Assembly: GCF_000379665.1 (NCBI RefSeq)
Contig: NZ_KB903360.1
Location: 374,175-438,174 of the forward strand
Length of the DNA: 64,000 nucleotides
DNA from: Butyricimonas synergistica DSM 23225
GTDB lineage: Bacteria; Bacteroidota; Bacteroidia; Bacteroidales; Marinifilaceae
Direction: 5' to 3'
The notes beneath the pieces are model-generated. The model saw nothing but the letters and a program-made list of their open reading frames with translations. It did no database searches and was not told the DNA's origin. Positions 1 to 64,000 of this stretch are shown in pieces. The first letter of the stretch is position 1. Each line of letters opens with the position of its first letter. Position numbers and translations under genes: made by a program.

Positions 1-1158
1 ATTCTTGTCTTTTACAACAATTTCTGTAGCCCTTTGTTCATATGATGTGTTCTCGGATATGCTTAGATTGATAATATTCGTTATTAATGCTCTGGATTGA
101 ATTTGTTTGATCCATTCTTTTGCATTGTCAGGAATGATAATGTCGTATTTAATGTTACTCTTGACTTCAATTTTAATATTTTGCCCTTCAGAGAGAATTT
201 CATATTTTTTTTGTGTTAATATAATAGCGTTGACTTGTGTCTGGTTGATGTTAAGTGTGTCTGCAAGTTCACTATTTTTATCTTTGATAATCACTTTTGC
301 AGAACGGTTGTCATAAGTCGGATTTGCTGCAATGTTGAATATAAGATTATCCACCCTTGAACTTCTGCTTGTGATTCGATTAACCCAATCTTTCACATCC
401 TCCGGAATGATCACTTCATAATCGACATTACTCCTTAATTCAACATTTATATTCTCTCCCTCCGAAGAAACATTGTACGTGTCTTGTGTAAGAATCAATT
501 CATCTTTTTGTGCTTGGTAAACATGAATTGTATCAGCTAAAGAGCTACTATTGTCTTTAATCACGATAATCCCCTCTCTTTTGTTGGTGGTTGGATTTGC
601 TGAAATTTCAAAATTAAGATTCTTTGTTTCTAACCCTCTCCCAAGTTGTTTTGTCTCTACTTGCTTGATCCATTCGTTGTGTTCCTCTGGGATAATGGTG
701 GAATAGCTAATGTTACTTTTAACTTCAACCGTAATGTTATCTCCTTCTGTTGGAATGTCATATTTTTCCTTGGTTAGAATAATCGCATCTTTTTTCTTCT
801 GGGTGACGGTCATTACTTTTGTTGTCTCTCCTGCTTTAATGGTTAGATTGAAGTTTCTATCATCGTATTCGTCACTGGGATCAGCAATAGCTGTTATTGT
901 AGAGTTTCCATTACCTTGGGTCGGATTAATTTTACACCATGTACTTGGGTTTGTAATAATCCAATCAAAATTGGAGGTGATAGAAAATGTTTTTTCTTCT
1001 CCTTCCGATTTAAATGTTAATTCACTTGGAGAGATTGTTAATGTTGTTTGTACCCCTCCATTCCCATTTGGATTGTTGGGATCATCAGTTCCACTATCTT
1101 TGCCACAATTTGCTAAAAGTGTCGATAATAATATAAATATAAATATTAATTTTCTCAT
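1..1158 (-). CDS. BACON-repeat lipoprotein, partial (C-terminus beyond window)
   Basis: The reading frame is open from the ATG to the window edge (386 codons), so the 3' end is missing. The N-terminus is a lipoprotein signal with lipobox LLANC (Cys18), followed by a Gly/Asn-rich linker. About 75 residues of a BACON-like domain follow (start TLTISPSELTF). Then come three homologous ~90-residue repeats, each opening with a variant of ILTQ-K-Y-x-x-x-SEG-x-NI and ending in a V/IIKD...L strand. BACON domains are Ig-like folds common in Bacteroidota surface proteins and are thought to bind carbohydrate or mucin. A surface location is inferred from the lipobox. Very AT-rich codon use matches the island around it. 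The only annotatable frames on the other strand are shadows of this gene. Confidence 0.85.
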   Translation of the reverse strand, partial: MRKLIFIFILLSTLLANCGKDSGTDDPNNPNGNGGVQTTLTISPSELTFKSEGEEKTFSITSNFDWIITNPSTWCKINPTQGNGNSTITAIADPSDEYDDRNFNLTIKAGETTKVMTVTQKKKDAIILTKEKYDIPTEGDNITVEVKSNISYSTIIPEEHNEWIKQVETKQLGRGLETKNLNFEISANPTTNKREGIIVIKDNSSSLADTIHVYQAQKDELILTQDTYNVSSEGENINVELRSNVDYEVIIPEDVKDWVNRITSRSSRVDNLIFNIAANPTYDNRSAKVIIKDKNSELADTLNINQTQVNAIILTQKKYEILSEGQNIKIEVKSNIKYDIIIPDNAKEWIKQIQSRALITNIINLSISENTSYEQRATEIVVKDKN

Positions 1159-1245
1159 AATTATATAACAATGTAGGTTTGTAAATAAGCTATTTCTTTA
1201 TTAAAAATTAAATATTAGGTGCTTTTTCACCATGATAGCGTGTTG

Positions 1246-1647
1246 CTATTTTAAAGTATGCCATTCTTCTTTATCGTAAGTAAGAGATAATTCATGTAGA
1301 AAATCACTAAACTCTTCTTTAATTCCCTTTAGGTTTATATCATGAATTTCTAAATCTTCAATATCCTTACATTGAATCATTTGTAGTAATAATTCTTTTA
1401 TCCCCTCAAATTTTTTGACAGGATAATTTTCATTTCCAATTTGGAATTGAAATATTGAATTTGGAGTTGAAAGTTGTTTTAACGAATGTTCTATTACTTG
1501 TTCCTCTTTTTTATAGAACTTTTCAATAGAATTGAGTTTCCATTGTTCTGTTTCTAATAAAGTATTGAATTTTTGTTGGACTTCTTTCAATTTTTCAATT
1601 CCTTTCCAAGAAAATTTGACTTCGAAAATATCCTGTGCTGTTTTCAT
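1246..1647 (-). CDS. Hypothetical protein, 133 aa
   Basis: This is an AT-rich frame of 133 codons with a clear ATG. The protein has no signal peptide or membrane segment. It is rich in Lys and Glu, and residues 15-60 look like one long amphipathic helix (ending near KKEEQVIEHSLKQL). The second half alternates short strands and helices. I do not recognise a family. It lies 87 bp upstream of the BACON lipoprotein in the same orientation, so the two could share a transcript. The structured RNA candidate ends shortly upstream, so this gene probably has its own promoter in the short gap between them. Coding status is supported by length and codon pattern only. Confidence 0.6.
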   Translation of the reverse strand: MKTAQDIFEVKFSWKGIEKLKEVQQKFNTLLETEQWKLNSIEKFYKKEEQVIEHSLKQLSTPNSIFQFQIGNENYPVKKFEGIKELLLQMIQCKDIEDLEIHDINLKGIKEEFSDFLHELSLTYDKEEWHTLK

Positions 1648-1693
1648 ATAGCTAGATATTATTTACCCCAATCCCCAAGGGTAATTTAAATAT

Positions 1694-1982
1694 AAAAAAA
1701 GAAGTGTGGAGATTGCTAGCTTATTAATCTTGAGGTACGACCAAGTAACCTTCGCAGAAATAAACAGCCACCCCACACTAGACCATAATATATTTAGAAA
1801 TTATATATGGCAAGCATGAGCGTTTGTACCGTCTATCCTTCTGCTTTAAAATTGGTCGTTTTCAAGATTAGGATAAAACCAAACACTTCTTATTAAATAT
1901 GTCTGCCCCCCAGATTTCTCCAAAGGACACCACAAATGTAAATAATAATTAGCATTCTACAAACGCTCAACAGGGGTGGCTG
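1694..1982 (-). ncRNA. Candidate structured non-coding RNA, ~290 nt
   Basis: No frame longer than about 20 codons is convincing here, but several helices nest properly on the minus strand. P1 pairs CAGCCACCCC (1982-1973) with GGGGTGGCTG (1774-1765), 10 perfect pairs. P2 pairs GAGCGTTTGTA (1968-1958) with TACAAACGCTC (1828-1818), 11 perfect pairs. A smaller hairpin CCATA/TATGG lies between the 3' arms. The 3' end is AGTGTGG (1779-1773) pairing with CCACACT (1709-1703), followed by CTTTTTTT, an intrinsic terminator. A perfect -7 element TATTTTTG (1995-1988) would start transcription at the 5' base of P1. I could not match it to tmRNA, RNase P RNA or 6S RNA by eye. The function is unknown. Confidence 0.6.
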
Positions 1983-1987
1983 CATGG

Positions 1988-1995
1988 CAAAAATA
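1988..1995 (-). promoter_or_regulatory. -7 element for the structured RNA
   Basis: TATTTTTG on the minus strand matches the Bacteroidota -7 consensus TAnnTTTG exactly. It lies about 6 nt before the first base of helix P1 of the RNA candidate. No convincing -33 TTTG is seen at 19-21 nt, so this is a promoter inferred from one box. Confidence 0.45.
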
Positions 1996-2101
1996 TTAAA
2001 TTTCAACGTGAATAGCTTGTGATCGCTCTTAATATATAACCGTTCTACAATTCACCTCTTTAGCCATCCATCCAGAGCAAACAACCAAAAAGATGCAATC
2101 A

Positions 2102-2272
2102 TTACCTTTTCTTGGATAGTAACAAGATCATGATAAAGATAATAACCGCAATAAATTCCAACCTTGCTGACCTTGGGTAAACGGTGAATATAGCGACAAC
2201 ATGAATGATGAAAGTGATCACAGCCATCACCATGATCCATATTGAACCCCTCTCGAATTTTCTATCTCTCAT
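2102..2272 (-). CDS. Two-TM small membrane protein, 56 aa
   Basis: This short frame begins MRDRKFERGS and is followed by two hydrophobic stretches: residues 11-31 (IWIMVMAVITFII...) and 39-52 (EFIAVIIFIMILLL). They are separated by a short polar turn with two Arg (YPRSARL), and the protein ends in KKR. The charge pattern (basic N-terminus, basic C-terminus) fits a hairpin membrane protein with both ends inside. It starts 22 bp after the stop of the RadC-like gene and would be co-transcribed. An overlapping 62-codon frame in another register is less plausible because it is polar with scattered Cys and His. The family is unknown. Small membrane proteins beside mobile-element genes are often toxins, immunity proteins or phage-defence effectors, but nothing here proves that. 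Confidence 0.5.
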   Translation of the reverse strand: MRDRKFERGSIWIMVMAVITFIIHVVAIFTVYPRSARLEFIAVIIFIMILLLSKKR

Positions 2273-2294
2273 CTATGTTATATAATTACTCACG

Positions 2295-2825
2295 TTAGTA
2301 ACCTCCCTCCGAATAACTGGAGTAACTTTCCTCACCGACTATAACATGATCCAGACAATTCATGTTCAACAACCTGCAAGCCTCCATGATGTTTTTTGTT
2401 ACTTTTAAATCCTCCGGACTGAAAGCTAAATTCTGGCTTGGGTGGTTATGAAAGATGATTGAACAGGTGGAGTTAGTTTTTAGCATTAACTGTAAAACAG
2501 TCCTTGGATCAATGATAGTGTTCTCTTGATTACCCACGCTAAGCCTTGCAACACCCAGCACCTTTAAATTTCTATTTAACAACATGATCCATGCCTCTTC
2601 ATGGTGATGCAAACAATCATCGAAAAAGGGTCTGATTAATTTGTATGCCTCCATCGCCATCGTCACTTTGGGTCTGTCTTTTGGCCGTACTTTCAGCTTG
2701 TATCTAATCTCTACCTCCGATAATCTTGTTAAATCATCGAAATGTAGATTCGGTTCTATTCCAGTTTTAATCTCTGGTGATAAGTATTCTTCTTTCATTA
2801 GTGATAAATTTAATTGATAAGACAT
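2295..2825 (-). CDS. RadC-like JAMM/MPN domain protein
   Basis: The 176-aa protein carries the RadC-type JAMM signature FHNHPSQNLAFSPED, with candidate metal ligands His126, His128 and Asp139 and an acidic residue near Glu77. It ends in the typical LDHVIVG...YSS...G motif. It lacks the N-terminal helix-hairpin-helix region of chromosomal RadC (~220 aa), having instead a ~50-residue unique N-terminus. Stand-alone RadC domains are very common on integrative and conjugative elements and plasmids of Bacteroidota. A DNA-repair role is not established for the family, and a metallo-hydrolase or antirestriction-type function is discussed for such proteins. It heads a small operon with the two-TM mini-protein. 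It is the best mobile-element marker in this island. Confidence 0.88.
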   Translation of the reverse strand: MSYQLNLSLMKEEYLSPEIKTGIEPNLHFDDLTRLSEVEIRYKLKVRPKDRPKVTMAMEAYKLIRPFFDDCLHHHEEAWIMLLNRNLKVLGVARLSVGNQENTIIDPRTVLQLMLKTNSTCSIIFHNHPSQNLAFSPEDLKVTKNIMEACRLLNMNCLDHVIVGEESYSSYSEGGY

Positions 2826-3203
2826 TGATTTAAATAGAAATTAAAAAAGTGGAGAACTTTCACTTTAGTTCTTCTCTCTTTTCGATTTCTCAAATGGAAG
2901 TTAGGGGGCGTTAGAGAGTGAATAATCCTACCGTTCGATTAACACTAAATTTTTTTACACAGGGGGGATTTTATATAAAGTAGCCTTTTAAATGATAATT
3001 CCCCTTCAACACTTCGGTAAAATATATATACTATATAATAATAGTCCAAAGTGTTGAGGGGGAATGGTGATTCACTTCATTATTTTTTCATGCACTTCTT
3101 CTTTTTATAAAATTATCAAGTTCGGCATCGATTGAGTTTGTGTGGATTTATCCATGATTTATTCCAAAAAATAATTGATTCGTTTCTTGCTATTATATAG
3201 CGC
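2826..3203. other. AT-rich intergenic stretch with inverted repeat
   Basis: There is no credible gene in this stretch upstream of the RadC-like gene. It contains a G-run (AGGGGGG at 2961-2967) and the large inverted repeat described separately. Confidence 0.6.
2998..3065. repeat. 20-bp inverted repeat with 28-nt AT loop
   Basis: The left arm is ATTCCCCTTCAACACTTCGG (2998-3017) and the right arm CCAAAGTGTTGAGGGGGAAT (3046-3065). They match at 18 of 20 positions around a 28-nt loop made almost only of A and T. The left end can instead pair with GGGGGATT at 2963-2970 (7 of 8), giving a competing hairpin. It could be an origin, an oriT-like site, or a regulatory RNA. No T-tract follows, so a simple terminator is unlikely. 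Confidence 0.7.
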
Positions 3204-3259
3204 ATAAAAAAAGGACAGGATTTGATGAAAGTTATATCCTTCAATCAAACCCTGTCCTT
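3204..3259 (-). terminator. Intrinsic terminator after the 66-aa gene
   Basis: Minus-strand hairpin AAGGACAGGGTTTGAT/ATCAAATCCTGTCCTT (3259-3244 with 3226-3211; one G-T pair), followed by TTTTTTT. It starts 12 bp after the stop of the small gene. Confidence 0.85.
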
Positions 3260-3270
3260 GGTTTCGTTAT

Positions 3271-3471
3271 TTATCTATCTAACCTCTTCAAGTAAGAGAT
3301 AACGTTATCCATTTTCCCTTCCTCCACGAGTTTTAAAAATCGCTTGCATAACTTGTTGGTTTCATCCTCTAGATCCTTGTTAATAAATTCCATCTCTCTA
3401 TGGTAAATTTCAGTAACTTTAGAGGGAACAAGTTCAGTGTAGCCTTCTCCTGCTTTTGAATTTTTTTTCAT
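3271..3471 (-). CDS. Hypothetical protein, 66 aa
   Basis: A small charged protein starting MKKNSKAGEGYTEL. Residues 20-66 look fully helical with alternating Lys/Glu, and it has no signal or membrane segment. A longer reading (96 codons) would overlap the upstream helicase stop and begin with an unrelated basic peptide, so I prefer the internal ATG, 40 bp after the helicase stop. A strong terminator follows at once, so helicase and this gene form a two-gene transcript. I do not recognise the family. A role as a small helicase accessory or copy-control protein is possible from position only. Confidence 0.6.
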   Translation of the reverse strand: MKKNSKAGEGYTELVPSKVTEIYHREMEFINKDLEDETNKLCKRFLKLVEEGKMDNVISYLKRLDR

Positions 3472-3511
3472 GATGTTATGATTTAAATTAGTTATATATA
3501 TGATTAACTGG

Positions 3512-5344
3512 CTAGAAAGTCTTTTCAATCTCCCTGCCCCATGTTTCTTTGCCCTCAACATTCATTTTCACCCTCTTCGTTTTAAATAACAGGTTGAAAA
3601 ACTCGACTGCCGTTTTCTCTTTTAAAATGGAATCACCCACCTGTTGCCTGCAATTGTTTATCCTTTTACATATCTCTGGACTGGTTAATCTCTCTCCAAC
3701 ATTAAACGCTCTAAGTAACATGAGCCTGTACGCTTTTATGCTTGGGTCTGTGCCGAATTTTATTATTATAACCTTCTTGATGGACTTCATTTTTTGGGGA
3801 GTTATTAAATATCGCTTTAATTTATTAATTACCTGACAAGAAGGGACTCCTATCGCATGAAAGGTTTCGTAATATTCATTTATAGTCTGGTAAATAGGAC
3901 GTTCTTTTATATCTAGTAGTACAGGCATACCCTTTTCTTTTGGATAGGCATAATCATGAAAGAAAGTATCAACCGCAATATCTATCTCCTCTTGGGTGTA
4001 TTTCTTCTTCTCTTTAGTCTCTATTTCCTCTTTTAAATCCATGCAATCTTTTGATAGTTCCATGTCGATATTAAATGTTTCAAGTATTCTCTTCATCCTG
4101 TATAAATTGTTGTAAGCAACGTTATTCATGTTATTGTATGTAGTGTTAGCTATCTTCTGGTGATTCATGTAAAGGGTAGAATAAATAAATCGAGAGAAGT
4201 AATTACAATTCAATTGTTGGTCCAGCTTGATGGCTCTATAATCTTTTTCCAGTGTTTGTATTCTATTAAATTCCGTTCTTGTTTTTTGGGTAATCTTGTT
4301 TAATATGGTAGAGTACACTTGTTGATAATTAAATTCTTGTTCTTCATATAAATTATTACATAATAGATACCCTTCACTCGTGGTGCAATCTCTAAACCTG
4401 TTCATCACCTGTATAATATCAGTGTAGGAGTGCCTGTTTTTACTTGGTGCTATGATTAATTTATAATTATCTCCTTTAATATCGTACCCTTGCCTGTAAG
4501 TGGTAATAATTATATCGGCATCGACTTTACCAGTTGTGATTAATTGATCGTAATAACCTGGATCACCTTCAACCTCTATATCGTTCTCCATCTCTCCCTC
4601 ACCTTTAACATCTTTCCCTCTAGTTTTCTTGTTCGTCAAGGAATTGATAACGGCTATTTTATTAAATCCATGGTTAGGTAATCTCTCTATAATAGTATCC
4701 AGTTTATCGGATTTATCCAGTAGAGATAGTACAGGTATGTAACCCTCTTCTTTAATCATTCCAGCCAGTTGAAGTATAGCTCCCTCTAAATTCTGTGAAT
4801 ATCTTGTTACCCATAATTTTCTTTTACTAACCTCATTTGGAATGGCTCTAACTTGTTCAATTCCATTATACGCTGAATCATTAGATAATAAAGGAGTGCC
4901 AGAGAGAAGGATCACTCTATCGTATCCTGTCATCGCAGTAAGAGTGTTCTCTACCGTTTCTCTTCTCCAGCTGTAATCTGTAACAAGTGAATGCGCTTCA
5001 TCAATGATTAACGTCATACCCTTTCTAATAAATTTAGGAATATGTTGATAAACAGTTATTAATTGTCTCTCTTCCTCTTTACTTCTATCGGCTGCACAAT
5101 AATAAGGTATCTCATGTCTACTAGATAACCCCTCCATGAGGAATAATGTATCCGTGGCGTATAAAAATGGAATGTTATTCCTTTTTAAATAATCTAGCAA
5201 GTAATAAGATTTCCCACATCCTGTTGGTGCTTCAATGGAAATCTTGAATCTAGCGTTAAAATCCAGTGTCTCTAAAAAAACTGTTTCTGATAGATGCTTG
5301 TTGTAATTTAAATCTCTAATCTCTTTTTTGTTTATGAAAAACAT
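3512..5344 (-). CDS. DEAH-box SF2 helicase-like protein
   Basis: The 610-aa protein carries the ordered superfamily 2 helicase motifs. These are Walker A APTGCGKS (residues 39-46), DEAH box IIDEAH (113-118), motif III LSGTP (147-151), and motif VI QVMNRFRD (312-319) with both Arg fingers. Between the two RecA lobes, residues 240-262 form an acidic, Gly-rich insertion. The C-terminal ~290 residues are Lys/Glu-rich and helical, without a domain I recognise. The motif layout is like origin-binding or phage/plasmid helicases of the Herpes_ori_bp type rather than restriction or DEAD-box RNA helicases, but that family call is tentative. It is transcribed away from a 1.3-kb non-coding AT-rich region that carries paired 49-bp repeats, one copy lying 42 bp upstream of its ATG. 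A replication role for the element is therefore plausible. Confidence 0.75.
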   Translation of the reverse strand: MFFINKKEIRDLNYNKHLSETVFLETLDFNARFKISIEAPTGCGKSYYLLDYLKRNNIPFLYATDTLFLMEGLSSRHEIPYYCAADRSKEEERQLITVYQHIPKFIRKGMTLIIDEAHSLVTDYSWRRETVENTLTAMTGYDRVILLSGTPLLSNDSAYNGIEQVRAIPNEVSKRKLWVTRYSQNLEGAILQLAGMIKEEGYIPVLSLLDKSDKLDTIIERLPNHGFNKIAVINSLTNKKTRGKDVKGEGEMENDIEVEGDPGYYDQLITTGKVDADIIITTYRQGYDIKGDNYKLIIAPSKNRHSYTDIIQVMNRFRDCTTSEGYLLCNNLYEEQEFNYQQVYSTILNKITQKTRTEFNRIQTLEKDYRAIKLDQQLNCNYFSRFIYSTLYMNHQKIANTTYNNMNNVAYNNLYRMKRILETFNIDMELSKDCMDLKEEIETKEKKKYTQEEIDIAVDTFFHDYAYPKEKGMPVLLDIKERPIYQTINEYYETFHAIGVPSCQVINKLKRYLITPQKMKSIKKVIIIKFGTDPSIKAYRLMLLRAFNVGERLTSPEICKRINNCRQQVGDSILKEKTAVEFFNLLFKTKRVKMNVEGKETWGREIEKTF

Positions 5345-5385
5345 TCTGACATGATTAAATTATCCACTTCTTTCATCATTTTGAT

Positions 5386-5434
5386 GTTGCAAACCATGGT
5401 TATTATTTATATATAAATCTATCCAGATTGCAAC
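5386..5434. repeat. 49-bp repeat, copy 1
   Basis: It begins GTTGCAAACCATGG and ends AGATTGCAAC, so the ends GTTGCAA/TTGCAAC are also an inverted repeat. It aligns without gaps to copy 2 at 6045-6093 at about 38 of 49 positions, with an AT-rich core starting TTATTATTT. It lies just upstream of the helicase ATG, so it may be its promoter or operator. Confidence 0.7.
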
Positions 5435-5668
5435 TGTATTGTATAGATTTAAATAGTTCAAGAAGTGGTTAAAACTATTATCCTCTATAAAGCATGATTC
5501 AAGGTATTATTGATAGTCTTATCTATTATAAATGATTAGAATATCATTCGATTCATTAATCTCTCACTCTTTTTAATGATATATCAATCTATATTTGTCT
5601 GGATGATTAGATATAAAAGCATTCTATTCTACATACTATATCCATTTGCAACAATTCAGGTAAAATGA

Positions 5669-5697
5669 AAACCCTATCGATTAAATTGACAGGGTTT
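5669..5697 (-). terminator. Orphan intrinsic terminator
   Basis: AAACCCTATC (5669-5678) pairs with GACAGGGTTT (5688-5697), 10 pairs with one G-T. On the minus strand it is followed by CATTTTACC. No gene ends upstream of it on that strand for nearly 1 kb, which suggests it ends a non-coding transcript. Confidence 0.55.
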
Positions 5698-6044
5698 CAT
5701 ACCTTGATGCCAGAGAATGTTTATACATGTAGATTTTGAGAAAGTAGATATAATGGTTATATCTTATCTTGTTTATTATCACAAAGATAGTGATTAAAAA
5801 AATCAAAAACTATGAAAAGACAAGGAAGTTGTAAAATTCATTAAATGATAACTTTTAGTTTATATAACATGGTATTAATGAAAGAGTATTGGAAGAAAAC
5901 AAGTAAAATGCTTATCTCCTGTATCTATTAGATATTTATTATAGCAATGCAAATGATTTGGATGATAAAACTTAAATTCTATTCAATCCATTTATAAACT
6001 TATAATGGCTAGCCATAAATCTCTATTTCCTTCTTCTTTTACTT

Positions 6045-6093
6045 GTTGCAAATCATGATTATTATTTTATAATAAATAACTCTAGTTTGCAAC
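6045..6093. repeat. 49-bp repeat, copy 2
   Basis: It begins GTTGCAAATCATGA and ends AGTTTGCAAC. Same length and orientation as copy 1, 659 bp away, with terminal inverted repeats GTTGCAA/TTGCAAC. No gene follows it directly on either strand. Confidence 0.7.
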
Positions 6094-6635
6094 ATGAGGT
6101 TAGTGGGTTAAGGAGGTGTTTAATTGATTTGTTTTTGGTTAGTTGTTAAAAAGAGATTGTAGTGAGGTGTTTTATAGTATCGTATTTATAATGAATAAGA
6201 TATAGAATAAATTTGAGAGATATTCATGCAAGAGTTTGTTGTTATTGAATCTTGTTGAATATATGCTTTTAGTTTTATATCTCCCATGTTTATATATTAT
6301 GGTTTGTTGTTGGTGGGGTAGATAAAATGAATTGTTTCTATATATTCCTTTGGTTTATAAAATATAAGGTTATTTGTATTTAAAAACAAGGAGTATAAAT
6401 GTGATCTTGTATAGTATTTATGGATGCACTGCTTTTTTTATTACTTTTCATTATATTGTTGTTACATGAAGTATCATGAATTTGGGTAGAATTTAATATT
6501 TTACCTCCCGAATTAAAATTGATTTTGGAGGTAAGTTTGATGTGGTATATTCAAGCAATATCTTCTCTTTCTTGTTTTATCCAGATTTTGATGAAACAAG
6601 ATTTAATAATGTTTTGCTTGATTGAAATAGAGAAA

Positions 6636-6669
6636 GACAAGGGACTAGGGAATAGTATAGCCCCTTGTC
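6636..6669. terminator. Hairpin terminator, probably bidirectional
   Basis: GACAAGGG (6636-6643) pairs with CCCTTGTC (6662-6669). ATTTTCTTTTT follows on the plus strand and CTTTCTCTATTTC on the minus strand. It lies 10 bp beyond the stop of the minus-strand 421-aa gene and is the likely end of that transcript. Confidence 0.65.
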
Positions 6670-6678
6670 ATTTTCTTT

Positions 6679-7944
6679 TTATTGATTATTATCACATTTA
6701 GTTTGTAGTAAAATTAATATGCTATATACTTGATTATCTGTAAGCTTCTTGATGAATTCCACATCATTTGATGTTAGAGTTTCAAGTATTTTCATTGCTT
6801 TCTCCAATCCATTGCGTTGGTGGGTTTGAGGTGAAATTGCGTTCTGGTATTTTGTGAACGCATCAATGAAATATCTTTTTTTGATGTCACGTGTATCTAA
6901 CCCAATATTAAGCAGGGTTTCTATAATTTTATCACCTACATTTAAATCATACTGGAATTGTTGAGGTAGCACACCTCTTGTTGCATCATTCCATTGAGAA
7001 GAGGTTAATTTTTTCCCAAACAAGTAATATTTTACAGCAGTACTTGCTGGCATATTATATTCCCTGCTTACTTGCTGCACTTTCAACATAAATTCATTTT
7101 GTGTAGCCAAGCAAGAAAGTTCAACCTTCTCTTTCCCTTTTAACCCTCTATCTAAAGAGAGATTTGTTCCTTCATACTGTGCACATTCTTGTAATGAATC
7201 AAATGATTTCACTTGTACATTCGTTACGGGTATTAATTCTCTTCCTTCCACCATAGCCTCTATGTTAAGGTTGTAGATCGCTTGGATCATTACCTGTTCC
7301 TTTACAGAGCAAACTGGAATTAAGGTATTTTGTGTTCCTTTCTCTATAAGATTACCATTAGGATCAGCTAATTCAATATTTGCATCAAAAAATATTTGGG
7401 CATGAGTCATATACTTTGGAGAATCCTTTTCAAAATTTGGATCATTAAATATCTCCTTGGCTTGTTGCCAAATTTTTGTTTGGCTGCAAAAAGAGGGATT
7501 TTGAGCAATCATTACTTCTTTTATCTCCTTTTTAAGAAAACATCTCTTTTCATCCTCTTCGTATGTCCATATCTCTACAGGCATAAGAAGAGAGGTTTGT
7601 AGTAGTTTTTTCTTGTAGGCATTTTTAGCCTTTACAAGCTGCTTTTGAACTTTCCCTTTTTCCCTCTCTTCACATTCTTCTAGTTTCTCTTGGGCAGTTT
7701 TCACTGCTTGTTGTAGTGCATCTAATGTTAGAATTTTCCTTTCTTTTCTTACCTTCTTCTTTGTGGTTTGCCTCTTGAGGGTACTAGGTTCTTTGTATAG
7801 CACAACAGCCGTTGTCATGGCTGTTCTATCTTGAGCCTCACTTGTTGAACTATTATATTTCATATTTACTGAATTTAAAAGATTATTTCCTTCTTTTTCT
7901 TCATCCACCATTGTATAGGTTACAAATTCCATTTGATTGTTCAT
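6679..7944 (-). CDS. Hypothetical protein, 421 aa (mobile-element type)
   Basis: The frame is long, AT-rich and clearly protein-like. Residues 55-115 are strongly basic and predicted coiled coil (KKKVRKERK..., then repeated LEE/KAKNA heptads). The rest looks globular, with no signal peptide or membrane segment. The C-terminal third is helical and contains a segment MPASTAVKYYLFGKKLT that could be part of a helix-turn-helix. I do not recognise a family. A basic coiled coil followed by a globular domain would fit a DNA-binding replication or partition protein of the island, an inference from composition and from its place across the non-coding region from the helicase. Confidence 0.65.
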   Translation of the reverse strand: MNNQMEFVTYTMVDEEKEGNNLLNSVNMKYNSSTSEAQDRTAMTTAVVLYKEPSTLKRQTTKKKVRKERKILTLDALQQAVKTAQEKLEECEEREKGKVQKQLVKAKNAYKKKLLQTSLLMPVEIWTYEEDEKRCFLKKEIKEVMIAQNPSFCSQTKIWQQAKEIFNDPNFEKDSPKYMTHAQIFFDANIELADPNGNLIEKGTQNTLIPVCSVKEQVMIQAIYNLNIEAMVEGRELIPVTNVQVKSFDSLQECAQYEGTNLSLDRGLKGKEKVELSCLATQNEFMLKVQQVSREYNMPASTAVKYYLFGKKLTSSQWNDATRGVLPQQFQYDLNVGDKIIETLLNIGLDTRDIKKRYFIDAFTKYQNAISPQTHQRNGLEKAMKILETLTSNDVEFIKKLTDNQVYSILILLQTKCDNNQ

Positions 7945-7962
7945 AATTACTTAATTTACATG

Positions 7963-8112
7963 TTAATAATAACCCCATGCAGAATAATTGATCAGTTTAT
8001 CCTTTCTAGGGGTGATGAGTTTAGGGGGTGAAGGTTCAAATTCTCCTTTTTTCTTTTTTATACTGGAGTGTCTTACCTTGTAAGACTTGCTCCCTCTCAA
8101 CCCTACATTCAT
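7963..8112 (-). CDS. Possible small basic protein, 49 aa
   Basis: This short frame starts MNVGLRGSKSYKVRHSS and ends SAWGYY. It has a KKKKG cluster in the middle and 13 Lys or Arg in total. It ends 18 bp before the start of the 421-aa gene on the same strand and fills an otherwise empty gap. An in-frame stop lies just upstream, so the ATG is well bounded. No ribosome site is evident, but Bacteroidota genes often lack one. Codon composition is consistent with the island. It may equally be a chance frame in a leader region. Confidence 0.35.
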   Translation of the reverse strand: MNVGLRGSKSYKVRHSSIKKKKGEFEPSPPKLITPRKDKLINYSAWGYY

Positions 8113-8280
8113 CGTTTTGTTCAATAGCTAAAGAACATCGTAACCAGCTTTATGTCGTTGATTACAATGCAAAAGTATGGCAATGGATTTTGGCAGGAAA
8201 AAATGTAATTCCAGTAGATAAGGGTGTATTTTCTATGTAATGGGAATCAATAAATTAGATAGATTTTCAAGTGTATTTTT

Positions 8281-9390
8281 TTACCAGTACTTCGGGTTAT
8301 ATTGTTCCATTAAATTCTTTCCCTCTTCGTTTGTTCCCACTTTGACAGAGGCTTTCTCAAAAAATTCTTGTTTCTTGCTTTTGTACGAACCTCTCTCTTT
8401 CTCCCTCTTTAAATTGTACTGGATATTCGTACGCATATTAATGATCCAAGTCGATAGAATTTTGTTTCTTCTCTTGTCCTTTTCCTCTATATTAAATTCA
8501 TCATCATCTGGGACAACGGTAAGAAAATCAAGAACCTCTAAGAATTTAGTGATGAAGGTGCAAATCTTGTCAGTTATTTTACCTTCTGGACTGTGGTAAG
8601 GTGTTTCATCCTGTAAGAAGTGGTATAACTGGGTAACTATTCTATGGAAATCATGATCGGATTTAGCACCCACCTTGTTTTTATATTCCTTCAATTCAAA
8701 TTCCACATCTTTGATATTATCCTCTTTTAGATACTGGCTGATGTATTCTGTGAGGTGGGTGAGAAACCAGTTATTGCTGTTATTTAAGGTGATAGAATGC
8801 CTGCCAAGTGTAAGTGTTACATCTTTATATGGATTATTCCAAGCGTCCATTGGTCTGTAAGTTGGATGATCTTTATATCCTTTTTGGGCATCTGGGAATT
8901 GCTTGTAATTATCATGGAGGAATTTATATAATGCCAACATATCTGGTCTTACAAATTCATGGAATATCCTGTAATTGTAATCCCCACACGATTCAAAATA
9001 ATTTGGCTCGATAGATGATTCACTGTAAACGTAAAACATTATCCAAAGGATCGTGTCTTGTTTATCATCAGTGATTAAATTGGATTCATCATTAAAAAAT
9101 GCAATAATCTTGTTATATAAGGCTTCTGGATAGGCTAGATGGATAGGTTTGTTACCTTCAATGAAAAATTTCTCTGGTTTAAACTCGTCATGGAAAAAAC
9201 CATCATCATCGTAAGTGGTTTTTGTTGCCTCTCCATGATAGATATGATTATTACACCAGTCTAGCATCCCCTGTATCTCAAAAAGGGTGAATGAAAAATG
9301 CTTCTCTAAAATTGGAAGTATTTCTTTTAGATCACCACCGTTGAAGTGGTAAGTTAAATATTTCTCGTCTTTTCTCTCTTCATTTTCCAT
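8281..9390 (-). CDS. Hypothetical protein, 369 aa
   Basis: The protein starts MENEERKDEKYLTY. A reading 6 codons longer would need a TTG that lies inside the -7 promoter box, so the ATG is chosen. It is acidic through the first 150 residues, with several aromatic-rich segments (FHDEFKPEKFF, NYRIFHEFVRP), and basic near the C-terminus (RREKERGSYKSKK type composition at residues 325-350). It has no signal or membrane segment. I recognise no family. It is the first gene of the island seen from the chromosome side and has a clear promoter. It may be monocistronic, or lead the transcript to the small ORF and 421-aa gene. Confidence 0.65.
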   Translation of the reverse strand: MENEERKDEKYLTYHFNGGDLKEILPILEKHFSFTLFEIQGMLDWCNNHIYHGEATKTTYDDDGFFHDEFKPEKFFIEGNKPIHLAYPEALYNKIIAFFNDESNLITDDKQDTILWIMFYVYSESSIEPNYFESCGDYNYRIFHEFVRPDMLALYKFLHDNYKQFPDAQKGYKDHPTYRPMDAWNNPYKDVTLTLGRHSITLNNSNNWFLTHLTEYISQYLKEDNIKDVEFELKEYKNKVGAKSDHDFHRIVTQLYHFLQDETPYHSPEGKITDKICTFITKFLEVLDFLTVVPDDDEFNIEEKDKRRNKILSTWIINMRTNIQYNLKREKERGSYKSKKQEFFEKASVKVGTNEEGKNLMEQYNPKYW

Positions 9391-9405
9391 GATGCTTTTT
9401 GTTTT

Positions 9406-9413
9406 CAAAGGTA
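9406..9413 (-). promoter_or_regulatory. -7 promoter element for the 369-aa gene
   Basis: TACCTTTG fits TAnnTTTG exactly. A TTTTTG is seen further upstream at longer than usual spacing. Transcription would start about 10 nt before the ATG at 9390, which rules out the upstream TTG as start. Confidence 0.55.
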
Positions 9414-9547
9414 AGAACTACTTCTTTATTCTAAAAGCAAAAAGTGACTAATTATTAACTAATGTTATTGTATCATAATATTTAAAATTTACCAAATATA
9501 TAAATTTTTGATTATCAATATGTTATATTCATACAAATTAGTAATTC

Positions 9548-9603
9548 CTATTGCAATAGGGTTTCTGTAGGGTTCATGAAATAAGGTTCTATGATCAACC
9601 TTA
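9548..9603. repeat. Palindrome and hairpin in the ddh/island gap
   Basis: CCTATTGCAATAGG (9548-9561) is a perfect 14-bp palindrome. It is followed by GTAGGGTTCAT, and then a hairpin TAAGGTT/AACCTTA (9582-9588 with 9597-9603) that may end the minus-strand ddh transcript. The TAGGGTTC wording resembles the element at 43.6 kb. Confidence 0.45.
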
Positions 9604-9635
9604 CAAAGCGTGTATGCTATGTTCGCGAGGCAGGG

Positions 9636-10532
9636 CTACACCAAACGTTTGATTAACTCCGTACGATCGCCGTGCAACATATCGATCACCGGAATCTCGA
9701 TCAAGGAGTAGCATCCTGGTTGTTGCTTCATGGAAGCGCGGGCAGTAGCCACTAGAATCTGCCCCGTCAGTGCCGGGTTATTGATTTTCATATCGAATTC
9801 GAACAATTGATTTTGCGTCTTGCCGGACACGCCTTTGCGGGTAAGGTTCACGCCATGCCCCATATCTTTCAGGTTATCCACGCACTCTACCTGCATCACG
9901 TGTGTTTCGTCGTGCACGAAATAGGGATCGGCTTTGATGGTTTCCGCCACGGTTTTGAAGTCGTACCCATCCTCCAACTCGATATATACCATGCGGCGAT
10001 GGATGCCCGTACCCACGGGAATCGTCATGGAAAGGGCGGCTTTCACTCCTTTCACGGCTTTCACGGCAACGGTATGCCCCATGCTCATGCCTGGTCCGAA
10101 GTTTGTATAGGTAATTCCTTTCGGGGCACAAGCCTCCAGGAGGGCACGTACCACGGAATCGCTTCCCGGGTCCCAACCGGCAGAAACAACGGCAACTTTC
10201 CCGTGTTTCCGTGCCACTTCACCCAAACGCCGGTGCAAACCGGTAATTTCCGTGTGAATATCAAAACTATCCACCGTATTGATCCCCATGGCTAAGATTC
10301 GAGAGGCATAAGCCTCCACGCTACGGGTGGGGGTACATAAGATTGCCACATCGACATCCTTGATTTGAGCAATATCCGACACGACTATATAGTCTTTCAA
10401 CTCCGCCGGAACATTCGTCGCATCCCGGCGTACCACTCCTGCTACTTCAAAGTCGGGGGCTGTCACCAGTGCATCCAGCACGTAGTGACCGATATTGCCA
10501 TACCCGACGATGGCTGCTCTAATTTTCTTCAT
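9636..10532 (-). CDS. ddh: meso-Diaminopimelate D-dehydrogenase
   Basis: This NADPH enzyme reductively aminates L-2-amino-6-oxopimelate (from tetrahydrodipicolinate) straight to meso-diaminopimelate, a one-step route to lysine and peptidoglycan in the cytosol. The 298-aa length fits the family. The N-terminal Rossmann motif is IVGYGNIGHYVLDAL, and the substrate regions CTPTRSV, DSFDIH and SAGWDPGSDS are characteristic of Ddh. The C-terminal GKTQNQLFEF and the long dimerisation strand are also present. I use the start MKKIRAAIVGYG. A reading 19 codons longer begins inside the promoter. It is monocistronic, with base composition typical of the chromosome and unlike the AT-rich island next to it. 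Confidence 0.93.
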   Translation of the reverse strand: MKKIRAAIVGYGNIGHYVLDALVTAPDFEVAGVVRRDATNVPAELKDYIVVSDIAQIKDVDVAILCTPTRSVEAYASRILAMGINTVDSFDIHTEITGLHRRLGEVARKHGKVAVVSAGWDPGSDSVVRALLEACAPKGITYTNFGPGMSMGHTVAVKAVKGVKAALSMTIPVGTGIHRRMVYIELEDGYDFKTVAETIKADPYFVHDETHVMQVECVDNLKDMGHGVNLTRKGVSGKTQNQLFEFDMKINNPALTGQILVATARASMKQQPGCYSLIEIPVIDMLHGDRTELIKRLV

Positions 10533-10560
10533 TTGTTTTTTGCTTTTAAAATTAACGTCG

Positions 10561-10591
10561 CAAATTACGAAATAATATTTTTCCGACAAAA
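10561..10591 (-). promoter_or_regulatory. Promoter of ddh
   Basis: -33 TTTTG (10591-10587) and a near-consensus -7 TAATTTG (10567-10561) are separated by 19 nt. The leader would be about 25 nt. The -7 box has one spacer base fewer than consensus. Confidence 0.45.
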
Positions 10592-10901
10592 GACAAGCAC
10601 ATGGAATTCACCCGGTTGTTAAATATTCTACACCTGTTTTCCCGGATAAAAAAAATTCAACACCCACGCAAGGCTTTATCTCCCCTATACATTCTCTTGT
10701 ACCAGGGCATTATTCTAATGTAAGAGGAAACACAAGGCAATCGATAAGAAAGTAGGGACTATATTAAAAAATAGTTAATTCATAAAGTCATGATAGACCT
10801 TTTCAAGATTTTCCGGTATTCTAAATAAAATAAAGATACAATCCTTGTTTCATCAATGGACGATGTGTCGAGTGTGTTATATATAACTTCAAATAAATGG
10901 T

Positions 10902-12383
10902 ATGAAGATCACAGTATTTATTTTAGCCGTACTTTTCTGTATGGCAGGAAGGGGTTCCGCTCAGGTTAATGGAGGTGCCGGTTCGACAATTTTCAAGGAG
11001 ATAAAGAAGCCACCTCTGGATTGGGCGTTACTCTCGTTTTCAACGGATTCCGTGTACGGGATGGAAGTCAACCGGGCTTACGAGTTTTTAAAGAATAAAC
11101 CGAAAAAAAGGAAAGTAATCGTGGCGGTCATTGATTCGGGAACGGACATAGACCACGAGGATTTGAAGGCGAATTTGTGGGTAAATCCGAACGAGATTCC
11201 CGGGAATGGCATAGACGATGACGGGAATGGTTACGTGGATGATATTCATGGCTGGAATTTCCTGGGCAAAAGCGACGGCACGGTGATCGGTCGAGGGATG
11301 GACGAGAGGAACCGGTATTTCATGTTGAATCGTGAACGTTACGATGAGTTATTCTCGAAAGAACGGAATAAACGGGAAGAAAAGGAATTGAGCCGGTTGC
11401 GTGATCTTTTTCAAACATCTGCCGTGGGAAAGAGATATCTTGAAGTGGAAAAGGCAAAAGAAGAAGGCAACGAAGCAGAGATCGCGAAAGCGGAAAAAAT
11501 GTTCACGGATTTGTTCGGCCCCATGCAGGATCACCGACCGCAGATCGGGGATAATCTGGAAAAAGTGAATGATCGTTATTACGGGAACAATACCCTTTGG
11601 TCGGCTTCGTTGCATATCCGGGTACGGGATCACGGCACGCACGTCGCCGGGATCATCGGTGCCGAACGGGGAAACGGCATCGGGATGGACGGGGTTGCCG
11701 ACCACGTGGAGCTGATGATTGTACGGGCAATCCCGGATGGAGACGAGTATGACAAGGACGTGGCGAATGCCATTCGTTACGCGGTGGACAACGGGGCAAA
11801 TATTATAAACATGAGTTTCTCGAAGTGGATGTCACCACGGGAGAAATGGGTACAGAAGGCGTTGGCATATGCCGAGAAGAAAGGTGTTCTGCTCGTTCGC
11901 GGGGCAGGGAATAGCAGAATCAACGTGGATAGTGTAATTCTTTACCCCCATCCTTATATCGGAAAAAGACGAATCAGTTCGTTTCTGATCGTCGGGGCAT
12001 CCGATGCGCAAGGTAATCCGGCAAGTTTTTCAAATTTCGGACAGCAGCGTGTTGACGTGTTCGCCCCGGGGGATGCGATTAATTCCACGATTTCGGGGAA
12101 CAAATACTCCCAACAAGGCGGAACCAGTATGGCATCGCCAATGGTGGCAGGAGTTGCGGCGATATTGATGGCATATTACCCGGAATTGTCAGCCGTTCAA
12201 GTGAAAGACATTATCATGCGGACTGCTGTCACCCGGAGAGGCGATACCGTGTCCCGGAGGTTGGGATATTCCATATACAGCGAGAGAGAACAAATTCCTT
12301 TCTCGTCACTCTGCATCGCCGGCGGAATAGTGAACGCTTATGAAGCCGTGAAACTGGCGGATCAGATGGTGAATAAAAAATAA
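10902..12383 (+). CDS. Exported subtilisin-like serine protease (S8)
   Basis: The 493-aa protein starts with a signal peptide (MKITVFILAV...GSA, cleavage near residue 20). The catalytic triad is plain: Asp78 in AVIDSGTDIDH, His244 in DHGTHVAG and Ser409 in GGTSMASPMVAG, with oxyanion Asn337 in GAGNS. The Asp-to-His spacing is long because residues 120-235 form a charged, helical insertion (RERYDELFSKERNK...). This is larger than in classic subtilisins but known in Bacteroidota S8 proteases. No C-terminal sorting domain is visible, so it is probably periplasmic or secreted. It stands alone between ddh and mutA; a large palindrome follows its stop by 16 bp. Confidence 0.93.
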   Translation: MKITVFILAVLFCMAGRGSAQVNGGAGSTIFKEIKKPPLDWALLSFSTDSVYGMEVNRAYEFLKNKPKKRKVIVAVIDSGTDIDHEDLKANLWVNPNEIPGNGIDDDGNGYVDDIHGWNFLGKSDGTVIGRGMDERNRYFMLNRERYDELFSKERNKREEKELSRLRDLFQTSAVGKRYLEVEKAKEEGNEAEIAKAEKMFTDLFGPMQDHRPQIGDNLEKVNDRYYGNNTLWSASLHIRVRDHGTHVAGIIGAERGNGIGMDGVADHVELMIVRAIPDGDEYDKDVANAIRYAVDNGANIINMSFSKWMSPREKWVQKALAYAEKKGVLLVRGAGNSRINVDSVILYPHPYIGKRRISSFLIVGASDAQGNPASFSNFGQQRVDVFAPGDAINSTISGNKYSQQGGTSMASPMVAGVAAILMAYYPELSAVQVKDIIMRTAVTRRGDTVSRRLGYSIYSEREQIPFSSLCIAGGIVNAYEAVKLADQMVNKK

Positions 12384-12398
12384 AGCGAAGCGGAGAAC

Positions 12399-12454
12399 TA
12401 AACTATCCCCTCCAACTCCCCCTGTGTTAAGGGGGAGTTGGAGGGGATAGTTTA
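12399..12454. repeat. Perfect 25-bp palindromic stem (terminator/REP-like)
   Basis: The arms 12399-12423 and 12430-12454 are exact reverse complements around the loop GTGTTA. The stem core is CCCCTCCAACTCCCCCT. It follows the protease stop closely and may end that transcript. No T-tract follows. The length and perfection are more like a dispersed intergenic palindromic repeat than an ordinary terminator. Confidence 0.85.
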
Positions 12455-12785
12455 CCAAGCATTCAATCTAAAATCGCTCAATTCAAAATTGATTGAGGTT
12501 ATTTTGAATTCCTGCAAAAATTCTTTAAATAAAAGCACTTGTTACTGGCAATTCTACCCGCATGGAAGAAGTTTTCTGCCAAAAAATCGAACTCTCGGAA
12601 GAAAAAATACCTACCTGACATAACCGGAAATTGGCTCCCGTCCGAAATCTCTTACCGGACACGATCTAAAATCTGAAATCATTAAATCTAAAATTAACCC
12701 TCCCTTCCAACTCTTAAAAAGACTTATAATGCGATCAATGGGGAGAAATAAAGAAGAATTTCTTTTTTTATTATACAAAAACACC
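12455..12785. other. Intergenic, upstream of mutA
   Basis: No credible gene here. Low-complexity AATCTAAAAT-type phrases recur (12465, 12664, 12687). A mutA promoter lies at its end. Confidence 0.5.
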
Positions 12786-12793
12786 TAATTTTG
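12786..12793 (+). promoter_or_regulatory. -7 element for mutAB
   Basis: TAATTTTG fits TAnnTTTG exactly, and a T-run (TTTCTTTTTTT) sits near the -33 position. The expected leader is about 45 nt. Confidence 0.5.
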
Positions 12794-12845
12794 CTTTTCG
12801 TTTTTAATAACAAACAGTTACAGAATAAATACATAAAAATCTATT

Positions 12846-14726
12846 ATGGCAGAGAATGTAAACGAAAAGCTTTTCAATGAATTTGCTCCCAACACGACAC
12901 AAGAGTGGAAGGACAAAGTCATTGCAGACCTTAAAGGGGCTGACTTCGATAAAAAGCTGGTTTGGAGAACAAACGAGGGTTTCAACGTACAACCGATGTA
13001 CCGGTTGGAAGACTTGAAAGACCTCAAGAACCTAGAGTGCTTCCCGGGAGAATATCCTTTCGTGAGAGGTAACAAGAAAGACAACAACGAATGGTTTGTA
13101 CGCCAGGACATCGTGGTAGAGGATGTTGCCGAGGCGAATAAAAAAGCGTTGGATGTTCTGAACAAGGGTGTTGATTCACTCGGATTCGTACTTTCAAATT
13201 GCAAGAACTTCACGAAAGCCGATATGGCTGCCTTGTTGAAAGATATTTGTTTGGAATGTATCGAGATCAACTTTGTCGTTTGCTGCAACAAAGTGGCTAT
13301 CCTGAATATGTTCAAGGAATATGTAAAAGAAAAAGGATTTAACCCCGAGAAAATCAAGGGAGGTATCAATATCGACCCGATCAGCAAGTTAGTCCTGGAA
13401 GGCAAATTCTGTGACCCGCACCCGTTCGATGTGGTAAAGGCTACCACGGAAAGCACCGCTGAACTGAAAAACTTCAAGACCATCGAAATAGGCGGATACA
13501 TTTTCAACAATTCCGGAGCTTCTATCGTTCAGGAATTGGGATTCAGCCTGGCTGCCGGAGTAGAATACTTGGATAAACTGACCGACGCGGGAATGGACGT
13601 GAAGGACATCGCTCCCCGTATGCGTTTCCACTTCGCGACCGGTTCAAAATATTTCATGGAGATTGCCAAACTGAGAGCAGCACGTTACTTGTGGGCTCAC
13701 ATCGTGAAGGCTTACAATCCTTGCTGCGACTGTGTTTGCAAGATGAACATCCATGCAGAAACATCTGAATGGAACAAGACCGTATACGACCCGAACGTGA
13801 ATATGCTCCGCACGCAAACGGAAACTATGTCAGCAACCCTCGGCGGTGTCGATTCATTCACGGTTCACCCGTATGACTATATCTACAAGTGCCATCCTTC
13901 CGAACTGGGAGAACGCGTGGCTCGTAATCAACAATTGTTGTTGAAAGAAGAATCACACTTCAGCAAGATCGTTGACCCTGCCGGTGGTTCATATTATATC
14001 GAGGAATTGACCCAGTTCATCGCCGAGGCTGCATGGAAATTATTCCTGCAAGTACAAGAACAAGGCGGAATGGTGAAAGCTCTTGAATCCGGATTCGTTC
14101 AGGCAGCCGTGAAAGCTACCGCGCAGAAAAGAGACCAAGACATCGCCAACCGGAAAGAAAACTTCCTGGGTACGAACCAATTCCCGAACTTCAACGAGAA
14201 GATGGACAAGGCTCTTTGCGCTTGCATCCTCGAACCGGAAGACAAAACGGCTCCCGATGCAGTGGTTGAAACGCTGAAACCCTACCGCGGAACTCAAGCG
14301 TTCGAGGCTATGCGTATCCGCACGGATATGTTCACCAAAGAGAACGGACACCGTCCGGTGGTTTACATGTTCCCGATGGGTAATTTGGCTATGCGTAAAG
14401 CAAGAGCACAATTCGCTTGCAACTTCTTCGCTTGTGCCGGATTCCAAGTAATGGACAACAACGGATTCAAAACCGTGGAAGAAGGCGCTAAAGCCTGCAT
14501 GGACAACAAAGCCGACATCGTGGTTATCTGTAGTTCCGACGATGAATACGCTACAATCGCACCAGAGGTATATGCCGCACTGAAAGACAAGGCAATCATC
14601 GTTGTTGCCGGTAACCCGGAATGCAGACCCCAACTGGAAGAAATTGGTATCAAGAATTACGTTCACGTGAAATGCAACGTGTTGGAAGACTTGAAAGCAT
14701 ACCAACAAAAATTGGGAATTAAATAA
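12846..14726 (+). CDS. mutA: Methylmalonyl-CoA mutase small (beta) subunit
   Basis: This is the non-catalytic partner of the B12-dependent mutase that interconverts succinyl-CoA and (R)-methylmalonyl-CoA on the way to propionate. The 626-aa length is typical. The TIM-barrel half is recognisable from PRMRFHFATGSKYFMEIAKL and DPAGGSYYIEELT. The C-terminal flavodoxin-like domain (from about residue 500, RPVVYMFPMGNLAMRKARA) lacks the DxHxxG cobalamin motif, which separates small from large subunit. It is the first gene of a two-gene operon, 31 bp before mutB. No MeaB/ArgK chaperone or epimerase gene is in the window. Confidence 0.95.
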   Translation: MAENVNEKLFNEFAPNTTQEWKDKVIADLKGADFDKKLVWRTNEGFNVQPMYRLEDLKDLKNLECFPGEYPFVRGNKKDNNEWFVRQDIVVEDVAEANKKALDVLNKGVDSLGFVLSNCKNFTKADMAALLKDICLECIEINFVVCCNKVAILNMFKEYVKEKGFNPEKIKGGINIDPISKLVLEGKFCDPHPFDVVKATTESTAELKNFKTIEIGGYIFNNSGASIVQELGFSLAAGVEYLDKLTDAGMDVKDIAPRMRFHFATGSKYFMEIAKLRAARYLWAHIVKAYNPCCDCVCKMNIHAETSEWNKTVYDPNVNMLRTQTETMSATLGGVDSFTVHPYDYIYKCHPSELGERVARNQQLLLKEESHFSKIVDPAGGSYYIEELTQFIAEAAWKLFLQVQEQGGMVKALESGFVQAAVKATAQKRDQDIANRKENFLGTNQFPNFNEKMDKALCACILEPEDKTAPDAVVETLKPYRGTQAFEAMRIRTDMFTKENGHRPVVYMFPMGNLAMRKARAQFACNFFACAGFQVMDNNGFKTVEEGAKACMDNKADIVVICSSDDEYATIAPEVYAALKDKAIIVVAGNPECRPQLEEIGIKNYVHVKCNVLEDLKAYQQKLGIK

Positions 14727-14757
14727 TTTTAGATTGTCATAAATCATAAATTAGAAG

Positions 14758-16914
14758 ATGAAACCAAATTTTAAAGATATAAATATCAAGTCAACAGAAA
14801 AAGCTACCCTTGCTGCCGCAGAATGGGAAAAGGCTAATCATATCGAAAAGAACTGGTTGACACCCGAGCTGATACCGGTAAAACCCGTGTACACGGCTGA
14901 AGATTTAAAAGGGATGGAACATTTGGATTATGTTGCCGGTATTCCCCCGTATTTACGCGGTCCTTATTCAGGAATGTACCCCATGCGCCCGTGGACAATC
15001 CGCCAATACGCCGGATTCTCTACCGCTGAAGAGTCTAACGCATTCTACCGTCGTAACTTGGCTGCAGGACAGAAAGGTTTGTCCGTGGCATTCGACTTGG
15101 CTACCCACCGCGGATATGACTCCGATCACCCGCGTGTAATCGGTGACGTGGGTAAAGCCGGTGTGGCAGTGGACTCTATCATGGATATGAAGATTCTGTT
15201 CGATCAGATTCCGTTGGATAAAATGTCCGTGTCTATGACCATGAACGGTGCCGTACTTCCTATCCTGGCATTCTATATTGTTGCCGGGTTGGAACAAGGA
15301 GCCACTCTGGATCAATTGTCTGGAACAATCCAGAACGATATTCTGAAAGAATTTATGGTGCGTAATACTTATATTTACCCGCCGAAATTCTCCATGAAGA
15401 TTATCGCTGACATTTTCGAGTACACTTCCAAGAATATGCCGAAGTTCAACTCTATCTCTATCTCCGGGTATCATATGCAAGAAGCTGGTGCAACCGCCGA
15501 TATCGAATTGGCTTACACGTTGGCTGACGGTTTGGAATACTTGCGTGCCGGGGTAAACGCCGGAATGGACATCGATGCTTTCGCGCCTCGTTTGTCATTC
15601 TTCTGGGCTATCGGTATGAACCATTTCATGGAAATCGCCAAGATGAGAGCCGGACGTTTGTTGTGGGCAAAGATCGTAAAACAATTCAACCCGAAGAACC
15701 CGAAATCTTTGGCATTGCGTACGCACAGCCAGACTTCAGGATGGTCACTGACCGAGCAAGATCCGTTCAACAACGTGGGACGTACTTGTATCGAGGCAAT
15801 GGGTGCCGCTTTGGGACACACGCAATCTTTGCATACCAACGCGCTGGATGAGGCTATCGCCCTCCCGACGGACTTCTCCGCCCGTATCGCCCGTAACACG
15901 CAGATCTATATCCAAGATGAAACTACTGTTTGCAAATCTATCGACCCGTGGGGAGGTTCTTACTACGTGGAGAGCCTGACTCAGGAACTGGTAGAGAAAG
16001 CATGGGCTCACATTCAAGAAGTGGAGAAACTGGGAGGTATGGCTGCCGCTATCGAATCCGGTATCCCGAAACTTCGTATCGAAGAGGCTGCCGCCCGCAC
16101 GCAAGCCCGTATCGACAGTGGCACACAAACTATCGTGGGTACCAACAAGTATCGCTTGGAGAAAGAAGACCCGATCGATATCCTTGAGGTGGACAACACG
16201 GCAGTACGCGAGGCTCAGATCCGTCGTTTGCACGAGTTAAGAGCTAACCGTAACCAAGCCGAGGTTGACGCTGCATTGGCTGCCATTACCAAATGTGCTG
16301 AAACAGGAGAAGGCAACTTGCTTGAATTAGCCGTTGACGCAGCCAAAAAGAGAGCATCACTGGGAGAAATCTCAGACGCGTGTGAAAAAGTTGCCGGACG
16401 TTATAAAGCAGTTATCAGAACCGTGAGTGGAGTATATTCAAGCGTTGCCAAGGAAGACGAAGACTTCCAGAAGGCAAAACAACTGGCAGACCAGTTCGCA
16501 GAAATGACCGGACGCCGTCCGCGTATCATGATCGCCAAAATGGGTCAAGACGGACACGACCGCGGAGCTAAAGTAGTGGCTACGGGTTACGCCGACCTCG
16601 GCTTCGACGTGGATATGGGACCGTTGTTCCAAACCCCGGAAGAAACCGCTAAACAAGCCGTCGAGAACGACGTGCACGTTGTCGGGGTATCTTCTCTTGC
16701 AGCCGGACACAAAACCCTTGTACCTGCCGTTATCGCGGAATTGAAGAAATTGGGACGCGAAGACATCCTCGTTTACGTGGGTGGTGTAATTCCTCACCAA
16801 GATTATCAATTCTTGTTCGACGCTGGTGCTATCGCCGTATTCGGTCCCGGTACCAAAGTATCAAAGAGTGCTATCCAAGTGCTCGAGATCTTGATCGACT
16901 TGGCTAAGAAGTAA
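14758..16914 (+). CDS. mutB: Methylmalonyl-CoA mutase large (alpha) subunit
   Basis: This is the catalytic, adenosylcobalamin-binding subunit, 718 aa. The N-terminal barrel has the CoA/substrate motifs [16 protein letters not shown] and [16 protein letters not shown], the family signature [16 protein letters not shown], and [13 protein letters not shown]. The C-terminal B12 domain has [12 protein letters not shown], with Asp598, His600 (lower axial ligand) and Gly603. It is followed by the [10 protein letters not shown] and GGVIPHQD loops. With mutA it forms the heterodimer of the propionate/succinate pathway. Strong codon bias and a tight terminator suggest high expression. Confidence 0.97.
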
Positions 16915-16934
16915 TTCAAAGCTAATAAATAAAC

Positions 16935-16976
16935 AATAGAGGCTGTCTTTCATGAATTGACAGCCTCTATTTTTAT
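16935..16976 (+). terminator. Intrinsic terminator of mutAB
   Basis: Perfect 12-bp stem ATAGAGGCTGTC/GACAGCCTCTAT (16936-16947 with 16959-16970), then TTTTTAT. Confidence 0.9.
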
Positions 16977-17266
16977 ATTCAAAAATTATTTTCCAAGTAT
17001 TCGCCAATTTTTCCCGTCAGATAATATGGCAAACTTAATAACGTGTAATTCTTTCCTCCCGGAGTTGTCAGGACATCTCTATTTCAAGATTCATATAAAT
17101 ATATTGCTTGAAATCTTGTGCGAACAAAGTTGCTTCTGCAATGCGAATGCAAGACACGTAATAAATAATAAGATTAAGTACAATTATCCCGTTTCAGAAG
17201 CGTTTTGAATGATTTGATTTCACGAAAGAGTTTTGTAACTTGCAGCAACTAAAAAACTATACCGAT
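16977..17266. other. Intergenic, upstream of the aminotransferase
   Basis: No gene seen. A degenerate -7-like TAACTTGC at 17236-17243 may be the promoter of the next gene. Confidence 0.4.
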
Positions 17267-18430
17267 ATGTACAATTTTGACCAGATAATAGATCGCCGAA
17301 ACACGGCTTGCGTGAAATACGATAACTTGAAAAACGTGTTCGGCAGCACGGATATTCTTCCCATGTGGGTAGCGGATATGGATTTCCAGGCAGCCCCGGA
17401 AATTCTGGAAGCAGTACGCCAATGTGGCGAAAAAGGTATTTTCGGATATACTTTCCGAACCGACGAGGCAAAACAGGCTTTTATTGATTGGGTAGCTCGC
17501 CGCCACAATTGGCAAGTGAAAAAAGAATGGATGTTGAATAGCCCAGGTATCGTGACGGCATTATCTCTTTCCGTGCGAGTGTACACCCAGAAAGGGGATA
17601 AAGTACTCATCTTCACTCCCGTTTACCCGCCATTCCATGCCGTGGTGAAAGACAACCAACGGGAACTCGTGTGTAGCCCTCTGAAAATAGAAAACGGACA
17701 TTACCGCATCGACTGGGAAGATTTCGAGCAAAAATTGAAAGAAGGAGTAAAGCTGCTTATCATTAGCAACTCGCATAACCCGGTAGGTCGGGTATGGACG
17801 AAAGAAGAACTGACCCGCGTGGGAAATCTCTGTTTACAATACGGGGTAACCGTTCTCTCCGACGAGATACACTCCGACCTCGCCCTGTTCGGACACAAGC
17901 ACACTGTTATGGCTGCCCTATCTCCCGAAATCGCTAATATCACCATAACGATGATGGCCCCCAGCAAGACATTTAACATTGCCGGGATGATGAACTCCGT
18001 CATCGTGATTTCCTCCCCGGAATTACGCTGCCAGTTCGAGAAGGAACTCTTGTGCCTGCACTTGGATCTGGGAAATATATTCGGGCATATCACCTTGGAG
18101 GCTGCCTACAAGCACGGGGATGCATGGCTGGACGAAATGCTCCGGTATCTTGAAAAGAATATCACCTACACGGAACAATTCCTGCAACGGGAACTTCCCC
18201 GGGTAAAGATGATCCCCCCGGAAGGCTCTTTCTTGCTCTGGCTGGATTTCCGGGATACCGGGTTGACACACGAACAGGTACGGGAAAAACTACTTCATGA
18301 AGCGAAATTAGGACTCAACAGCGGAACTGATTTCGGCAAAGAGGGTGAAGGCTTTTTCCGCATGAACATCGGATGCCCGCTCGCCACCGTGCAAGAGGGA
18401 CTCGAACGAATCAAGAAAGCATTCTCGTAG
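17267..18430 (+). CDS. patB: PatB/MalY-type PLP C-S lyase / aminotransferase
   Basis: A fold-type I PLP enzyme of 387 aa. PatB/MalY proteins are cystathionine beta-lyases (beta C-S lyases) that split cystathionine to homocysteine, pyruvate and ammonia. Family features are DRRNTACVKYD at the N-terminus, LPMWVADMDF, GIFGY, the SNSHNPVGRVWT cofactor loop, SDEIHSDL and the PLP lysine in APSKTFNIAG. It ends with the conserved FRMNIGCP arginine for the substrate carboxylate. I take the ATG at MYNFDQIIDRR. A reading nine codons longer needs a TTG start and runs through the likely promoter. Substrate specificity cannot be read from the sequence, so the methionine/cysteine role is family knowledge. 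Confidence 0.88.
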   Translation: MYNFDQIIDRRNTACVKYDNLKNVFGSTDILPMWVADMDFQAAPEILEAVRQCGEKGIFGYTFRTDEAKQAFIDWVARRHNWQVKKEWMLNSPGIVTALSLSVRVYTQKGDKVLIFTPVYPPFHAVVKDNQRELVCSPLKIENGHYRIDWEDFEQKLKEGVKLLIISNSHNPVGRVWTKEELTRVGNLCLQYGVTVLSDEIHSDLALFGHKHTVMAALSPEIANITITMMAPSKTFNIAGMMNSVIVISSPELRCQFEKELLCLHLDLGNIFGHITLEAAYKHGDAWLDEMLRYLEKNITYTEQFLQRELPRVKMIPPEGSFLLWLDFRDTGLTHEQVREKLLHEAKLGLNSGTDFGKEGEGFFRMNIGCPLATVQEGLERIKKAFS

Positions 18431-18498
18431 ATTCATAAACTTTACAAACATTTTATCCGAATGTAATAATCATTACAAAATATCGTCCCCTTGTGTCG

Positions 18499-18506
18499 TA
18501 TCTTTG
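18499..18506 (+). promoter_or_regulatory. -7 element for the Fe-S protein gene
   Basis: TATCTTTG followed by CA is a perfect Bacteroidota -7 box. It excludes the upstream TTG at 18491 as a start and supports the ATG at 18533, with a leader of about 20 nt. Confidence 0.65.
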
Positions 18507-18532
18507 CATCAGAAACCATAAAAAACAACAAG

Positions 18533-19369
18533 ATGAAACGAACGATAATCAAGATAGACGAGGAAAAGTGTAACGGTTGCGGCTTATGCGTGCAAGGTTG
18601 TCACGAGGGAGCGTTGCAATTAATTGATGGCAAAGCCGTCATGATTAGCGACTTGTACTGCGACGGGCTGGGCGCATGTATTGGAGAATGCCCCGTCGGC
18701 GCCATAGAACTGGAAAAGAGAGAAGCAGAACCTTATAGCGAGGAAGCCGTCATGGAGCGAATTGCACCCAAAGGAGAGCAAGTGATTCTAGCTCATTTGC
18801 GCCACCTGAAAGAACACGGAGAAATAGAATTGGTAAAACAAGGCGTAGACTACCTGAAACGCCATAATATAACCGTCAACCTGCAATCACTCCACCAAGA
18901 GAAAAAACTCGGGTGTGGTTGCCCCGGTTCCATGGCAAGGGAATTAAAACCTGTCACGAAAGCCGTCCCGGTCGCTTGTGCCGGAAATTCCGAACTCCGC
19001 CAATGGCCTGTACAACTACACTTGCTTAACCCGCAAGCCGGATATTTCCAAGGAGCAAACGTATTACTGGCTTCCGACTGTTCGGCTTTTGCCGCCGGAA
19101 ATTTTCACGAACGTTTTCTAAAAGGAAAAATCCTGGCTATCGCCTGCCCGAAATTAGACCACAATACCGATTCATACGTGGATAAAATCCGTTCCATGAT
19201 CGACGATGCCAAAATAGATACGCTTACGGTACTTATCATGGAAGTCCCCTGCTGTGGAGGACTTTTACAGATGGCTCTAAAAGCCAGAGAAATGGCTACA
19301 CGCAACATTCCCATCAAACGGATCGTACTCTCCGTGGAGGGAGAAGTTAAAAGTGAAGACTGGATATAA
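18533..19369 (+). CDS. Ferredoxin-domain Fe-S protein with extra Cys motifs
   Basis: The 278-aa protein opens with a bacterial-type ferredoxin domain. Cluster 1 is CNGCGLCVQGC (Cys13, 16, 19, 23). Cluster 2 reads CDGLGACIGECP (Cys43, 49, 53), where the second cysteine position is Leu46, so only three Cys ligands plus possibly Asp/other are available. This CxGLG form is known in related anaerobe ferredoxins. The remaining 200 residues are a separate domain with GCGCPGS, ACPKLD and PCCGG motifs that may hold another cluster. It is probably a cytosolic electron carrier or a redox-linked oxidoreductase subunit. It is transcribed alone; the partner is unknown. Confidence 0.8.
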   Translation: MKRTIIKIDEEKCNGCGLCVQGCHEGALQLIDGKAVMISDLYCDGLGACIGECPVGAIELEKREAEPYSEEAVMERIAPKGEQVILAHLRHLKEHGEIELVKQGVDYLKRHNITVNLQSLHQEKKLGCGCPGSMARELKPVTKAVPVACAGNSELRQWPVQLHLLNPQAGYFQGANVLLASDCSAFAAGNFHERFLKGKILAIACPKLDHNTDSYVDKIRSMIDDAKIDTLTVLIMEVPCCGGLLQMALKAREMATRNIPIKRIVLSVEGEVKSEDWI

Positions 19370-19371
19370 AA

Positions 19372-19402
19372 ATTTCCCCAAAGAATAAATCTTTGGGGAA
19401 AT
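19372..19402. terminator. Bidirectional terminator between convergent genes
   Basis: ATTTCCCCAAAGA (19372-19384) and TCTTTGGGGAAAT (19390-19402) form a perfect 13-bp stem with a 5-nt loop, flanked by T-rich sequence on both strands. It serves the Fe-S gene and the protease operon. Confidence 0.88.
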
Positions 19403-19428
19403 AATTTGAATTTATTATCAATGCACAA

Positions 19429-22095
19429 TTATTTATCGGATTCCGCCAAGCGAATCAAATTCAACAAATATTGGTAATGACTCTTCGTTTGTCCAGAACT
19501 TAACGGCAAAGCTTGTTTTAGCCAGTTTTTCACATTTTCCAGCGCACCCACGTAAATACTCTCCGTGTTTGATTCCCTGAAATTCACCCAATCCTGAAAA
19601 AAGAATCCACTCACCTCTGCTGGTAAAATTCCTTCTCCCCGTTCAATAAGCTTACAAGCATGAGTTTGCAATGCATAAAAATCATCAGAATGAATTCCAT
19701 ATTTTGACATCATCAGTTGATCTTTCTTCAACAAATCCACCAAACAATCCACACTTACATTGTCCTTAAACCCAAACATAGATTTTTTACCCCCAGGCAG
19801 TTCGTAACCACTTGCCGTGATTAAAGCACTTACATGCATATTTTGCAAATAACGTTCCTGCTCGTTTAGATTCCTCTTCTCCCGAGTCGATTTAAAAATA
19901 TGTCCGGTGAGGTCTGAAACATATTCTTGAAGCGAATAAACCTCTTTACCACTAGCTTTTTCTGCTGCTAATCCAACATTACGCCTACGATTATTCCACA
20001 AAGTTCGATGAATAAAATCACACATCGTTCTGGCATAATCACTACTCAAAGGTAGTCCCTCCAAGGCGTAATCATTTAACCAATCCATATCTCTCACTTG
20101 TTCCATCAAAAAAGCCAAAGCCCTCCGTTGTTTCTCACGCGGAACAGGTTTAAAGCGTTCAAATTGATCTCCTTCTTTATGTTCGGTCAAATAGATGCCT
20201 CCCAACTCGTGAAGGACATGCGAAATATAAGTGGCATACTGAGTATTAATCGTATAAGTCAACCGACTCTTGTAATGATTATCAATATCACCTTTCACCC
20301 AATTCGGAATATTTTTATAAATATACTTCAAGTTCTTTATTCCATACGAGGAAGCTTTTATGCCATCATCACCTAAACTTTCCGTCTGGCTACTTGGATC
20401 ATACGTGTAAATTTGTTGTTTCCCATAACGATACATCGGGTCACCACTCTTCTCCTCGATCCATTTATTCAGTGTTGCGATCTCATCCTTCGGAGTTTTT
20501 GCATCCAAAATAGGAGTATACATCCAATGAATCACGTATTCGTCGTAAACCCCCAACACGGGAGGAGTCAACCGGACACCTCTCTCTTTATCACCGGGTT
20601 GGGCAACATAATTATACCGGGCATAATCCATTATCGACGGAGTTGTACCGTATTTCTGGGTAAAAGACGGAGAACGCAAAGAATCTGTAGGAATAGCCGC
20701 AGAAGCCCCCATGTTATGCATCAATCCCAAGCAATGCCCGATCTCGTGTGCTATAACATAGCGAATCGCTTCTCCCAAAACATCTTCCGGTAACTTCATC
20801 ATCCGCACATCTTCATCGGCGGCGGCTGTCTGGATAAAACGCCATCTATTCAACAACGAAACAATATCATGATACACGTACACACTGGCATTCAAGATTT
20901 CCCCCGTTCTTGGATCCACCCAAGACGGTCCCATGGAATTTTCTTCTATCGTGGGGGCATACCGTACACAAGAATATTTCAAATTGTTCGGGTCAAAATC
21001 AGGATCATTCTCCGGGAACATCTGGCACTGCACAGCATTTTTAAACCCGATCTTTTCAAAAGCTATATTCCAATCCAATATACCTTGGCGAATATACTTT
21101 ACCCATTCCTCGGGGAACGTATTCTCGATATAAAACATGATCGGCTTTTTCGGTTCCACCAATTCTCCTTTCGCGTATGCAACCGAGTCCGAAGGTTCTA
21201 TTCGCCATCTATTCGCAAACCAATTAACACCCACGCCATTCTCACTCAACGAATAATTGTACTTTCCTGTCGGGAACACGCCCACACGAGGATCTGCCAC
21301 ACGAGGACGCATCGGGTTCTGGGGCAATAACATCAAAGTACGATTCATGACAGCCGTATAAGGTTTGTTCCGATATACTTCAAACATTCCCCAAAAACGG
21401 GCATTCATTTTATACGATAACGTTATTGACGAAGATATATTATCTTCATATCCCCTGGCACTCGTGAAATAGCACTGATCCCGTACCACCTCGCCCGTGC
21501 GGATGATATTCCCGTAATACGAATTCAAGGCATACGGGGAAATAGCACTTAACTCTTGAATACCTTCCCCGACCAACAAATCTTTCGGATTAAACAGGAT
21601 GGCAGTACTATCGTTATTGTAGGCAATGAGAGGCACCTCCATCAAGATAGTTTCCACGTTACTATTTTGAATTGCCCGCTGTATATTCGGGTCGTCTGAA
21701 GAAGAATAGGAACGATCTTGCCGTATTTGGATTTTATCTCCTGCCAACGTGAAGCAGATTAACATCGGGTTATACGGTTTTTCCCCGACCAAAGCCTCTC
21801 CATTATCACTCACGGACTCTATCGTGGATCCCAATAACATCTTAGCCCCCAGTAATTTTACCGGAAATATATAGTACAATTCACGACCGCTTACAAATTG
21901 TCCGATCACACCATCGACCTTATATCCCGCTTTCTCGCGCTCTTTAAAGAATTGATCGTATTTTGACAATTTCTCTTTTTTAGATTTTGTCGTGTCTGCG
22001 ACCTCCTTTTTTCTCTTTCTGGCAGAAACATCCAAAGAGAAAGAAGACACAAACAAACAAACCATGAATAAAAATAATATATTTCTCATCGACAT
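19429..22095 (-). CDS. Exported zinc metalloprotease (DUF5117/DUF4953 type), copy 2
   Basis: This 888-aa protein has a signal peptide (RNILFLFMVCLFVSS...VSA) and then a Lys/Glu-rich linker. The catalytic motif HEIGHCLGLMH (residues 450-460) is the metzincin HExxHxxGxxH with three zinc His and catalytic Glu451. A downstream SIMDYARYNYV supplies the Met-turn (Met489). Upstream, the conserved blocks DNGEALVG, MRPRVADPRVG and MGPSWVDPRTGEILNASV are typical of the Bacteroidota family annotated with DUF5118, DUF5117 and DUF4953 domains. It is the last gene of the SusCD operon and paralogous along its whole length to the gene just upstream. Likely periplasmic or outer-membrane protein or peptide hydrolysis for uptake. 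A second start at residue 3 is possible. Confidence 0.9.
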   Translation of the reverse strand: MSMRNILFLFMVCLFVSSFSLDVSARKRKKEVADTTKSKKEKLSKYDQFFKEREKAGYKVDGVIGQFVSGRELYYIFPVKLLGAKMLLGSTIESVSDNGEALVGEKPYNPMLICFTLAGDKIQIRQDRSYSSSDDPNIQRAIQNSNVETILMEVPLIAYNNDSTAILFNPKDLLVGEGIQELSAISPYALNSYYGNIIRTGEVVRDQCYFTSARGYEDNISSSITLSYKMNARFWGMFEVYRNKPYTAVMNRTLMLLPQNPMRPRVADPRVGVFPTGKYNYSLSENGVGVNWFANRWRIEPSDSVAYAKGELVEPKKPIMFYIENTFPEEWVKYIRQGILDWNIAFEKIGFKNAVQCQMFPENDPDFDPNNLKYSCVRYAPTIEENSMGPSWVDPRTGEILNASVYVYHDIVSLLNRWRFIQTAAADEDVRMMKLPEDVLGEAIRYVIAHEIGHCLGLMHNMGASAAIPTDSLRSPSFTQKYGTTPSIMDYARYNYVAQPGDKERGVRLTPPVLGVYDEYVIHWMYTPILDAKTPKDEIATLNKWIEEKSGDPMYRYGKQQIYTYDPSSQTESLGDDGIKASSYGIKNLKYIYKNIPNWVKGDIDNHYKSRLTYTINTQYATYISHVLHELGGIYLTEHKEGDQFERFKPVPREKQRRALAFLMEQVRDMDWLNDYALEGLPLSSDYARTMCDFIHRTLWNNRRRNVGLAAEKASGKEVYSLQEYVSDLTGHIFKSTREKRNLNEQERYLQNMHVSALITASGYELPGGKKSMFGFKDNVSVDCLVDLLKKDQLMMSKYGIHSDDFYALQTHACKLIERGEGILPAEVSGFFFQDWVNFRESNTESIYVGALENVKNWLKQALPLSSGQTKSHYQYLLNLIRLAESDK

Positions 22096-22113
22096 CGAAT
22101 TAAAGTTTTATCG

Positions 22114-24729
22114 TTATTCCACGACATCATTTATTTGTTTCAATATAGTTCTATAATACATTCTCACTTCCATAGAAGGATGATTATAATTTCTCTTCGC
22201 TGCAGTTTGTGCCTTTAACAGATATTCATAAAACACATCATTCAGATAAGGCTTCAATTCCGTTTGAATATCACTGTCGTATCCCATTCCTGCCACCGGA
22301 TTTATTTGTACACTATGCTCCCGAGAGCAACTACAAGCATTATTTTGCATAGCTGCATGGAGAATACGTTTATATGCCGGGTCTGTAATCCATCTCCCGA
22401 ATTTCTTTTCCTCTGGCTTCAAACCCGAATTATGGAGACAAGCTTTCACAAACTGTCCTTGCATCAATTTCTCAAAATCATTGGGCATACGTCCTGAAGA
22501 AGCACAGTTCCATCCCGCCTTAAACAACATATCCAAATAATTCTTCACGGTAAAAGGATCGTCCGACTTCAACGAACAAAGGTATACCCGATTGAATTGC
22601 TTGAATAATTCTTCTGATAACATATTTTGTATCAAAGTTGTTACTTTCAAACTCAACCCAAAATTCTTCACGACCTCCGGATTCATCCATTCCAAAGTAT
22701 TCAACTCCTTCAATAACATTTTTAACGCGGCAACCTGCCTTTCTTTAGGCACACTTTCATAAGATTTACAGCAATCCCCTTCAAATTTCTCCTGCATATA
22801 AATACCCCCCACGTTTTGAAGCAAATTTTTCATATAGCCTAGGAATTGGTTTGCGATGGAATAATAAAGGCTTTCCCGGTAAGAATAATCCTCATCTTGC
22901 CCTTTCAACCAATGGTCGAAATTACTCATTATATACTGAAGATTTTTCACTCCATATTGGGAAGCTTTTACCGGATCATCTCCCAAATCTTCCGTTTGCG
23001 CACTCGGATCTAAATTTTGAAATATTTGTTGCTTCCCGTATTTATACATCGGGTTTCCTGATTTTTCCGATAACATTTTTCTTAATACAGGCAATTCGTC
23101 TTCTGCCGACCTCGTCCCCGTTATAGGCTGATACAACCATTGCACCAAGAAATAATCATACTCACCAAATTCCGGCGGTGTCAAACAAACTCCCTTTTCC
23201 TTATCTCCCGGCTGTGCCACATAGTTAAAGCGAGCGTAATCCATTATACAAGGCGTTGTTCCATGCTTTTGAGTATAACTCGGGGAACGTAGAGAATCCG
23301 TGGGAACCGATGCGGAGGCTGACATATTGTGCATAAAACCCAAACAATGACCTATCTCGTGGCGTACCACGTAACTCAAAGATTCATCAAAAATATGTTT
23401 CGGCAAAACTTTTGTTCTCACCTCCTCATCCACGGCTGCCGTCTGTACAAAACGCCAATGATTAATCAACCGGGCAATATCATGATATACAAAAACAGAA
23501 GCGTTAATGATTTCTCCCGTCCTCGGGTCTATCCAAGAAGGTCCCATCGCATTTTGAACAGGAAGCGGCACATAACGGATACAACTGTATTTCAAATTGT
23601 CCGGATCAAATTCCGGGTCCTCTTCAGAAGTTGGAAAATCTTTCACTTCAATAGCGTTCAACAAGCGTATTTTCTCGAAAGGCTTATTCCAACTCAACAC
23701 GGCTTTCCGAATCGCAGGTTTCCAAGCTTCAGGAAAATTATTATCGATGTAAAACACGATCGGCTTCTTCACCTTTACCGATTGACCTTGTTCATAAGCA
23801 GCAAGGTCTTCCGGCTCAACTCGCCAACGATTCGTGTAAAATAGATAATCGGAACCTATATTCTCTGTTGAAAAACGAGTTCTATAATTCCAAAAGATAC
23901 CAATACGGGGATCCGCGATACGGGGACGCATCTCATCCTTACCCAACACTAACAACGTCCGGGTAGCTTCCACCGTCACGGGCAAATCTTTATGCACACT
24001 CACTGCCCCGGCTGTAACGGAGGACTTGTAACACAACTGGCTTCGTACCGTGATATTATCCTCAAATGCTTTAAAACTTATCACACGTGACAAAGAAGAT
24101 TGGAATTGTTCCGTTCTTCGCCCATATCCGCCATAAGTGTTTGTACTATATGGATCTAATCCTCCCAAGTAAGATTTTTCCCTCTCGAACAAAGGAGTTA
24201 CTTCAAACACGACCGCCGTCGTATCATTATTATACGTTTTTAATGTGAAACGGTCAATAATCGTTGAAGTATTACTATATTTCAATGCTTCCGCGATATT
24301 TCCATCATTTTTTCCCGCAATCTTTTCTACTGCCACTTTCCGCATAAGAACTTGAGTTGTCGAGTCACCCAATTCGAACACGACAAGAATCGGATCTACC
24401 ACCTTTTGTCCCACTAAAGCTTCTCCATTATCACTAATTTTAGAAATCGTCGATCCAAGCAACATCTCCCGTCCTAAAAGTTCCATTGGCATTTCCAAAT
24501 ACAACTTTTCTTTTACCATGTGAAGAGTCATCACACCTTTGGCTTCTTTACGGTCTTTATCTGCCAAAAGATCATCATAATTAGACCTCTTCTTTTTCTT
24601 TTCAGCCGGTGCTTCTATCGTCTTTTCCTGCTTCTTTTTCTTCCTGCCTAATACAGACGCTTCCGCGAAAAAACTCCCGGACACTATGCAAAATAGTGTC
24701 AACAACAACAATTTTCTAATCATTCTCAA
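22114..24729 (-). CDS. Exported zinc metalloprotease (DUF5117/DUF4953 type), copy 1
   Basis: The 871-aa paralogue of the downstream protease has the same order of conserved blocks: DNGEALVGQK, MRPRIADPRIG, MGPSWIDPRTGEIINAS. The zinc site is HEIGHCLGFMH (residues 457-467) and the Met-turn CIMDYARFNY. A signal peptide (RKLLLLTLFCIVSGS) is followed by a very basic linker. The two copies differ mostly in their last 250 residues, which suggests different substrate range or partners. The gap to the next gene is only 18 bp, so they are translated from one transcript. The tandem arrangement with SusC/SusD points to processing of a proteinaceous ligand at the cell surface or in the periplasm. Confidence 0.9.
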   Translation of the reverse strand: MRMIRKLLLLTLFCIVSGSFFAEASVLGRKKKKQEKTIEAPAEKKKKRSNYDDLLADKDRKEAKGVMTLHMVKEKLYLEMPMELLGREMLLGSTISKISDNGEALVGQKVVDPILVVFELGDSTTQVLMRKVAVEKIAGKNDGNIAEALKYSNTSTIIDRFTLKTYNNDTTAVVFEVTPLFEREKSYLGGLDPYSTNTYGGYGRRTEQFQSSLSRVISFKAFEDNITVRSQLCYKSSVTAGAVSVHKDLPVTVEATRTLLVLGKDEMRPRIADPRIGIFWNYRTRFSTENIGSDYLFYTNRWRVEPEDLAAYEQGQSVKVKKPIVFYIDNNFPEAWKPAIRKAVLSWNKPFEKIRLLNAIEVKDFPTSEEDPEFDPDNLKYSCIRYVPLPVQNAMGPSWIDPRTGEIINASVFVYHDIARLINHWRFVQTAAVDEEVRTKVLPKHIFDESLSYVVRHEIGHCLGFMHNMSASASVPTDSLRSPSYTQKHGTTPCIMDYARFNYVAQPGDKEKGVCLTPPEFGEYDYFLVQWLYQPITGTRSAEDELPVLRKMLSEKSGNPMYKYGKQQIFQNLDPSAQTEDLGDDPVKASQYGVKNLQYIMSNFDHWLKGQDEDYSYRESLYYSIANQFLGYMKNLLQNVGGIYMQEKFEGDCCKSYESVPKERQVAALKMLLKELNTLEWMNPEVVKNFGLSLKVTTLIQNMLSEELFKQFNRVYLCSLKSDDPFTVKNYLDMLFKAGWNCASSGRMPNDFEKLMQGQFVKACLHNSGLKPEEKKFGRWITDPAYKRILHAAMQNNACSCSREHSVQINPVAGMGYDSDIQTELKPYLNDVFYEYLLKAQTAAKRNYNHPSMEVRMYYRTILKQINDVVE

Positions 24730-24788
24730 ATAATTTAAATTTACCTACAATACAACTTATATAATACAAATCATCTTTCAATTATCCA

Positions 24789-26459
24789 TTAGTAACCTGA
24801 TTCGTCACTAGAAAGATTTCCCTGAACCTCCGCACCATTCTTAAACACGATATCAAGAATCGGTCCTTTAAACTGTTCATGAAACCACTCAACAGGTTTA
24901 TAACGGGTTTCATCTCCCATATCTCCTATAGTGGGCTTTTTATAAATCACAACCGTACCGTCAGAAAAACCTACGCCAAGCCGACTCGCATCATTATTAA
25001 ATTCCATCGTTGTAATTTTTTTCCCCCGGTAAGTATCATCCATCGTGTAAATTTTAAGTCCATTAGCATCAAGATCCGGATTGAACCCATAAATCACGCC
25101 ATCCGAAGCGAAGAATACATCATGGTCACCTACCGCGTTAATTAAAAATAATGCATCATCAGTTACAGGCAAAGTCACCCTATGGCTATATAACGGGGTT
25201 ACTACACTTGCCGGAGTATAGCGGTCTAACTGATCTTCATGGCGTTGAAGTATAAATTCACCCGTGTTCTTATCTCTCAAAATCAATAAATAATCAGCAC
25301 GGTGCATACCCCATCCCGGACTCATGTACCCAGAAGCAACAACCTCCATGGTCATATTATCCAGCATCACGAAATCATCACACCGGTCTGGCAATTCATT
25401 CCCGAGGAACGGATTCTCCATAAAAGTTCCGGATAACCAAAATTCCGGGTCATTCACCCCTCCGATCTCGCTATATGCCGGATCATCGATATTACTATCA
25501 TCATCATAAACAGACAAAAACTTTTTTTGGTCTTTTGAATACATCATCCACACGAAAGAACTTTGGTGAAATTCTGTCGGGATAAAATGGTCAACCATCA
25601 AATTCTCCCCTTGATATTTCGTTTGTAGATGTGACAACCGGGAAGACCAAAATACTTTATCCACGTAACGCCCGGAATACAACCGCCCGTCTTCTCCCAA
25701 CAAATATATTCCGGTCCCGGAATATACAATATCTTTTACTTCAAACCCGGCAGGCAATTCCTCTTCCAAGAACAACTCTCTTATCGTGTAATCCTTCGTC
25801 AGAGATGCCCCGTTTAATTCAATACCCCCATCAACACCCTTATGAATAATCGTCACGCCTCCAGGACCTATACTTTTCTTATCACCAGCCTTATACCCAT
25901 GATCTACAAGTTTTTTACATCCCGCGGGCAAAAACTCTCCGTTCATCTTATGGTACACGTTATCTTCTGCCGTATATATCCAGTCGTATCCATAAGTATC
26001 ATAATTATACTCCTTCTTACCTTTCAGAAAAACCAAGTCAGACTCGTTTCCATTATCATAAAGCACTAACCAACCCATAGCGTACTTTGTATTCACGACA
26101 ACCGTAAAAGTCTTCACGTAACGAATATTCGTCGATTTGGAAATAACAGAAAACATCCCTTTATGGTTTCCAAGCTCCAAATCCGCGGAAGGCAAATCCA
26201 ATATACTATCCGTCCCGACTATATTTTCTCCAATTTTCCACTCGTATGTAAAATCATCCCGATTCGCCGGCTCCTTTGAAGCAAAAGCAAATTTCGGCTT
26301 TATCAATAAAGGTTCCTTCGCGTTTACCTCTACATAATAAGGTTCATCGATACGAATATCATCTACTTCCAAATAGTCATAATTACCTTTATCGTCCACG
26401 CAAGACAATAAAAACAATGACCATAAAAACACTAAATAATATATCTTTTGTCGCGTCAT
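24789..26459 (-). CDS. PKD-like family lipoprotein
   Basis: A 556-aa surface lipoprotein: signal peptide and lipobox LFLLSC (Cys20). A PKD/Ig-like domain follows, with the conserved DDFTYEWKIG at residues ~65-80 and a second strand block to ~125. The C-terminal 400 residues repeat strand-turn units (IYLLGEDGRLYSGR, FFASDGVIYGFNPD, LGVGFSDGTVVIYKK) that look like blades of a beta-propeller. Proteins of this type sit in SusCD loci with DUF4843 lipoproteins and zinc metalloproteases in Bacteroidota. Role probably ligand capture on the outer face. It is co-transcribed, 16 bp after the DUF4843-type gene. Confidence 0.82.
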   Translation of the reverse strand: MTRQKIYYLVFLWSLFLLSCVDDKGNYDYLEVDDIRIDEPYYVEVNAKEPLLIKPKFAFASKEPANRDDFTYEWKIGENIVGTDSILDLPSADLELGNHKGMFSVISKSTNIRYVKTFTVVVNTKYAMGWLVLYDNGNESDLVFLKGKKEYNYDTYGYDWIYTAEDNVYHKMNGEFLPAGCKKLVDHGYKAGDKKSIGPGGVTIIHKGVDGGIELNGASLTKDYTIRELFLEEELPAGFEVKDIVYSGTGIYLLGEDGRLYSGRYVDKVFWSSRLSHLQTKYQGENLMVDHFIPTEFHQSSFVWMMYSKDQKKFLSVYDDDSNIDDPAYSEIGGVNDPEFWLSGTFMENPFLGNELPDRCDDFVMLDNMTMEVVASGYMSPGWGMHRADYLLILRDKNTGEFILQRHEDQLDRYTPASVVTPLYSHRVTLPVTDDALFLINAVGDHDVFFASDGVIYGFNPDLDANGLKIYTMDDTYRGKKITTMEFNNDASRLGVGFSDGTVVIYKKPTIGDMGDETRYKPVEWFHEQFKGPILDIVFKNGAEVQGNLSSDESGY

Positions 26460-26475
26460 AATTCAAGAATTTAAT

Positions 26476-27207
26476 TTAACCAATCACGTTAACTGTCATC
26501 TCTCTGCCATCATCCTCATACACGGTACGCCCCGCCTTCTTTTCCTCTTCCAGCCAATACTTAAACTTCAAACAAGCCTTTCGCTGCAAAGCGGGATCCA
26601 ATTCATCAAAATGCAAAATATCCTCCACCTCATCAGAAACAGTATTCACGAAAAGGCGCATCTTCTTCGGGGAGTACTCCCCCAACATAGCAAAAGAAAA
26701 ATCTCGATTCCACCATCCCGGGCACAAAGCCTCTGCCGTAACAAGGATAACCCGCTTGGCATATTCTTTCTGTCCAAGTTTAAAATAATCGCTCACCTCA
26801 AAAGTCAAAGTCAATGTATCCACTTTGGATTCCAATCGCTTGGATTTATATACTTGAAAAATAATCGTGTCCATGGTCTGCCGAACGGGATACATGTATT
26901 TGCCCAAAGCATAATTTTCTTGTGGCAAACTGGTTTCACTGGCGATTGCTTCCAGCGAATAAGCAGCCGGTGATTGTAACAAATCTCCAGATAAACAAAC
27001 ATACAACGGCACATCCAATTCTGTTACCGATTCTTTGTAAAAAAAGAAAGAAACCATTACCGTATCCGCTTCATCTCTAGGCGTATTCACGAATGGCAAA
27101 TCGAAATAAAGCTCATTCGCATCTTCAAACAAAGGAATTTCTCGTTCGTCACAAGAGGTAAATCCTATTCCACAAAAAGCGATTAAAAACAATATGATAT
27201 TTTTCAT
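26476..27207 (-). CDS. DUF4843-type lipoprotein
   Basis: A 243-aa lipoprotein: signal peptide MKNIILFLIAFCGIG with lipobox GFTSC, then a region starting ELYFDLPF and a beta-rich body with VMVSFFFYKES and ESKVDTLTLTFEV. The order SusD, DUF4843, PKD-like lipoprotein is a recurring arrangement. Function unknown; presumably an accessory surface binding protein for the same ligand. I prefer the third-codon-downstream ATG (MKNII) over MSHMKNII because the hydrophobic signal then starts directly. The gene begins within about 12 bp of the SusD stop, implying translational coupling. Confidence 0.78.
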   Translation of the reverse strand: MKNIILFLIAFCGIGFTSCDEREIPLFEDANELYFDLPFVNTPRDEADTVMVSFFFYKESVTELDVPLYVCLSGDLLQSPAAYSLEAIASETSLPQENYALGKYMYPVRQTMDTIIFQVYKSKRLESKVDTLTLTFEVSDYFKLGQKEYAKRVILVTAEALCPGWWNRDFSFAMLGEYSPKKMRLFVNTVSDEVEDILHFDELDPALQRKACLKFKYWLEEEKKAGRTVYEDDGREMTVNVIG

Positions 27208-27218
27208 ATGACTCATGT

Positions 27219-28733
27219 TTATTTTAATACAAATTCACTATCCGGTATGGGCAAGGTAAATTTACTTCCCAACTCTATCGTTTCGCCTTCACTTATTATA
27301 ACCTTTTCATTCAACTGCTTATAAAGGAAAAATAATTTCCCTTCCCCGGCAAATTCCTTCCGCGCATCCTCTATCAACAATTTCAAGAACTCATCACGCT
27401 CCATATTCTTGTTCAATTGAGTCCGCAAACCTCTATAATTTCGAGCTTGATACAACGTCGTCACCGCTTTATTTTTATCTGTATAAAACAGGCAGTCAGC
27501 CAAAAGATAATACATTTCAGAAAGACGGATCATGGGAATAATAGGCTCCTCGTTGCTCAAATTAGCTACCGGCATCCAACGATTCGTCAATCGATACCCT
27601 CCTTTAGGACTTGTATAAATCCCATATTTATAACGGAAATCATTACTATATCCCGGCTTTTTATACAAACCGTCAAAATCGGACAAGTTATAGTTCATGG
27701 ACAAACTCTCATAATAACTGCCAATCTCTTCACTATGATTTTCTTTCCACAAGGCAAACAACAATTCTTTCGTCATCTTTATCGTTTTCCTTTCTTCCAG
27801 GTTACTTGCCCGAATATCATTTTCAGAATGATAACGATACGTTGAATTACCTTTTATCATGTTAGCAAAACGTGCAGCCATATCCCGGTCAGAACTCGGC
27901 TCCGTCCCTTCCAATTGTTCCGGATCCGGATAACTCTCCCCGTCACGATACCATAACACGCGAGCCAGCGTAGCCGTGGCAGAATAAAAATTAAAACGGG
28001 TTGCCCGGTAACCATAGAACATATTATTTGCCGTACTTCCACTATTCGGATAATTCCATTGGTTTGAAAAATTGTTTGCCCCCATAGCCGTAGTATCCCA
28101 TGCCAAGTACTTTCTTGCTTTCTGAAGGTCAAATATGATCTTCTCCAACGTCTCGTCCACGGTCAGGCGGGTTGCAAACTTACAAGGGTAATAATCCACG
28201 TAAGGAATATACTTGTTCCCGTCATTCAAAACAGGAGCCGGAGCGTACAATCGCAACAAATCGAAATGCACGTACGCCCGTACGGCATACGCTTCTCCAA
28301 GCATCAGATTTTTTTGATCCAATTCTTGATCGAACATCTCATCCGGAGCCTCATTCAATCTGGCGATCAAATTATTGGCATTGGCAATACAATTAAAAGC
28401 CGTTTCCCAAAGTAATCGGCTCGCATTTTTAAATTCCTCTTCATTATACTTATAGCCTGCTGCCTGCAAAAAAGATTTTGTTTTTGACTTCGAAACATCA
28501 TAGGTTTGAGACATCACGTTGATCAAGCCAAATGACAAAAAATTACCGTACAAATTGGACTCAGCCATGTTCCGGTACAACCCATTCAACACGCTCTCGT
28601 ACCCCCGTGCAGAACTAAACATATCATCCTCGCTCACGGAATCTTCCGGATCTACCGTCAACCAATCATTACATGACCAGCAAACCGAACACATCCACAA
28701 TATAGCTAAAAAAATGTAAGACGTCGATTTCAT
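27219..28733 (-). CDS. SusD/RagB-like surface nutrient-binding lipoprotein
   Basis: The 504-aa protein has a lipoprotein signal (LWMCSVCWSC) followed by DWLTVDPEDSVSEDDMFSS, the hallmark SusD start. TPR-like helices include the LLWETAFNCIANANNLIARL and LGEAYAVRAYVHFDLLRLYAP segments, and the C-terminus has IPMIRLSEMYYLLADCL and ARNYRGLR. It forms the hinged lid over the SusC barrel and binds ligand outside the cell. It lies 17 bp after the SusC stop, as is usual for the pair. Specificity cannot be read directly; the metalloproteases in the operon suggest peptide or protein. Confidence 0.95.
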   Translation of the reverse strand: MKSTSYIFLAILWMCSVCWSCNDWLTVDPEDSVSEDDMFSSARGYESVLNGLYRNMAESNLYGNFLSFGLINVMSQTYDVSKSKTKSFLQAAGYKYNEEEFKNASRLLWETAFNCIANANNLIARLNEAPDEMFDQELDQKNLMLGEAYAVRAYVHFDLLRLYAPAPVLNDGNKYIPYVDYYPCKFATRLTVDETLEKIIFDLQKARKYLAWDTTAMGANNFSNQWNYPNSGSTANNMFYGYRATRFNFYSATATLARVLWYRDGESYPDPEQLEGTEPSSDRDMAARFANMIKGNSTYRYHSENDIRASNLEERKTIKMTKELLFALWKENHSEEIGSYYESLSMNYNLSDFDGLYKKPGYSNDFRYKYGIYTSPKGGYRLTNRWMPVANLSNEEPIIPMIRLSEMYYLLADCLFYTDKNKAVTTLYQARNYRGLRTQLNKNMERDEFLKLLIEDARKEFAGEGKLFFLYKQLNEKVIISEGETIELGSKFTLPIPDSEFVLK

Positions 28734-28750
28734 TTTCCTTTACTTTAAAA

Positions 28751-31700
28751 TTAAAATACTAGGTTCATCGTGAAATTATAAGTCCGGGCATAAGGGTAAC
28801 TCAGCCCCCTCTCCCGTTTAATAGAAGACCAGCGGAATGGACTACTGGTACTCAACTGGAAGTTGCATTGGCTAAAGCCTATCTTTTTCAACAACTTCTG
28901 GTTCAGATCATACCCTATGGAGAAGTAACTTAAACTAAGCCAATTATCATCCTGCACGAAACGGGAAGTAGGCTTTGTCGTATATTCCCGGGTCTTAATA
29001 TCCTTCAATGGCGTTCTATCTCCCGGCTTGATCCATCGGTCGTAAAGCACACGCTTATCCACGTTACTATAACTGATATCAGCATTTTCAACAGCATTTA
29101 CCAAAGTCGAATTATACTTTTGGGCACCCACTTCGTACATAAACGTAGCGTAAAGAGAGAAACCTTTATAATAGAAATTCACCCCGAACGAACCTTGAAT
29201 ATCAGGCAATTCATCTCCAACAATCACCTCATCAACAGCATTGTAGTCATAGGTACTCGTCCCGTCACGGCGAATATATTTTTCCCTACCATTTGCGGGA
29301 TCAATCCCGGCAGACTTCATCGCGAAAATAGAGGTTGTCGATCCTCCCTCCACGTAACGGGGAATCGGTTCGTAACGAACTTCCGAATTAGCAATATTTG
29401 TTTTCGCTTGTTCGTTCAACAACTCCTCCACGCGCTTATTATACTCATCCAAAGAAGCCGAAATTTTGCCAATCGTATTCTTATTATGCCCCAGGTTTCC
29501 CATTAAAACCAAAGTCATATCTTGATTTCGTACCAATGTTGCCCGCATATCCACCTCGAACCCCTCATTGATAATTTCTCCCATATTATCCCGGTATTCT
29601 TTAAATCCGGAAGATGTCGGGATTGTCACGGTTGTTATCAAATCATGAGTATGTTTATTGTAATAAGAGAAATCAAAAAATAACCGTTCCCCGGGGAACA
29701 AACCTATTTCCACTCCTAAATCCTTCGTCTTCGTAATTTCCCATTTCAAATCAGGATTTCCCATATAAACCAGCTTCGAAGCAGATCCAGTTGAATACCA
29801 ATCAGTAAACGGCTTATATTGAGACATCGCCGCGTAAGCGGGAAAATTTACTTTTCCGACTTGCCCGATAGAACCTCTCACTTTCAAGCGAGTCAACCAC
29901 GCGTGATTTTCCATGAACTTGTATTTATGCACGTTCAATCCCAACCCGAAAGCCCAGAAAGGCGCAAACTTATTATTCGTTCCGAATTCCGATGAACCAT
30001 CCAATCGCCCGGAAATATCTGCCAAATAAATATCCTTGTAAGAATAGTTCAACGAAGCGACATACCCGAATAAACGGGTTGTCTGCTCACTTGTTCCCGG
30101 TTTATCAACAATCTCCCGGGCATACGTTACTTCATCCATCGTTCCTAACGGGAAACCCCGGTAGCTATATGAATTTTGAGAATAAGCCGACTGACGAACA
30201 TTAATACCGATATTTCCATTAAACATATGGTCATTCACCATCTTATAAAGATAAAACATCACGTTTCCATCTATACTCACCGTTTTATCGTCCGTCAAAT
30301 CCAATGTACCGCGTTCTGACGGATCTTCATCAATTCTATATTTACTGGAAGCGGGATCCACGAACCGGGCAGAAGACCCATTACGAAGCGTCACTCCCAA
30401 CGTCCCCCGTAATTGAAGCCCCTGCATGATATTCCAATTGACATTCAGATTCTCCACGAACTCATCATAATCCGACTTGTTATAACTATCCAAATGAACA
30501 TCGTATAAAGGATTTTGGTCATTATACAACAAATCATTCGTTTTAAGCAAAAGATTCCCATTTTCATCCTTGAAGCGGTCATAAGGCTGCTTCCGGGAGT
30601 AATCACTAAAATACCCGTAAGGCGACTCTTCCGAATTCATCTTATTATAGCTTACCGTATTTCGGATCTGCAACTTCTCCAGAAGGTATTCCACGTTTAA
30701 CCCGATCCCCATCGTCTTCCGGAACGAACCTTTCATTACACCATTATTCTTATCATATTTAAAATCAATCCCGTAACGCATAACATCGCCTGCACCTCCT
30801 TCAATATAAAGCGTATGCTTATGGTTGAAAACATTACGCAAGGGTTGGGACAACCAATCCGTATCCACCCCTTTCATGATTAGCTGCAATTTACCGTAAT
30901 AATCCTCTTCCAATTCAATCTGCTCATTCGGCTTATCGGACAGATACAAACCAGCCAAACGTTCCGCTTCCAACTTTTCTGCCGCATCCATCAAATTATA
31001 ATCCGAAAGGTCCGGGGCAGACACTTCTGCCAAAAAGTTATAAGAAACTCGGACCTCTCCTGCTTTAGGCTTTACCGTCGTGATTACAACCACCCCGTTT
31101 GCCGCCCGAGAACCATACATGGCAGTCGCCGCCGCATCTTTCAAAATATTAATTGTTTCCACTCGGCTCATATCCATATCATAAACCTTTTCCACGGAAA
31201 CCTCGAAACCATCCATGATAAACAAAGGCAAATTCGTATTGTTACGTAAATTTGCTTTACTCAAGCTCTGTACTTGGTCCAATCCTGTCACCCCAATACT
31301 GGAATTGCCTCGAATATTAAATTCCGGCAAAGCATTCGGGTCTGAACCGAACTGGTTATTTTCCCGGATTCGCAACGACGGGTCAAATACCTGCAAAGCG
31401 CTAATAATATTTCTGGTCGCAACTTTCTTCAACTCCTCTCCTTTAACGGACACGGCTTTACCCGTGAAAGACGTCTTCCTAAAATTCCCGTATCCAGTAA
31501 CGACCACTTCTTCAATAGCCTTCACATCCTCCTCTAATGTCACGACCAAAGATTTCGTTAAATCACTTACACTCGCCAAGTCTATTTCCTTTGTTTCCAT
31601 TCCTAAAAAAGAAAAAACTAAAACCTGTTTCTCTGATTTTGGGAACTTCAATTGGAAACAACCGGCAGTGTCTGTCACGACTCCTAATGTCGTTCCTTTC

Positions 31701-32146
31701 AACAAAACTGTAACACCCGGCAAAAACTCACCCTTAACATCTTTCACTTTACCTGAAATCTCAATAATTTTTTTCGCTTTCGTTTCATTTTCCCGCTTCA
31801 ATAGAATATTATTCCCCTCACGTGTAAAAGTCAACCCGGTACCTTTCAAGCAGGATTGCAAAACTTCCTCCACTTTCTTATTCACCACATCAACATCCAC
31901 GTTTTTTTGGTTGACCAAATCATCTGCCCGGTAAACAAATGCTAACGAAGTTTGTTTTTCAATCTCAACAAATAACCGCTCCAGCGAGATTCCTTTAAAT
32001 TTCAATGTCACTCGCTCATCTTTACTTTGCCCATAAACGGTTTGTTGGAACCAACCGAAATAACAAAAAATCCAAAAAAATAAAAACACACCAACCATCC
32101 TCATTTTTTCTCGAGGATAATAAGCACTCTTTCGCTTTTTTTCCAT
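28751..32146 (-). CDS. SusC/RagA-type TonB-dependent transporter with STN domain
   Basis: An outer-membrane receptor of 1131 aa. The N-terminal signal region (GVFLFFWIFCYFGW) is preceded by a basic stretch. An STN domain follows at about residues 45-115 (LKFKGISLERLFVEIEKQ...), which relays to an anti-sigma factor. A carboxypeptidase-regulatory-like domain begins ISGKVKDVKGEFLPGVTV, and then comes the plug with EVVVTGYGNFRKTSFTG and the beta-barrel ending in FTMNLVF. The STN domain together with the upstream sigma/FecR pair makes this a ligand-induced, self-regulated system. It is separated from FecR by 76 bp carrying a hairpin. Confidence 0.95.
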   Translation of the reverse strand: MEKKRKSAYYPREKMRMVGVFLFFWIFCYFGWFQQTVYGQSKDERVTLKFKGISLERLFVEIEKQTSLAFVYRADDLVNQKNVDVDVVNKKVEEVLQSCLKGTGLTFTREGNNILLKRENETKAKKIIEISGKVKDVKGEFLPGVTVLLKGTTLGVVTDTAGCFQLKFPKSEKQVLVFSFLGMETKEIDLASVSDLTKSLVVTLEEDVKAIEEVVVTGYGNFRKTSFTGKAVSVKGEELKKVATRNIISALQVFDPSLRIRENNQFGSDPNALPEFNIRGNSSIGVTGLDQVQSLSKANLRNNTNLPLFIMDGFEVSVEKVYDMDMSRVETINILKDAAATAMYGSRAANGVVVITTVKPKAGEVRVSYNFLAEVSAPDLSDYNLMDAAEKLEAERLAGLYLSDKPNEQIELEEDYYGKLQLIMKGVDTDWLSQPLRNVFNHKHTLYIEGGAGDVMRYGIDFKYDKNNGVMKGSFRKTMGIGLNVEYLLEKLQIRNTVSYNKMNSEESPYGYFSDYSRKQPYDRFKDENGNLLLKTNDLLYNDQNPLYDVHLDSYNKSDYDEFVENLNVNWNIMQGLQLRGTLGVTLRNGSSARFVDPASSKYRIDEDPSERGTLDLTDDKTVSIDGNVMFYLYKMVNDHMFNGNIGINVRQSAYSQNSYSYRGFPLGTMDEVTYAREIVDKPGTSEQTTRLFGYVASLNYSYKDIYLADISGRLDGSSEFGTNNKFAPFWAFGLGLNVHKYKFMENHAWLTRLKVRGSIGQVGKVNFPAYAAMSQYKPFTDWYSTGSASKLVYMGNPDLKWEITKTKDLGVEIGLFPGERLFFDFSYYNKHTHDLITTVTIPTSSGFKEYRDNMGEIINEGFEVDMRATLVRNQDMTLVLMGNLGHNKNTIGKISASLDEYNKRVEELLNEQAKTNIANSEVRYEPIPRYVEGGSTTSIFAMKSAGIDPANGREKYIRRDGTSTYDYNAVDEVIVGDELPDIQGSFGVNFYYKGFSLYATFMYEVGAQKYNSTLVNAVENADISYSNVDKRVLYDRWIKPGDRTPLKDIKTREYTTKPTSRFVQDDNWLSLSYFSIGYDLNQKLLKKIGFSQCNFQLSTSSPFRWSSIKRERGLSYPYARTYNFTMNLVF

Positions 32147-32189
32147 AGATTTGTAATTAAAATTTATAAATCATTTATTGATTGACAAA

Positions 32190-32222
32190 GGGGGGATAGC
32201 ATTTCGCACTTTCTATTCCCTC
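32190..32222 (-). promoter_or_regulatory. Hairpin between FecR and SusC
   Basis: GGGGGGATAG (32190-32199) can pair with CTATTCCCTC (32213-32222), with G-T pairs. The hairpin begins right at the FecR stop. On the minus strand CCTTTGTCAATC follows, without a strong T-tract. It could be an attenuator or an RNA processing site that sets FecR versus SusC levels. Confidence 0.45.
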
Positions 32223-33377
32223 TTATTTTTTACTAATAACAACAGTATTTCCTTTTCTTTCAAATTTTATATTCCCAACTTGTTCCAAACGTTTTAGAAT
32301 AATATCCACATTATCAAAACGCTCGAATTTAGCCGTATAAATCTCCTTTGTTAACTCCGCATCCTGATACAAATATTCAAAATCATACCACCGGACCAGT
32401 GATTTCAAGATATAATCCAGCGACCTTTTTTTATACACGAAACGCCCTTCCCGCCAAGCGACATATTCTTCCACATCCACATTCTTCACTTCAATTCCTG
32501 TATTGGTAAACAAAGCTTGTTGACCAGCCAGAATCTTCTTCTCCCGATTCTCCCGATCCTGTAAAGCCACACACCCCTCGACCAAGGTCACACAAACACG
32601 CTCTTCCACATAATCACTAACGTTAAATTGAGTCCCAAGTACAGTAATATCTCCCGCGGAACAATGAACAACAAATTCACAATTCTTATTTTTAGCGACC
32701 TCAAAATAACCTTCTCCTTTCAAATATACCTCTCTCTTTTTTCCTTCAAACACATCCGGGAATCTTAACTCGCTCTCCGCATTTAACCATACCTTCGTAC
32801 CATCAGCCAGCACCACGGAATACTCTGCCCCCTTTGTCGTGAACAATCGATTCCACTTAGATTCATCCACTCTTAAGCCAACAGAATCTTGCCCGGCTTT
32901 ATCATATACATCCAGTTTTGCCAGTTGCACAGGCATTGTATCGGTCACCTCGATCGTTTCTCCGACGTTTACCTCCAGATACACCTTTCCAAAATCCGGC
33001 ATTTCTACTTTAGACACTATAACCGGATACTCCTTCATCTGCCACAAGTTCTGATATAAAAAATATCCTCCGACACTCAACAATATAATAATCCCGGCTG
33101 CATAAGCCAAAGATTTCTTCCACAAAGAAATTTGACGTTTTCGCCTTAACTCTCGCTTCAAAACACCTAATGTCCCTTCTGTATCATACAACTTCTCCGC
33201 GTCCAACAATTTTGTTTGCAACCACATCTGTCGTATCTCCCGGAATTGCAGCATTCTCTCTTCCGATTTTTCCATCAACAATCGTAGCCTCCTCAATTCA
33301 TCATCAGTTATCGTCTTTTCCAAAAAACGTACAACTAACTGCTCAAATCCGTGCTTAATGCGATCTACGTTTTCCAT
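32223..33377 (-). CDS. FecR-family anti-sigma factor
   Basis: A 384-aa single-pass inner-membrane protein. The cytoplasmic N-terminus (residues 1-90) would hold the sigma factor. The TM helix is near 95-115 (LAYAAGIIILLSVGGYFLY), and the periplasmic FecR domain contains WLNAESELRFPDVFEG...VYLKGEGYFEVAKN and VLGTQFNVSDY. The C-terminal ~70 residues (YKKRSLDYILKSLVRWYDFEYL...) match the DUF4974 domain that contacts the STN domain of the receptor. I chose MENVDRIKHGFEQL as the start. An 11-codon extension is possible. It lies between sigma and SusC in the usual order. Confidence 0.92.
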   Translation of the reverse strand: MENVDRIKHGFEQLVVRFLEKTITDDELRRLRLLMEKSEERMLQFREIRQMWLQTKLLDAEKLYDTEGTLGVLKRELRRKRQISLWKKSLAYAAGIIILLSVGGYFLYQNLWQMKEYPVIVSKVEMPDFGKVYLEVNVGETIEVTDTMPVQLAKLDVYDKAGQDSVGLRVDESKWNRLFTTKGAEYSVVLADGTKVWLNAESELRFPDVFEGKKREVYLKGEGYFEVAKNKNCEFVVHCSAGDITVLGTQFNVSDYVEERVCVTLVEGCVALQDRENREKKILAGQQALFTNTGIEVKNVDVEEYVAWREGRFVYKKRSLDYILKSLVRWYDFEYLYQDAELTKEIYTAKFERFDNVDIILKRLEQVGNIKFERKGNTVVISKK

Positions 33378-33530
33378 AGTTTTCCATTTATACACAATAC
33401 ACACGTTCACTATGAAAAATACTCACACGATATGAGCAAAAAAAAACTACAGGAACTTATTTAAGAATAATTCACAATTAACAAACGCCCGAATAAAGCT
33501 ATCATGGGACAAACAACTTTCGACAAACAA

Positions 33531-34094
33531 TTAAATATCATCATTATAGAAAAACAGAAGAAGTAGCAAGTTTCCTTTATCTGCTGTATGCAATTTTTCT
33601 TTCAAATACTTCATTGCCCGGTAAAGCTGATTTTCTACTGTTCGTACAGACAAATTCAATTCCAATGCAATTTCAGCACTCTTCTTTCCTGAAAAACGAC
33701 TCAACAAAAAGATTTCCCTCATCTGCTCCGGCATTGCAGTAATTAATTCATTCACTTTTTGAAGCAAAAACTCCTGATCATCCTGTCCGCAAAACAATGG
33801 ATTATTCTCTCCCTCGTCCTCCCCTTGAGCCTGAATAAATTTCATAAACTCGTGCCTCACACGCTCATGCCTGATAACATTCATTGCAGCATTATACACA
33901 CTACGAAAAAGATATCCCTGCACCCCCGTCCACACGATTGAATCTACCCTTTCCCATAAACGCACAAAAACTTGTTGCACGATATCTTTTGCCGTATCAG
34001 CATCATCCACGATAGACTCTGCATAGACACACAGACGTACGTACATCTCCCGGTATATTCCTTCAAATTCTTTTTCGTATTCTCTCTTTACCAT
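33531..34094 (-). CDS. ECF RNA polymerase sigma factor
   Basis: The 187-aa protein has region 2 (YREMYVRLCVYAESIVDDADTAKDIVQQVFVRLW) and region 4 (EIALELNLSVRTVENQLYRAMKYL) of ECF sigma factors of the Bacteroidota SusC-linked group, and an unusual short hydrophobic tail (LLLLLFFYND). It should be held by the downstream FecR and should direct transcription of the protease/SusCD operon. I take the start MVKREYEKEF. A 21-codon extension would add a Tyr/Cys-rich peptide unlike any sigma factor. It is transcribed away from the TRIC-like gene. Confidence 0.92.
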   Translation of the reverse strand: MVKREYEKEFEGIYREMYVRLCVYAESIVDDADTAKDIVQQVFVRLWERVDSIVWTGVQGYLFRSVYNAAMNVIRHERVRHEFMKFIQAQGEDEGENNPLFCGQDDQEFLLQKVNELITAMPEQMREIFLLSRFSGKKSAEIALELNLSVRTVENQLYRAMKYLKEKLHTADKGNLLLLLFFYNDDI

Positions 34095-34344
34095 CACTTG
34101 CTCACAATAATAATACACGTAGAGATCCGTTAGGCGGCAAATATATAAAGAATTCATTCAAAATAAAATATCTCTATGAAAGTTGATTCAAACTTTTAGA
34201 ATGTACCTCGATTCTTACCGTAGAGCAACAATGTATAAGTTATTCTTCAATCGATAAGAACAAAAAATCGGCATTAACATTTCTTTCCAGCAAACGTATT
34301 TAAGTACAGAGAAACAAGATGTTGAAGAACATCAAAAAACGAGA

Positions 34345-34373
34345 TTGACCGAAACACATTATTATTACTTTTG
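34345..34373 (+). promoter_or_regulatory. Promoter of the TRIC/YadS-type gene
   Basis: -33 TTG (34345-34347), 18-nt spacer and a perfect -7 TACTTTTG (34366-34373). The leader would be about 15 nt. Confidence 0.6.
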
Positions 34374-34394
34374 TCCGCTCAAAAAAGTTGAATT

Positions 34395-35015
34395 ATGCAT
34401 ATTGATTTTACAACCATCATCGATTATATCGGAACTTTCGCTTTCGCGATCAGTGGTATCCGTCTTGCTTCCGCCAAACGTTTTGACTGGTTCGGGGCTT
34501 ACGTCGTGGGGGCAGCCACGGCAATCGGGGGAGGAACCACCCGGGATTTACTATTAGGCGTCACCCCCTTCTGGATGCATCAACCGTCCTACCTCATTGT
34601 CACGGGACTAGCTCTCCTGTTCGTCATCATATTCGGCAAATATGTCATTCGGCTAAATAATACCTTTTTCATCTTCGACGCCATCGGTCTCGGGCTATTC
34701 ACCGTGGTAGGTATCGAAAAAAGCCTGCTTGCCGGATTCCCCATGTGGGTCGCCATCATCATGGGTATGACCACCGGTGCCGTCGGGGGAGTCATTCGCG
34801 ACATTTTCATCAACGAGGTACCCCTTATCTTCCGGAAAGACATCTACGCCATCGCCTGCATCCTCGGTGGATTCATCTATTTCACCTGTGATGCCTTGGG
34901 CGTCGGGCACGTTTCCACGCAAATCGTCACTGCCGGAAGCGTTATCCTCGCCCGGATCGTAGCTGTAAAATACCATATCAGCCTCCCGGTACTGAAAGGG
35001 CACGAAGATAAATAA
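34395..35015 (+). CDS. TRIC-type cation channel / YadS-YicG family membrane protein
   Basis: A 206-aa inner-membrane protein made of two similar halves of three TM segments plus a seventh helix. Each half has the glycine signature: IGTFAFAISGIRLA with GAATAIGGGTTRDLLLG, and FDAIGLGLFTVVGIEKS with GMTTGAVGGVIRDIFINE. These (GGG-RD-LLG) motifs define the UPF0126/YadS family, related in structure to trimeric intracellular cation (K+) channels. Some bacterial members have been linked to glycine or other small-solute transport, so the substrate is open. Transcribed alone with its own promoter and terminator. Confidence 0.9.
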   Translation: MHIDFTTIIDYIGTFAFAISGIRLASAKRFDWFGAYVVGAATAIGGGTTRDLLLGVTPFWMHQPSYLIVTGLALLFVIIFGKYVIRLNNTFFIFDAIGLGLFTVVGIEKSLLAGFPMWVAIIMGMTTGAVGGVIRDIFINEVPLIFRKDIYAIACILGGFIYFTCDALGVGHVSTQIVTAGSVILARIVAVKYHISLPVLKGHEDK

Positions 35016-35034
35016 TAGCATCCCCGATACATAA

Positions 35035-35070
35035 ACCCGGTATCGTATTCCGAAAAATACAACACCGGGT
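35035..35070. terminator. Hairpin between convergent genes
   Basis: ACCCGGT (35035-35041) pairs with ACCGGGT (35064-35070), with an inner GTATT/AATAC helix. It lies between the TRIC-type gene and the end of the FAS1 operon. The T-tracts are weak. Confidence 0.6.
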
Positions 35071-35092
35071 AAACTTCAACAACACACGAACA

Positions 35093-35635
35093 TTATTTCA
35101 CGATAATCGTGAAACAATCATCTACATCCTTTGATCGTCCTTCATTCCAAAATGTCAACGAAATGAGATATTTTCCAACAGGGATATCATTCTCCAGAGG
35201 GACCTCAATCACCCCATTGCCTCGCACCGATACGCATTCCATTAATTTCGAGGGATCCCCGTTCGTGCTTGTCACCGATTTCACCTTCACCCATATCGGG
35301 ATCGACCCTTCTACCCCTTCAATAGCACTACCCGTCCAAGGTTGATTATTCAACACCCGATAATAATCTTCTCCCGCACCGACAAGAGTTATTGGCTTCA
35401 CACCAGGAAAAAACATTTCTATCTGTTCCGGTAAGAATCCCCCTTCCAAATACTGTTGGTATTCCGGATTAGGCCCCCAGTAAGGTTCCGTCGTATCCAA
35501 CTCTTTCCGGATCACCATGGAATCCAACCCATAACTGGCATATTCCGTACTCAAGAAACCGACATCAATTCCCTGACAACCAATCATCAACAAACAAAAA
35601 AACATTCCCCATATTCCTAATTTCATTCCTTCCAT
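35093..35635 (-). CDS. Small lipoprotein of the FAS1-SusCD cassette, copy 1
   Basis: A lipoprotein of 180 aa (MEGMKLGIWGMFFCLLMIGC, lipobox MIGC). The rest is beta-rich: IDVGFLSTEYASYGLDS, then a body with GEDYYRVLNNQPWTG, and a C-terminal strand pattern VGKYLISLTFWNEGRSKDVDD. The last Cys, in DDCFTIIVK, is also conserved in the copy at 59.2 kb. The paralogue's start fixes the start here; the 29 codons upstream in frame overlap the preceding gene and are not coding. I recognise no family with certainty. It is the last gene of the sigma-FecR-SusCD-FAS1 operon, 10 bp after the FAS1 gene, and probably helps ligand binding outside the cell. Confidence 0.8.
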   Translation of the reverse strand: MEGMKLGIWGMFFCLLMIGCQGIDVGFLSTEYASYGLDSMVIRKELDTTEPYWGPNPEYQQYLEGGFLPEQIEMFFPGVKPITLVGAGEDYYRVLNNQPWTGSAIEGVEGSIPIWVKVKSVTSTNGDPSKLMECVSVRGNGVIEVPLENDIPVGKYLISLTFWNEGRSKDVDDCFTIIVK

Positions 35636-35645
35636 AGCGATTTTT

Positions 35646-36302
35646 TTAGATTTTACCAAATTCAAAACCATATCCCAAGGCATGTACCACCCCATTCGTG
35701 GGTTGAATATCCGGCGATGCAACCTCTATAAGCGCGTTCCTCGTGATCGACCACAATTGCAATGCCACCGGCCCCACATCCGGAACACCTGCCCAATCCG
35801 ATTTTTCGCGGCATGCCCGAAGCCGATTCCCATCCAAAGCCATAAACTCCATTCCACCATCCTGTTCATCGTCAGAAATTCGATACATCTCGTTCCTGAA
35901 ACCGATACTATCCTTCACGAACTTCCCTTTTACCACGCATCTCAAAATATAACTCCTGCAAAGATCAACAGGAATATCCCCTACTGTACGGTAAGTAGCA
36001 CCCGGGATAGCATCTTTTTGCGATTGCAACAAAAATCGCAATATAGAATAAGAAGGCGGTGCCCAAAACGTCATTTCCGGCACACTCTCGTCATTTCCCT
36101 CGAATAAATCGACCAAACCTGCTCGTTCTATCATCTCCACCGTCAACTCCCAATTACCTTTATTCGACCTCAAGTAATCCATTATCGTCCCGTCAAAATA
36201 GGGATTGGAAACTCCCGTGTATATCACATTCTGCTTCGTGTCACACCCCACGAGGAACAGCAACACCCAACTATTCAATAATATATATCGTAACATCTTC
36301 AT
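35646..36302 (-). CDS. Fasciclin (FAS1) domain lipoprotein, copy 1
   Basis: This 218-aa protein has a lipoprotein signal (LLNSWVLLFLVGC). It has one FAS1-like domain: GTIMDYLRSNKGNWELTVEM at the start, EMTFWAPPSYSILRFL in the middle (the FAS1 'TxFAPxxxAf' block) and the closing TNGVVHALGYGFEF (the H2 'NGVVHxId' block). FAS1 domains mediate protein or glycan adhesion. In SusCD loci they are accessory surface proteins. It is 26 bp after SusD and 10 bp before the small lipoprotein. A paralogue sits at 59.7 kb. Confidence 0.82.
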   Translation of the reverse strand: MKMLRYILLNSWVLLFLVGCDTKQNVIYTGVSNPYFDGTIMDYLRSNKGNWELTVEMIERAGLVDLFEGNDESVPEMTFWAPPSYSILRFLLQSQKDAIPGATYRTVGDIPVDLCRSYILRCVVKGKFVKDSIGFRNEMYRISDDEQDGGMEFMALDGNRLRACREKSDWAGVPDVGPVALQLWSITRNALIEVASPDIQPTNGVVHALGYGFEFGKI

Positions 36303-36328
36303 ATTAAATCCTGAATTTCAAATTATTT

Positions 36329-37864
36329 TTACATCCTTCTAAACCAATAAACATTCTGCCGCATCAACGGGTTATTCGAGAAAGCACTGCTGCCAATACA
36401 CATAAACAACGCTCCGTCCTTTATATCTTGCTCGCTAAGAGTTCTGAACTTCCCCTTCAACTCCGTGTTCACGTAACCGTTACGAATCACGTCAAAATAA
36501 CGATGCCCTTCCAACAAAAGCTCTTTTTGCCTTTCCAAAAATACCGTGTAACGCAAATCCCCGTTATCCTCGGAACTATCGTAACTTTTCGCCCCGGCAC
36601 GCCTCCGGATCTCGTTCAAATCAACAATTGCACCTTCCGTATCGCCTAACCTTGCCCGGCACTCCGCCCTTAAAAGATAGATATCAGCCAATCGCCACCA
36701 AACCCTGTTTTGGTTCAACCCGCACATATATCCCATATCTTTATCAAACACGGCTTCCCTGTATTTATACACGTGTGCGCTACCACCAGCCTTCTCTGCC
36801 AATTCATCTACCTTATAAAAGTACGCCTCCTTACGTGAATCTCCATTCGCAAACCACTTGTTCACGGTTGCCACCTTTATTTTATATGCCCCATGCTTAA
36901 TGCTTTCTTCATTTGCAAAAGGATTAAAAGGATAATTCATGTAAACTTCATAAGCAAGCAATTTCACCAACGCCATCATATCACTGGAGGAACTCAATTC
37001 ATACTCAAACCCCCTATTTATCGTTTCATATATAGATTCCGGACTATTTTCCACCAATCCCCGGGTACAGACAGCTTCCGGGTTCGGTTCCAAAGAATAA
37101 ACGCCGGAACCGATAATGCCGCTACAAGCTTTTTCTGCCTCTTCCCACAACACCTTCTCATTATAATCCTGATCCGAAGCAAAATACTTGCAACCGGCAC
37201 GCCAGGCACAAAGATAAGCATACAATGCATTAGCCGCACCCTTGCCAGGGGTTGCCTTGTTCGCATAATTTTCCCCTTTCCAATTGGTCATCTTGTCAAA
37301 TTCAGGAAGTATATCGACCGCTTCCCGAGCCAATTCGATGGCATAAGCAGCAACTTCATCCCACGGGGACTTAGCCGTTGGCTTAAAAATCACGTCATCT
37401 TTTACCAGCATACAATCCCCCCAACGTTGCACGAGGCGCAAATAAAACATCGCTTTAAAAAACAATGCCTGACCTTTGTAAATATTCCTCCGTTCACGGG
37501 ACAAAGAAGCATCATCCACCCTCTTCAATATGGCATTAGCCTTGGCTATCCCTAAATAATAACCTTGCCAATGATTTGTATTATAATTCACAATCTCTTC
37601 CGAAGTATAATCATTCGTGCATCCCCCCGTTACCCAATCGGCAATTTCATCCACGTAAAAACCTTTTTGCTCCTGTACCAACGGATCATTCATAATACAC
37701 GTCTGCCTTAATTCTTGTTCGACTCCGGCAATAGCCGATTCAAAATCTTGCGGGGTCGTCAAAGCATTGTTTAACGTCAACGAATTCTCCGGCAAAACAT
37801 CCAATTGATCATCGCAACCAACCACGCACCAACCCAAAATCAGCAACAATACCACTATTCTCAT
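36329..37864 (-). CDS. SusD/RagB-like lipoprotein of the FAS1 cassette, copy 1
   Basis: A SusD-family protein of 511 aa: lipobox WCVVGC, then DDQLDVLPENSLTLNNALT. Helical repeats include YKGQALFFKAMFYLRLVQRWGDC, and the C-terminal block WRLADIYLLRAECRARLGDTEGA is followed by DLNEIRRRAGA. The start is set by a strong AAGGAGGA seven bases before MRIVVLLL; an ATG two codons upstream would abut that site. It pairs with the SusC gene immediately upstream and is 511 vs 514 aa for its paralogue at 60.4 kb. Ligand unknown. Confidence 0.94.
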   Translation of the reverse strand: MRIVVLLLILGWCVVGCDDQLDVLPENSLTLNNALTTPQDFESAIAGVEQELRQTCIMNDPLVQEQKGFYVDEIADWVTGGCTNDYTSEEIVNYNTNHWQGYYLGIAKANAILKRVDDASLSRERRNIYKGQALFFKAMFYLRLVQRWGDCMLVKDDVIFKPTAKSPWDEVAAYAIELAREAVDILPEFDKMTNWKGENYANKATPGKGAANALYAYLCAWRAGCKYFASDQDYNEKVLWEEAEKACSGIIGSGVYSLEPNPEAVCTRGLVENSPESIYETINRGFEYELSSSSDMMALVKLLAYEVYMNYPFNPFANEESIKHGAYKIKVATVNKWFANGDSRKEAYFYKVDELAEKAGGSAHVYKYREAVFDKDMGYMCGLNQNRVWWRLADIYLLRAECRARLGDTEGAIVDLNEIRRRAGAKSYDSSEDNGDLRYTVFLERQKELLLEGHRYFDVIRNGYVNTELKGKFRTLSEQDIKDGALFMCIGSSAFSNNPLMRQNVYWFRRM

Positions 37865-37870
37865 AACCAT

Positions 37871-37878
37871 TCCTCCTT
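37871..37878 (-). promoter_or_regulatory. Shine-Dalgarno site that decides the SusD start
   Basis: AAGGAGGA lies seven bases before the ATG at 37864 and overlaps the SusC stop codon. Strong SD sites are uncommon in Bacteroidota, so this suggests deliberate coupling of SusD to SusC translation. Confidence 0.6.
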
Positions 37879-40800
37879 AAAATTTAACGGTTAAACCTAA
37901 CGTGAATTTCCGGGCAAGCGGGTAATTCCACCCGGGATCTACCCCATTCTCGATACTTACTGTTTCCGGGTCTATTCCGGAATAATTCGTCCATGTCCAC
38001 AGATTCTCTCCCGTGAGAAACACTCTCATTTGAGAAATTCCCCAACGTTCCGTGATTCGCTCCGGCAAATTATAACCGACAGTCACGGTCTTCAATTTCA
38101 AATAATTCACTTTCTCCACTTGGCGGTCCAAAGGATAAGTTCCATACTGATATTTCCCCGCCAATTGATACAAGGGATATTCCGCACTATTATCTCCCGC
38201 TTTTTCCCAGAAAGAAACCTTGTTAAAATCCAACAACAAAGGATGATCATAATACTTGTTCGATGGATCCGTTACGAATATCAAAGAATTAATTCCCAAT
38301 TGATTCACCATATGTCGCCCAATAGAATAATGCATCACGAGGTTCAAATCAAAATTTTTCCACACGAATTCATTCACGATACCTCCATTAGCTATGGGCA
38401 ATGCGCTTTCCAAAGCAACGGGATCGGCATAATCAATTCTCCCGTCTCCATTCACGTCCACAAACTTATAATCCCCAACCGTGTAAAAATTTGATTTACT
38501 ATAATCCGGGTACAAATAACAATTTTCTCCCCCGCTTGAGAACATGGTAGGCACATCCTCCTGTTGATTAATAAATCCCTGCGTCAAATACCCCCAAATA
38601 CGATTCAACGGTTTCCCCACGACAAGCTGCGTGTTCAAATCCTTGCCCGTTTCAGATTTTTCAATCCGGTTCCAATTCCTCGCCCCGTTCACCGATACTT
38701 TCCAATAAAAATCTGAATTGCGTAAAATCTCGAACTTCACCAAAAGCTCCAAGCCCTCGTTCGAAATCGCCCCGGCATTTCGCCATTGGTGATAATAACC
38801 ATTATAATCACCCACAAGAGGAACCCGAAACAATAATTTATCCGTGTAACGATAATAATAATCTAAAGTAATCCCCAGCCGACAATTAAACAAATCCAGA
38901 TCCAAACCGAAATCATATTGGTCAGTTTCTTCCCACGAAAGATCATTATTATATAACCCTCCTACAAGATTGGGCTCCAATACGGAATTCCCATATTCCG
39001 GCCTCTCCCCCAACGACATCAACCCTAAAGCTAAATAAGCATCCTTAAATTGCTTTCCGGATTTACCCCAACTTGCGCGCAATTTCCCGAAAGAAAGCCA
39101 ACCGAAATTATCCCTAACAAAATCTTCCTCCGAGAACGTCCATCCGGCAGCCACGGAAGGGAAAGCCCCCCAGCGGCAATCCTTGCCAAAAACAGAACTC
39201 CCATCCCGCCGGTAACTGGCAGAAAAAAGATATTTCTTCTTGTAATTATATTCCATACGCCCAAAAAAGGAAATCAACTTTTTCTCTTCCATATTTGAAC
39301 GATAATGCTGGAAAGCCACGGGAACCTGTTGTCCCCATCGGTCTACATAACCGAGCTCCGGCATACCCGAAGGCGCATAATAGATTTTATCGCTCGGGGA
39401 ATTTTCGGCGCTTCCCCCGTTGTACTCCATCTGGTCATACTCGTAAGAAAAACCCGCCATAAAACTCAAGGAATGATGCTCTTTAAAAACCTTTTGATAA
39501 GAAACAAGGTCCTCGTTCAACACCATCAAATTAATACTTGTTTCCCCGATAGATTTAGAAAAACCGTCATCATCCAAATAGGAAGGTTGGAAATAATTCC
39601 GCCGATGGATAGAATAATCAGCAGCCAAAGATGCCGATACATTCAACCCGGGAATCACATCATAACCGACCTTAAAATTACTCCGCAAACGCACGCCCCG
39701 GTTCTTTTCTTTGGTTCCCCGCAACGCGTCCAACGTGGCTTGCCATGATTGGGACCCCTCTCCCGGGTAAAGGGAACTCAACCAAAAAGGATCACCCGGC
39801 ACGGCTTCTATTGATGGCGCTGTCCAACCCAATTCTTCCGTCTTCTCTCCCCTGTCACGGGTTAAAAGCGAGGCATTCATCCGCAAATCCACGTTCAGGC
39901 GATTTACCGGCGTCACGTTCAACGTGGTATTCAAATCTACCCGCCTGAATCCGGTCCCCACGAACACGCCCGACTCGTCATAAAATCCCAAACCTATGCC
40001 ATAATTCATGTTTTCACCTCCGCCATAGGTTTGCACGTTCGCGTTCAACACTTTGCCCGTGCGAAAATAAGTGGGGAAAAAATTTGTCTGGTTATTATAA
40101 AAAGAATTCAAACTATCTTGATAAATCAACGCGGCAGGTCCCCCCGGCTGCGCCGAAAAAAAATAATCGTAAATAGTTTCTTTATTCTCAAACGCCTCTT
40201 CATTAGAAACCGGGTACTTGTACACTTGTGTCAACGGATCATAATAAGCCTTTTTCGTGTTCGCGATAGCTAACAAACGGGCATTGCGTTCCGCCTTACC
40301 CACCGTAATCGTGGGTAGCTCCGGTACCCAACTCCAGCTATATGACACGTTAGCCGAAAAATTCGCTTTCATATTCTTCCGCCCCTTTTTTGTGGTCACG
40401 ATAATCACCCCGTTCGCCGCACGCGAACCGTAAAGCGAAGCGGCGGAAGCGTCTTTTAACACCTGTATAGACTCTATCATGTCCGGGTTAATATCCGATA
40501 AAAGATTTGTTCCCGTCACCGGGGAATCAAAAGCATTCAAAGGCACCCCGTCAACCACCCAAAGCGGATCGGAAAAACGATTTTGCTGGGAAACATTAAA
40601 AGAATTATATCCCCGGATAACAATCGCCGTACCTCCGCCACCGGGAGAACCGGACATTTGGGTTATATCCAATCCGGCAACACGCCCTTGCAACAATCCG
40701 GCAATACTCGTCGAAGGAATCCCCTTCAATTCCTCCGCTTTCACCACGGAAATAGATCCCGTGGCTTCCCGCCTTGTCGTTGTTCCGTAAGCCACCACTA

Positions 40801-41443
40801 CCGTTTCATCCAAAACCTGCACATCCTCCGCCATTACCACTAGAAGAGTATCTCTTGTTTCCCGCGTGAAATCTACCCTTTGCGGTTTATAACCCACGAA
40901 CGTGAATTCCAGCGTTCCCTTGTCCACGGGCAACAGCAACGAGAAAAATCCCTTCGTGTTTGTCGCGGTACCTACAGCCGTTCCTCCCAATTTTACCGTC
41001 ACCCCAGGCATCGGCACTTTCTTCTCGTCAATTACTTTGCCGACAATCCGGAACTCCTTTTTCTCTTCGGTGACGTTTCTCGACTTGATAATAACAACGT
41101 TATTCACGAGCGTGTAGGTCAAATTCGTTCCCCGTAATATTTGTTCCAGCACATCTTCCAGGGAAACCTCCCGAACATCGACATCAATCTCTTTTACCTT
41201 ACGAATTTCGGAATTATCAATGTTATAAAAGAAACCGACATCCGTCTGCAACTTCAACGCCTGGATCACCTCCTCCAGGTCCACCCCTTTCATTTGCAGG
41301 GTAACTACCTTATTTTGGGAATGCAATTTCGCCGACACGTGTAGCGAAGCAACAAACACAAAAACAAATAAAAATCTCGCCATAAGCCATAATTTTCGTA
41401 AACTATTCCTTCTGATGGGAACAGACCTCTGATTTTTTTTCAT
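37877..41443 (-). CDS. SusC/RagA-type TonB-dependent transporter with STN domain, FAS1 cassette copy 1
   Basis: The 1188-aa receptor starts MKKNQRSVPIRRNSLRK with a signal segment (ARFLFVFVFVASLHVSA). It has an STN domain (LQMKGVDLEEVIQALKLQ...), a regulatory-like beta domain (GKVIDEKKVPMPGVTV), and the plug with TVVVAYGTTTRREATGSISV and VVDGVPLNAFDSP. The RAANGVIIVTTKKG motif leads to a long barrel ending LGLTVKF. The longer reading (16 codons more) crosses a clear ATG and is rejected. It belongs with the adjacent FecR and sigma genes. The downstream region from the plug on is very like the partial SusC at 62-64 kb. Confidence 0.95.
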   Translation of the reverse strand: MKKNQRSVPIRRNSLRKLWLMARFLFVFVFVASLHVSAKLHSQNKVVTLQMKGVDLEEVIQALKLQTDVGFFYNIDNSEIRKVKEIDVDVREVSLEDVLEQILRGTNLTYTLVNNVVIIKSRNVTEEKKEFRIVGKVIDEKKVPMPGVTVKLGGTAVGTATNTKGFFSLLLPVDKGTLEFTFVGYKPQRVDFTRETRDTLLVVMAEDVQVLDETVVVAYGTTTRREATGSISVVKAEELKGIPSTSIAGLLQGRVAGLDITQMSGSPGGGGTAIVIRGYNSFNVSQQNRFSDPLWVVDGVPLNAFDSPVTGTNLLSDINPDMIESIQVLKDASAASLYGSRAANGVIIVTTKKGRKNMKANFSANVSYSWSWVPELPTITVGKAERNARLLAIANTKKAYYDPLTQVYKYPVSNEEAFENKETIYDYFFSAQPGGPAALIYQDSLNSFYNNQTNFFPTYFRTGKVLNANVQTYGGGENMNYGIGLGFYDESGVFVGTGFRRVDLNTTLNVTPVNRLNVDLRMNASLLTRDRGEKTEELGWTAPSIEAVPGDPFWLSSLYPGEGSQSWQATLDALRGTKEKNRGVRLRSNFKVGYDVIPGLNVSASLAADYSIHRRNYFQPSYLDDDGFSKSIGETSINLMVLNEDLVSYQKVFKEHHSLSFMAGFSYEYDQMEYNGGSAENSPSDKIYYAPSGMPELGYVDRWGQQVPVAFQHYRSNMEEKKLISFFGRMEYNYKKKYLFSASYRRDGSSVFGKDCRWGAFPSVAAGWTFSEEDFVRDNFGWLSFGKLRASWGKSGKQFKDAYLALGLMSLGERPEYGNSVLEPNLVGGLYNNDLSWEETDQYDFGLDLDLFNCRLGITLDYYYRYTDKLLFRVPLVGDYNGYYHQWRNAGAISNEGLELLVKFEILRNSDFYWKVSVNGARNWNRIEKSETGKDLNTQLVVGKPLNRIWGYLTQGFINQQEDVPTMFSSGGENCYLYPDYSKSNFYTVGDYKFVDVNGDGRIDYADPVALESALPIANGGIVNEFVWKNFDLNLVMHYSIGRHMVNQLGINSLIFVTDPSNKYYDHPLLLDFNKVSFWEKAGDNSAEYPLYQLAGKYQYGTYPLDRQVEKVNYLKLKTVTVGYNLPERITERWGISQMRVFLTGENLWTWTNYSGIDPETVSIENGVDPGWNYPLARKFTLGLTVKF

Positions 41444-41469
41444 ACATTTGTAATTAAATGAAACATATT

Positions 41470-41540
41470 GGGAACAATTCTTGCTAAACACTTGTTCCCA
41501 GTGGATTATCTAAAGCAGGAGTTGCTGCTAACAACTCCTG
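41470..41540 (-). promoter_or_regulatory. Two hairpins between FecR and SusC
   Basis: CAGGAGTTG (41516-41524) pairs perfectly with CAACTCCTG (41532-41540), and GGGAACA (41470-41476) with TGTTCCC (41493-41499). They lie in tandem in the gap between FecR and SusC, like the single hairpin in the same gap of the 32-kb system. No strong T-tract follows either on the minus strand. Confidence 0.55.
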
Positions 41541-41548
41541 TTTCCAAT

Positions 41549-42715
41549 TTATTCACACACCACGACAGTCCGTCCCTTCACGTTGAAATGCACATCACCC
41601 GCTTCCGCTATCACATCAAGCACTTCCTGCAAACTCGTTTGTCGTTTCATGATTCCGAAAAAACGTTTTTGCTTCAAACCCGGGTTTTGGTAAAAAATTT
41701 CCACATCAAACCACCGGGCTACTTTTCGCAAAATGGTTTCCAGATTATCATTCCGGGAAACAAAAAGCCCCTCTCTCCATGCCGTGTAAGGATAAACATC
41801 CACCTTGACGATTTCCGGCTTGCCCGTTTCTCGATTCAACAGGAACTGTTCCCCGGGAACAATTTTCTGGAATTCAACAGATACGGTATTTTTCACTCGT
41901 ACCCCGACAGAGCCTTTTATCAAGGTCGTTTTGGAAATATCTTCATCCTCGTAAGCCATCACGTTGAATTCCGTTCCGAACACTTTCACCTCCTCACGCG
42001 ACGTTTCCACCACAAAAGGACTCTCCCCTTGGGTCACTTCAAAATAAGCTTCCCCGGTCAATTGCACCCGCCTCTCGCCCTCTGAAAAAACGGTAGGATA
42101 ACGCAAGCGGGATGCCGAATTCAAATGTATTTTCGTCCCATCCCCCAAAACAACCATATACTCCCCGGAAGCGGGAACCGCCAGTTCGTTATAAACACTC
42201 CCGCTTGTTGCAACAGAATCCGCATCATACCTCAACACTCCGTCTTCCACCCGAATCGCCACATGGTCTTTATTAATGGTTCTCGTTGCTAAAGTAGAAT
42301 CCAGCACGACTCGCTCCCCATGGCTCAACTGTAAAGTAACCGCGGCATGACCTGGCATCGGTTGTGCTATCACGGGCACAAACATCTTCTTTTTTTCACT
42401 TGTCGCCCGGATAATCCACCCCGCTGTCAATAAAATCAAAACACCGGCAGCAACACCGCTCCACCGTACCCAACCAATAAATCGTCCTGCCCTCCCTTTG
42501 CGTTTCACCTCTGACAAACATTTTTCAACATCCACGCGGGAACACTCCCTCGCCATGGTCTTCTCCTGTTGGCGGCAGAAACGTTCATAATACAACCTAT
42601 GTTCCCCGCTTTCGGCATACCAAGTGTCAAATGCCTGTTGTTCCTCACCGGAAAGCGGTTCTCCCGTCATTTTCCGGTACAAAAGAGATACATTTATAAA
42701 CTCCAATTCATTCAT
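41549..42715 (-). CDS. FecR-family anti-sigma factor
   Basis: The 388-aa membrane anti-sigma factor for the FAS1 SusCD system. Cytoplasmic part with EEQQAFDTWYAESGEHRL, TM helix near residues 85-106 (WSGVAAGVLILLTAGWII), and periplasmic FecR domain with HLNSASRLRYPTVFSEGERRV and GEAYFEVTQGESPF. The C-terminal DUF4974-like module is LETILRKVARWFDVEIFY. It receives the STN signal from SusC and releases the sigma factor encoded just upstream. Gap to sigma 71 bp. Confidence 0.93.
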   Translation of the reverse strand: MNELEFINVSLLYRKMTGEPLSGEEQQAFDTWYAESGEHRLYYERFCRQQEKTMARECSRVDVEKCLSEVKRKGRAGRFIGWVRWSGVAAGVLILLTAGWIIRATSEKKKMFVPVIAQPMPGHAAVTLQLSHGERVVLDSTLATRTINKDHVAIRVEDGVLRYDADSVATSGSVYNELAVPASGEYMVVLGDGTKIHLNSASRLRYPTVFSEGERRVQLTGEAYFEVTQGESPFVVETSREEVKVFGTEFNVMAYEDEDISKTTLIKGSVGVRVKNTVSVEFQKIVPGEQFLLNRETGKPEIVKVDVYPYTAWREGLFVSRNDNLETILRKVARWFDVEIFYQNPGLKQKRFFGIMKRQTSLQEVLDVIAEAGDVHFNVKGRTVVVCE

Positions 42716-42786
42716 CTGTTTTATAATTTTGCACCTAAGACGTAAAAAATTAAAAATAGGGTGAACGAAAAAATTAAAAATATACC

Positions 42787-43392
42787 CTAAACAATTTCAA
42801 ATATTGATTTACGCTTTATTTTCAACAAGATAAAAGATAAGAAAAAATGCAAGCGATCCCCGGACAAAGCCTCCCTCAAATCTTGGTACGCCTTTTTCAT
42901 ATGTGTTTTCACCGTGTTAACCGACAACCCGGTCACTTCCGCTATCCGGGGATAGCTCATCCCCTGGTAAACATTCATTTTCAATACATCCCGTCGCTGC
43001 TCCGGCAATTTTTCGATTTCCTCCTCCACCCGGCGAATCAATTCCTCCTGCTCCAACACATCAAAATCACCCGTGTAATAAGCTGCATCAAACAACTTCA
43101 CATCCAAAGGATCCGTGATCTTCAATTTGCGCAAATAATCCACGCACCCGTTTTTCACGCAACTAAAAAGATAAGAACGAGTATACGCCACTTCATTAAA
43201 ATCCTTCCGGGAAAAAAGCGCCAAAAAGACATCTTGTACCATATCCTCCGCCGTTTGCAAATCCCCCACGTAACTCTCGGCAAACAAGACAAGACGCTCA
43301 TAATACTGTTCAAATAATATATCGAACTTACTTTTCACCTCGCACTCCCTTTTTATTTTGTTACCACGAACTACTTCTCTACGCAAATTCAT
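42787..43392 (-). CDS. ECF RNA polymerase sigma factor
   Basis: A 201-aa ECF sigma with region 2 (FEQYYERLVLFAESYVGDLQTAEDMVQDVF) and region 4 (RIAEVTGLSVNTVKTHMKKAYQDL). It is the first gene of the sigma-FecR-SusC-SusD-FAS1-lipoprotein operon. The first ~20 residues are basic and may be partly untranslated, since homologues usually start near KSKFDILFEQYY, but no internal ATG is available there. Expected to activate its own operon when released by FecR. Confidence 0.92.
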   Translation of the reverse strand: MNLRREVVRGNKIKRECEVKSKFDILFEQYYERLVLFAESYVGDLQTAEDMVQDVFLALFSRKDFNEVAYTRSYLFSCVKNGCVDYLRKLKITDPLDVKLFDAAYYTGDFDVLEQEELIRRVEEEIEKLPEQRRDVLKMNVYQGMSYPRIAEVTGLSVNTVKTHMKKAYQDLREALSGDRLHFFLSFILLKIKRKSIFEIV

Positions 43393-43453
43393 TTCACGAT
43401 TATCTCATCCGTGAGCAAGCAAACAAATTCTTCATAAAAACACCTTAAAGCTA

Positions 43454-43461
43454 CAAAAATA
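43454..43461 (-). promoter_or_regulatory. -7 element for the sigma-FecR-SusCD operon
   Basis: TATTTTTG on the minus strand, a perfect TAnnTTTG box about 60 bp upstream of the sigma ATG. No clear -33 box seen; the promoter may be sigma-dependent. Confidence 0.4.
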
Positions 43462-43516
43462 ATATATAAAAATGAGAAAGCAAAGACATACTCCAGACAA
43501 TAAGAATTCATATATA

Positions 43517-43693
43517 AATCAAGTAGTAATAGTGTATTAATTCCGTTTTAATTCCGTGTAAAAACTTTTAGATAAGCTTTTATAATTCTATACGAACGCT
43601 ATTATAAATAGCGTTCGTATAGGGTTCATATAGGGTTCCTATAGCGTTTATGACGGAATTCATACGGAACTGATACACTATTGCAACTTGATT
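43517..43693. repeat. 177-bp nested palindromic element, MITE-like
   Basis: The arms 43517-43557 and 43653-43693 (41 bp) are inverted repeats with few mismatches (AATCAAGT...AATTCCGT against its complement). In the middle a perfect 14-bp inverted repeat TATACGAACGCTAT/ATAGCGTTCGTATA surrounds a 5-nt loop (43589-43602, 43608-43621), followed by TATAGGGTTC-type direct repeats. No frame is open. Outside the arms GACAATA and TATTGTC (43496-43502, 43700-43706) continue the inverted symmetry. No target-site duplication is obvious. Confidence 0.75.
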
Positions 43694-43756
43694 CCACTGT
43701 ATTGTCAACAGTACTTCCCCGTGACTTCTCACGGAATAACATATAAAAAAAAGAAA

Positions 43757-45121
43757 TTAGAATTTATATTCTTCAGCGGAACCGATACTCTCGGCTATTT
43801 CCTTGATGATTCCTTTCTCGACATAAACCGGACGGGCATATTTCCTCACCACCGGACGGTAGTGTTCAAAGACCAGTGAAGCCGTGAAACAACAGATACC
43901 GGACAAAAGGATGATACTCTGCAACCCCACGAACTTCTCGACAGCCCCCAACGCCATACTCCCAACGGGAGCCATGCCCGTGAATGCCATCGCCATATAG
44001 CCCATCACCCGTCCCCGCTTATCTTCCCGCGACAAGGTTTGCAACAAAGTATTGATAGAAGCCACCACCGCGATAATCATAAACCCGACGGGCACGCACA
44101 ACACGGCTGCCACCCACGGCACCGTCACGAAAGACATCGCTGCCAAACCGATCCCTAACAGGGCTCCGGAAAGCATCACCACTTTTCCCAAACCCAATAC
44201 GCTTTTCCGTGCTGCCAAATATAAAGCCGCCATGAACGACCCGACACCCACGCACGAGAGCAACAACCCCAGCATCTCGCTCTCCCCGCCAAGGATGGTC
44301 TTCACGTAAGCCGGGATAAAAGTCATCAACGGCAGACCGAAAAAACTAATCGCACTCATCAGCAGTAACAGCGAACGAATGGGCATATCATGTACCACGT
44401 ACAAATACCCGTCCCGCATATCTTCCCACACCCGCTGTTTCACGATCTTTTCCCGGTTAGGTTGTATCCTCATCATCAACAAGGCAATAATCACCGCAAC
44501 ATAACTGACACCATTCAACAGAAAGCATATCCCCTCGCCCAATAGACCGATCAGTACGCCCCCGACGGCGGGACCGATCAAACGGGAACCGTTAATCACG
44601 GCTGAATTTAAAGCGATAGCGTTACCCAAATTCTCCTTGGGTACCAAACTCGGGTAGAAGGATTGCCGGGTAGGATTGTCCAAGGCGTTGATTAACCCGA
44701 TCATTAAGCTCAACGCCATGATATGCCATACCTCGATCCATCCTGTCAAGGTCAGCAAAGCCATCAATAAGGCTTGGATCATGGATAACGATTGTGTCAC
44801 TACCAGCAGGCTACGCCGATTAAAACGATCGACGAAAACACTCATGTAAGGCGTGACAACCAGTATGGGAATCTGAGCCATAAAGGTCACCGTCGCCAGC
44901 AGGAACACGGAACCCGTCAAGCGGAATACCAGCCAACTCATGGCGATCTGTTGCATCCACGTCCCGATGAGCGACACGCATTGCCCCCCGAAATAAAGCC
45001 TGAAATTGCGATTCTTCAACGACGAGAATACCCGCGAGAATGCCTGGGGATTATCCGGCAATAGCTCACGGAGTCCACGCCAACCGCCCAAGAATTTATA
45101 TCTACCGTCACTTTTGTCCAT
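43757..45121 (-). CDS. MFS transporter (EntS/MFS_3 type exporter)
   Basis: A 454-aa inner-membrane protein with about 12 TM helices. The start NRNFRLYFGGQCVSLIGTWM followed by QQIAMSWLVFRLTGS is typical of the MFS_3/EntS group, as is FVDRFNRRSLLVV in the loop between helices 2 and 3. These carriers export siderophores, drugs or lipid-like compounds. The substrate is not evident here. I use the ATG at MDKSDGRYKF. Divergently arranged with menF across a 150-bp promoter region; a single-gene unit. Confidence 0.9.
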   Translation of the reverse strand: MDKSDGRYKFLGGWRGLRELLPDNPQAFSRVFSSLKNRNFRLYFGGQCVSLIGTWMQQIAMSWLVFRLTGSVFLLATVTFMAQIPILVVTPYMSVFVDRFNRRSLLVVTQSLSMIQALLMALLTLTGWIEVWHIMALSLMIGLINALDNPTRQSFYPSLVPKENLGNAIALNSAVINGSRLIGPAVGGVLIGLLGEGICFLLNGVSYVAVIIALLMMRIQPNREKIVKQRVWEDMRDGYLYVVHDMPIRSLLLLMSAISFFGLPLMTFIPAYVKTILGGESEMLGLLLSCVGVGSFMAALYLAARKSVLGLGKVVMLSGALLGIGLAAMSFVTVPWVAAVLCVPVGFMIIAVVASINTLLQTLSREDKRGRVMGYMAMAFTGMAPVGSMALGAVEKFVGLQSIILLSGICCFTASLVFEHYRPVVRKYARPVYVEKGIIKEIAESIGSAEEYKF

Positions 45122-45180
45122 GCTATTTTTTTTACCGTGCCAACTTGTAACTTGCAACGTGGCGCAGCCACAACAACTTA

Positions 45181-45188
45181 CAAAAGTA
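45181..45188 (-). promoter_or_regulatory. -7 element for the MFS gene
   Basis: TACTTTTG matches TAnnTTTG on the minus strand, about 60 bp before the ATG at 45121. No clear -33. Confidence 0.45.
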
Positions 45189-45233
45189 GTTAGTTTTTAA
45201 CGGAATCATGAAGCATAGCGGAAGAATTTTAGT

Positions 45234-45241
45234 TACTTTCG
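45234..45241 (+). promoter_or_regulatory. Probable -7 element for the men operon
   Basis: TACTTTCG is a one-mismatch TAnnTTTG box 31 bp before the menF ATG. Weak evidence on its own. Confidence 0.35.
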
Positions 45242-45272
45242 CGTAAAGATTAGGGTACACACGTTTAACGCC

Positions 45273-46415
45273 ATGACACAACAAACAGAAAACAGATTAT
45301 CCGTGGCAGAGGCACAAGCCATTTGCCTGAGAAACAATATTCCCTTTTACACTTACCGACTGCCCGGTTCGCGTGAAGTCGTGTTCGGGGCACAGTTATC
45401 CAACGACACCCGCCTTTTCAAGGGGTTCGAGAAACACCGGGGAGAGAAAGGGTTTGTCATTACCCCCTTCAATCACGCGTCATGGAGCTTCCCTTTCTTT
45501 ATACAGGCAGACCTGACGTTCACGGATTACCTCACGGACCGGGAAGCGATCGTCAATCTCCGGAACACGGTGTTCAATACGCCCGGGCGGATTTTCACCA
45601 AGCAAGACTGCGAGCATTTCGAGTACCTGGATGAATTGCAAACCCTGATCGCCACGCTGAAAAGAGAGGGGATGAGGAAGGCAGTGCTATCCCGCACGAT
45701 CACCCTCCCGTGCGACTCGCTGCGGATAGCCCCCGTGTTGTTCGAGCAGATGAAGCAATACCACCATGCTTTTCTCTTTCTCGCCGCCATACCCGGCAGA
45801 TGCGCGTGGATGGGGGCTTCCCCGGAAACTTTCTTGAAATACGACCGTAACGGCTTTTTCACCATGTCGCTGGCAGGCACGCAACCCGTGGCTACCGCAC
45901 AGGACCCGCCGCAATGGGGCGAGAAGGACATCGAAGAACAACAGATCGTGACCGACTATATACAAAACACGCTAAAACAGTTCTTTACCCGCCATCTCGA
46001 AACGGAAGGACCGATCACGCTGCAAGCCGGCAACGTGTTCCACCTCTGCACTTTTTTCAGAAGCGACGAGCAACTTCCCGCCGACAAGATTGACGAACTG
46101 GTAGCACAATTGCACCCGACACCCGCCGTTTGCGGCATTCCCAAGAAACGGGCGATGCAGGTCATTTCCGAGATCGAGAAACAAGAACGGGGCTATTACG
46201 CCGGGTACCTCGGTCCGCTGCAAGAATCGGGGGCATTCGACCTTTTCGTCAACCTGCGCACGATGGAAGTGTTCGACGACGCTTTGAAATTGTACGTGGG
46301 AGGCGGTATCACGCCCTTGTCCGACCCGGAAACCGAGTGGCAGGAAACTTGCCAGAAAGCTGACACGTTACTCAACCTGATACGCCAAATCAACTATGGA
46401 AAAACTACATTCTGA
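45273..46415 (+). CDS. menF: Isochorismate synthase (menaquinone)
   Basis: Chorismate to isochorismate, the entry step to menaquinone. The 380-aa protein has the chorismate-binding fold, with AVLSRTITLP (the general-base Lys region), FLAAIPGRCAWMGASPETFL, and MSLAGTQPVATAQ. The C-terminal signature runs LHPTPAVCGIPKKRAMQVI, then RGYYAGYLG (the acid region) and YVGGGITPLSDPETEW. The first ~100 residues are poorly conserved, as usual. The stop overlaps the menD start by 20 bp. Its gene order menF-D-B-C-E is that of Bacteroidota menaquinone operons; menaquinone is the anaerobic electron carrier here, consistent with fumarate respiration. Confidence 0.93.
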   Translation: MTQQTENRLSVAEAQAICLRNNIPFYTYRLPGSREVVFGAQLSNDTRLFKGFEKHRGEKGFVITPFNHASWSFPFFIQADLTFTDYLTDREAIVNLRNTVFNTPGRIFTKQDCEHFEYLDELQTLIATLKREGMRKAVLSRTITLPCDSLRIAPVLFEQMKQYHHAFLFLAAIPGRCAWMGASPETFLKYDRNGFFTMSLAGTQPVATAQDPPQWGEKDIEEQQIVTDYIQNTLKQFFTRHLETEGPITLQAGNVFHLCTFFRSDEQLPADKIDELVAQLHPTPAVCGIPKKRAMQVISEIEKQERGYYAGYLGPLQESGAFDLFVNLRTMEVFDDALKLYVGGGITPLSDPETEWQETCQKADTLLNLIRQINYGKTTF

Positions 46416-48090
46416 TATAGAGAGTGTCCGCATTCTCGTGAGCCTGCTGATCCAAAAAGGGATTCGCGACGTCGTTCTATCGCCCGGTTCGCGCAATGCC
46501 CCCCTGCTGGTTTCAATCTCACGGGCAAGGCGTTTGCATCACCGTGTGATCGTGGATGAACGTTCCGCCGCATTCTTCGCTTTGGGCATGGCACAACAAA
46601 GCGGGGAGCCCGTGGCTCTCGTCTGCACGTCGGGCACGGCACTCTTGAATTACGCTCCCGCCGTGGCAGAGGCTTACTATCAAGGTGTGCCGCTGATCGT
46701 CATTTCCGCCGACCGACCGACGGAGTGGATCGACCAGGATGACAGCCAAACAATACGCCAACAGAATGCCCTTGCCCCTTTCGTGAAGGCTAGCTACCAA
46801 TTGCCAACCGTGATCACGAACGAGGAAGACCACTGGCACGCTAACCGCTTGGTGAACGAAGCCATCAACCTGTCACGCACCCCGCGCAAAGGACCCGTAC
46901 ACGTCAACATACCCTTGCGGGAACCCCTGTACGAATTCCACCACAAGGCTCTTCAGACGGAACGGGAGATTGACCCCACCCCCGCGGGAAACGTCATCCC
47001 GGGAGAAGTCTTGAATCAATTGAGGCAAGAATACTCATCGGCGACCAATGTGATGATTATCGCCGGATTCCAGGCTCCCGACCCGGCGTTGCAACAACGT
47101 ATCGAGCAACTCGCCGGATTCTCCAACACGGTGGTTTTCACGGAAAGCATCTCCAACCTGACCACGCCTTGTTCTTTCTCGACCATCGACCGCATCATCT
47201 CGACGGTACGCCCGGCGGAAAGCAAGGCTTACGCTCCCGACCTGCTTATCACGTTCGGGGGAGCCATCGTTTCCCGCATGATAAAGGCATTTATCCGCAA
47301 CCACCCGCCACGCGTACACTGGCATATCGACGAACGCACGAGCCCGCCGGACACCTACAAATCGATGACCCGCCACGTGCAAATGAGCGCCGGGGAGTTC
47401 TTCAAACAATTTTTAACGACGCCCTTCCCGTTAGTATCGGCTTCCGGGTATGCCTGGAAATGGTTGCAAAAAGCGGAAACCGCGACAAGCAAACACGAGG
47501 CTTACGTGAACCGCATCCCGTGGTGCGACCTAAAGGCTTTTTCAATACTGATGCCCGCGATTCCCGCCGACAGCCGCCTGCAACTCGGCAACAGCACTCC
47601 CATCCGTTACGCCCAGCTTTTCCGCTATTCGCAGGTGTCCCGCTCGGATGCCAACCGCGGCACTAGCGGCATCGACGGATGTACTTCCACAGCTATCGGT
47701 GCGGCTTGCGCCTTCAACGGGATGACCACCCTCATCGTGGGGGACAACAGTTTTCTGTACGACTCGAACGCCCTTTGGATGAAGAGCATTCCTCCCCGCC
47801 TGCGGATCATCGTGATGCAGAACGGTGGCGGCGGCATCTTTCGCTTCCTCCCGGGACCTTCTGCCCTGCAAGAGGTGGAAAAGTTTTTCCAAACGCCGCA
47901 CAAGGTGGATCTGAAACAACTCGCGAGTGTTTACAATTTCGATGTTTACAAGGTATCGGATGAGATGTCCTTGCAACAGGCGCTGGTTCAGTTCTTCCTT
48001 CCCTCGCAACACCCGGCAATCCTCATCATCGAAACACCGGGGGACACGAGCGGCGAGATTTTGAAAGGATATTTCGAGGCTCTGAAATAA
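46396..48090 (+). CDS. menD: SEPHCHC synthase (MenD)
   Basis: ThDP-dependent 2-succinyl-5-enolpyruvyl-6-hydroxy-3-cyclohexene-1-carboxylate synthase: isochorismate + 2-oxoglutarate. The 564-aa length is typical. The N-terminal Pyr domain has VDERSAAFFALGMAQQSG (the catalytic Glu55 that activates ThDP) and VCTSGTALLNYAPAVAEAYY. The C-terminal PP domain holds GDNSFLYDSNALWM and the diphosphate-binding continuation QNGGGGIFRFLPG, the GD(N)-N motif. An Asp-Arg pair SADRPTEW for substrate binding is present. Overlaps menF, so translation is coupled. Confidence 0.96.
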   Translation: MEKLHSDIESVRILVSLLIQKGIRDVVLSPGSRNAPLLVSISRARRLHHRVIVDERSAAFFALGMAQQSGEPVALVCTSGTALLNYAPAVAEAYYQGVPLIVISADRPTEWIDQDDSQTIRQQNALAPFVKASYQLPTVITNEEDHWHANRLVNEAINLSRTPRKGPVHVNIPLREPLYEFHHKALQTEREIDPTPAGNVIPGEVLNQLRQEYSSATNVMIIAGFQAPDPALQQRIEQLAGFSNTVVFTESISNLTTPCSFSTIDRIISTVRPAESKAYAPDLLITFGGAIVSRMIKAFIRNHPPRVHWHIDERTSPPDTYKSMTRHVQMSAGEFFKQFLTTPFPLVSASGYAWKWLQKAETATSKHEAYVNRIPWCDLKAFSILMPAIPADSRLQLGNSTPIRYAQLFRYSQVSRSDANRGTSGIDGCTSTAIGAACAFNGMTTLIVGDNSFLYDSNALWMKSIPPRLRIIVMQNGGGGIFRFLPGPSALQEVEKFFQTPHKVDLKQLASVYNFDVYKVSDEMSLQQALVQFFLPSQHPAILIIETPGDTSGEILKGYFEALK

Positions 48091-48121
48091 ACTTGGCACT
48101 AAATTTATTTACTTTTAAACC

Positions 48122-48700
48122 ATGAAAATAAAAACAAAATTAATTAGGATTAAGATTTTAAGCATTCTTTCTCTTATTATCCTTTTAGCAGGGTGCAATG
48201 ATGATGAAAAAAAGATTAGCGGCAAGCAAATCCAACAAGCCTTGTTTGATATGAAAGGGACATACCACGGTTCTATCAAAGTGGCATTTTATCATGGAGC
48301 TGAAATTGTAAAGATTGATGATGCAAAAGCCTCGTCCCGCGATTCGCTTTCATTCATGTTGCCGCTTGCGCCCATTGCCGACATCATCAACGATAAAGAA
48401 ATTGCCGCCACATTGCGCGAGGTTGAAGAAGTGGAAATTAAAGCCGAATACCAATTCTTACAAATTGACAACGAGGGATACTCCGTACATTTCGGGCTCA
48501 TTCCGGAAAACATTGTCATTCCGGCTAATGGAACTACGCCGGACATTACAATAGTCCTCTCCAATTCATTTGGCGGTGATTTTGAAAAAAACTCGAATTT
48601 TATCATGTTCAATATTTCGCCCGTGGGGATTCGGGCAGGAGGCGTCCAACTCGACTCTTTCACACAACTTGTCTATCACTTCCGCGGAGAATATGAATAA
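48122..48700 (+). CDS. Lipoprotein within the men operon (DUF4840-like)
   Basis: A 192-aa lipoprotein: basic start, LSLIILLAGC lipobox (Cys25), then a DDEKK linker. The body is beta-rich with GTYHGSIKVAFYHG and a C-terminal FTQLVYHFRGEY strand. The pattern resembles the DUF4840 family of Bacteroidota lipoproteins, but I am not sure. It is 31 bp after menD and 38 bp before menB with the same orientation, so it must be cotranscribed. An exported lipoprotein has no known task in menaquinone synthesis, which is cytosolic or on the inner membrane, so it is the odd member of the operon. Base composition is more AT-rich than menD or menB. Confidence 0.7.
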   Translation: MKIKTKLIRIKILSILSLIILLAGCNDDEKKISGKQIQQALFDMKGTYHGSIKVAFYHGAEIVKIDDAKASSRDSLSFMLPLAPIADIINDKEIAATLREVEEVEIKAEYQFLQIDNEGYSVHFGLIPENIVIPANGTTPDITIVLSNSFGGDFEKNSNFIMFNISPVGIRAGGVQLDSFTQLVYHFRGEYE

Positions 48701-48738
48701 TCGGAACCACGATGTATAAATATTAAAATAACAAGAAT

Positions 48739-49560
48739 ATGTCAACACGAAACTGGACAACTATCAAGGAGTACGAAGATATTAAATTTGAGTTCTTCGA
48801 GGGAATTGCCAAGATCACGATCGATCGTCAAGAGGTGTACAACGCTTTCCGACCGCAAACGAATTTCGAGATGCTGGACGCCATGAATATCTGCCGCGAA
48901 CGCAACGACATCGGCGTGGTGGTTCTCACGGGAGCAGGCGACAAGGCCTTCTGCTCGGGAGGCGACCAAAAGGTGAAAGGCGTGGGCGGATATATCGACG
49001 AGAATGGGGTACCCCGATTGAACGTGCTCGACCTGCACAAGGCTATCCGTTCACTCCCGAAACCCGTGATCGCCATGGTCAACGGCTACGCCATAGGCGG
49101 CGGACACGTGCTGCACGTGGTATGCGACCTCACGATTGCTTCGGAGAACGCACGCTTCGGACAAACGGGACCGAAGGTGGGAAGTTTCGACGGGGGATTC
49201 GGTTCCTCCTATCTCGCCCGCCACGTGGGACAAAAGAAGGCACGGGAAATCTGGTTCCTCTGCCGCCAATACACGGCGAAGGAAGCCGAAGAGATGGGAA
49301 TGGTAAACAAAGTGGTGCCCTTCGACCAGCTGGAAGACGAAACGGTAGATTGGTGCAAAACGATCATGCAACGTAGCCCAATGGCTATCCGCATGATAAA
49401 ACGGGCTTTGAACGCGGAACTTGACGGACAACACGGGTTAATGGAACTTGCCGGGGATGCCACATTGATGTATTATCTCATGGAGGAAGCGCAAGAAGGT
49501 AAAAATGCCTTTCTGGAGAAACGCGATCCCGATTTCCAGCAATTCCCGAAATTCCCGTAA
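48739..49560 (+). CDS. menB: 1,4-Dihydroxy-2-naphthoyl-CoA synthase
   Basis: A crotonase-fold enzyme, 273 aa, that closes the ring of o-succinylbenzoyl-CoA. Conserved blocks: [31 protein letters not shown] (the oxyanion glycines), [19 protein letters not shown], and [22 protein letters not shown], with the Gly-Ser-Phe-Asp-Gly-Gly region typical of MenB. The C-terminal [16 protein letters not shown] is family-diagnostic. Its usual trimer-of-dimers partner is not in question. It lies in the operon after the lipoprotein and 28 bp before menC. Confidence 0.96.
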
Positions 49561-49587
49561 TCGTATTCGCTTCATGATGTTACAGAC

Positions 49588-50634
49588 ATGTTACAAGCAA
49601 AATACTCTAAATATATCTTGAGATTCAAACAACCCTCGGGTACTTCCCGGGGGGTTCTCACGGAGAAAGAAACTTGGTTTATCAAGGTTTGGGACTCGAA
49701 ACAACCGGAAATCTTCGGGCTAGGGGAGTGTGCCGTGTTCCGGGGATTGGGAGCGGACGACCGACCGGGATACGAGGATAAACTGAAAGAAGTTTGCCTC
49801 CGCATCAACGAGATAGACCCGCCTTCTTTAAGCGAGTGGAGCTCTATCCGGTTCGGGGTGGAAACCGCCCTCGCGGATTTAGAAAACGGGGGAAAACGTT
49901 TGATTTTTCCTTCCACCTTCACGGAGGGAGGGGAAACCATCGAGATTAACGGTTTGATATGGATGGGCGACCGGGAAACCATGCGCCAACGGATTGTAGA
50001 GAAGCTGGATGCCGGATTTCACTGTATCAAATTAAAAATAGGGGCTATCGATTTTGAATCGGAATTGAACCTGTTGCACGCGATACGGTCGCAATTCAGC
50101 AAGGAGATGGTAGAACTCCGGGTAGATGCCAACGGGGCATTCTCCCCGGAAGAGGCTCCCCGGAAGCTGGAACAATTGGCTCGATATGATATTCATTCCA
50201 TCGAACAGCCTATCCGTCAAGGGCAATGGCAGGCGATGTCACGCCTATGCAGGAATACCCCGATCCCAATAGCGTTGGACGAAGAATTGATCGGGATCAA
50301 CGAGAGCCACCAAAAAATCGAAATGCTTGATACGATATGCCCGCAATATATCATCCTGAAGCCTTCCCTTGCCGGAGGTTTCGCCGGTTCGCAAGAATGG
50401 ATAGACCTCTCCCGGGAAAGGAATATCGGCTGGTGGGTGACCTCCGCACTGGAATCCAACATCGGGCTGAATGCTATCGCACAATGGACTTTTACCTTAC
50501 ACGCGTCTATGCCCCAGGGACTGGGCACCGGGCAATTGTACACGAATAATATTCCTTCGCCCCTGGAACAAACAGGCTCTACTATCCGGTATTGCCCTAC
50601 AAGCAAATGGGAAACGGACTTGATTCAATTTTAA
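49588..50634 (+). CDS. menC: o-Succinylbenzoate synthase (MenC)
   Basis: The enolase-superfamily dehydratase that makes o-succinylbenzoate from SHCHC. It is 348 aa. Catalytic Lys148 and Lys150 sit in IKLKIGA; metal ligands are Asp180 (VDANGAF), Glu206 (SIEQP) and Asp231 (ALDEEL); the second catalytic Lys258 is in ILKPSLAGG. The N-terminal capping domain starts YSKYILRFKQPSGTSRG. The order after menB and directly before menE (3-bp gap) confirms the assignment, since the superfamily is promiscuous. Confidence 0.93.
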   Translation: MLQAKYSKYILRFKQPSGTSRGVLTEKETWFIKVWDSKQPEIFGLGECAVFRGLGADDRPGYEDKLKEVCLRINEIDPPSLSEWSSIRFGVETALADLENGGKRLIFPSTFTEGGETIEINGLIWMGDRETMRQRIVEKLDAGFHCIKLKIGAIDFESELNLLHAIRSQFSKEMVELRVDANGAFSPEEAPRKLEQLARYDIHSIEQPIRQGQWQAMSRLCRNTPIPIALDEELIGINESHQKIEMLDTICPQYIILKPSLAGGFAGSQEWIDLSRERNIGWWVTSALESNIGLNAIAQWTFTLHASMPQGLGTGQLYTNNIPSPLEQTGSTIRYCPTSKWETDLIQF

Positions 50635-50637
50635 ACA

Positions 50638-51669
50638 ATGAAGATCAATATCAGAATCAACGGCACACGATACACGACGCTCGAATCGTTGCACGAGATC
50701 GACGACTCGCAAGTTGTTGATTTCCTGCGGGAATGGTATAATGCCGAAGAATATGTCATCGGGCACACGTCTGGCTCCACGGGAGCACCGAAAGAGATCC
50801 GGTTATTGAAAAAAGATATGCTGGCGTCCGCACGGATCACGAATGATTTCTTTCATATCGGGGCGGATTCCCGGTTGCTGTTATGCCTGTCCCCACGGTA
50901 TATTGCCGGAAAGATGATGATCGTCCGTACCCTCTTGTCCGGAGCTGATTTACGCACGGTAAAAGTAAGTTCATCCCCATTAAAAGACACGGACGGGGAA
51001 TTTGATCTCGTTGCCATGGTGCCCATGCAAGTGGAAACTTCCCTGAGCACGCCGGAAACGGCTCAACGGTTTACCCGCGTGAAACAAGTAATCATCGGGG
51101 GTGCCGCTATTTCCGTCCGCATGGAAAAACAACTGCAAACAGTACCGACCGCCTGTTACTGCACTTACGGGATGACGGAAACAGTGTCGCACGTCGCGTT
51201 GAGGGATATTAACGGAAAGGGTAAATCTCCTTTCTATTTTGCCCTAGGAGATGTCCACTTCGAAACAGACGAGAGGGGTTGCCTCGTGATTCGGGCTCCG
51301 CACCTGCAACAACAAAGGTTCGTCACGAATGATATCGCCAGATTGATTGACGATACTCGTTTTGAATGGTTGGGACGCCATGATAACGTGATTAATTCCG
51401 GGGGAGTCAAACTGTTCCCCGAAAGAATAGAGGCAAAAATTGCCCTTTTCGTGGAACAACGTTTCTTTATTATGCCCGAGGAAGATGCCCGCTTGGGACA
51501 ACGAGCCGTCCTCGTCATTGAAGGCAGAGCATGGGACGAGGAACAGAAAAAGCAGTTGCTGGAACAACTACGCCAAGAGTTGCACCCGTACGAGATACCT
51601 AAAAAGATTTACTTCCGGGAACATTTCATGGAAACTTACTCGGGAAAAATCATCCGGAAACTAATATAA
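50638..51669 (+). CDS. menE: o-Succinylbenzoate-CoA ligase (short MenE)
   Basis: An AMP-forming acyl-CoA ligase, 343 aa, which activates o-succinylbenzoate for MenB. The phosphate loop is HTSGSTGAPKEI (residues 43-54), the A5-type motif is YGMTETVSHVA, and the hinge is in TNDIARLIDDTRFEWLGRHD with NSGGVKLFPERIE. The C-terminal SGKIIRKL carries the adenylating Lys. It is shorter than the ~450-490-aa enzymes of proteobacteria because the N-terminal subdomain is reduced, as in other Bacteroidota MenE. It is the last menaquinone gene in the operon. Confidence 0.92.
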   Translation: MKINIRINGTRYTTLESLHEIDDSQVVDFLREWYNAEEYVIGHTSGSTGAPKEIRLLKKDMLASARITNDFFHIGADSRLLLCLSPRYIAGKMMIVRTLLSGADLRTVKVSSSPLKDTDGEFDLVAMVPMQVETSLSTPETAQRFTRVKQVIIGGAAISVRMEKQLQTVPTACYCTYGMTETVSHVALRDINGKGKSPFYFALGDVHFETDERGCLVIRAPHLQQQRFVTNDIARLIDDTRFEWLGRHDNVINSGGVKLFPERIEAKIALFVEQRFFIMPEEDARLGQRAVLVIEGRAWDEEQKKQLLEQLRQELHPYEIPKKIYFREHFMETYSGKIIRKLI

Positions 51670-51681
51670 CAAAAACTTTTC

Positions 51682-51689
51682 TATCTTTG
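51682..51689 (+). promoter_or_regulatory. -7 element for glsA
   Basis: TATCTTTG then CC, a perfect box 13 bp after the menE stop. It shows that glsA has its own promoter. Confidence 0.6.
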
Positions 51690-51729
51690 CCCGTGAAAAA
51701 CATACAAATTAGGGCTACAAGCCGTAACT

Positions 51730-51746
51730 CAAAAACAAAGTTTTTG
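51730..51746 (+). promoter_or_regulatory. Hairpin in the glsA leader
   Basis: CAAAAAC and GTTTTTG pair around AAA and end six bases before the glsA ATG. GGCT/AGCC (near 51713) forms a second small hairpin. Position so close to the start could affect translation. Confidence 0.35.
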
Positions 51747-51751
51747 AACTC

Positions 51752-52666
51752 ATGGATTACAAGGAAGTTATCGAAAACATATACAACGAGGTGAAACCTC
51801 TTTTCGGCAAAGGACAAGTCGCCGATTATATCCCGGCACTGGCTAATGTCAACCCGCGACAATTCGGCATCGCTATTGCCACTCTCGACGGGCAAATTAT
51901 CGGGACGGGGGATTACCAAACGAAATTCTCCATTCAAAGTATTTCCAAGGTGTACACGTTGGCAATGGTGGTACGCCACATGGGAGGCGACTTGTGGCAA
52001 TATGTAGGCAGGGAACCTTCCGGGACTCCATTCAATTCACTGGTTCAGCTTGAACATGAACACGGTATCCCGCGTAATCCTTTTATCAATGCCGGGGCTC
52101 TCGTGGTAACGGACAAACTGATGAATCTTTATCATAGACCCAAAGAAGCGATTATCCAATTTGTTCGGGGAATAGCGGGATCAGAAGATATTTATTTCGA
52201 TAAGATAGTTGCCCAATCGGAATTGGAACACGCCAGCCGTAACCAAGCTTTGGGGCATTTCATGAAAAGTTTCGGGAACATCGACAATGACGTGGATTCG
52301 CTGATCGATGTATATTGTAATCAATGTAGTATCGCCATGACTTGTGAAGACCTTGCCAAGTCGTTCTTATTCCTGGCAAACCATGGAATCAACCCGCATA
52401 ATAACGAGAACATTTTGACCGTAAGCCGTTCCAAACGACTCAGTGCCTTGATGCTTACCTGCGGGTTCTACGATGAATCGGGTGATTTCGCTTTCCGCGT
52501 AGGGATGCCCGGCAAGAGCGGTGTCGGCGGCGGTGTCGTTGCCATCATTCCCGGCAAACTGAGTATCGCTGTTTGGAGCCCGGAATTGAACCAACACGGC
52601 AATTCTTACATGGGGATAGAAACTCTGGAAAGGTTCACCACGAACATCGGGATTTCTATTTTCTAA
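51752..52666 (+). CDS. glsA: Glutaminase A
   Basis: L-glutamine to L-glutamate and ammonia, a cytosolic beta-lactamase-like serine enzyme of 304 aa. The S-x-x-K motif is in FSIQSISKVYTL (Ser63 and Lys66). Other family blocks are GREPSGTPFNS, NPFINAGALV, YCNQCSIAMTCEDLAKSF, CGFYDESGDFAFRVGMPGKSGVGGG and VWSPELN. In acid-exposed bacteria it supports acid resistance by ammonia release, but here no GABA antiporter or decarboxylase is adjacent. Own promoter and leader. Confidence 0.95.
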   Translation: MDYKEVIENIYNEVKPLFGKGQVADYIPALANVNPRQFGIAIATLDGQIIGTGDYQTKFSIQSISKVYTLAMVVRHMGGDLWQYVGREPSGTPFNSLVQLEHEHGIPRNPFINAGALVVTDKLMNLYHRPKEAIIQFVRGIAGSEDIYFDKIVAQSELEHASRNQALGHFMKSFGNIDNDVDSLIDVYCNQCSIAMTCEDLAKSFLFLANHGINPHNNENILTVSRSKRLSALMLTCGFYDESGDFAFRVGMPGKSGVGGGVVAIIPGKLSIAVWSPELNQHGNSYMGIETLERFTTNIGISIF

Positions 52667-52677
52667 TACTTATTCCC

Positions 52678-52685
52678 TACTTTTG
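52678..52685 (+). promoter_or_regulatory. -7 element for the next lipoprotein gene
   Basis: TACTTTTG matches TAnnTTTG; leader of about 18 nt to the ATG at 52710. Confidence 0.55.
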
Positions 52686-52709
52686 TTAAGTATGTAGAAA
52701 TTCGTGTAT

Positions 52710-53951
52710 ATGAAAAGAATCATCTTTTTCGGGCTACTGTTGCTCTTTTCCTGTAACCAAGATGAAAAGGTCACGGGTAAAGAAACAGAACTCGTGTTTC
52801 AGAGTGAATTTAACACGTTGGATTTATTCGCCATAGACCGGGACAACCGTATTGTCCGTCACGAGCATTTCACCCAAGAGGATTTACATGATAACACGCT
52901 TCAAGCGAATCTTCCCCTGGGACGCTATCGTGTTGCTTGTGTTGCCAATTGTCCTGATATAGATTTTAACACGGGAGAAACACTGGAAAATATTCTACTC
53001 CGCCTACCCCGAAAAGGGGATACTTTTCAAGAAGCGAATGATACACGGACAGCCCTCCAAAGTGTCAGCATCTCGGAAAATAAGGATGCAACTTTCGTGA
53101 TACGCCTTGCCCGGCGAGTGGCTCGGTTACAAGTTACCCTGAATGACATTCCCGAAGATGTCGATCATTTGAATTTTGAACTATCATTCGTACCGTCTGC
53201 CATAAACTTCACGGGAACGAACACGAACACGTTCGGCACGATCACGAAGCCTTTCAACCGGGAAGCAGACCAAGCCAGTGTTGAACTCCTGACTTTTCCC
53301 GCTAAAAAGGGGGAGGCTACCCTGTCCGTAACTTATCGCACGGGGGATAAAGAAAAACGTAAAATCATCCCATTCTCGGAAAGTGTGGACACGAATCAAA
53401 TCATCCGGATAGAAAAGAATTTCCCGGAACTGGAAGAAGGCGGTTTACAAGGGAACGGGATTAACTTATTGCAAAACGGGGATTTCGAGATTTGGAATGA
53501 TCTTTCCAAAGAACCTGATGGTTGGCGTTTCTTCAAGGACGGACGGGATAGTTCAGCCGTAAAAGTAAACGAGGATAAAGTACATTCAGGAAAACAAGCC
53601 GTATTTCTACAAGGTAAGACCTATTTATATCAAGATGTTGAGGTTAAAGCTCTTCAACGTTATGAAATTAAAATGTTCGTGAATGCCGCATCTTCCAATT
53701 TTTCATGGAAATATTATTGTTACTGGCGAAAAAGCAAAAGTACGGCACTTCCGGCTAAAGACAACGAACCCATTCAAGCACATAGCTATCAAAAACAGAC
53801 CGATGGATGGTTTAACGTATTCAACGGCAAAACATTCACTGCCCCGGAAGGCGCAAAACTTTTACGGGTAGAAATCCGTACCTACGGTAAAGAAATCCTC
53901 CCGGGGGAAGGAATTTATATAGACGATTTTAGTGTAGAACTCGTCGAATGA
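52710..53951 (+). CDS. Two-domain surface lipoprotein (fimbrillin-like + CBM-like)
   Basis: The start MKRIIFFGLLLLFSC gives a lipoprotein (lipobox LFSC); the nearby upstream GTG is not needed. Length 413 aa. Residues 30-230 look like the FimB/Mfa2-type fimbrillin fold: LDLFAIDRDNRIVRHEHFT, LPLGRYRVACVANC, then LARRVARLQVTLNDIPEDV. After a spacer (EEGGLQGNG) a C-terminal domain begins NLLQNGDFEIWNDLSKEPDGW and ends YIDDFSVELVE, the arrangement of CBM4/9/CBM-like carbohydrate-binding domains. The domain names are by pattern only. Such a fusion could tether a glycan-binding head to the surface. It stands alone. Confidence 0.72.
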   Translation: MKRIIFFGLLLLFSCNQDEKVTGKETELVFQSEFNTLDLFAIDRDNRIVRHEHFTQEDLHDNTLQANLPLGRYRVACVANCPDIDFNTGETLENILLRLPRKGDTFQEANDTRTALQSVSISENKDATFVIRLARRVARLQVTLNDIPEDVDHLNFELSFVPSAINFTGTNTNTFGTITKPFNREADQASVELLTFPAKKGEATLSVTYRTGDKEKRKIIPFSESVDTNQIIRIEKNFPELEEGGLQGNGINLLQNGDFEIWNDLSKEPDGWRFFKDGRDSSAVKVNEDKVHSGKQAVFLQGKTYLYQDVEVKALQRYEIKMFVNAASSNFSWKYYCYWRKSKSTALPAKDNEPIQAHSYQKQTDGWFNVFNGKTFTAPEGAKLLRVEIRTYGKEILPGEGIYIDDFSVELVE

Positions 53952-54052
53952 GATACTTTCATGTCAGAAAATCATGGAATTCCTTTTTAGTTTTCAGTAT
54001 AAAAACTAAATTCGCGTTCCAAATTGTATTATAAAATTATATTCACAATCAT

Positions 54053-54769
54053 ATGGGAAGAGCGTTCGAATACCGTAAAGCACGGAAGCTAAAGAGATGG
54101 GGCAACATGGCCCGCACGTTTACGAGAATAGGAAAAGAGATTGATATTGCCGTAAAAGCAGGAGGACCTGACCCAGCAAATAATACCCGTCTGCGTATCC
54201 TTATCCAAAACGCAAAAGCGGAAAATATGCCGAAAGAAAACGTGGAACGTGCCATCAAGCGTGCCGTTTCAAAAGATACTTCGGACTACAAGGAAATCGT
54301 GTACGAGGGATATGCCCCCTTCGGTATTGCTGTCGTTGTTGAAACAGCTACCGATAATAACACACGTACTGTTGCTAATGTGCGCCACTGTTTCTCTAAA
54401 TACGGCGGCTCGCTTGGAACAACCGGTAGTTTGGATTTCTTGTTCGACCGGAAATGCGTTTTCAAAATCACCCGTCCCGAAAACTTCGATCTCGAAGAGT
54501 TCGAGTTGGAAATGATTGATTACGGTGCCGACGAAATCTTTGAAGATGACGAGAACCATGTAATTATTTATGGGGCATTCGAAGCATTCGGCGCTATTCA
54601 AAAATATTTGGAGGATAACCACTACGAAATGGTAAGTGGAGAGTTTGAACGTATCCCTCTTGATACAAAAGAATTAACCGAAGAACAAAGAGAAACTGTC
54701 GACAAATTACTGGAAAAATTGGAAGAAGATGATGACGTAACCAACGTTTATCACAACATTAAAGAGTAA
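54053..54769 (+). CDS. yebC: YebC/PmpR family protein (transcription/translation factor)
   Basis: The 238-aa protein begins MGRAFEYRKARKLKRWGNMA and keeps the conserved family blocks TRIGKEIDIAVKAGGPDP and RLRILIQNAKAENMPKENVERAIKR. Later blocks include EGYAPFGIAVVVETATDN, NVRHCFSKYGGSLG and SLDFLFDRK. YebC/TACO1 proteins were first described as transcription regulators; newer work links them to relief of ribosome stalling at polyproline. No partner gene is adjacent except tRNA-Lys downstream. Confidence 0.93.
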   Translation: MGRAFEYRKARKLKRWGNMARTFTRIGKEIDIAVKAGGPDPANNTRLRILIQNAKAENMPKENVERAIKRAVSKDTSDYKEIVYEGYAPFGIAVVVETATDNNTRTVANVRHCFSKYGGSLGTTGSLDFLFDRKCVFKITRPENFDLEEFELEMIDYGADEIFEDDENHVIIYGAFEAFGAIQKYLEDNHYEMVSGEFERIPLDTKELTEEQRETVDKLLEKLEEDDDVTNVYHNIKE

Positions 54770-54842
54770 TTTTCTTGCAGATTAAAAAATATTGTTGCAT
54801 ATTTGCACCCGCAAAACGGTTAAAACCGCTTGCAACAAGGAA

Positions 54843-54915
54843 GACTTCGTAGCTCAGCTGGTAGAGCAATTGACTCTTAATCAATGGGTCGAGGGTTCGA
54901 GCCCCTCCGAGGTCA
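54843..54915 (+). tRNA. tRNA-Lys (anticodon CTT)
   Basis: The acceptor GACTTCG pairs with CGAGGTC. D arm AGCTCAGCTGGTAGAGCA, anticodon stem ATTGA/TCAAT with loop CTCTTAA (anticodon CTT, AAG codons), and T arm GAGGG TTCGAGC CCCTC. The discriminator is A; CCA is not encoded. A terminator follows directly. Confidence 0.97.
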
Positions 54916-54917
54916 CA

Positions 54918-54956
54918 GAAAATAAGCCACTTACGAAAGTAGGTGGTTTTCTTTTT
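54918..54956 (+). terminator. Terminator of tRNA-Lys
   Basis: GAAAATAAGCCACTTAC pairs imperfectly with GTAGGTGGTTTTC around GAAA, followed by TTTTT. Confidence 0.75.
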
Positions 54957-55013
54957 GGGAGACAATAAACTTTCTTCTCTTTTCCCCGTAAAAATCATAA
55001 AATACACTATATT

Positions 55014-55592
55014 ATGAGACACATCACTACATTATTCATGACGCTGGCACTCGTGCTAGGCACATTCGCATCTCTGACCGCACAGAATAGCATGACGGCT
55101 AAAGAGCAACGCAAACTAACCAGACAAGAACGTAAAATCGCTCAACAAAAAGAAAATGAACGATTGCACAAGGAGGCTATTCAAGCACTGGAGAATAATA
55201 ATTTCGTACTGGAAGCCGATCGTTTGATCTTCAAAAGAGGCAGGTCGATAAGCGTAACTTCCATAAAGAATTTTATTTCCATGGCAAACAAAAAGGCTAC
55301 CGTGCAAGTAAGTTTCGATACCCCTCGCCCTCTCCAAAACGGATTAGGCGGTTTCACGGTGGAAGGTAATGTTTCAGATGTCAAGATGAAACAAGACAAG
55401 AAGGGAAACGTGATTTACAGTTTTTTTGTCCAGGGTGTGAGTATTTCCGCTTACGTTAGTATTTCACTTTCCCCCGGTTCAAATAGCGTTTCCGCAAGGA
55501 TTTCGCCTTCCTTCAATTCAAACACCCTCACGATGAACGGGAAGCTATTGCAACAAGGGAAAGCCCGTATTTTCGAGGGAATCAAACGCTGA
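55014..55592 (+). CDS. DUF4251-type exported protein
   Basis: A 192-aa protein with signal peptide (LFMTLALVLGTFASLTAQ). A short Lys/Arg/Gln-rich helix (EQRKLTRQERKIAQQKENERL) leads to the DUF4251-like core: NNNFVLEADRLIFKRGRSIS and SFDTPRPLQNGLGGFTVEGN, ending SVSARISPSFNSNTLTMNGKL. Small periplasmic proteins of this family are common in Bacteroidota; their function is unknown. No operon partner. Its terminator follows 21 bp after the stop. Confidence 0.82.
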   Translation: MRHITTLFMTLALVLGTFASLTAQNSMTAKEQRKLTRQERKIAQQKENERLHKEAIQALENNNFVLEADRLIFKRGRSISVTSIKNFISMANKKATVQVSFDTPRPLQNGLGGFTVEGNVSDVKMKQDKKGNVIYSFFVQGVSISAYVSISLSPGSNSVSARISPSFNSNTLTMNGKLLQQGKARIFEGIKR

Positions 55593-55613
55593 TGTTAATC
55601 ACGTTGGATGTAT

Positions 55614-55646
55614 AAAACGGCAATAGGTTTCTCCTATTGCCGTTTT
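55614..55646 (+). terminator. Intrinsic terminator
   Basis: Perfect 14-bp stem AAAACGGCAATAGG/CCTATTGCCGTTTT (55614-55627 with 55633-55646) and a T-run. Confidence 0.92.
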
Positions 55647-55730
55647 TATTATATCCGATACAAAGAATACGACCGATTCTGATTTCAAAGAAATATTTCT
55701 ATTCATCATATTAACAATAGGTTTATTTAA

Positions 55731-59009
<3,279 letters not shown>

Positions 59010-59120
59010 GAGGCTGTTAATATTTCCACATCAGATGTACTCATTACATCCAATTTTCCATTTGCGTAGTACACACAACCAACCATCTTATCACAACAAA
59101 ATTCTTTATTTAAAAACGAG

Positions 59121-59153
59121 AGAGGCACCCGAAACCATCGGGCACCTCTTTTA
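59121..59153. terminator. Terminator between convergent genes
   Basis: AGAGGCACCCGA and TCGGGCACCTCT form two 5-bp helices with a 2x2 mismatch and an AACCA loop, then TTTT. It ends the beta-galactosidase transcript and possibly the opposing cassette. Confidence 0.7.
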
Positions 59154-59171
59154 CTAACACACTACACTCTA

Positions 59172-59714
59172 TTATTTCACGATAATCGTGAAACAGTTAT
59201 CTAAATCCTTGGAATAACCTTCGTTCGAGAAAGTCAAAGATATTTTATACCGCCCTTTCGGGACATTATTATGCAACGGAAGGCTAAATACCCCACTAGA
59301 TAGAATGGTCAATTCATTTAATAAAAGATCCACATCTCCAGTGTCCGTCGTGACATTTTTTATATCCACGTAGATTTGGGAAGTTCCATCCACACCTTCT
59401 ATCGGAGTTGAAGTCCACGGAATTCCGTATAAATTACGATCATAATCTTCACCGCCTCCGGTTTTAATCGTTGGATAAATTCCCATCGAAATAACATCAC
59501 CGGGATCCATTTTAAATATATTAACAAAAGTCTGAAAAGTTGGATTAGGAGTTTCTATCGGCGGAGTTATATCCAACTCTTTCTTCACCACCAATGAATC
59601 AATCTCGTATCCAGCATAATCAAGTGACAAATAACCGACCGTCACATCTTGACACCGGACACTTATCAACCAAACAAATAATGCAATTATCCCTATTCTA
59701 ATTCCAGTTTTCAT
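59172..59714 (-). CDS. Small lipoprotein of the FAS1-SusCD cassette, copy 2
   Basis: The 180-aa paralogue of the gene at 35.1 kb, with the same layout: signal/lipobox (LFVWLISVRC), VTVGYLSLDYAGYEIDSLVV, GEDYDRNLYGIPWTSTPIEGV, and the ending KGRYKISLTFSNEGYSKDLDNCFTIIVK-type strand pair. The near-identical C-termini fix both reading frames. I know no assigned function. It is the last gene of a second copy of the SusC-SusD-FAS1-lipoprotein operon, which continues beyond the window; sequence divergence says the duplication is not recent. Confidence 0.8.
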   Translation of the reverse strand: MKTGIRIGIIALFVWLISVRCQDVTVGYLSLDYAGYEIDSLVVKKELDITPPIETPNPTFQTFVNIFKMDPGDVISMGIYPTIKTGGGEDYDRNLYGIPWTSTPIEGVDGTSQIYVDIKNVTTDTGDVDLLLNELTILSSGVFSLPLHNNVPKGRYKISLTFSNEGYSKDLDNCFTIIVK

Positions 59715-59734
59715 AGTTTCAAATTTTCAATCGT

Positions 59735-60373
59735 TTAAATTTCTCCGAAAGCATGACCATAATTCAATGCATGTACCACTCCGTTTGCAGGCTGAATATC
59801 AGGAGTTGCCATCGGTATTTTCGAATACACAGGCGAATATAATCTCAACGTTACCGGTCCCCCGTCAGCGACACCCCCGTAAGGTTGCACTTCCAAATAA
59901 GCATAAAACGAATTTCCGGCAAGACACGTCACCAAAGTTCTCCCATCCTGCCGTTTATCATTAATTTGGTATTCCGTGTTCCGATAAGCGACATCCTTTT
60001 TCAACAACTTTCCTTTAGAAACATAACGCAAAATAAACGCCCGACAATCCTCCACCGGGATATCATCCACAGACTGAATATTACTCCCATTCTTAAACTG
60101 TTCGTCCCATATATACCGCTGAATCGAATAACTCTTCGGTCCCCAGAACGTGATTTCTGGATATTCATCATCCTTTCCTTCAAAAAGATCTACCAAACCG
60201 GCTCGTTCGATCATTTTTACCGTCAATTCCCAATTATATGAATCGGCTCGCAAAAAATCCATTATCGTACCTTCAAAATAAGGAGATGCCACCCCGGTAT
60301 CAATCACATCTTGTTGCGTGTTACAAGCATTCATGCCCAGTAATACACATATCATAAGAAATACATTTTTCAT
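59735..60373 (-). CDS. Fasciclin (FAS1) domain lipoprotein, copy 2
   Basis: A 212-aa lipoprotein (ICVLLGMNAC lipobox). FAS1 domain: GTIMDFLRADSYNWELTVKM, EITFWGPKSYSIQRYIW and ANGVVHALNYGHAFG. It matches the copy at 35.7 kb along its whole length with many substitutions. Located 20 bp before the small lipoprotein and 28 bp after SusD in operon order. Role presumed accessory to the SusC/SusD pair, as a surface adhesion or ligand-binding domain. Confidence 0.82.
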   Translation of the reverse strand: MKNVFLMICVLLGMNACNTQQDVIDTGVASPYFEGTIMDFLRADSYNWELTVKMIERAGLVDLFEGKDDEYPEITFWGPKSYSIQRYIWDEQFKNGSNIQSVDDIPVEDCRAFILRYVSKGKLLKKDVAYRNTEYQINDKRQDGRTLVTCLAGNSFYAYLEVQPYGGVADGGPVTLRLYSPVYSKIPMATPDIQPANGVVHALNYGHAFGEI

Positions 60374-60401
60374 CGTTCTTGATTTACACTTTAAAATTTC
60401 C

Positions 60402-61946
60402 TTAAAAATACTTCAACCAATATTTATTCTGCCGTATAGCGGGATTATTATCCATCGAAGTCACCCAAATCACAAGGAAAAACGCTCCATCTCTAAAATC
60501 CTGCTCCGACGCCGTCCGAAAACCTCCTTCCAATTCGGTTTTGTAATACCCGTTGCGAATAATATCATAATAACGATACCCCTCGAACAGCAATTCCTTC
60601 TCCCTTTCCTTATACACGGCATAACGCACATCCCCCTCGTACTCGGAAGCATCATACAATTTTGCATTAGCCCTCGCCCGCACTCGATTCAAATCTTTAA
60701 TCGCAGTTTCCGTATCTCCCAAACGAGCCGCACACTCTGCGCGCAATAAAATAATATCCGCCAAACGCCACCAGATACGATTCTGGTTATAATTAATCAT
60801 AGATCCGGCATTCCATCCACTTGTTTCCACGTAAGGATTCCGCCATTTATACGGATAAGCCAACCCGTGCGTTATTTTTACACTATCCGGACAATTATAC
60901 TCGTCGAATTTATAAAAATAAGCATTCCTCCGTTCGTCACTCCCCGGGAACATCTTCTCCATCTCGGACAAATAAATTTGACAAGGTTGATCCAAGGCAT
61001 CATAAGGTGTACTATTAGGTTCTACCGGGTAAGATTGATACTTTTTTGCCAAACAAAACATCATCATCCCTCGATCATTATCATTGATTTCATGCCAAAA
61101 ATCTTTATAAATCGTCTCGTAGATACTCTCCTTACTATCACCCACCAAAGCCGAAGTACACACCAATTCGGGAGAATCTTCCAGAGCGTAAATATTTGAA
61201 CTGATAATACTATCACAAGCCTCTTTCGCTCTTCGCCACAACGTTTGGTCATCATAATCCTGATCTGCAGCAAAATACTTGCCCCCCGCCTTCCAAGCGC
61301 ACAAATGAGCCAACAATGCGTTCGCAGCCCCTTTACTCGGTGTAGATTTATAGCGAGGTGCGTTTCCCAAATGATCGGTTACCTGGGGAAATTCCGGTAA
61401 ACAATTCACCGCATTTTGCGCCATCTCAATAGCATAATCACATACCTCTCCCCACGGTGATTGCCCTTGCGGCACAAGACTAACATCATCCTTCACCAAA
61501 ATACAATCCCCCCAACGCCGTAACAATTCCAAATACATCAAACCTTTATAAAAATAAGCCTGTCCCTTGTAAACCTTTCTGCGAGCATCCGTCATTTTCA
61601 CCTGATCCGCAAAATGCAACACAACATTCGCCTGAGTTATAACATCATAGAATCTCCCCCATCCCATTCCATCTACTTCACCCCCGTCGGGAGCCAAAGT
61701 TCTTTCTGAAGTAAATTGTTCATGTGGGTCAAAATCCATATAAGCCCCCTTCATCAACTGACATGTACCGTTTATAGCCAATTGACGCATATAATATCCC
61801 ACACCAGACAAAACACCTTCCAAATCCTTCTCTGTCTCCAATGCGTTTCTAAATGTCAACGAGTTTTCAGGCGTAAGATCCAACGCATCCTCGCAAGAAA
61901 TAAAACTTCCCGCTAACATGACCAATAAAAATATAATCCTCTTCAT
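60402..61946 (-). CDS. SusD/RagB-like lipoprotein of the FAS1 cassette, copy 2
   Basis: A 514-aa SusD protein: lipobox GSFISC, then EDALDLTPENSLTFRNALE. It keeps YKGQAYFYKGLMYLELLRRWGDC and the C-terminal WRLADIILLRAECAARLGDTETA with DLNRVRARA. Clearly paralogous to the SusD at 36.3 kb (same blocks throughout). The divergence in the middle (residues 150-350) may reflect different ligands. Starts 4 bp after the SusC stop, so translation is probably coupled. Confidence 0.94.
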   Translation of the reverse strand: MKRIIFLLVMLAGSFISCEDALDLTPENSLTFRNALETEKDLEGVLSGVGYYMRQLAINGTCQLMKGAYMDFDPHEQFTSERTLAPDGGEVDGMGWGRFYDVITQANVVLHFADQVKMTDARRKVYKGQAYFYKGLMYLELLRRWGDCILVKDDVSLVPQGQSPWGEVCDYAIEMAQNAVNCLPEFPQVTDHLGNAPRYKSTPSKGAANALLAHLCAWKAGGKYFAADQDYDDQTLWRRAKEACDSIISSNIYALEDSPELVCTSALVGDSKESIYETIYKDFWHEINDNDRGMMMFCLAKKYQSYPVEPNSTPYDALDQPCQIYLSEMEKMFPGSDERRNAYFYKFDEYNCPDSVKITHGLAYPYKWRNPYVETSGWNAGSMINYNQNRIWWRLADIILLRAECAARLGDTETAIKDLNRVRARANAKLYDASEYEGDVRYAVYKEREKELLFEGYRYYDIIRNGYYKTELEGGFRTASEQDFRDGAFFLVIWVTSMDNNPAIRQNKYWLKYF

Positions 61947-61950
61947 AATC

Positions 61951-64000
61951 CTAAAATTTTACGGTTAAACCCAAGGTAAATTTCCGGGGTAACGGGTACC
62001 CGTCACCTTTATCAATACCCGAATTGATCGAAATAATTTCCGGATCCAAACCCGAATAATTCGTGAGCGTAAACACATTTTCAATACTGGTAAAAATCCG
62101 CACCTGTTCCAAATTACAACGCCTCATCCACTTGTCCGGCAAACTATAACCCAACGTAACTGTTTTCAATTTTATCCAATTCACTTTCTCCACGAACCTA
62201 TCCAAATAACCGGTAAAATTTCCCACGTTATGATCGTACTGCAACATCGGGTAATCGGACTTATCACCTGGTTTTTCCCAAAATGTCACTTTACCAATAT
62301 CAAATAACAATGGATGCATCAAATTACTACTAGCATCCGTGGCTACAGAGTTCGGCTCCGTCAAATTAATCATATGCCGCCCTAACTGAAACGACATCGA
62401 TAAATTCAAATCAAAATTCTTCCAACGCACCTCACTGACAATACCACCCGTGAGTTCCGGCAATGCACTCCCGGCATAAACATTATCACCTCCAAATGAA
62501 CCACTTCCATCCACATCCACTAACTTATAATCACCTGGCTTGTAATAATTACTTTTACTACCGTAATATGCGCTCACACCTCCGGCATTATAATATATCG
62601 GCAACTCATCCTGACGATTCACGTACCCGTCTGTCTTTCCCACGTATATACCGTTTAAAGCTTTACCGATAATCCAATTATTATCAGCAACATCCCGTCC
62701 GTCATATGACTTCTCGAAACGGTTCCAATTCTTGGCGGCATTAACCGATACTTTCCAGTACAAATCCTGCTGCCGGAATATCTCGTATTTCACCAACAAC
62801 TCAATCCCTTCATTCGAAACAGCTGCCGCATTACGCCATTGCGCTCCATAGCCGTTATGATCTCCCGGTAACCCCACTAGCATCAACTTTTTATCCGAAT
62901 AACGATAATAATAATCGAACGTGATCCCCAAACGGTAATTCAAAAAGTCCATATCCAACCCGAAATCGTATTGATCCGTTTCTTCCCAAGAAAGATCTTC
63001 ATTGTATAAACCGGTACCATACTGAGGTGTAATAATTCCATTACCCAAAAAAGACTTAGAACCAACCTGCATCAAACCCAAGGCTAAATATGGCGAATCG
63101 AAATGCATTCCCGATTTACCCCAACTTGCGCGGAACTTACCAAAATTAAACCAAGAAGAAAAACGCTCCATAAAAGACTCCTCCGTGAACGCCCATCCCA
63201 CGGCGACAGAAGGAAATGTTCCCCATTTATTGTTTTTACCGAACACTGAACTACCATCCCTACGGAAACTTGCTGACAACAAATATTTCTTTTTATAATT
63301 ATACTCCAAACGAGCGAAATAAGAAATCAACACTTTCTCCTGCATATCCGACTGATAATGCTGCAACGCTCTATAATCAGTTGTTCCGGAAACAATCTCA
63401 CCACCAGAATCATAATCTTTTTTTATCAACTCCGGCATTCCCGATGGTGCGTAATAAATTTTATCACTTGGGGAATTTTCCGCTGTACCCCCGTTGTATT
63501 CCATCTGGTCATACTGGTAAGAAAATCCTGCCACGAAATTGAAATTATGATTTTCTCGAACGGTCTTATTACAAGAAAGCAAACTTTCGCTCAACACCAT
63601 CAAGTTCACACCCGTTTCCCCGACCGAATTAGAAAAACCTTCATCACTCAAATAAGAAGGTGAAAAATAATTTCTCCGATGCACCGAATAATCGGCAGCG
63701 AAAGAACTGGACAAATACAACCCGTCAACCACCTCGTATCCCAATTTAAACGTCGGTCGAAAACGCACAGAACGATTTTTTTCTTTCGTCCCACCTAATT
63801 TCTCTAAAATATAATTCCACACCTCGGTGCCCTTCCCCGGGTATAAAGATGACAATTTATAAGGATCACCAGGTACAGTTTCAATTGCCGGACTATAACC
63901 CAACATATCATCCTTATTTCCCCGTTTCCTGTTAGTCAATGAAGCCACGAACCGTAAATCAACATCCAATCGCTTGGTCGGTTTCACGCTCAACGTGGAA
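61951..64000 (-). CDS. SusC/RagA-type TonB-dependent transporter, FAS1 cassette copy 2 (partial)
   Basis: Open to the window end; only the beta-barrel part (about 680 residues) is seen. It starts inside the barrel (VKPTKRLDVDLRFVASLTN) and runs through PGDPYKLSSLYPGKG, RRDGSSVFGKNNKWGTFPSVAVGW and DLSWEETDQYDFGLD to the typical end FTLGLTVKF. It matches the SusC at 38-40 kb over its full visible length. The N-terminal STN, plug and any sigma/FecR genes would lie beyond the window. Confidence 0.94.
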   Translation of the reverse strand, partial: STLSVKPTKRLDVDLRFVASLTNRKRGNKDDMLGYSPAIETVPGDPYKLSSLYPGKGTEVWNYILEKLGGTKEKNRSVRFRPTFKLGYEVVDGLYLSSSFAADYSVHRRNYFSPSYLSDEGFSNSVGETGVNLMVLSESLLSCNKTVRENHNFNFVAGFSYQYDQMEYNGGTAENSPSDKIYYAPSGMPELIKKDYDSGGEIVSGTTDYRALQHYQSDMQEKVLISYFARLEYNYKKKYLLSASFRRDGSSVFGKNNKWGTFPSVAVGWAFTEESFMERFSSWFNFGKFRASWGKSGMHFDSPYLALGLMQVGSKSFLGNGIITPQYGTGLYNEDLSWEETDQYDFGLDMDFLNYRLGITFDYYYRYSDKKLMLVGLPGDHNGYGAQWRNAAAVSNEGIELLVKYEIFRQQDLYWKVSVNAAKNWNRFEKSYDGRDVADNNWIIGKALNGIYVGKTDGYVNRQDELPIYYNAGGVSAYYGSKSNYYKPGDYKLVDVDGSGSFGGDNVYAGSALPELTGGIVSEVRWKNFDLNLSMSFQLGRHMINLTEPNSVATDASSNLMHPLLFDIGKVTFWEKPGDKSDYPMLQYDHNVGNFTGYLDRFVEKVNWIKLKTVTLGYSLPDKWMRRCNLEQVRIFTSIENVFTLTNYSGLDPEIISINSGIDKGDGYPLPRKFTLGLTVKF

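What the first reader, a model, noticed from the sequence alone, without database searches (positions are those of the whole stretch)
1694..1995. Undescribed structured RNA with its own promoter and terminator in a mobile-type island
Between two small genes the minus strand has two perfect nested helices (10 and 11 bp) 180-200 nt apart, a third hairpin, a perfect -7 box placed so that transcription starts at the first paired base, and a helix plus T7 terminator at the end. The helices are long enough to be unlikely by chance in AT-rich DNA. I see no tmRNA, RNase P or 6S hallmarks. No reverse transcriptase, IscB or TnpB gene is in the window to claim it as a guide RNA or retron.
Basis: partly seen in the sequence, partly recalled or inferred. 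Interest (0 to 1): 0.72.

Follow-up and report, generated by a model that had tools for sequence, protein, structure and literature searches.

The report
Unlisted Bacteroidota RNA switch before genes
The stretch encodes a real, large folded RNA that starts the messages of many unrelated, mostly surface-protein genes across the Bacteroidota phylum and appears built to flip between a "stop" and a "continue" shape; it is missing from the RNA family database, and what it senses is unknown.

Summary
The structured RNA is real and has no Rfam match, but it is not a free-standing RNA of a mobile island. It is one of about 15 copies in this Butyricimonas-type genome, and belongs to a family found across the Bacteroidota: 29/59 genomes of its family (38 copies in Odoribacter lunatus), 131/393 of its order, 93/395 of its class. 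Homologues show overwhelming covariation in P4, P5 and the kissing loop P3.

The RNA sits directly upstream of a start codon, usually 50-60 nt after the T-run. The downstream genes are unrelated, and in Odoribacteraceae 29/37 look exported (background 46/185). The strand GCGUGGG...GUUUAU pairs either upstream (long rod, P10-P11) or downstream (a hairpin of about -30 kcal/mol, P7-P12, ending in a T-run in 82% of copies, against 4% background). In the Odoribacteraceae copies a further covarying pseudoknot (P8/Pd) spans from the terminator to the start codon.

Best reading: a cis-acting 5' leader, a transcription attenuator of riboswitch-like design, with unknown signal. Termination, readthrough and ligand are inferred, not shown. 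Decisive tests: in vitro transcription, Term-seq, reporters.

The parts
1988..1995 (-). upstream -7 box TATTTTTG (promoter 1), typical of Butyricimonas copies
1973..1982 (-). P1 5' strand CAGCCACCCC
   Evidence: covaries with 1774-1765
1958..1965 (-). CGTTTGTA, TTTG about 19 nt before box 2 (probable -33 element)
   Evidence: sequence
1933..1940 (-). -7 box TACATTTG (promoter 2, shared across the family)
   Evidence: TAnnTTTG upstream of the core in 76/90 copies vs 8.75 expected
1900..1930 (-). 5' hairpin Pb
1879..1890 (-). S1 strand AGAAGTGTTTGG (pairs with S2 = P2*, or S4 = P0)
   Evidence: covariation
1864..1870 (-). P4 5' strand
   Evidence: 93-97% paired, many two-sided changes
1848..1863 (-). 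hairpin whose loop is P3 5' strand (CGACCAA, 1858-1852), kissing loop
1839..1844 (-). P5 5' strand
1829..1836 (-). P10 5' strand
1813..1827 (-). S2 strand ACAAACGCTCATGCT (pairs with S1; its 3' part with S3 = P11)
1782..1811 (-). P6 hairpin (long form only)
1771..1779 (-). S3 strand AGTGTGGGG: P11 3' strand or terminator P7 5' strand
   Evidence: P7 97.9% and P11 96.8% paired, both covary
1765..1774 (-). P1 3' strand GGGGTGGCTG (overlaps S3)
1760..1767 (-). P10 3' strand / P12 5' strand (terminator extension)
1754..1759 (-). P5 3' strand
1734..1750 (-). hairpin Pc whose loop is P3 3' strand (TTGGTCG, 1744-1738)
1725..1731 (-). P4 3' strand
1702..1711 (-). S4 strand CTCCACACTT: terminator P7 3' strand
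1690..1703 (-). T-run after P7
   Evidence: 82% of 89 copies have >=7 T in 10 nt vs 4% background
1708..1714 (-). P8 5' strand AATCTCC
1663..1684 (-). hairpin Pd with P8 3' strand GGGGATT (1676-1670) in its loop: pseudoknot before the start codon
   Evidence: covaries in the 31 Odoribacteraceae-type copies
1246..1647 (-). downstream gene, 133 aa, no Pfam match
2295..2825 (-). upstream RadC/JAB gene (context, probably of a mobile element)

Best explanation
A cis-acting 5' leader RNA that controls the gene behind it by conditional transcription termination (a large attenuator of riboswitch-like design). Transcription starts at a Bacteroidota-type promoter just upstream. The strand S3-P10b (GCGUGGG...GUUUAU) can pair with upstream RNA to give a long rod (P4, kissing loop P3, P5, P10, P11), or with downstream RNA to give a hairpin (P7-P12-Pc) that ends exactly at a T-run. 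The first state should let RNA polymerase continue into the gene, the second should stop it. In the Odoribacteraceae copies a pseudoknot (P8/Pd) between the T-run and the start codon may add translational control. Shown here by sequence: the two alternative folds, their covariation, the promoter, the T-run, and the preferred spacing to start codons. Inferred: that termination and readthrough occur, which state is induced, and that a ligand or protein decides.
For: Covariation on a structure-blind alignment of 31 copies: 90.7% of cells paired, 213 two-sided cells vs 65.6 shuffled, score 0.462 vs 0.207 (0/500), slid controls <= 0.119. In 90 phylum-wide copies P4 97%, P3 100%, P5 97% paired (shuffled 49, 65, 49%). 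P11 39 two-sided cells vs 5.0 shuffled; helices not in the model also covary: P7 18 vs 1.6, P2* 41 vs 13, P0 25 vs 6, P12 37 vs 15; in L026 all four strands changed in concert. The S3..S4 segment folds as a closed hairpin in 87/89 copies, mean -29.7 kcal/mol, followed by a T-run. Leader position: 61/69 next genes on the same strand versus 37/73 upstream neighbours; ATG distances pile up at 50-61 nt, and 52-59 nt in five of six further own-genome copies (12 nt in the sixth). In L112, L113 and L158 the ATG is only about 19-27 nt after the core, which leaves no room for another promoter. A covarying pseudoknot lies between terminator and start codon. Cargo in Odoribacteraceae is enriched for signal peptides, 29/37 vs 46/185, p = 1e-9.
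Against: No transcript, termination or ligand data. The rod is on average 9.8 kcal/mol more stable than the P7 state in nested-only energies, so the direction of the switch is open. In part of the copies (for example the f124 genomes) the next gene starts 200-570 nt downstream, which would also suit an independent RNA. A coherent metabolic theme among the genes, usual for riboswitches, is missing.
Confidence: 0.68

Rival explanations
1. A free-standing, trans-acting non-coding RNA (sRNA-like) with its own promoter and terminator; the downstream genes are merely neighbours or occasional readthrough.
For: Own promoter box and an intrinsic-terminator-like 3' end in most copies; in some lineages the next gene starts 200 nt or more away.
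Against: Preferred ATG spacing in front of unrelated genes, 61/69 on the same strand, 19-27 nt in some copies; covarying structure continues past the terminator towards the start codon; tens of copies in one genome.
Confidence: 0.17
2. A 5' UTR that controls translation or mRNA stability rather than termination; P7 is part of a compact knotted fold, not a terminator.
For: Pseudoknot P8/Pd directly before the start codon in Odoribacteraceae; Bacteroidota do not rely on Shine-Dalgarno initiation (general knowledge); rod more stable than P7.
Against: T-run placed exactly after P7 across the phylum; P8/Pd is not obvious in the short forms.
Confidence: 0.12
3. Guide or template RNA of a mobile system (omega RNA, bridge RNA, retron, diversity-generating element).
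For: Many dispersed copies; several copies lie beside genes of integrative elements (RadC, DUF3871).
Against: No protein gene is constantly next to it; neighbours differ on both sides; the start-codon spacing is unexplained.
Confidence: 0.03

Closest known systems
Transcription attenuators / riboswitch expression platforms (e.g. trp-type attenuation, T-box, terminator riboswitches)
   Same: 5' leader, mutually exclusive terminator and antiterminator helices sharing one strand, T-run after the terminator
   Different: no conserved leader peptide, no known aptamer, larger fold with a kissing loop, and very mixed, mostly exported cargo
c-di-GMP riboswitches (functional analogy from general knowledge)
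   Same: many copies per genome in front of varied surface and exported proteins
   Different: no sequence or structural match (Rfam scan negative); ligand unknown
Bacteroidetes RNA motifs in Rfam (6S-flavo RF01685, Bacteroid-trp RF01692, Bacteroidales-1 RF01693, Bacteroides-1 RF01694, Flavo-1 RF01705, Pedo-repair RF01715; listed in PMC2864571)
   Same: same phylum, structured RNAs found by comparison
   Different: none of them matches here at gathering threshold or, for the short forms, at E <= 1; two motifs of that paper without an Rfam entry (Bacteroides-2, GUCCY-hairpin) could not be tested
EAR (epsC) and put-type processive antitermination RNAs (general knowledge)
   Same: structured leaders before genes for surface products
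   Different: this RNA carries its own terminator and alternative folds; no Rfam match to epsC

Membership tests
transcription attenuator leader | lies in the 5' UTR of the regulated gene | tested here: met
   same strand 61/69, ATG spacing peak at 50-61 nt, no room for a promoter in some copies
transcription attenuator leader | intrinsic terminator (GC stem + T-run) | tested here: met
   87/89 isolated S3..S4 segments fold as a hairpin; 82% T-rich tails vs 4%
transcription attenuator leader | alternative antiterminator sharing a strand with the terminator | tested here: met
   P7 and P11 share S3; both covary
transcription attenuator leader | regulated termination/readthrough in cells or in vitro | not testable with these tools
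   no expression data
leader-peptide attenuator (trp type) | conserved short ORF in the leader | tested here: not met
   the frame from the AUG in CATGCTTGCC differs in length and sequence between copies (read by eye)
riboswitch | binds a ligand directly | not testable with these tools
   no binding data can be produced here
any Rfam family (incl. tmRNA, 6S, RNase P, Flavo-1, Bacteroidales-1) | score above the curated threshold | tested here: not met
omega/bridge/retron RNA | adjacent nuclease, recombinase or reverse transcriptase in homologues | tested here: not met
   neighbouring ORFs of about 70 copies share no such gene by inspection; no RT/TnpB family search was run
protein-coding gene | conserved reading frame | tested here: not met
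   indels out of frame throughout the alignment and compensatory base pairs

The most novel reading that the evidence does not exclude
A phylum-wide, previously unlisted riboswitch-like class in Bacteroidota that reads a common intracellular signal (for example a second messenger) and sets expression of a large, variable surface proteome from many leaders per genome.
Probability: 0.28. Interest if true: 0.92.

Novelty: new variant of a known kind. Interest (0 to 1): 0.78.

Why it matters
Bacteroidota dominate the human gut, yet few of their regulatory RNAs are understood. A large, strongly covarying leader absent from Rfam, present in a quarter to a third of sampled genomes of the class and order and in up to 38 copies per genome, points to an unknown signal and regulon for surface proteins, and can be tested directly by transcription and ligand assays.

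Tried and rejected
Rfam as explanation: no match at any useful threshold. Protein coding: rejected by compensatory changes and indels. tRNA/tmRNA: none here. Invertible promoter (P1/P2 as inverted repeats): rejected, all aligned copies have one orientation and inner helices covary. P9 (TTTATCC/GGATAAA) fits Odoribacteraceae but not the phylum, 73% vs 72% shuffled. A P7 count used shifted columns and is void; replace it. Two structure-pair runs failed on string length (67, 68). A control search outside the phylum could not be started. Viral contigs: 5 pattern hits without blastn similarity to the family. The one phage-collection hit (MT837835, unverified faecal contig) looks like bacterial sequence. 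Paper searches found no description; only open-licence papers are held.

Full report
CHECK OF THE OBSERVATION. The minus strand of 1694-1995 holds the reported elements: a -7 box TATTTTTG at 1995-1988, P1 (1982-1973 with 1774-1765, 10 bp), an 11-bp match (1968-1958 with TACAAACGCTC), a third hairpin (1930-1900) and a GC stem plus T-run (1711-1690). The 311-nt RNA folds at -87.5 kcal/mol, z = -3.8 against dinucleotide shuffles. No Rfam family matches, and ARAGORN finds only a tRNA elsewhere in the window.

HOMOLOGUES. blastn finds 7 copies in the window's own genome and copies in 10 of 40 relatives. A pattern scan of named genomes hits Butyricimonas, Odoribacter and Sanguibacteroides, all Odoribacteraceae, plus one Chloroflexi record that does not align with the family by blastn and is taken as chance. 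Contig lengths tie G005 to Butyricimonas sp. Marseille-P3923 and G017 to Odoribacter lunatus, so the window genome (same genus as G005) is taken to be a Butyricimonas. A covariance model (R1) finds 29/59 genomes of the family, with 38 matches in G017, 131/393 of the order and 27/395 of the phylum sample. A broader model (R2) finds 93/395 of the class (61/197 genera), 25/120 of one distant family, and 15 copies in the own genome. The window has one copy. Distant copies are shorter (about 150-160 nt) because hairpin P6 is missing, yet keep the rest. They match no Rfam family even at E <= 1.

COVARIATION. On a MAFFT alignment made without structure (A1, 31 copies), 45 pairs of P1, P4, P3, P5/P10, P11 and P8 are 90.7% paired. 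Two-sided changes number 213 cells against 65.6 in shuffles, the covariation score is 0.462 against 0.207 +- 0.009 (0/500), and sliding partners by 1-3 columns drops it to 0.119 or less. P4 pairs occur as UA, AU, CG and GC in large numbers. P3 joins the loops of two hairpins (GAAAA-loop-AAUUUU and GGUG-loop-UACC), i.e. a kissing interaction. In 90 phylum-wide copies P4, P3 and P5 are 97, 100 and 97% paired against 49, 65 and 49% after shuffling. That alignment was fitted to a model holding P4, P3, P5, P10, P11 and P6, so those figures lean upward; P0, P2*, P7 and P12 were not in the model. Shuffles do not correct for relatedness; no phylogenetic null was run.

TWO EXCLUSIVE FOLDS. Strand S3 (AGUGUGGGG here, GCGUGGG elsewhere) pairs upstream with ...CAUGC (P11, 96.8% paired, 39 two-sided cells vs 5.0 shuffled) or downstream with S4 CCCACGC (P7, 97.9%, 18 vs 1.6). 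In copy L026 the strands S1-S4 read GCA, AUG, GCAUG and CAUGC instead of GCG, ACG, GCGUG and CACGC: all four changed together. The isolated S3..S4 segment folds into a closed hairpin (P7, P12, Pc) in 87 of 89 copies, mean -29.7 kcal/mol; P12 covaries (37 vs 15). Directly after S4, 82% of copies have at least 7 T in 10 nt against 4% of background windows. This is the anatomy of an intrinsic terminator facing an antiterminator rod. By nested energies the rod is 9.8 kcal/mol better on average, so which state is the default is open.

A LEADER, NOT A FREE RNA. In Odoribacteraceae the start codon of a different gene follows most copies at nearly constant distance, and a covarying hairpin with a loop pseudoknot (Pd/P8) fills the space between T-run and start codon (window 1714-1708 with 1676-1670, hairpin 1684-1663, ATG at 1647). 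Across the phylum the next gene is on the same strand in 61/69 cases (upstream neighbours 37/73) and ATG distances cluster at 50-61 nt. Five of six further own-genome copies give 52-59 nt, the sixth 12 nt. In some copies the ATG is only about 19-27 nt from the end of the core, too close for a separate promoter. A TAnnTTTG box lies within 120 nt upstream of the core in 76/90 copies, 8.75 expected.

CARGO. In Odoribacteraceae 29/37 distinct first genes have a signal-peptide-like start and 20/37 a lipobox, against 46/185 and 11/185 of other local ORFs (p = 1e-9 and 4e-11; a simple heuristic, not SignalP). Families include LRR, WG repeats and a weak zinc-ribbon match below its curated cut-off, and by eye BACON-like, SUMF1-like and TonB-C-like domains. 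In the f124 genomes the RNA sits between a divergent HTH-type gene (one tested, a weak HTH_19 match below its curated cut-off) and a TonB-dependent receptor with plug domain. The window's own downstream gene (133 aa) has no Pfam match; a relative follows the split G002 copy.

THE UPSTREAM MODULE. P1 is present only in copies with the extra 5' segment (mostly Butyricimonas). Its 3' strand overlaps S3, so a transcript from box 1 could hold the terminator open.

KNOWN OR NEW. It works like a terminator-type attenuator or riboswitch expression platform and meets those structural features; ligand binding is untested, so it is not filed as a riboswitch. It matches none of the Bacteroidetes motifs in Rfam that PMC2864571 lists. 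PMC9723704 reports further structured 5' elements in Flavobacterium without Rfam hits, which may or may not overlap with this family. The literature check covers only open-licence papers, so prior description elsewhere cannot be excluded.

Noticed in passing
L077 about 3186916-3186990 and L078 about 3260880-3260913 (genome G002): A roughly 74-kb element with tyrosine-recombinase-like genes near one end is inserted inside this RNA, within the P3 3' loop; the ends read TTGGCGATAACCTACAC and GTGTAGGTTATTGGCGATACC, i.e. terminal inverted repeats with a repeated TTGGCGATA.
   Followed up: partly
L004 1269-1435 and 1625-1809; own genome C1:725385/725009 and C15:89148/89504; G068:C8:72873/72504; G018:C9:51108/51490: Tandem pairs of the RNA about 180-190 nt apart in front of one gene, as seen for tandem riboswitches.
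   Followed up: no
L124, L125, L126, L137, L149, L166, L170, L173: Recurrent cassette: divergent HTH-type gene, short-form RNA, then a TonB-dependent receptor of one family (motif NAGYY...ERTG.I); sigma-factor-like genes follow the RNA in L162 and L178.
   Followed up: partly
L031/L058/L070 start and L068 end (Odoribacter lunatus contigs): Several contigs break inside the RNA, suggesting near-identical copies within one genome (recent duplication or gene conversion).
   Followed up: no
L036, L048, L052, L053, L054: A recurring block of a DUF3871 gene and small genes directly upstream of the RNA while the downstream gene differs each time: looks like a cargo slot of an integrative element.
   Followed up: partly
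window 1162 down to the window start, minus strand: Second gene downstream encodes a BACON-like repeat lipoprotein (MRKLIFIFILLSTLLANCGKDSG...), running off the window edge; read by eye, not searched.
   Followed up: no
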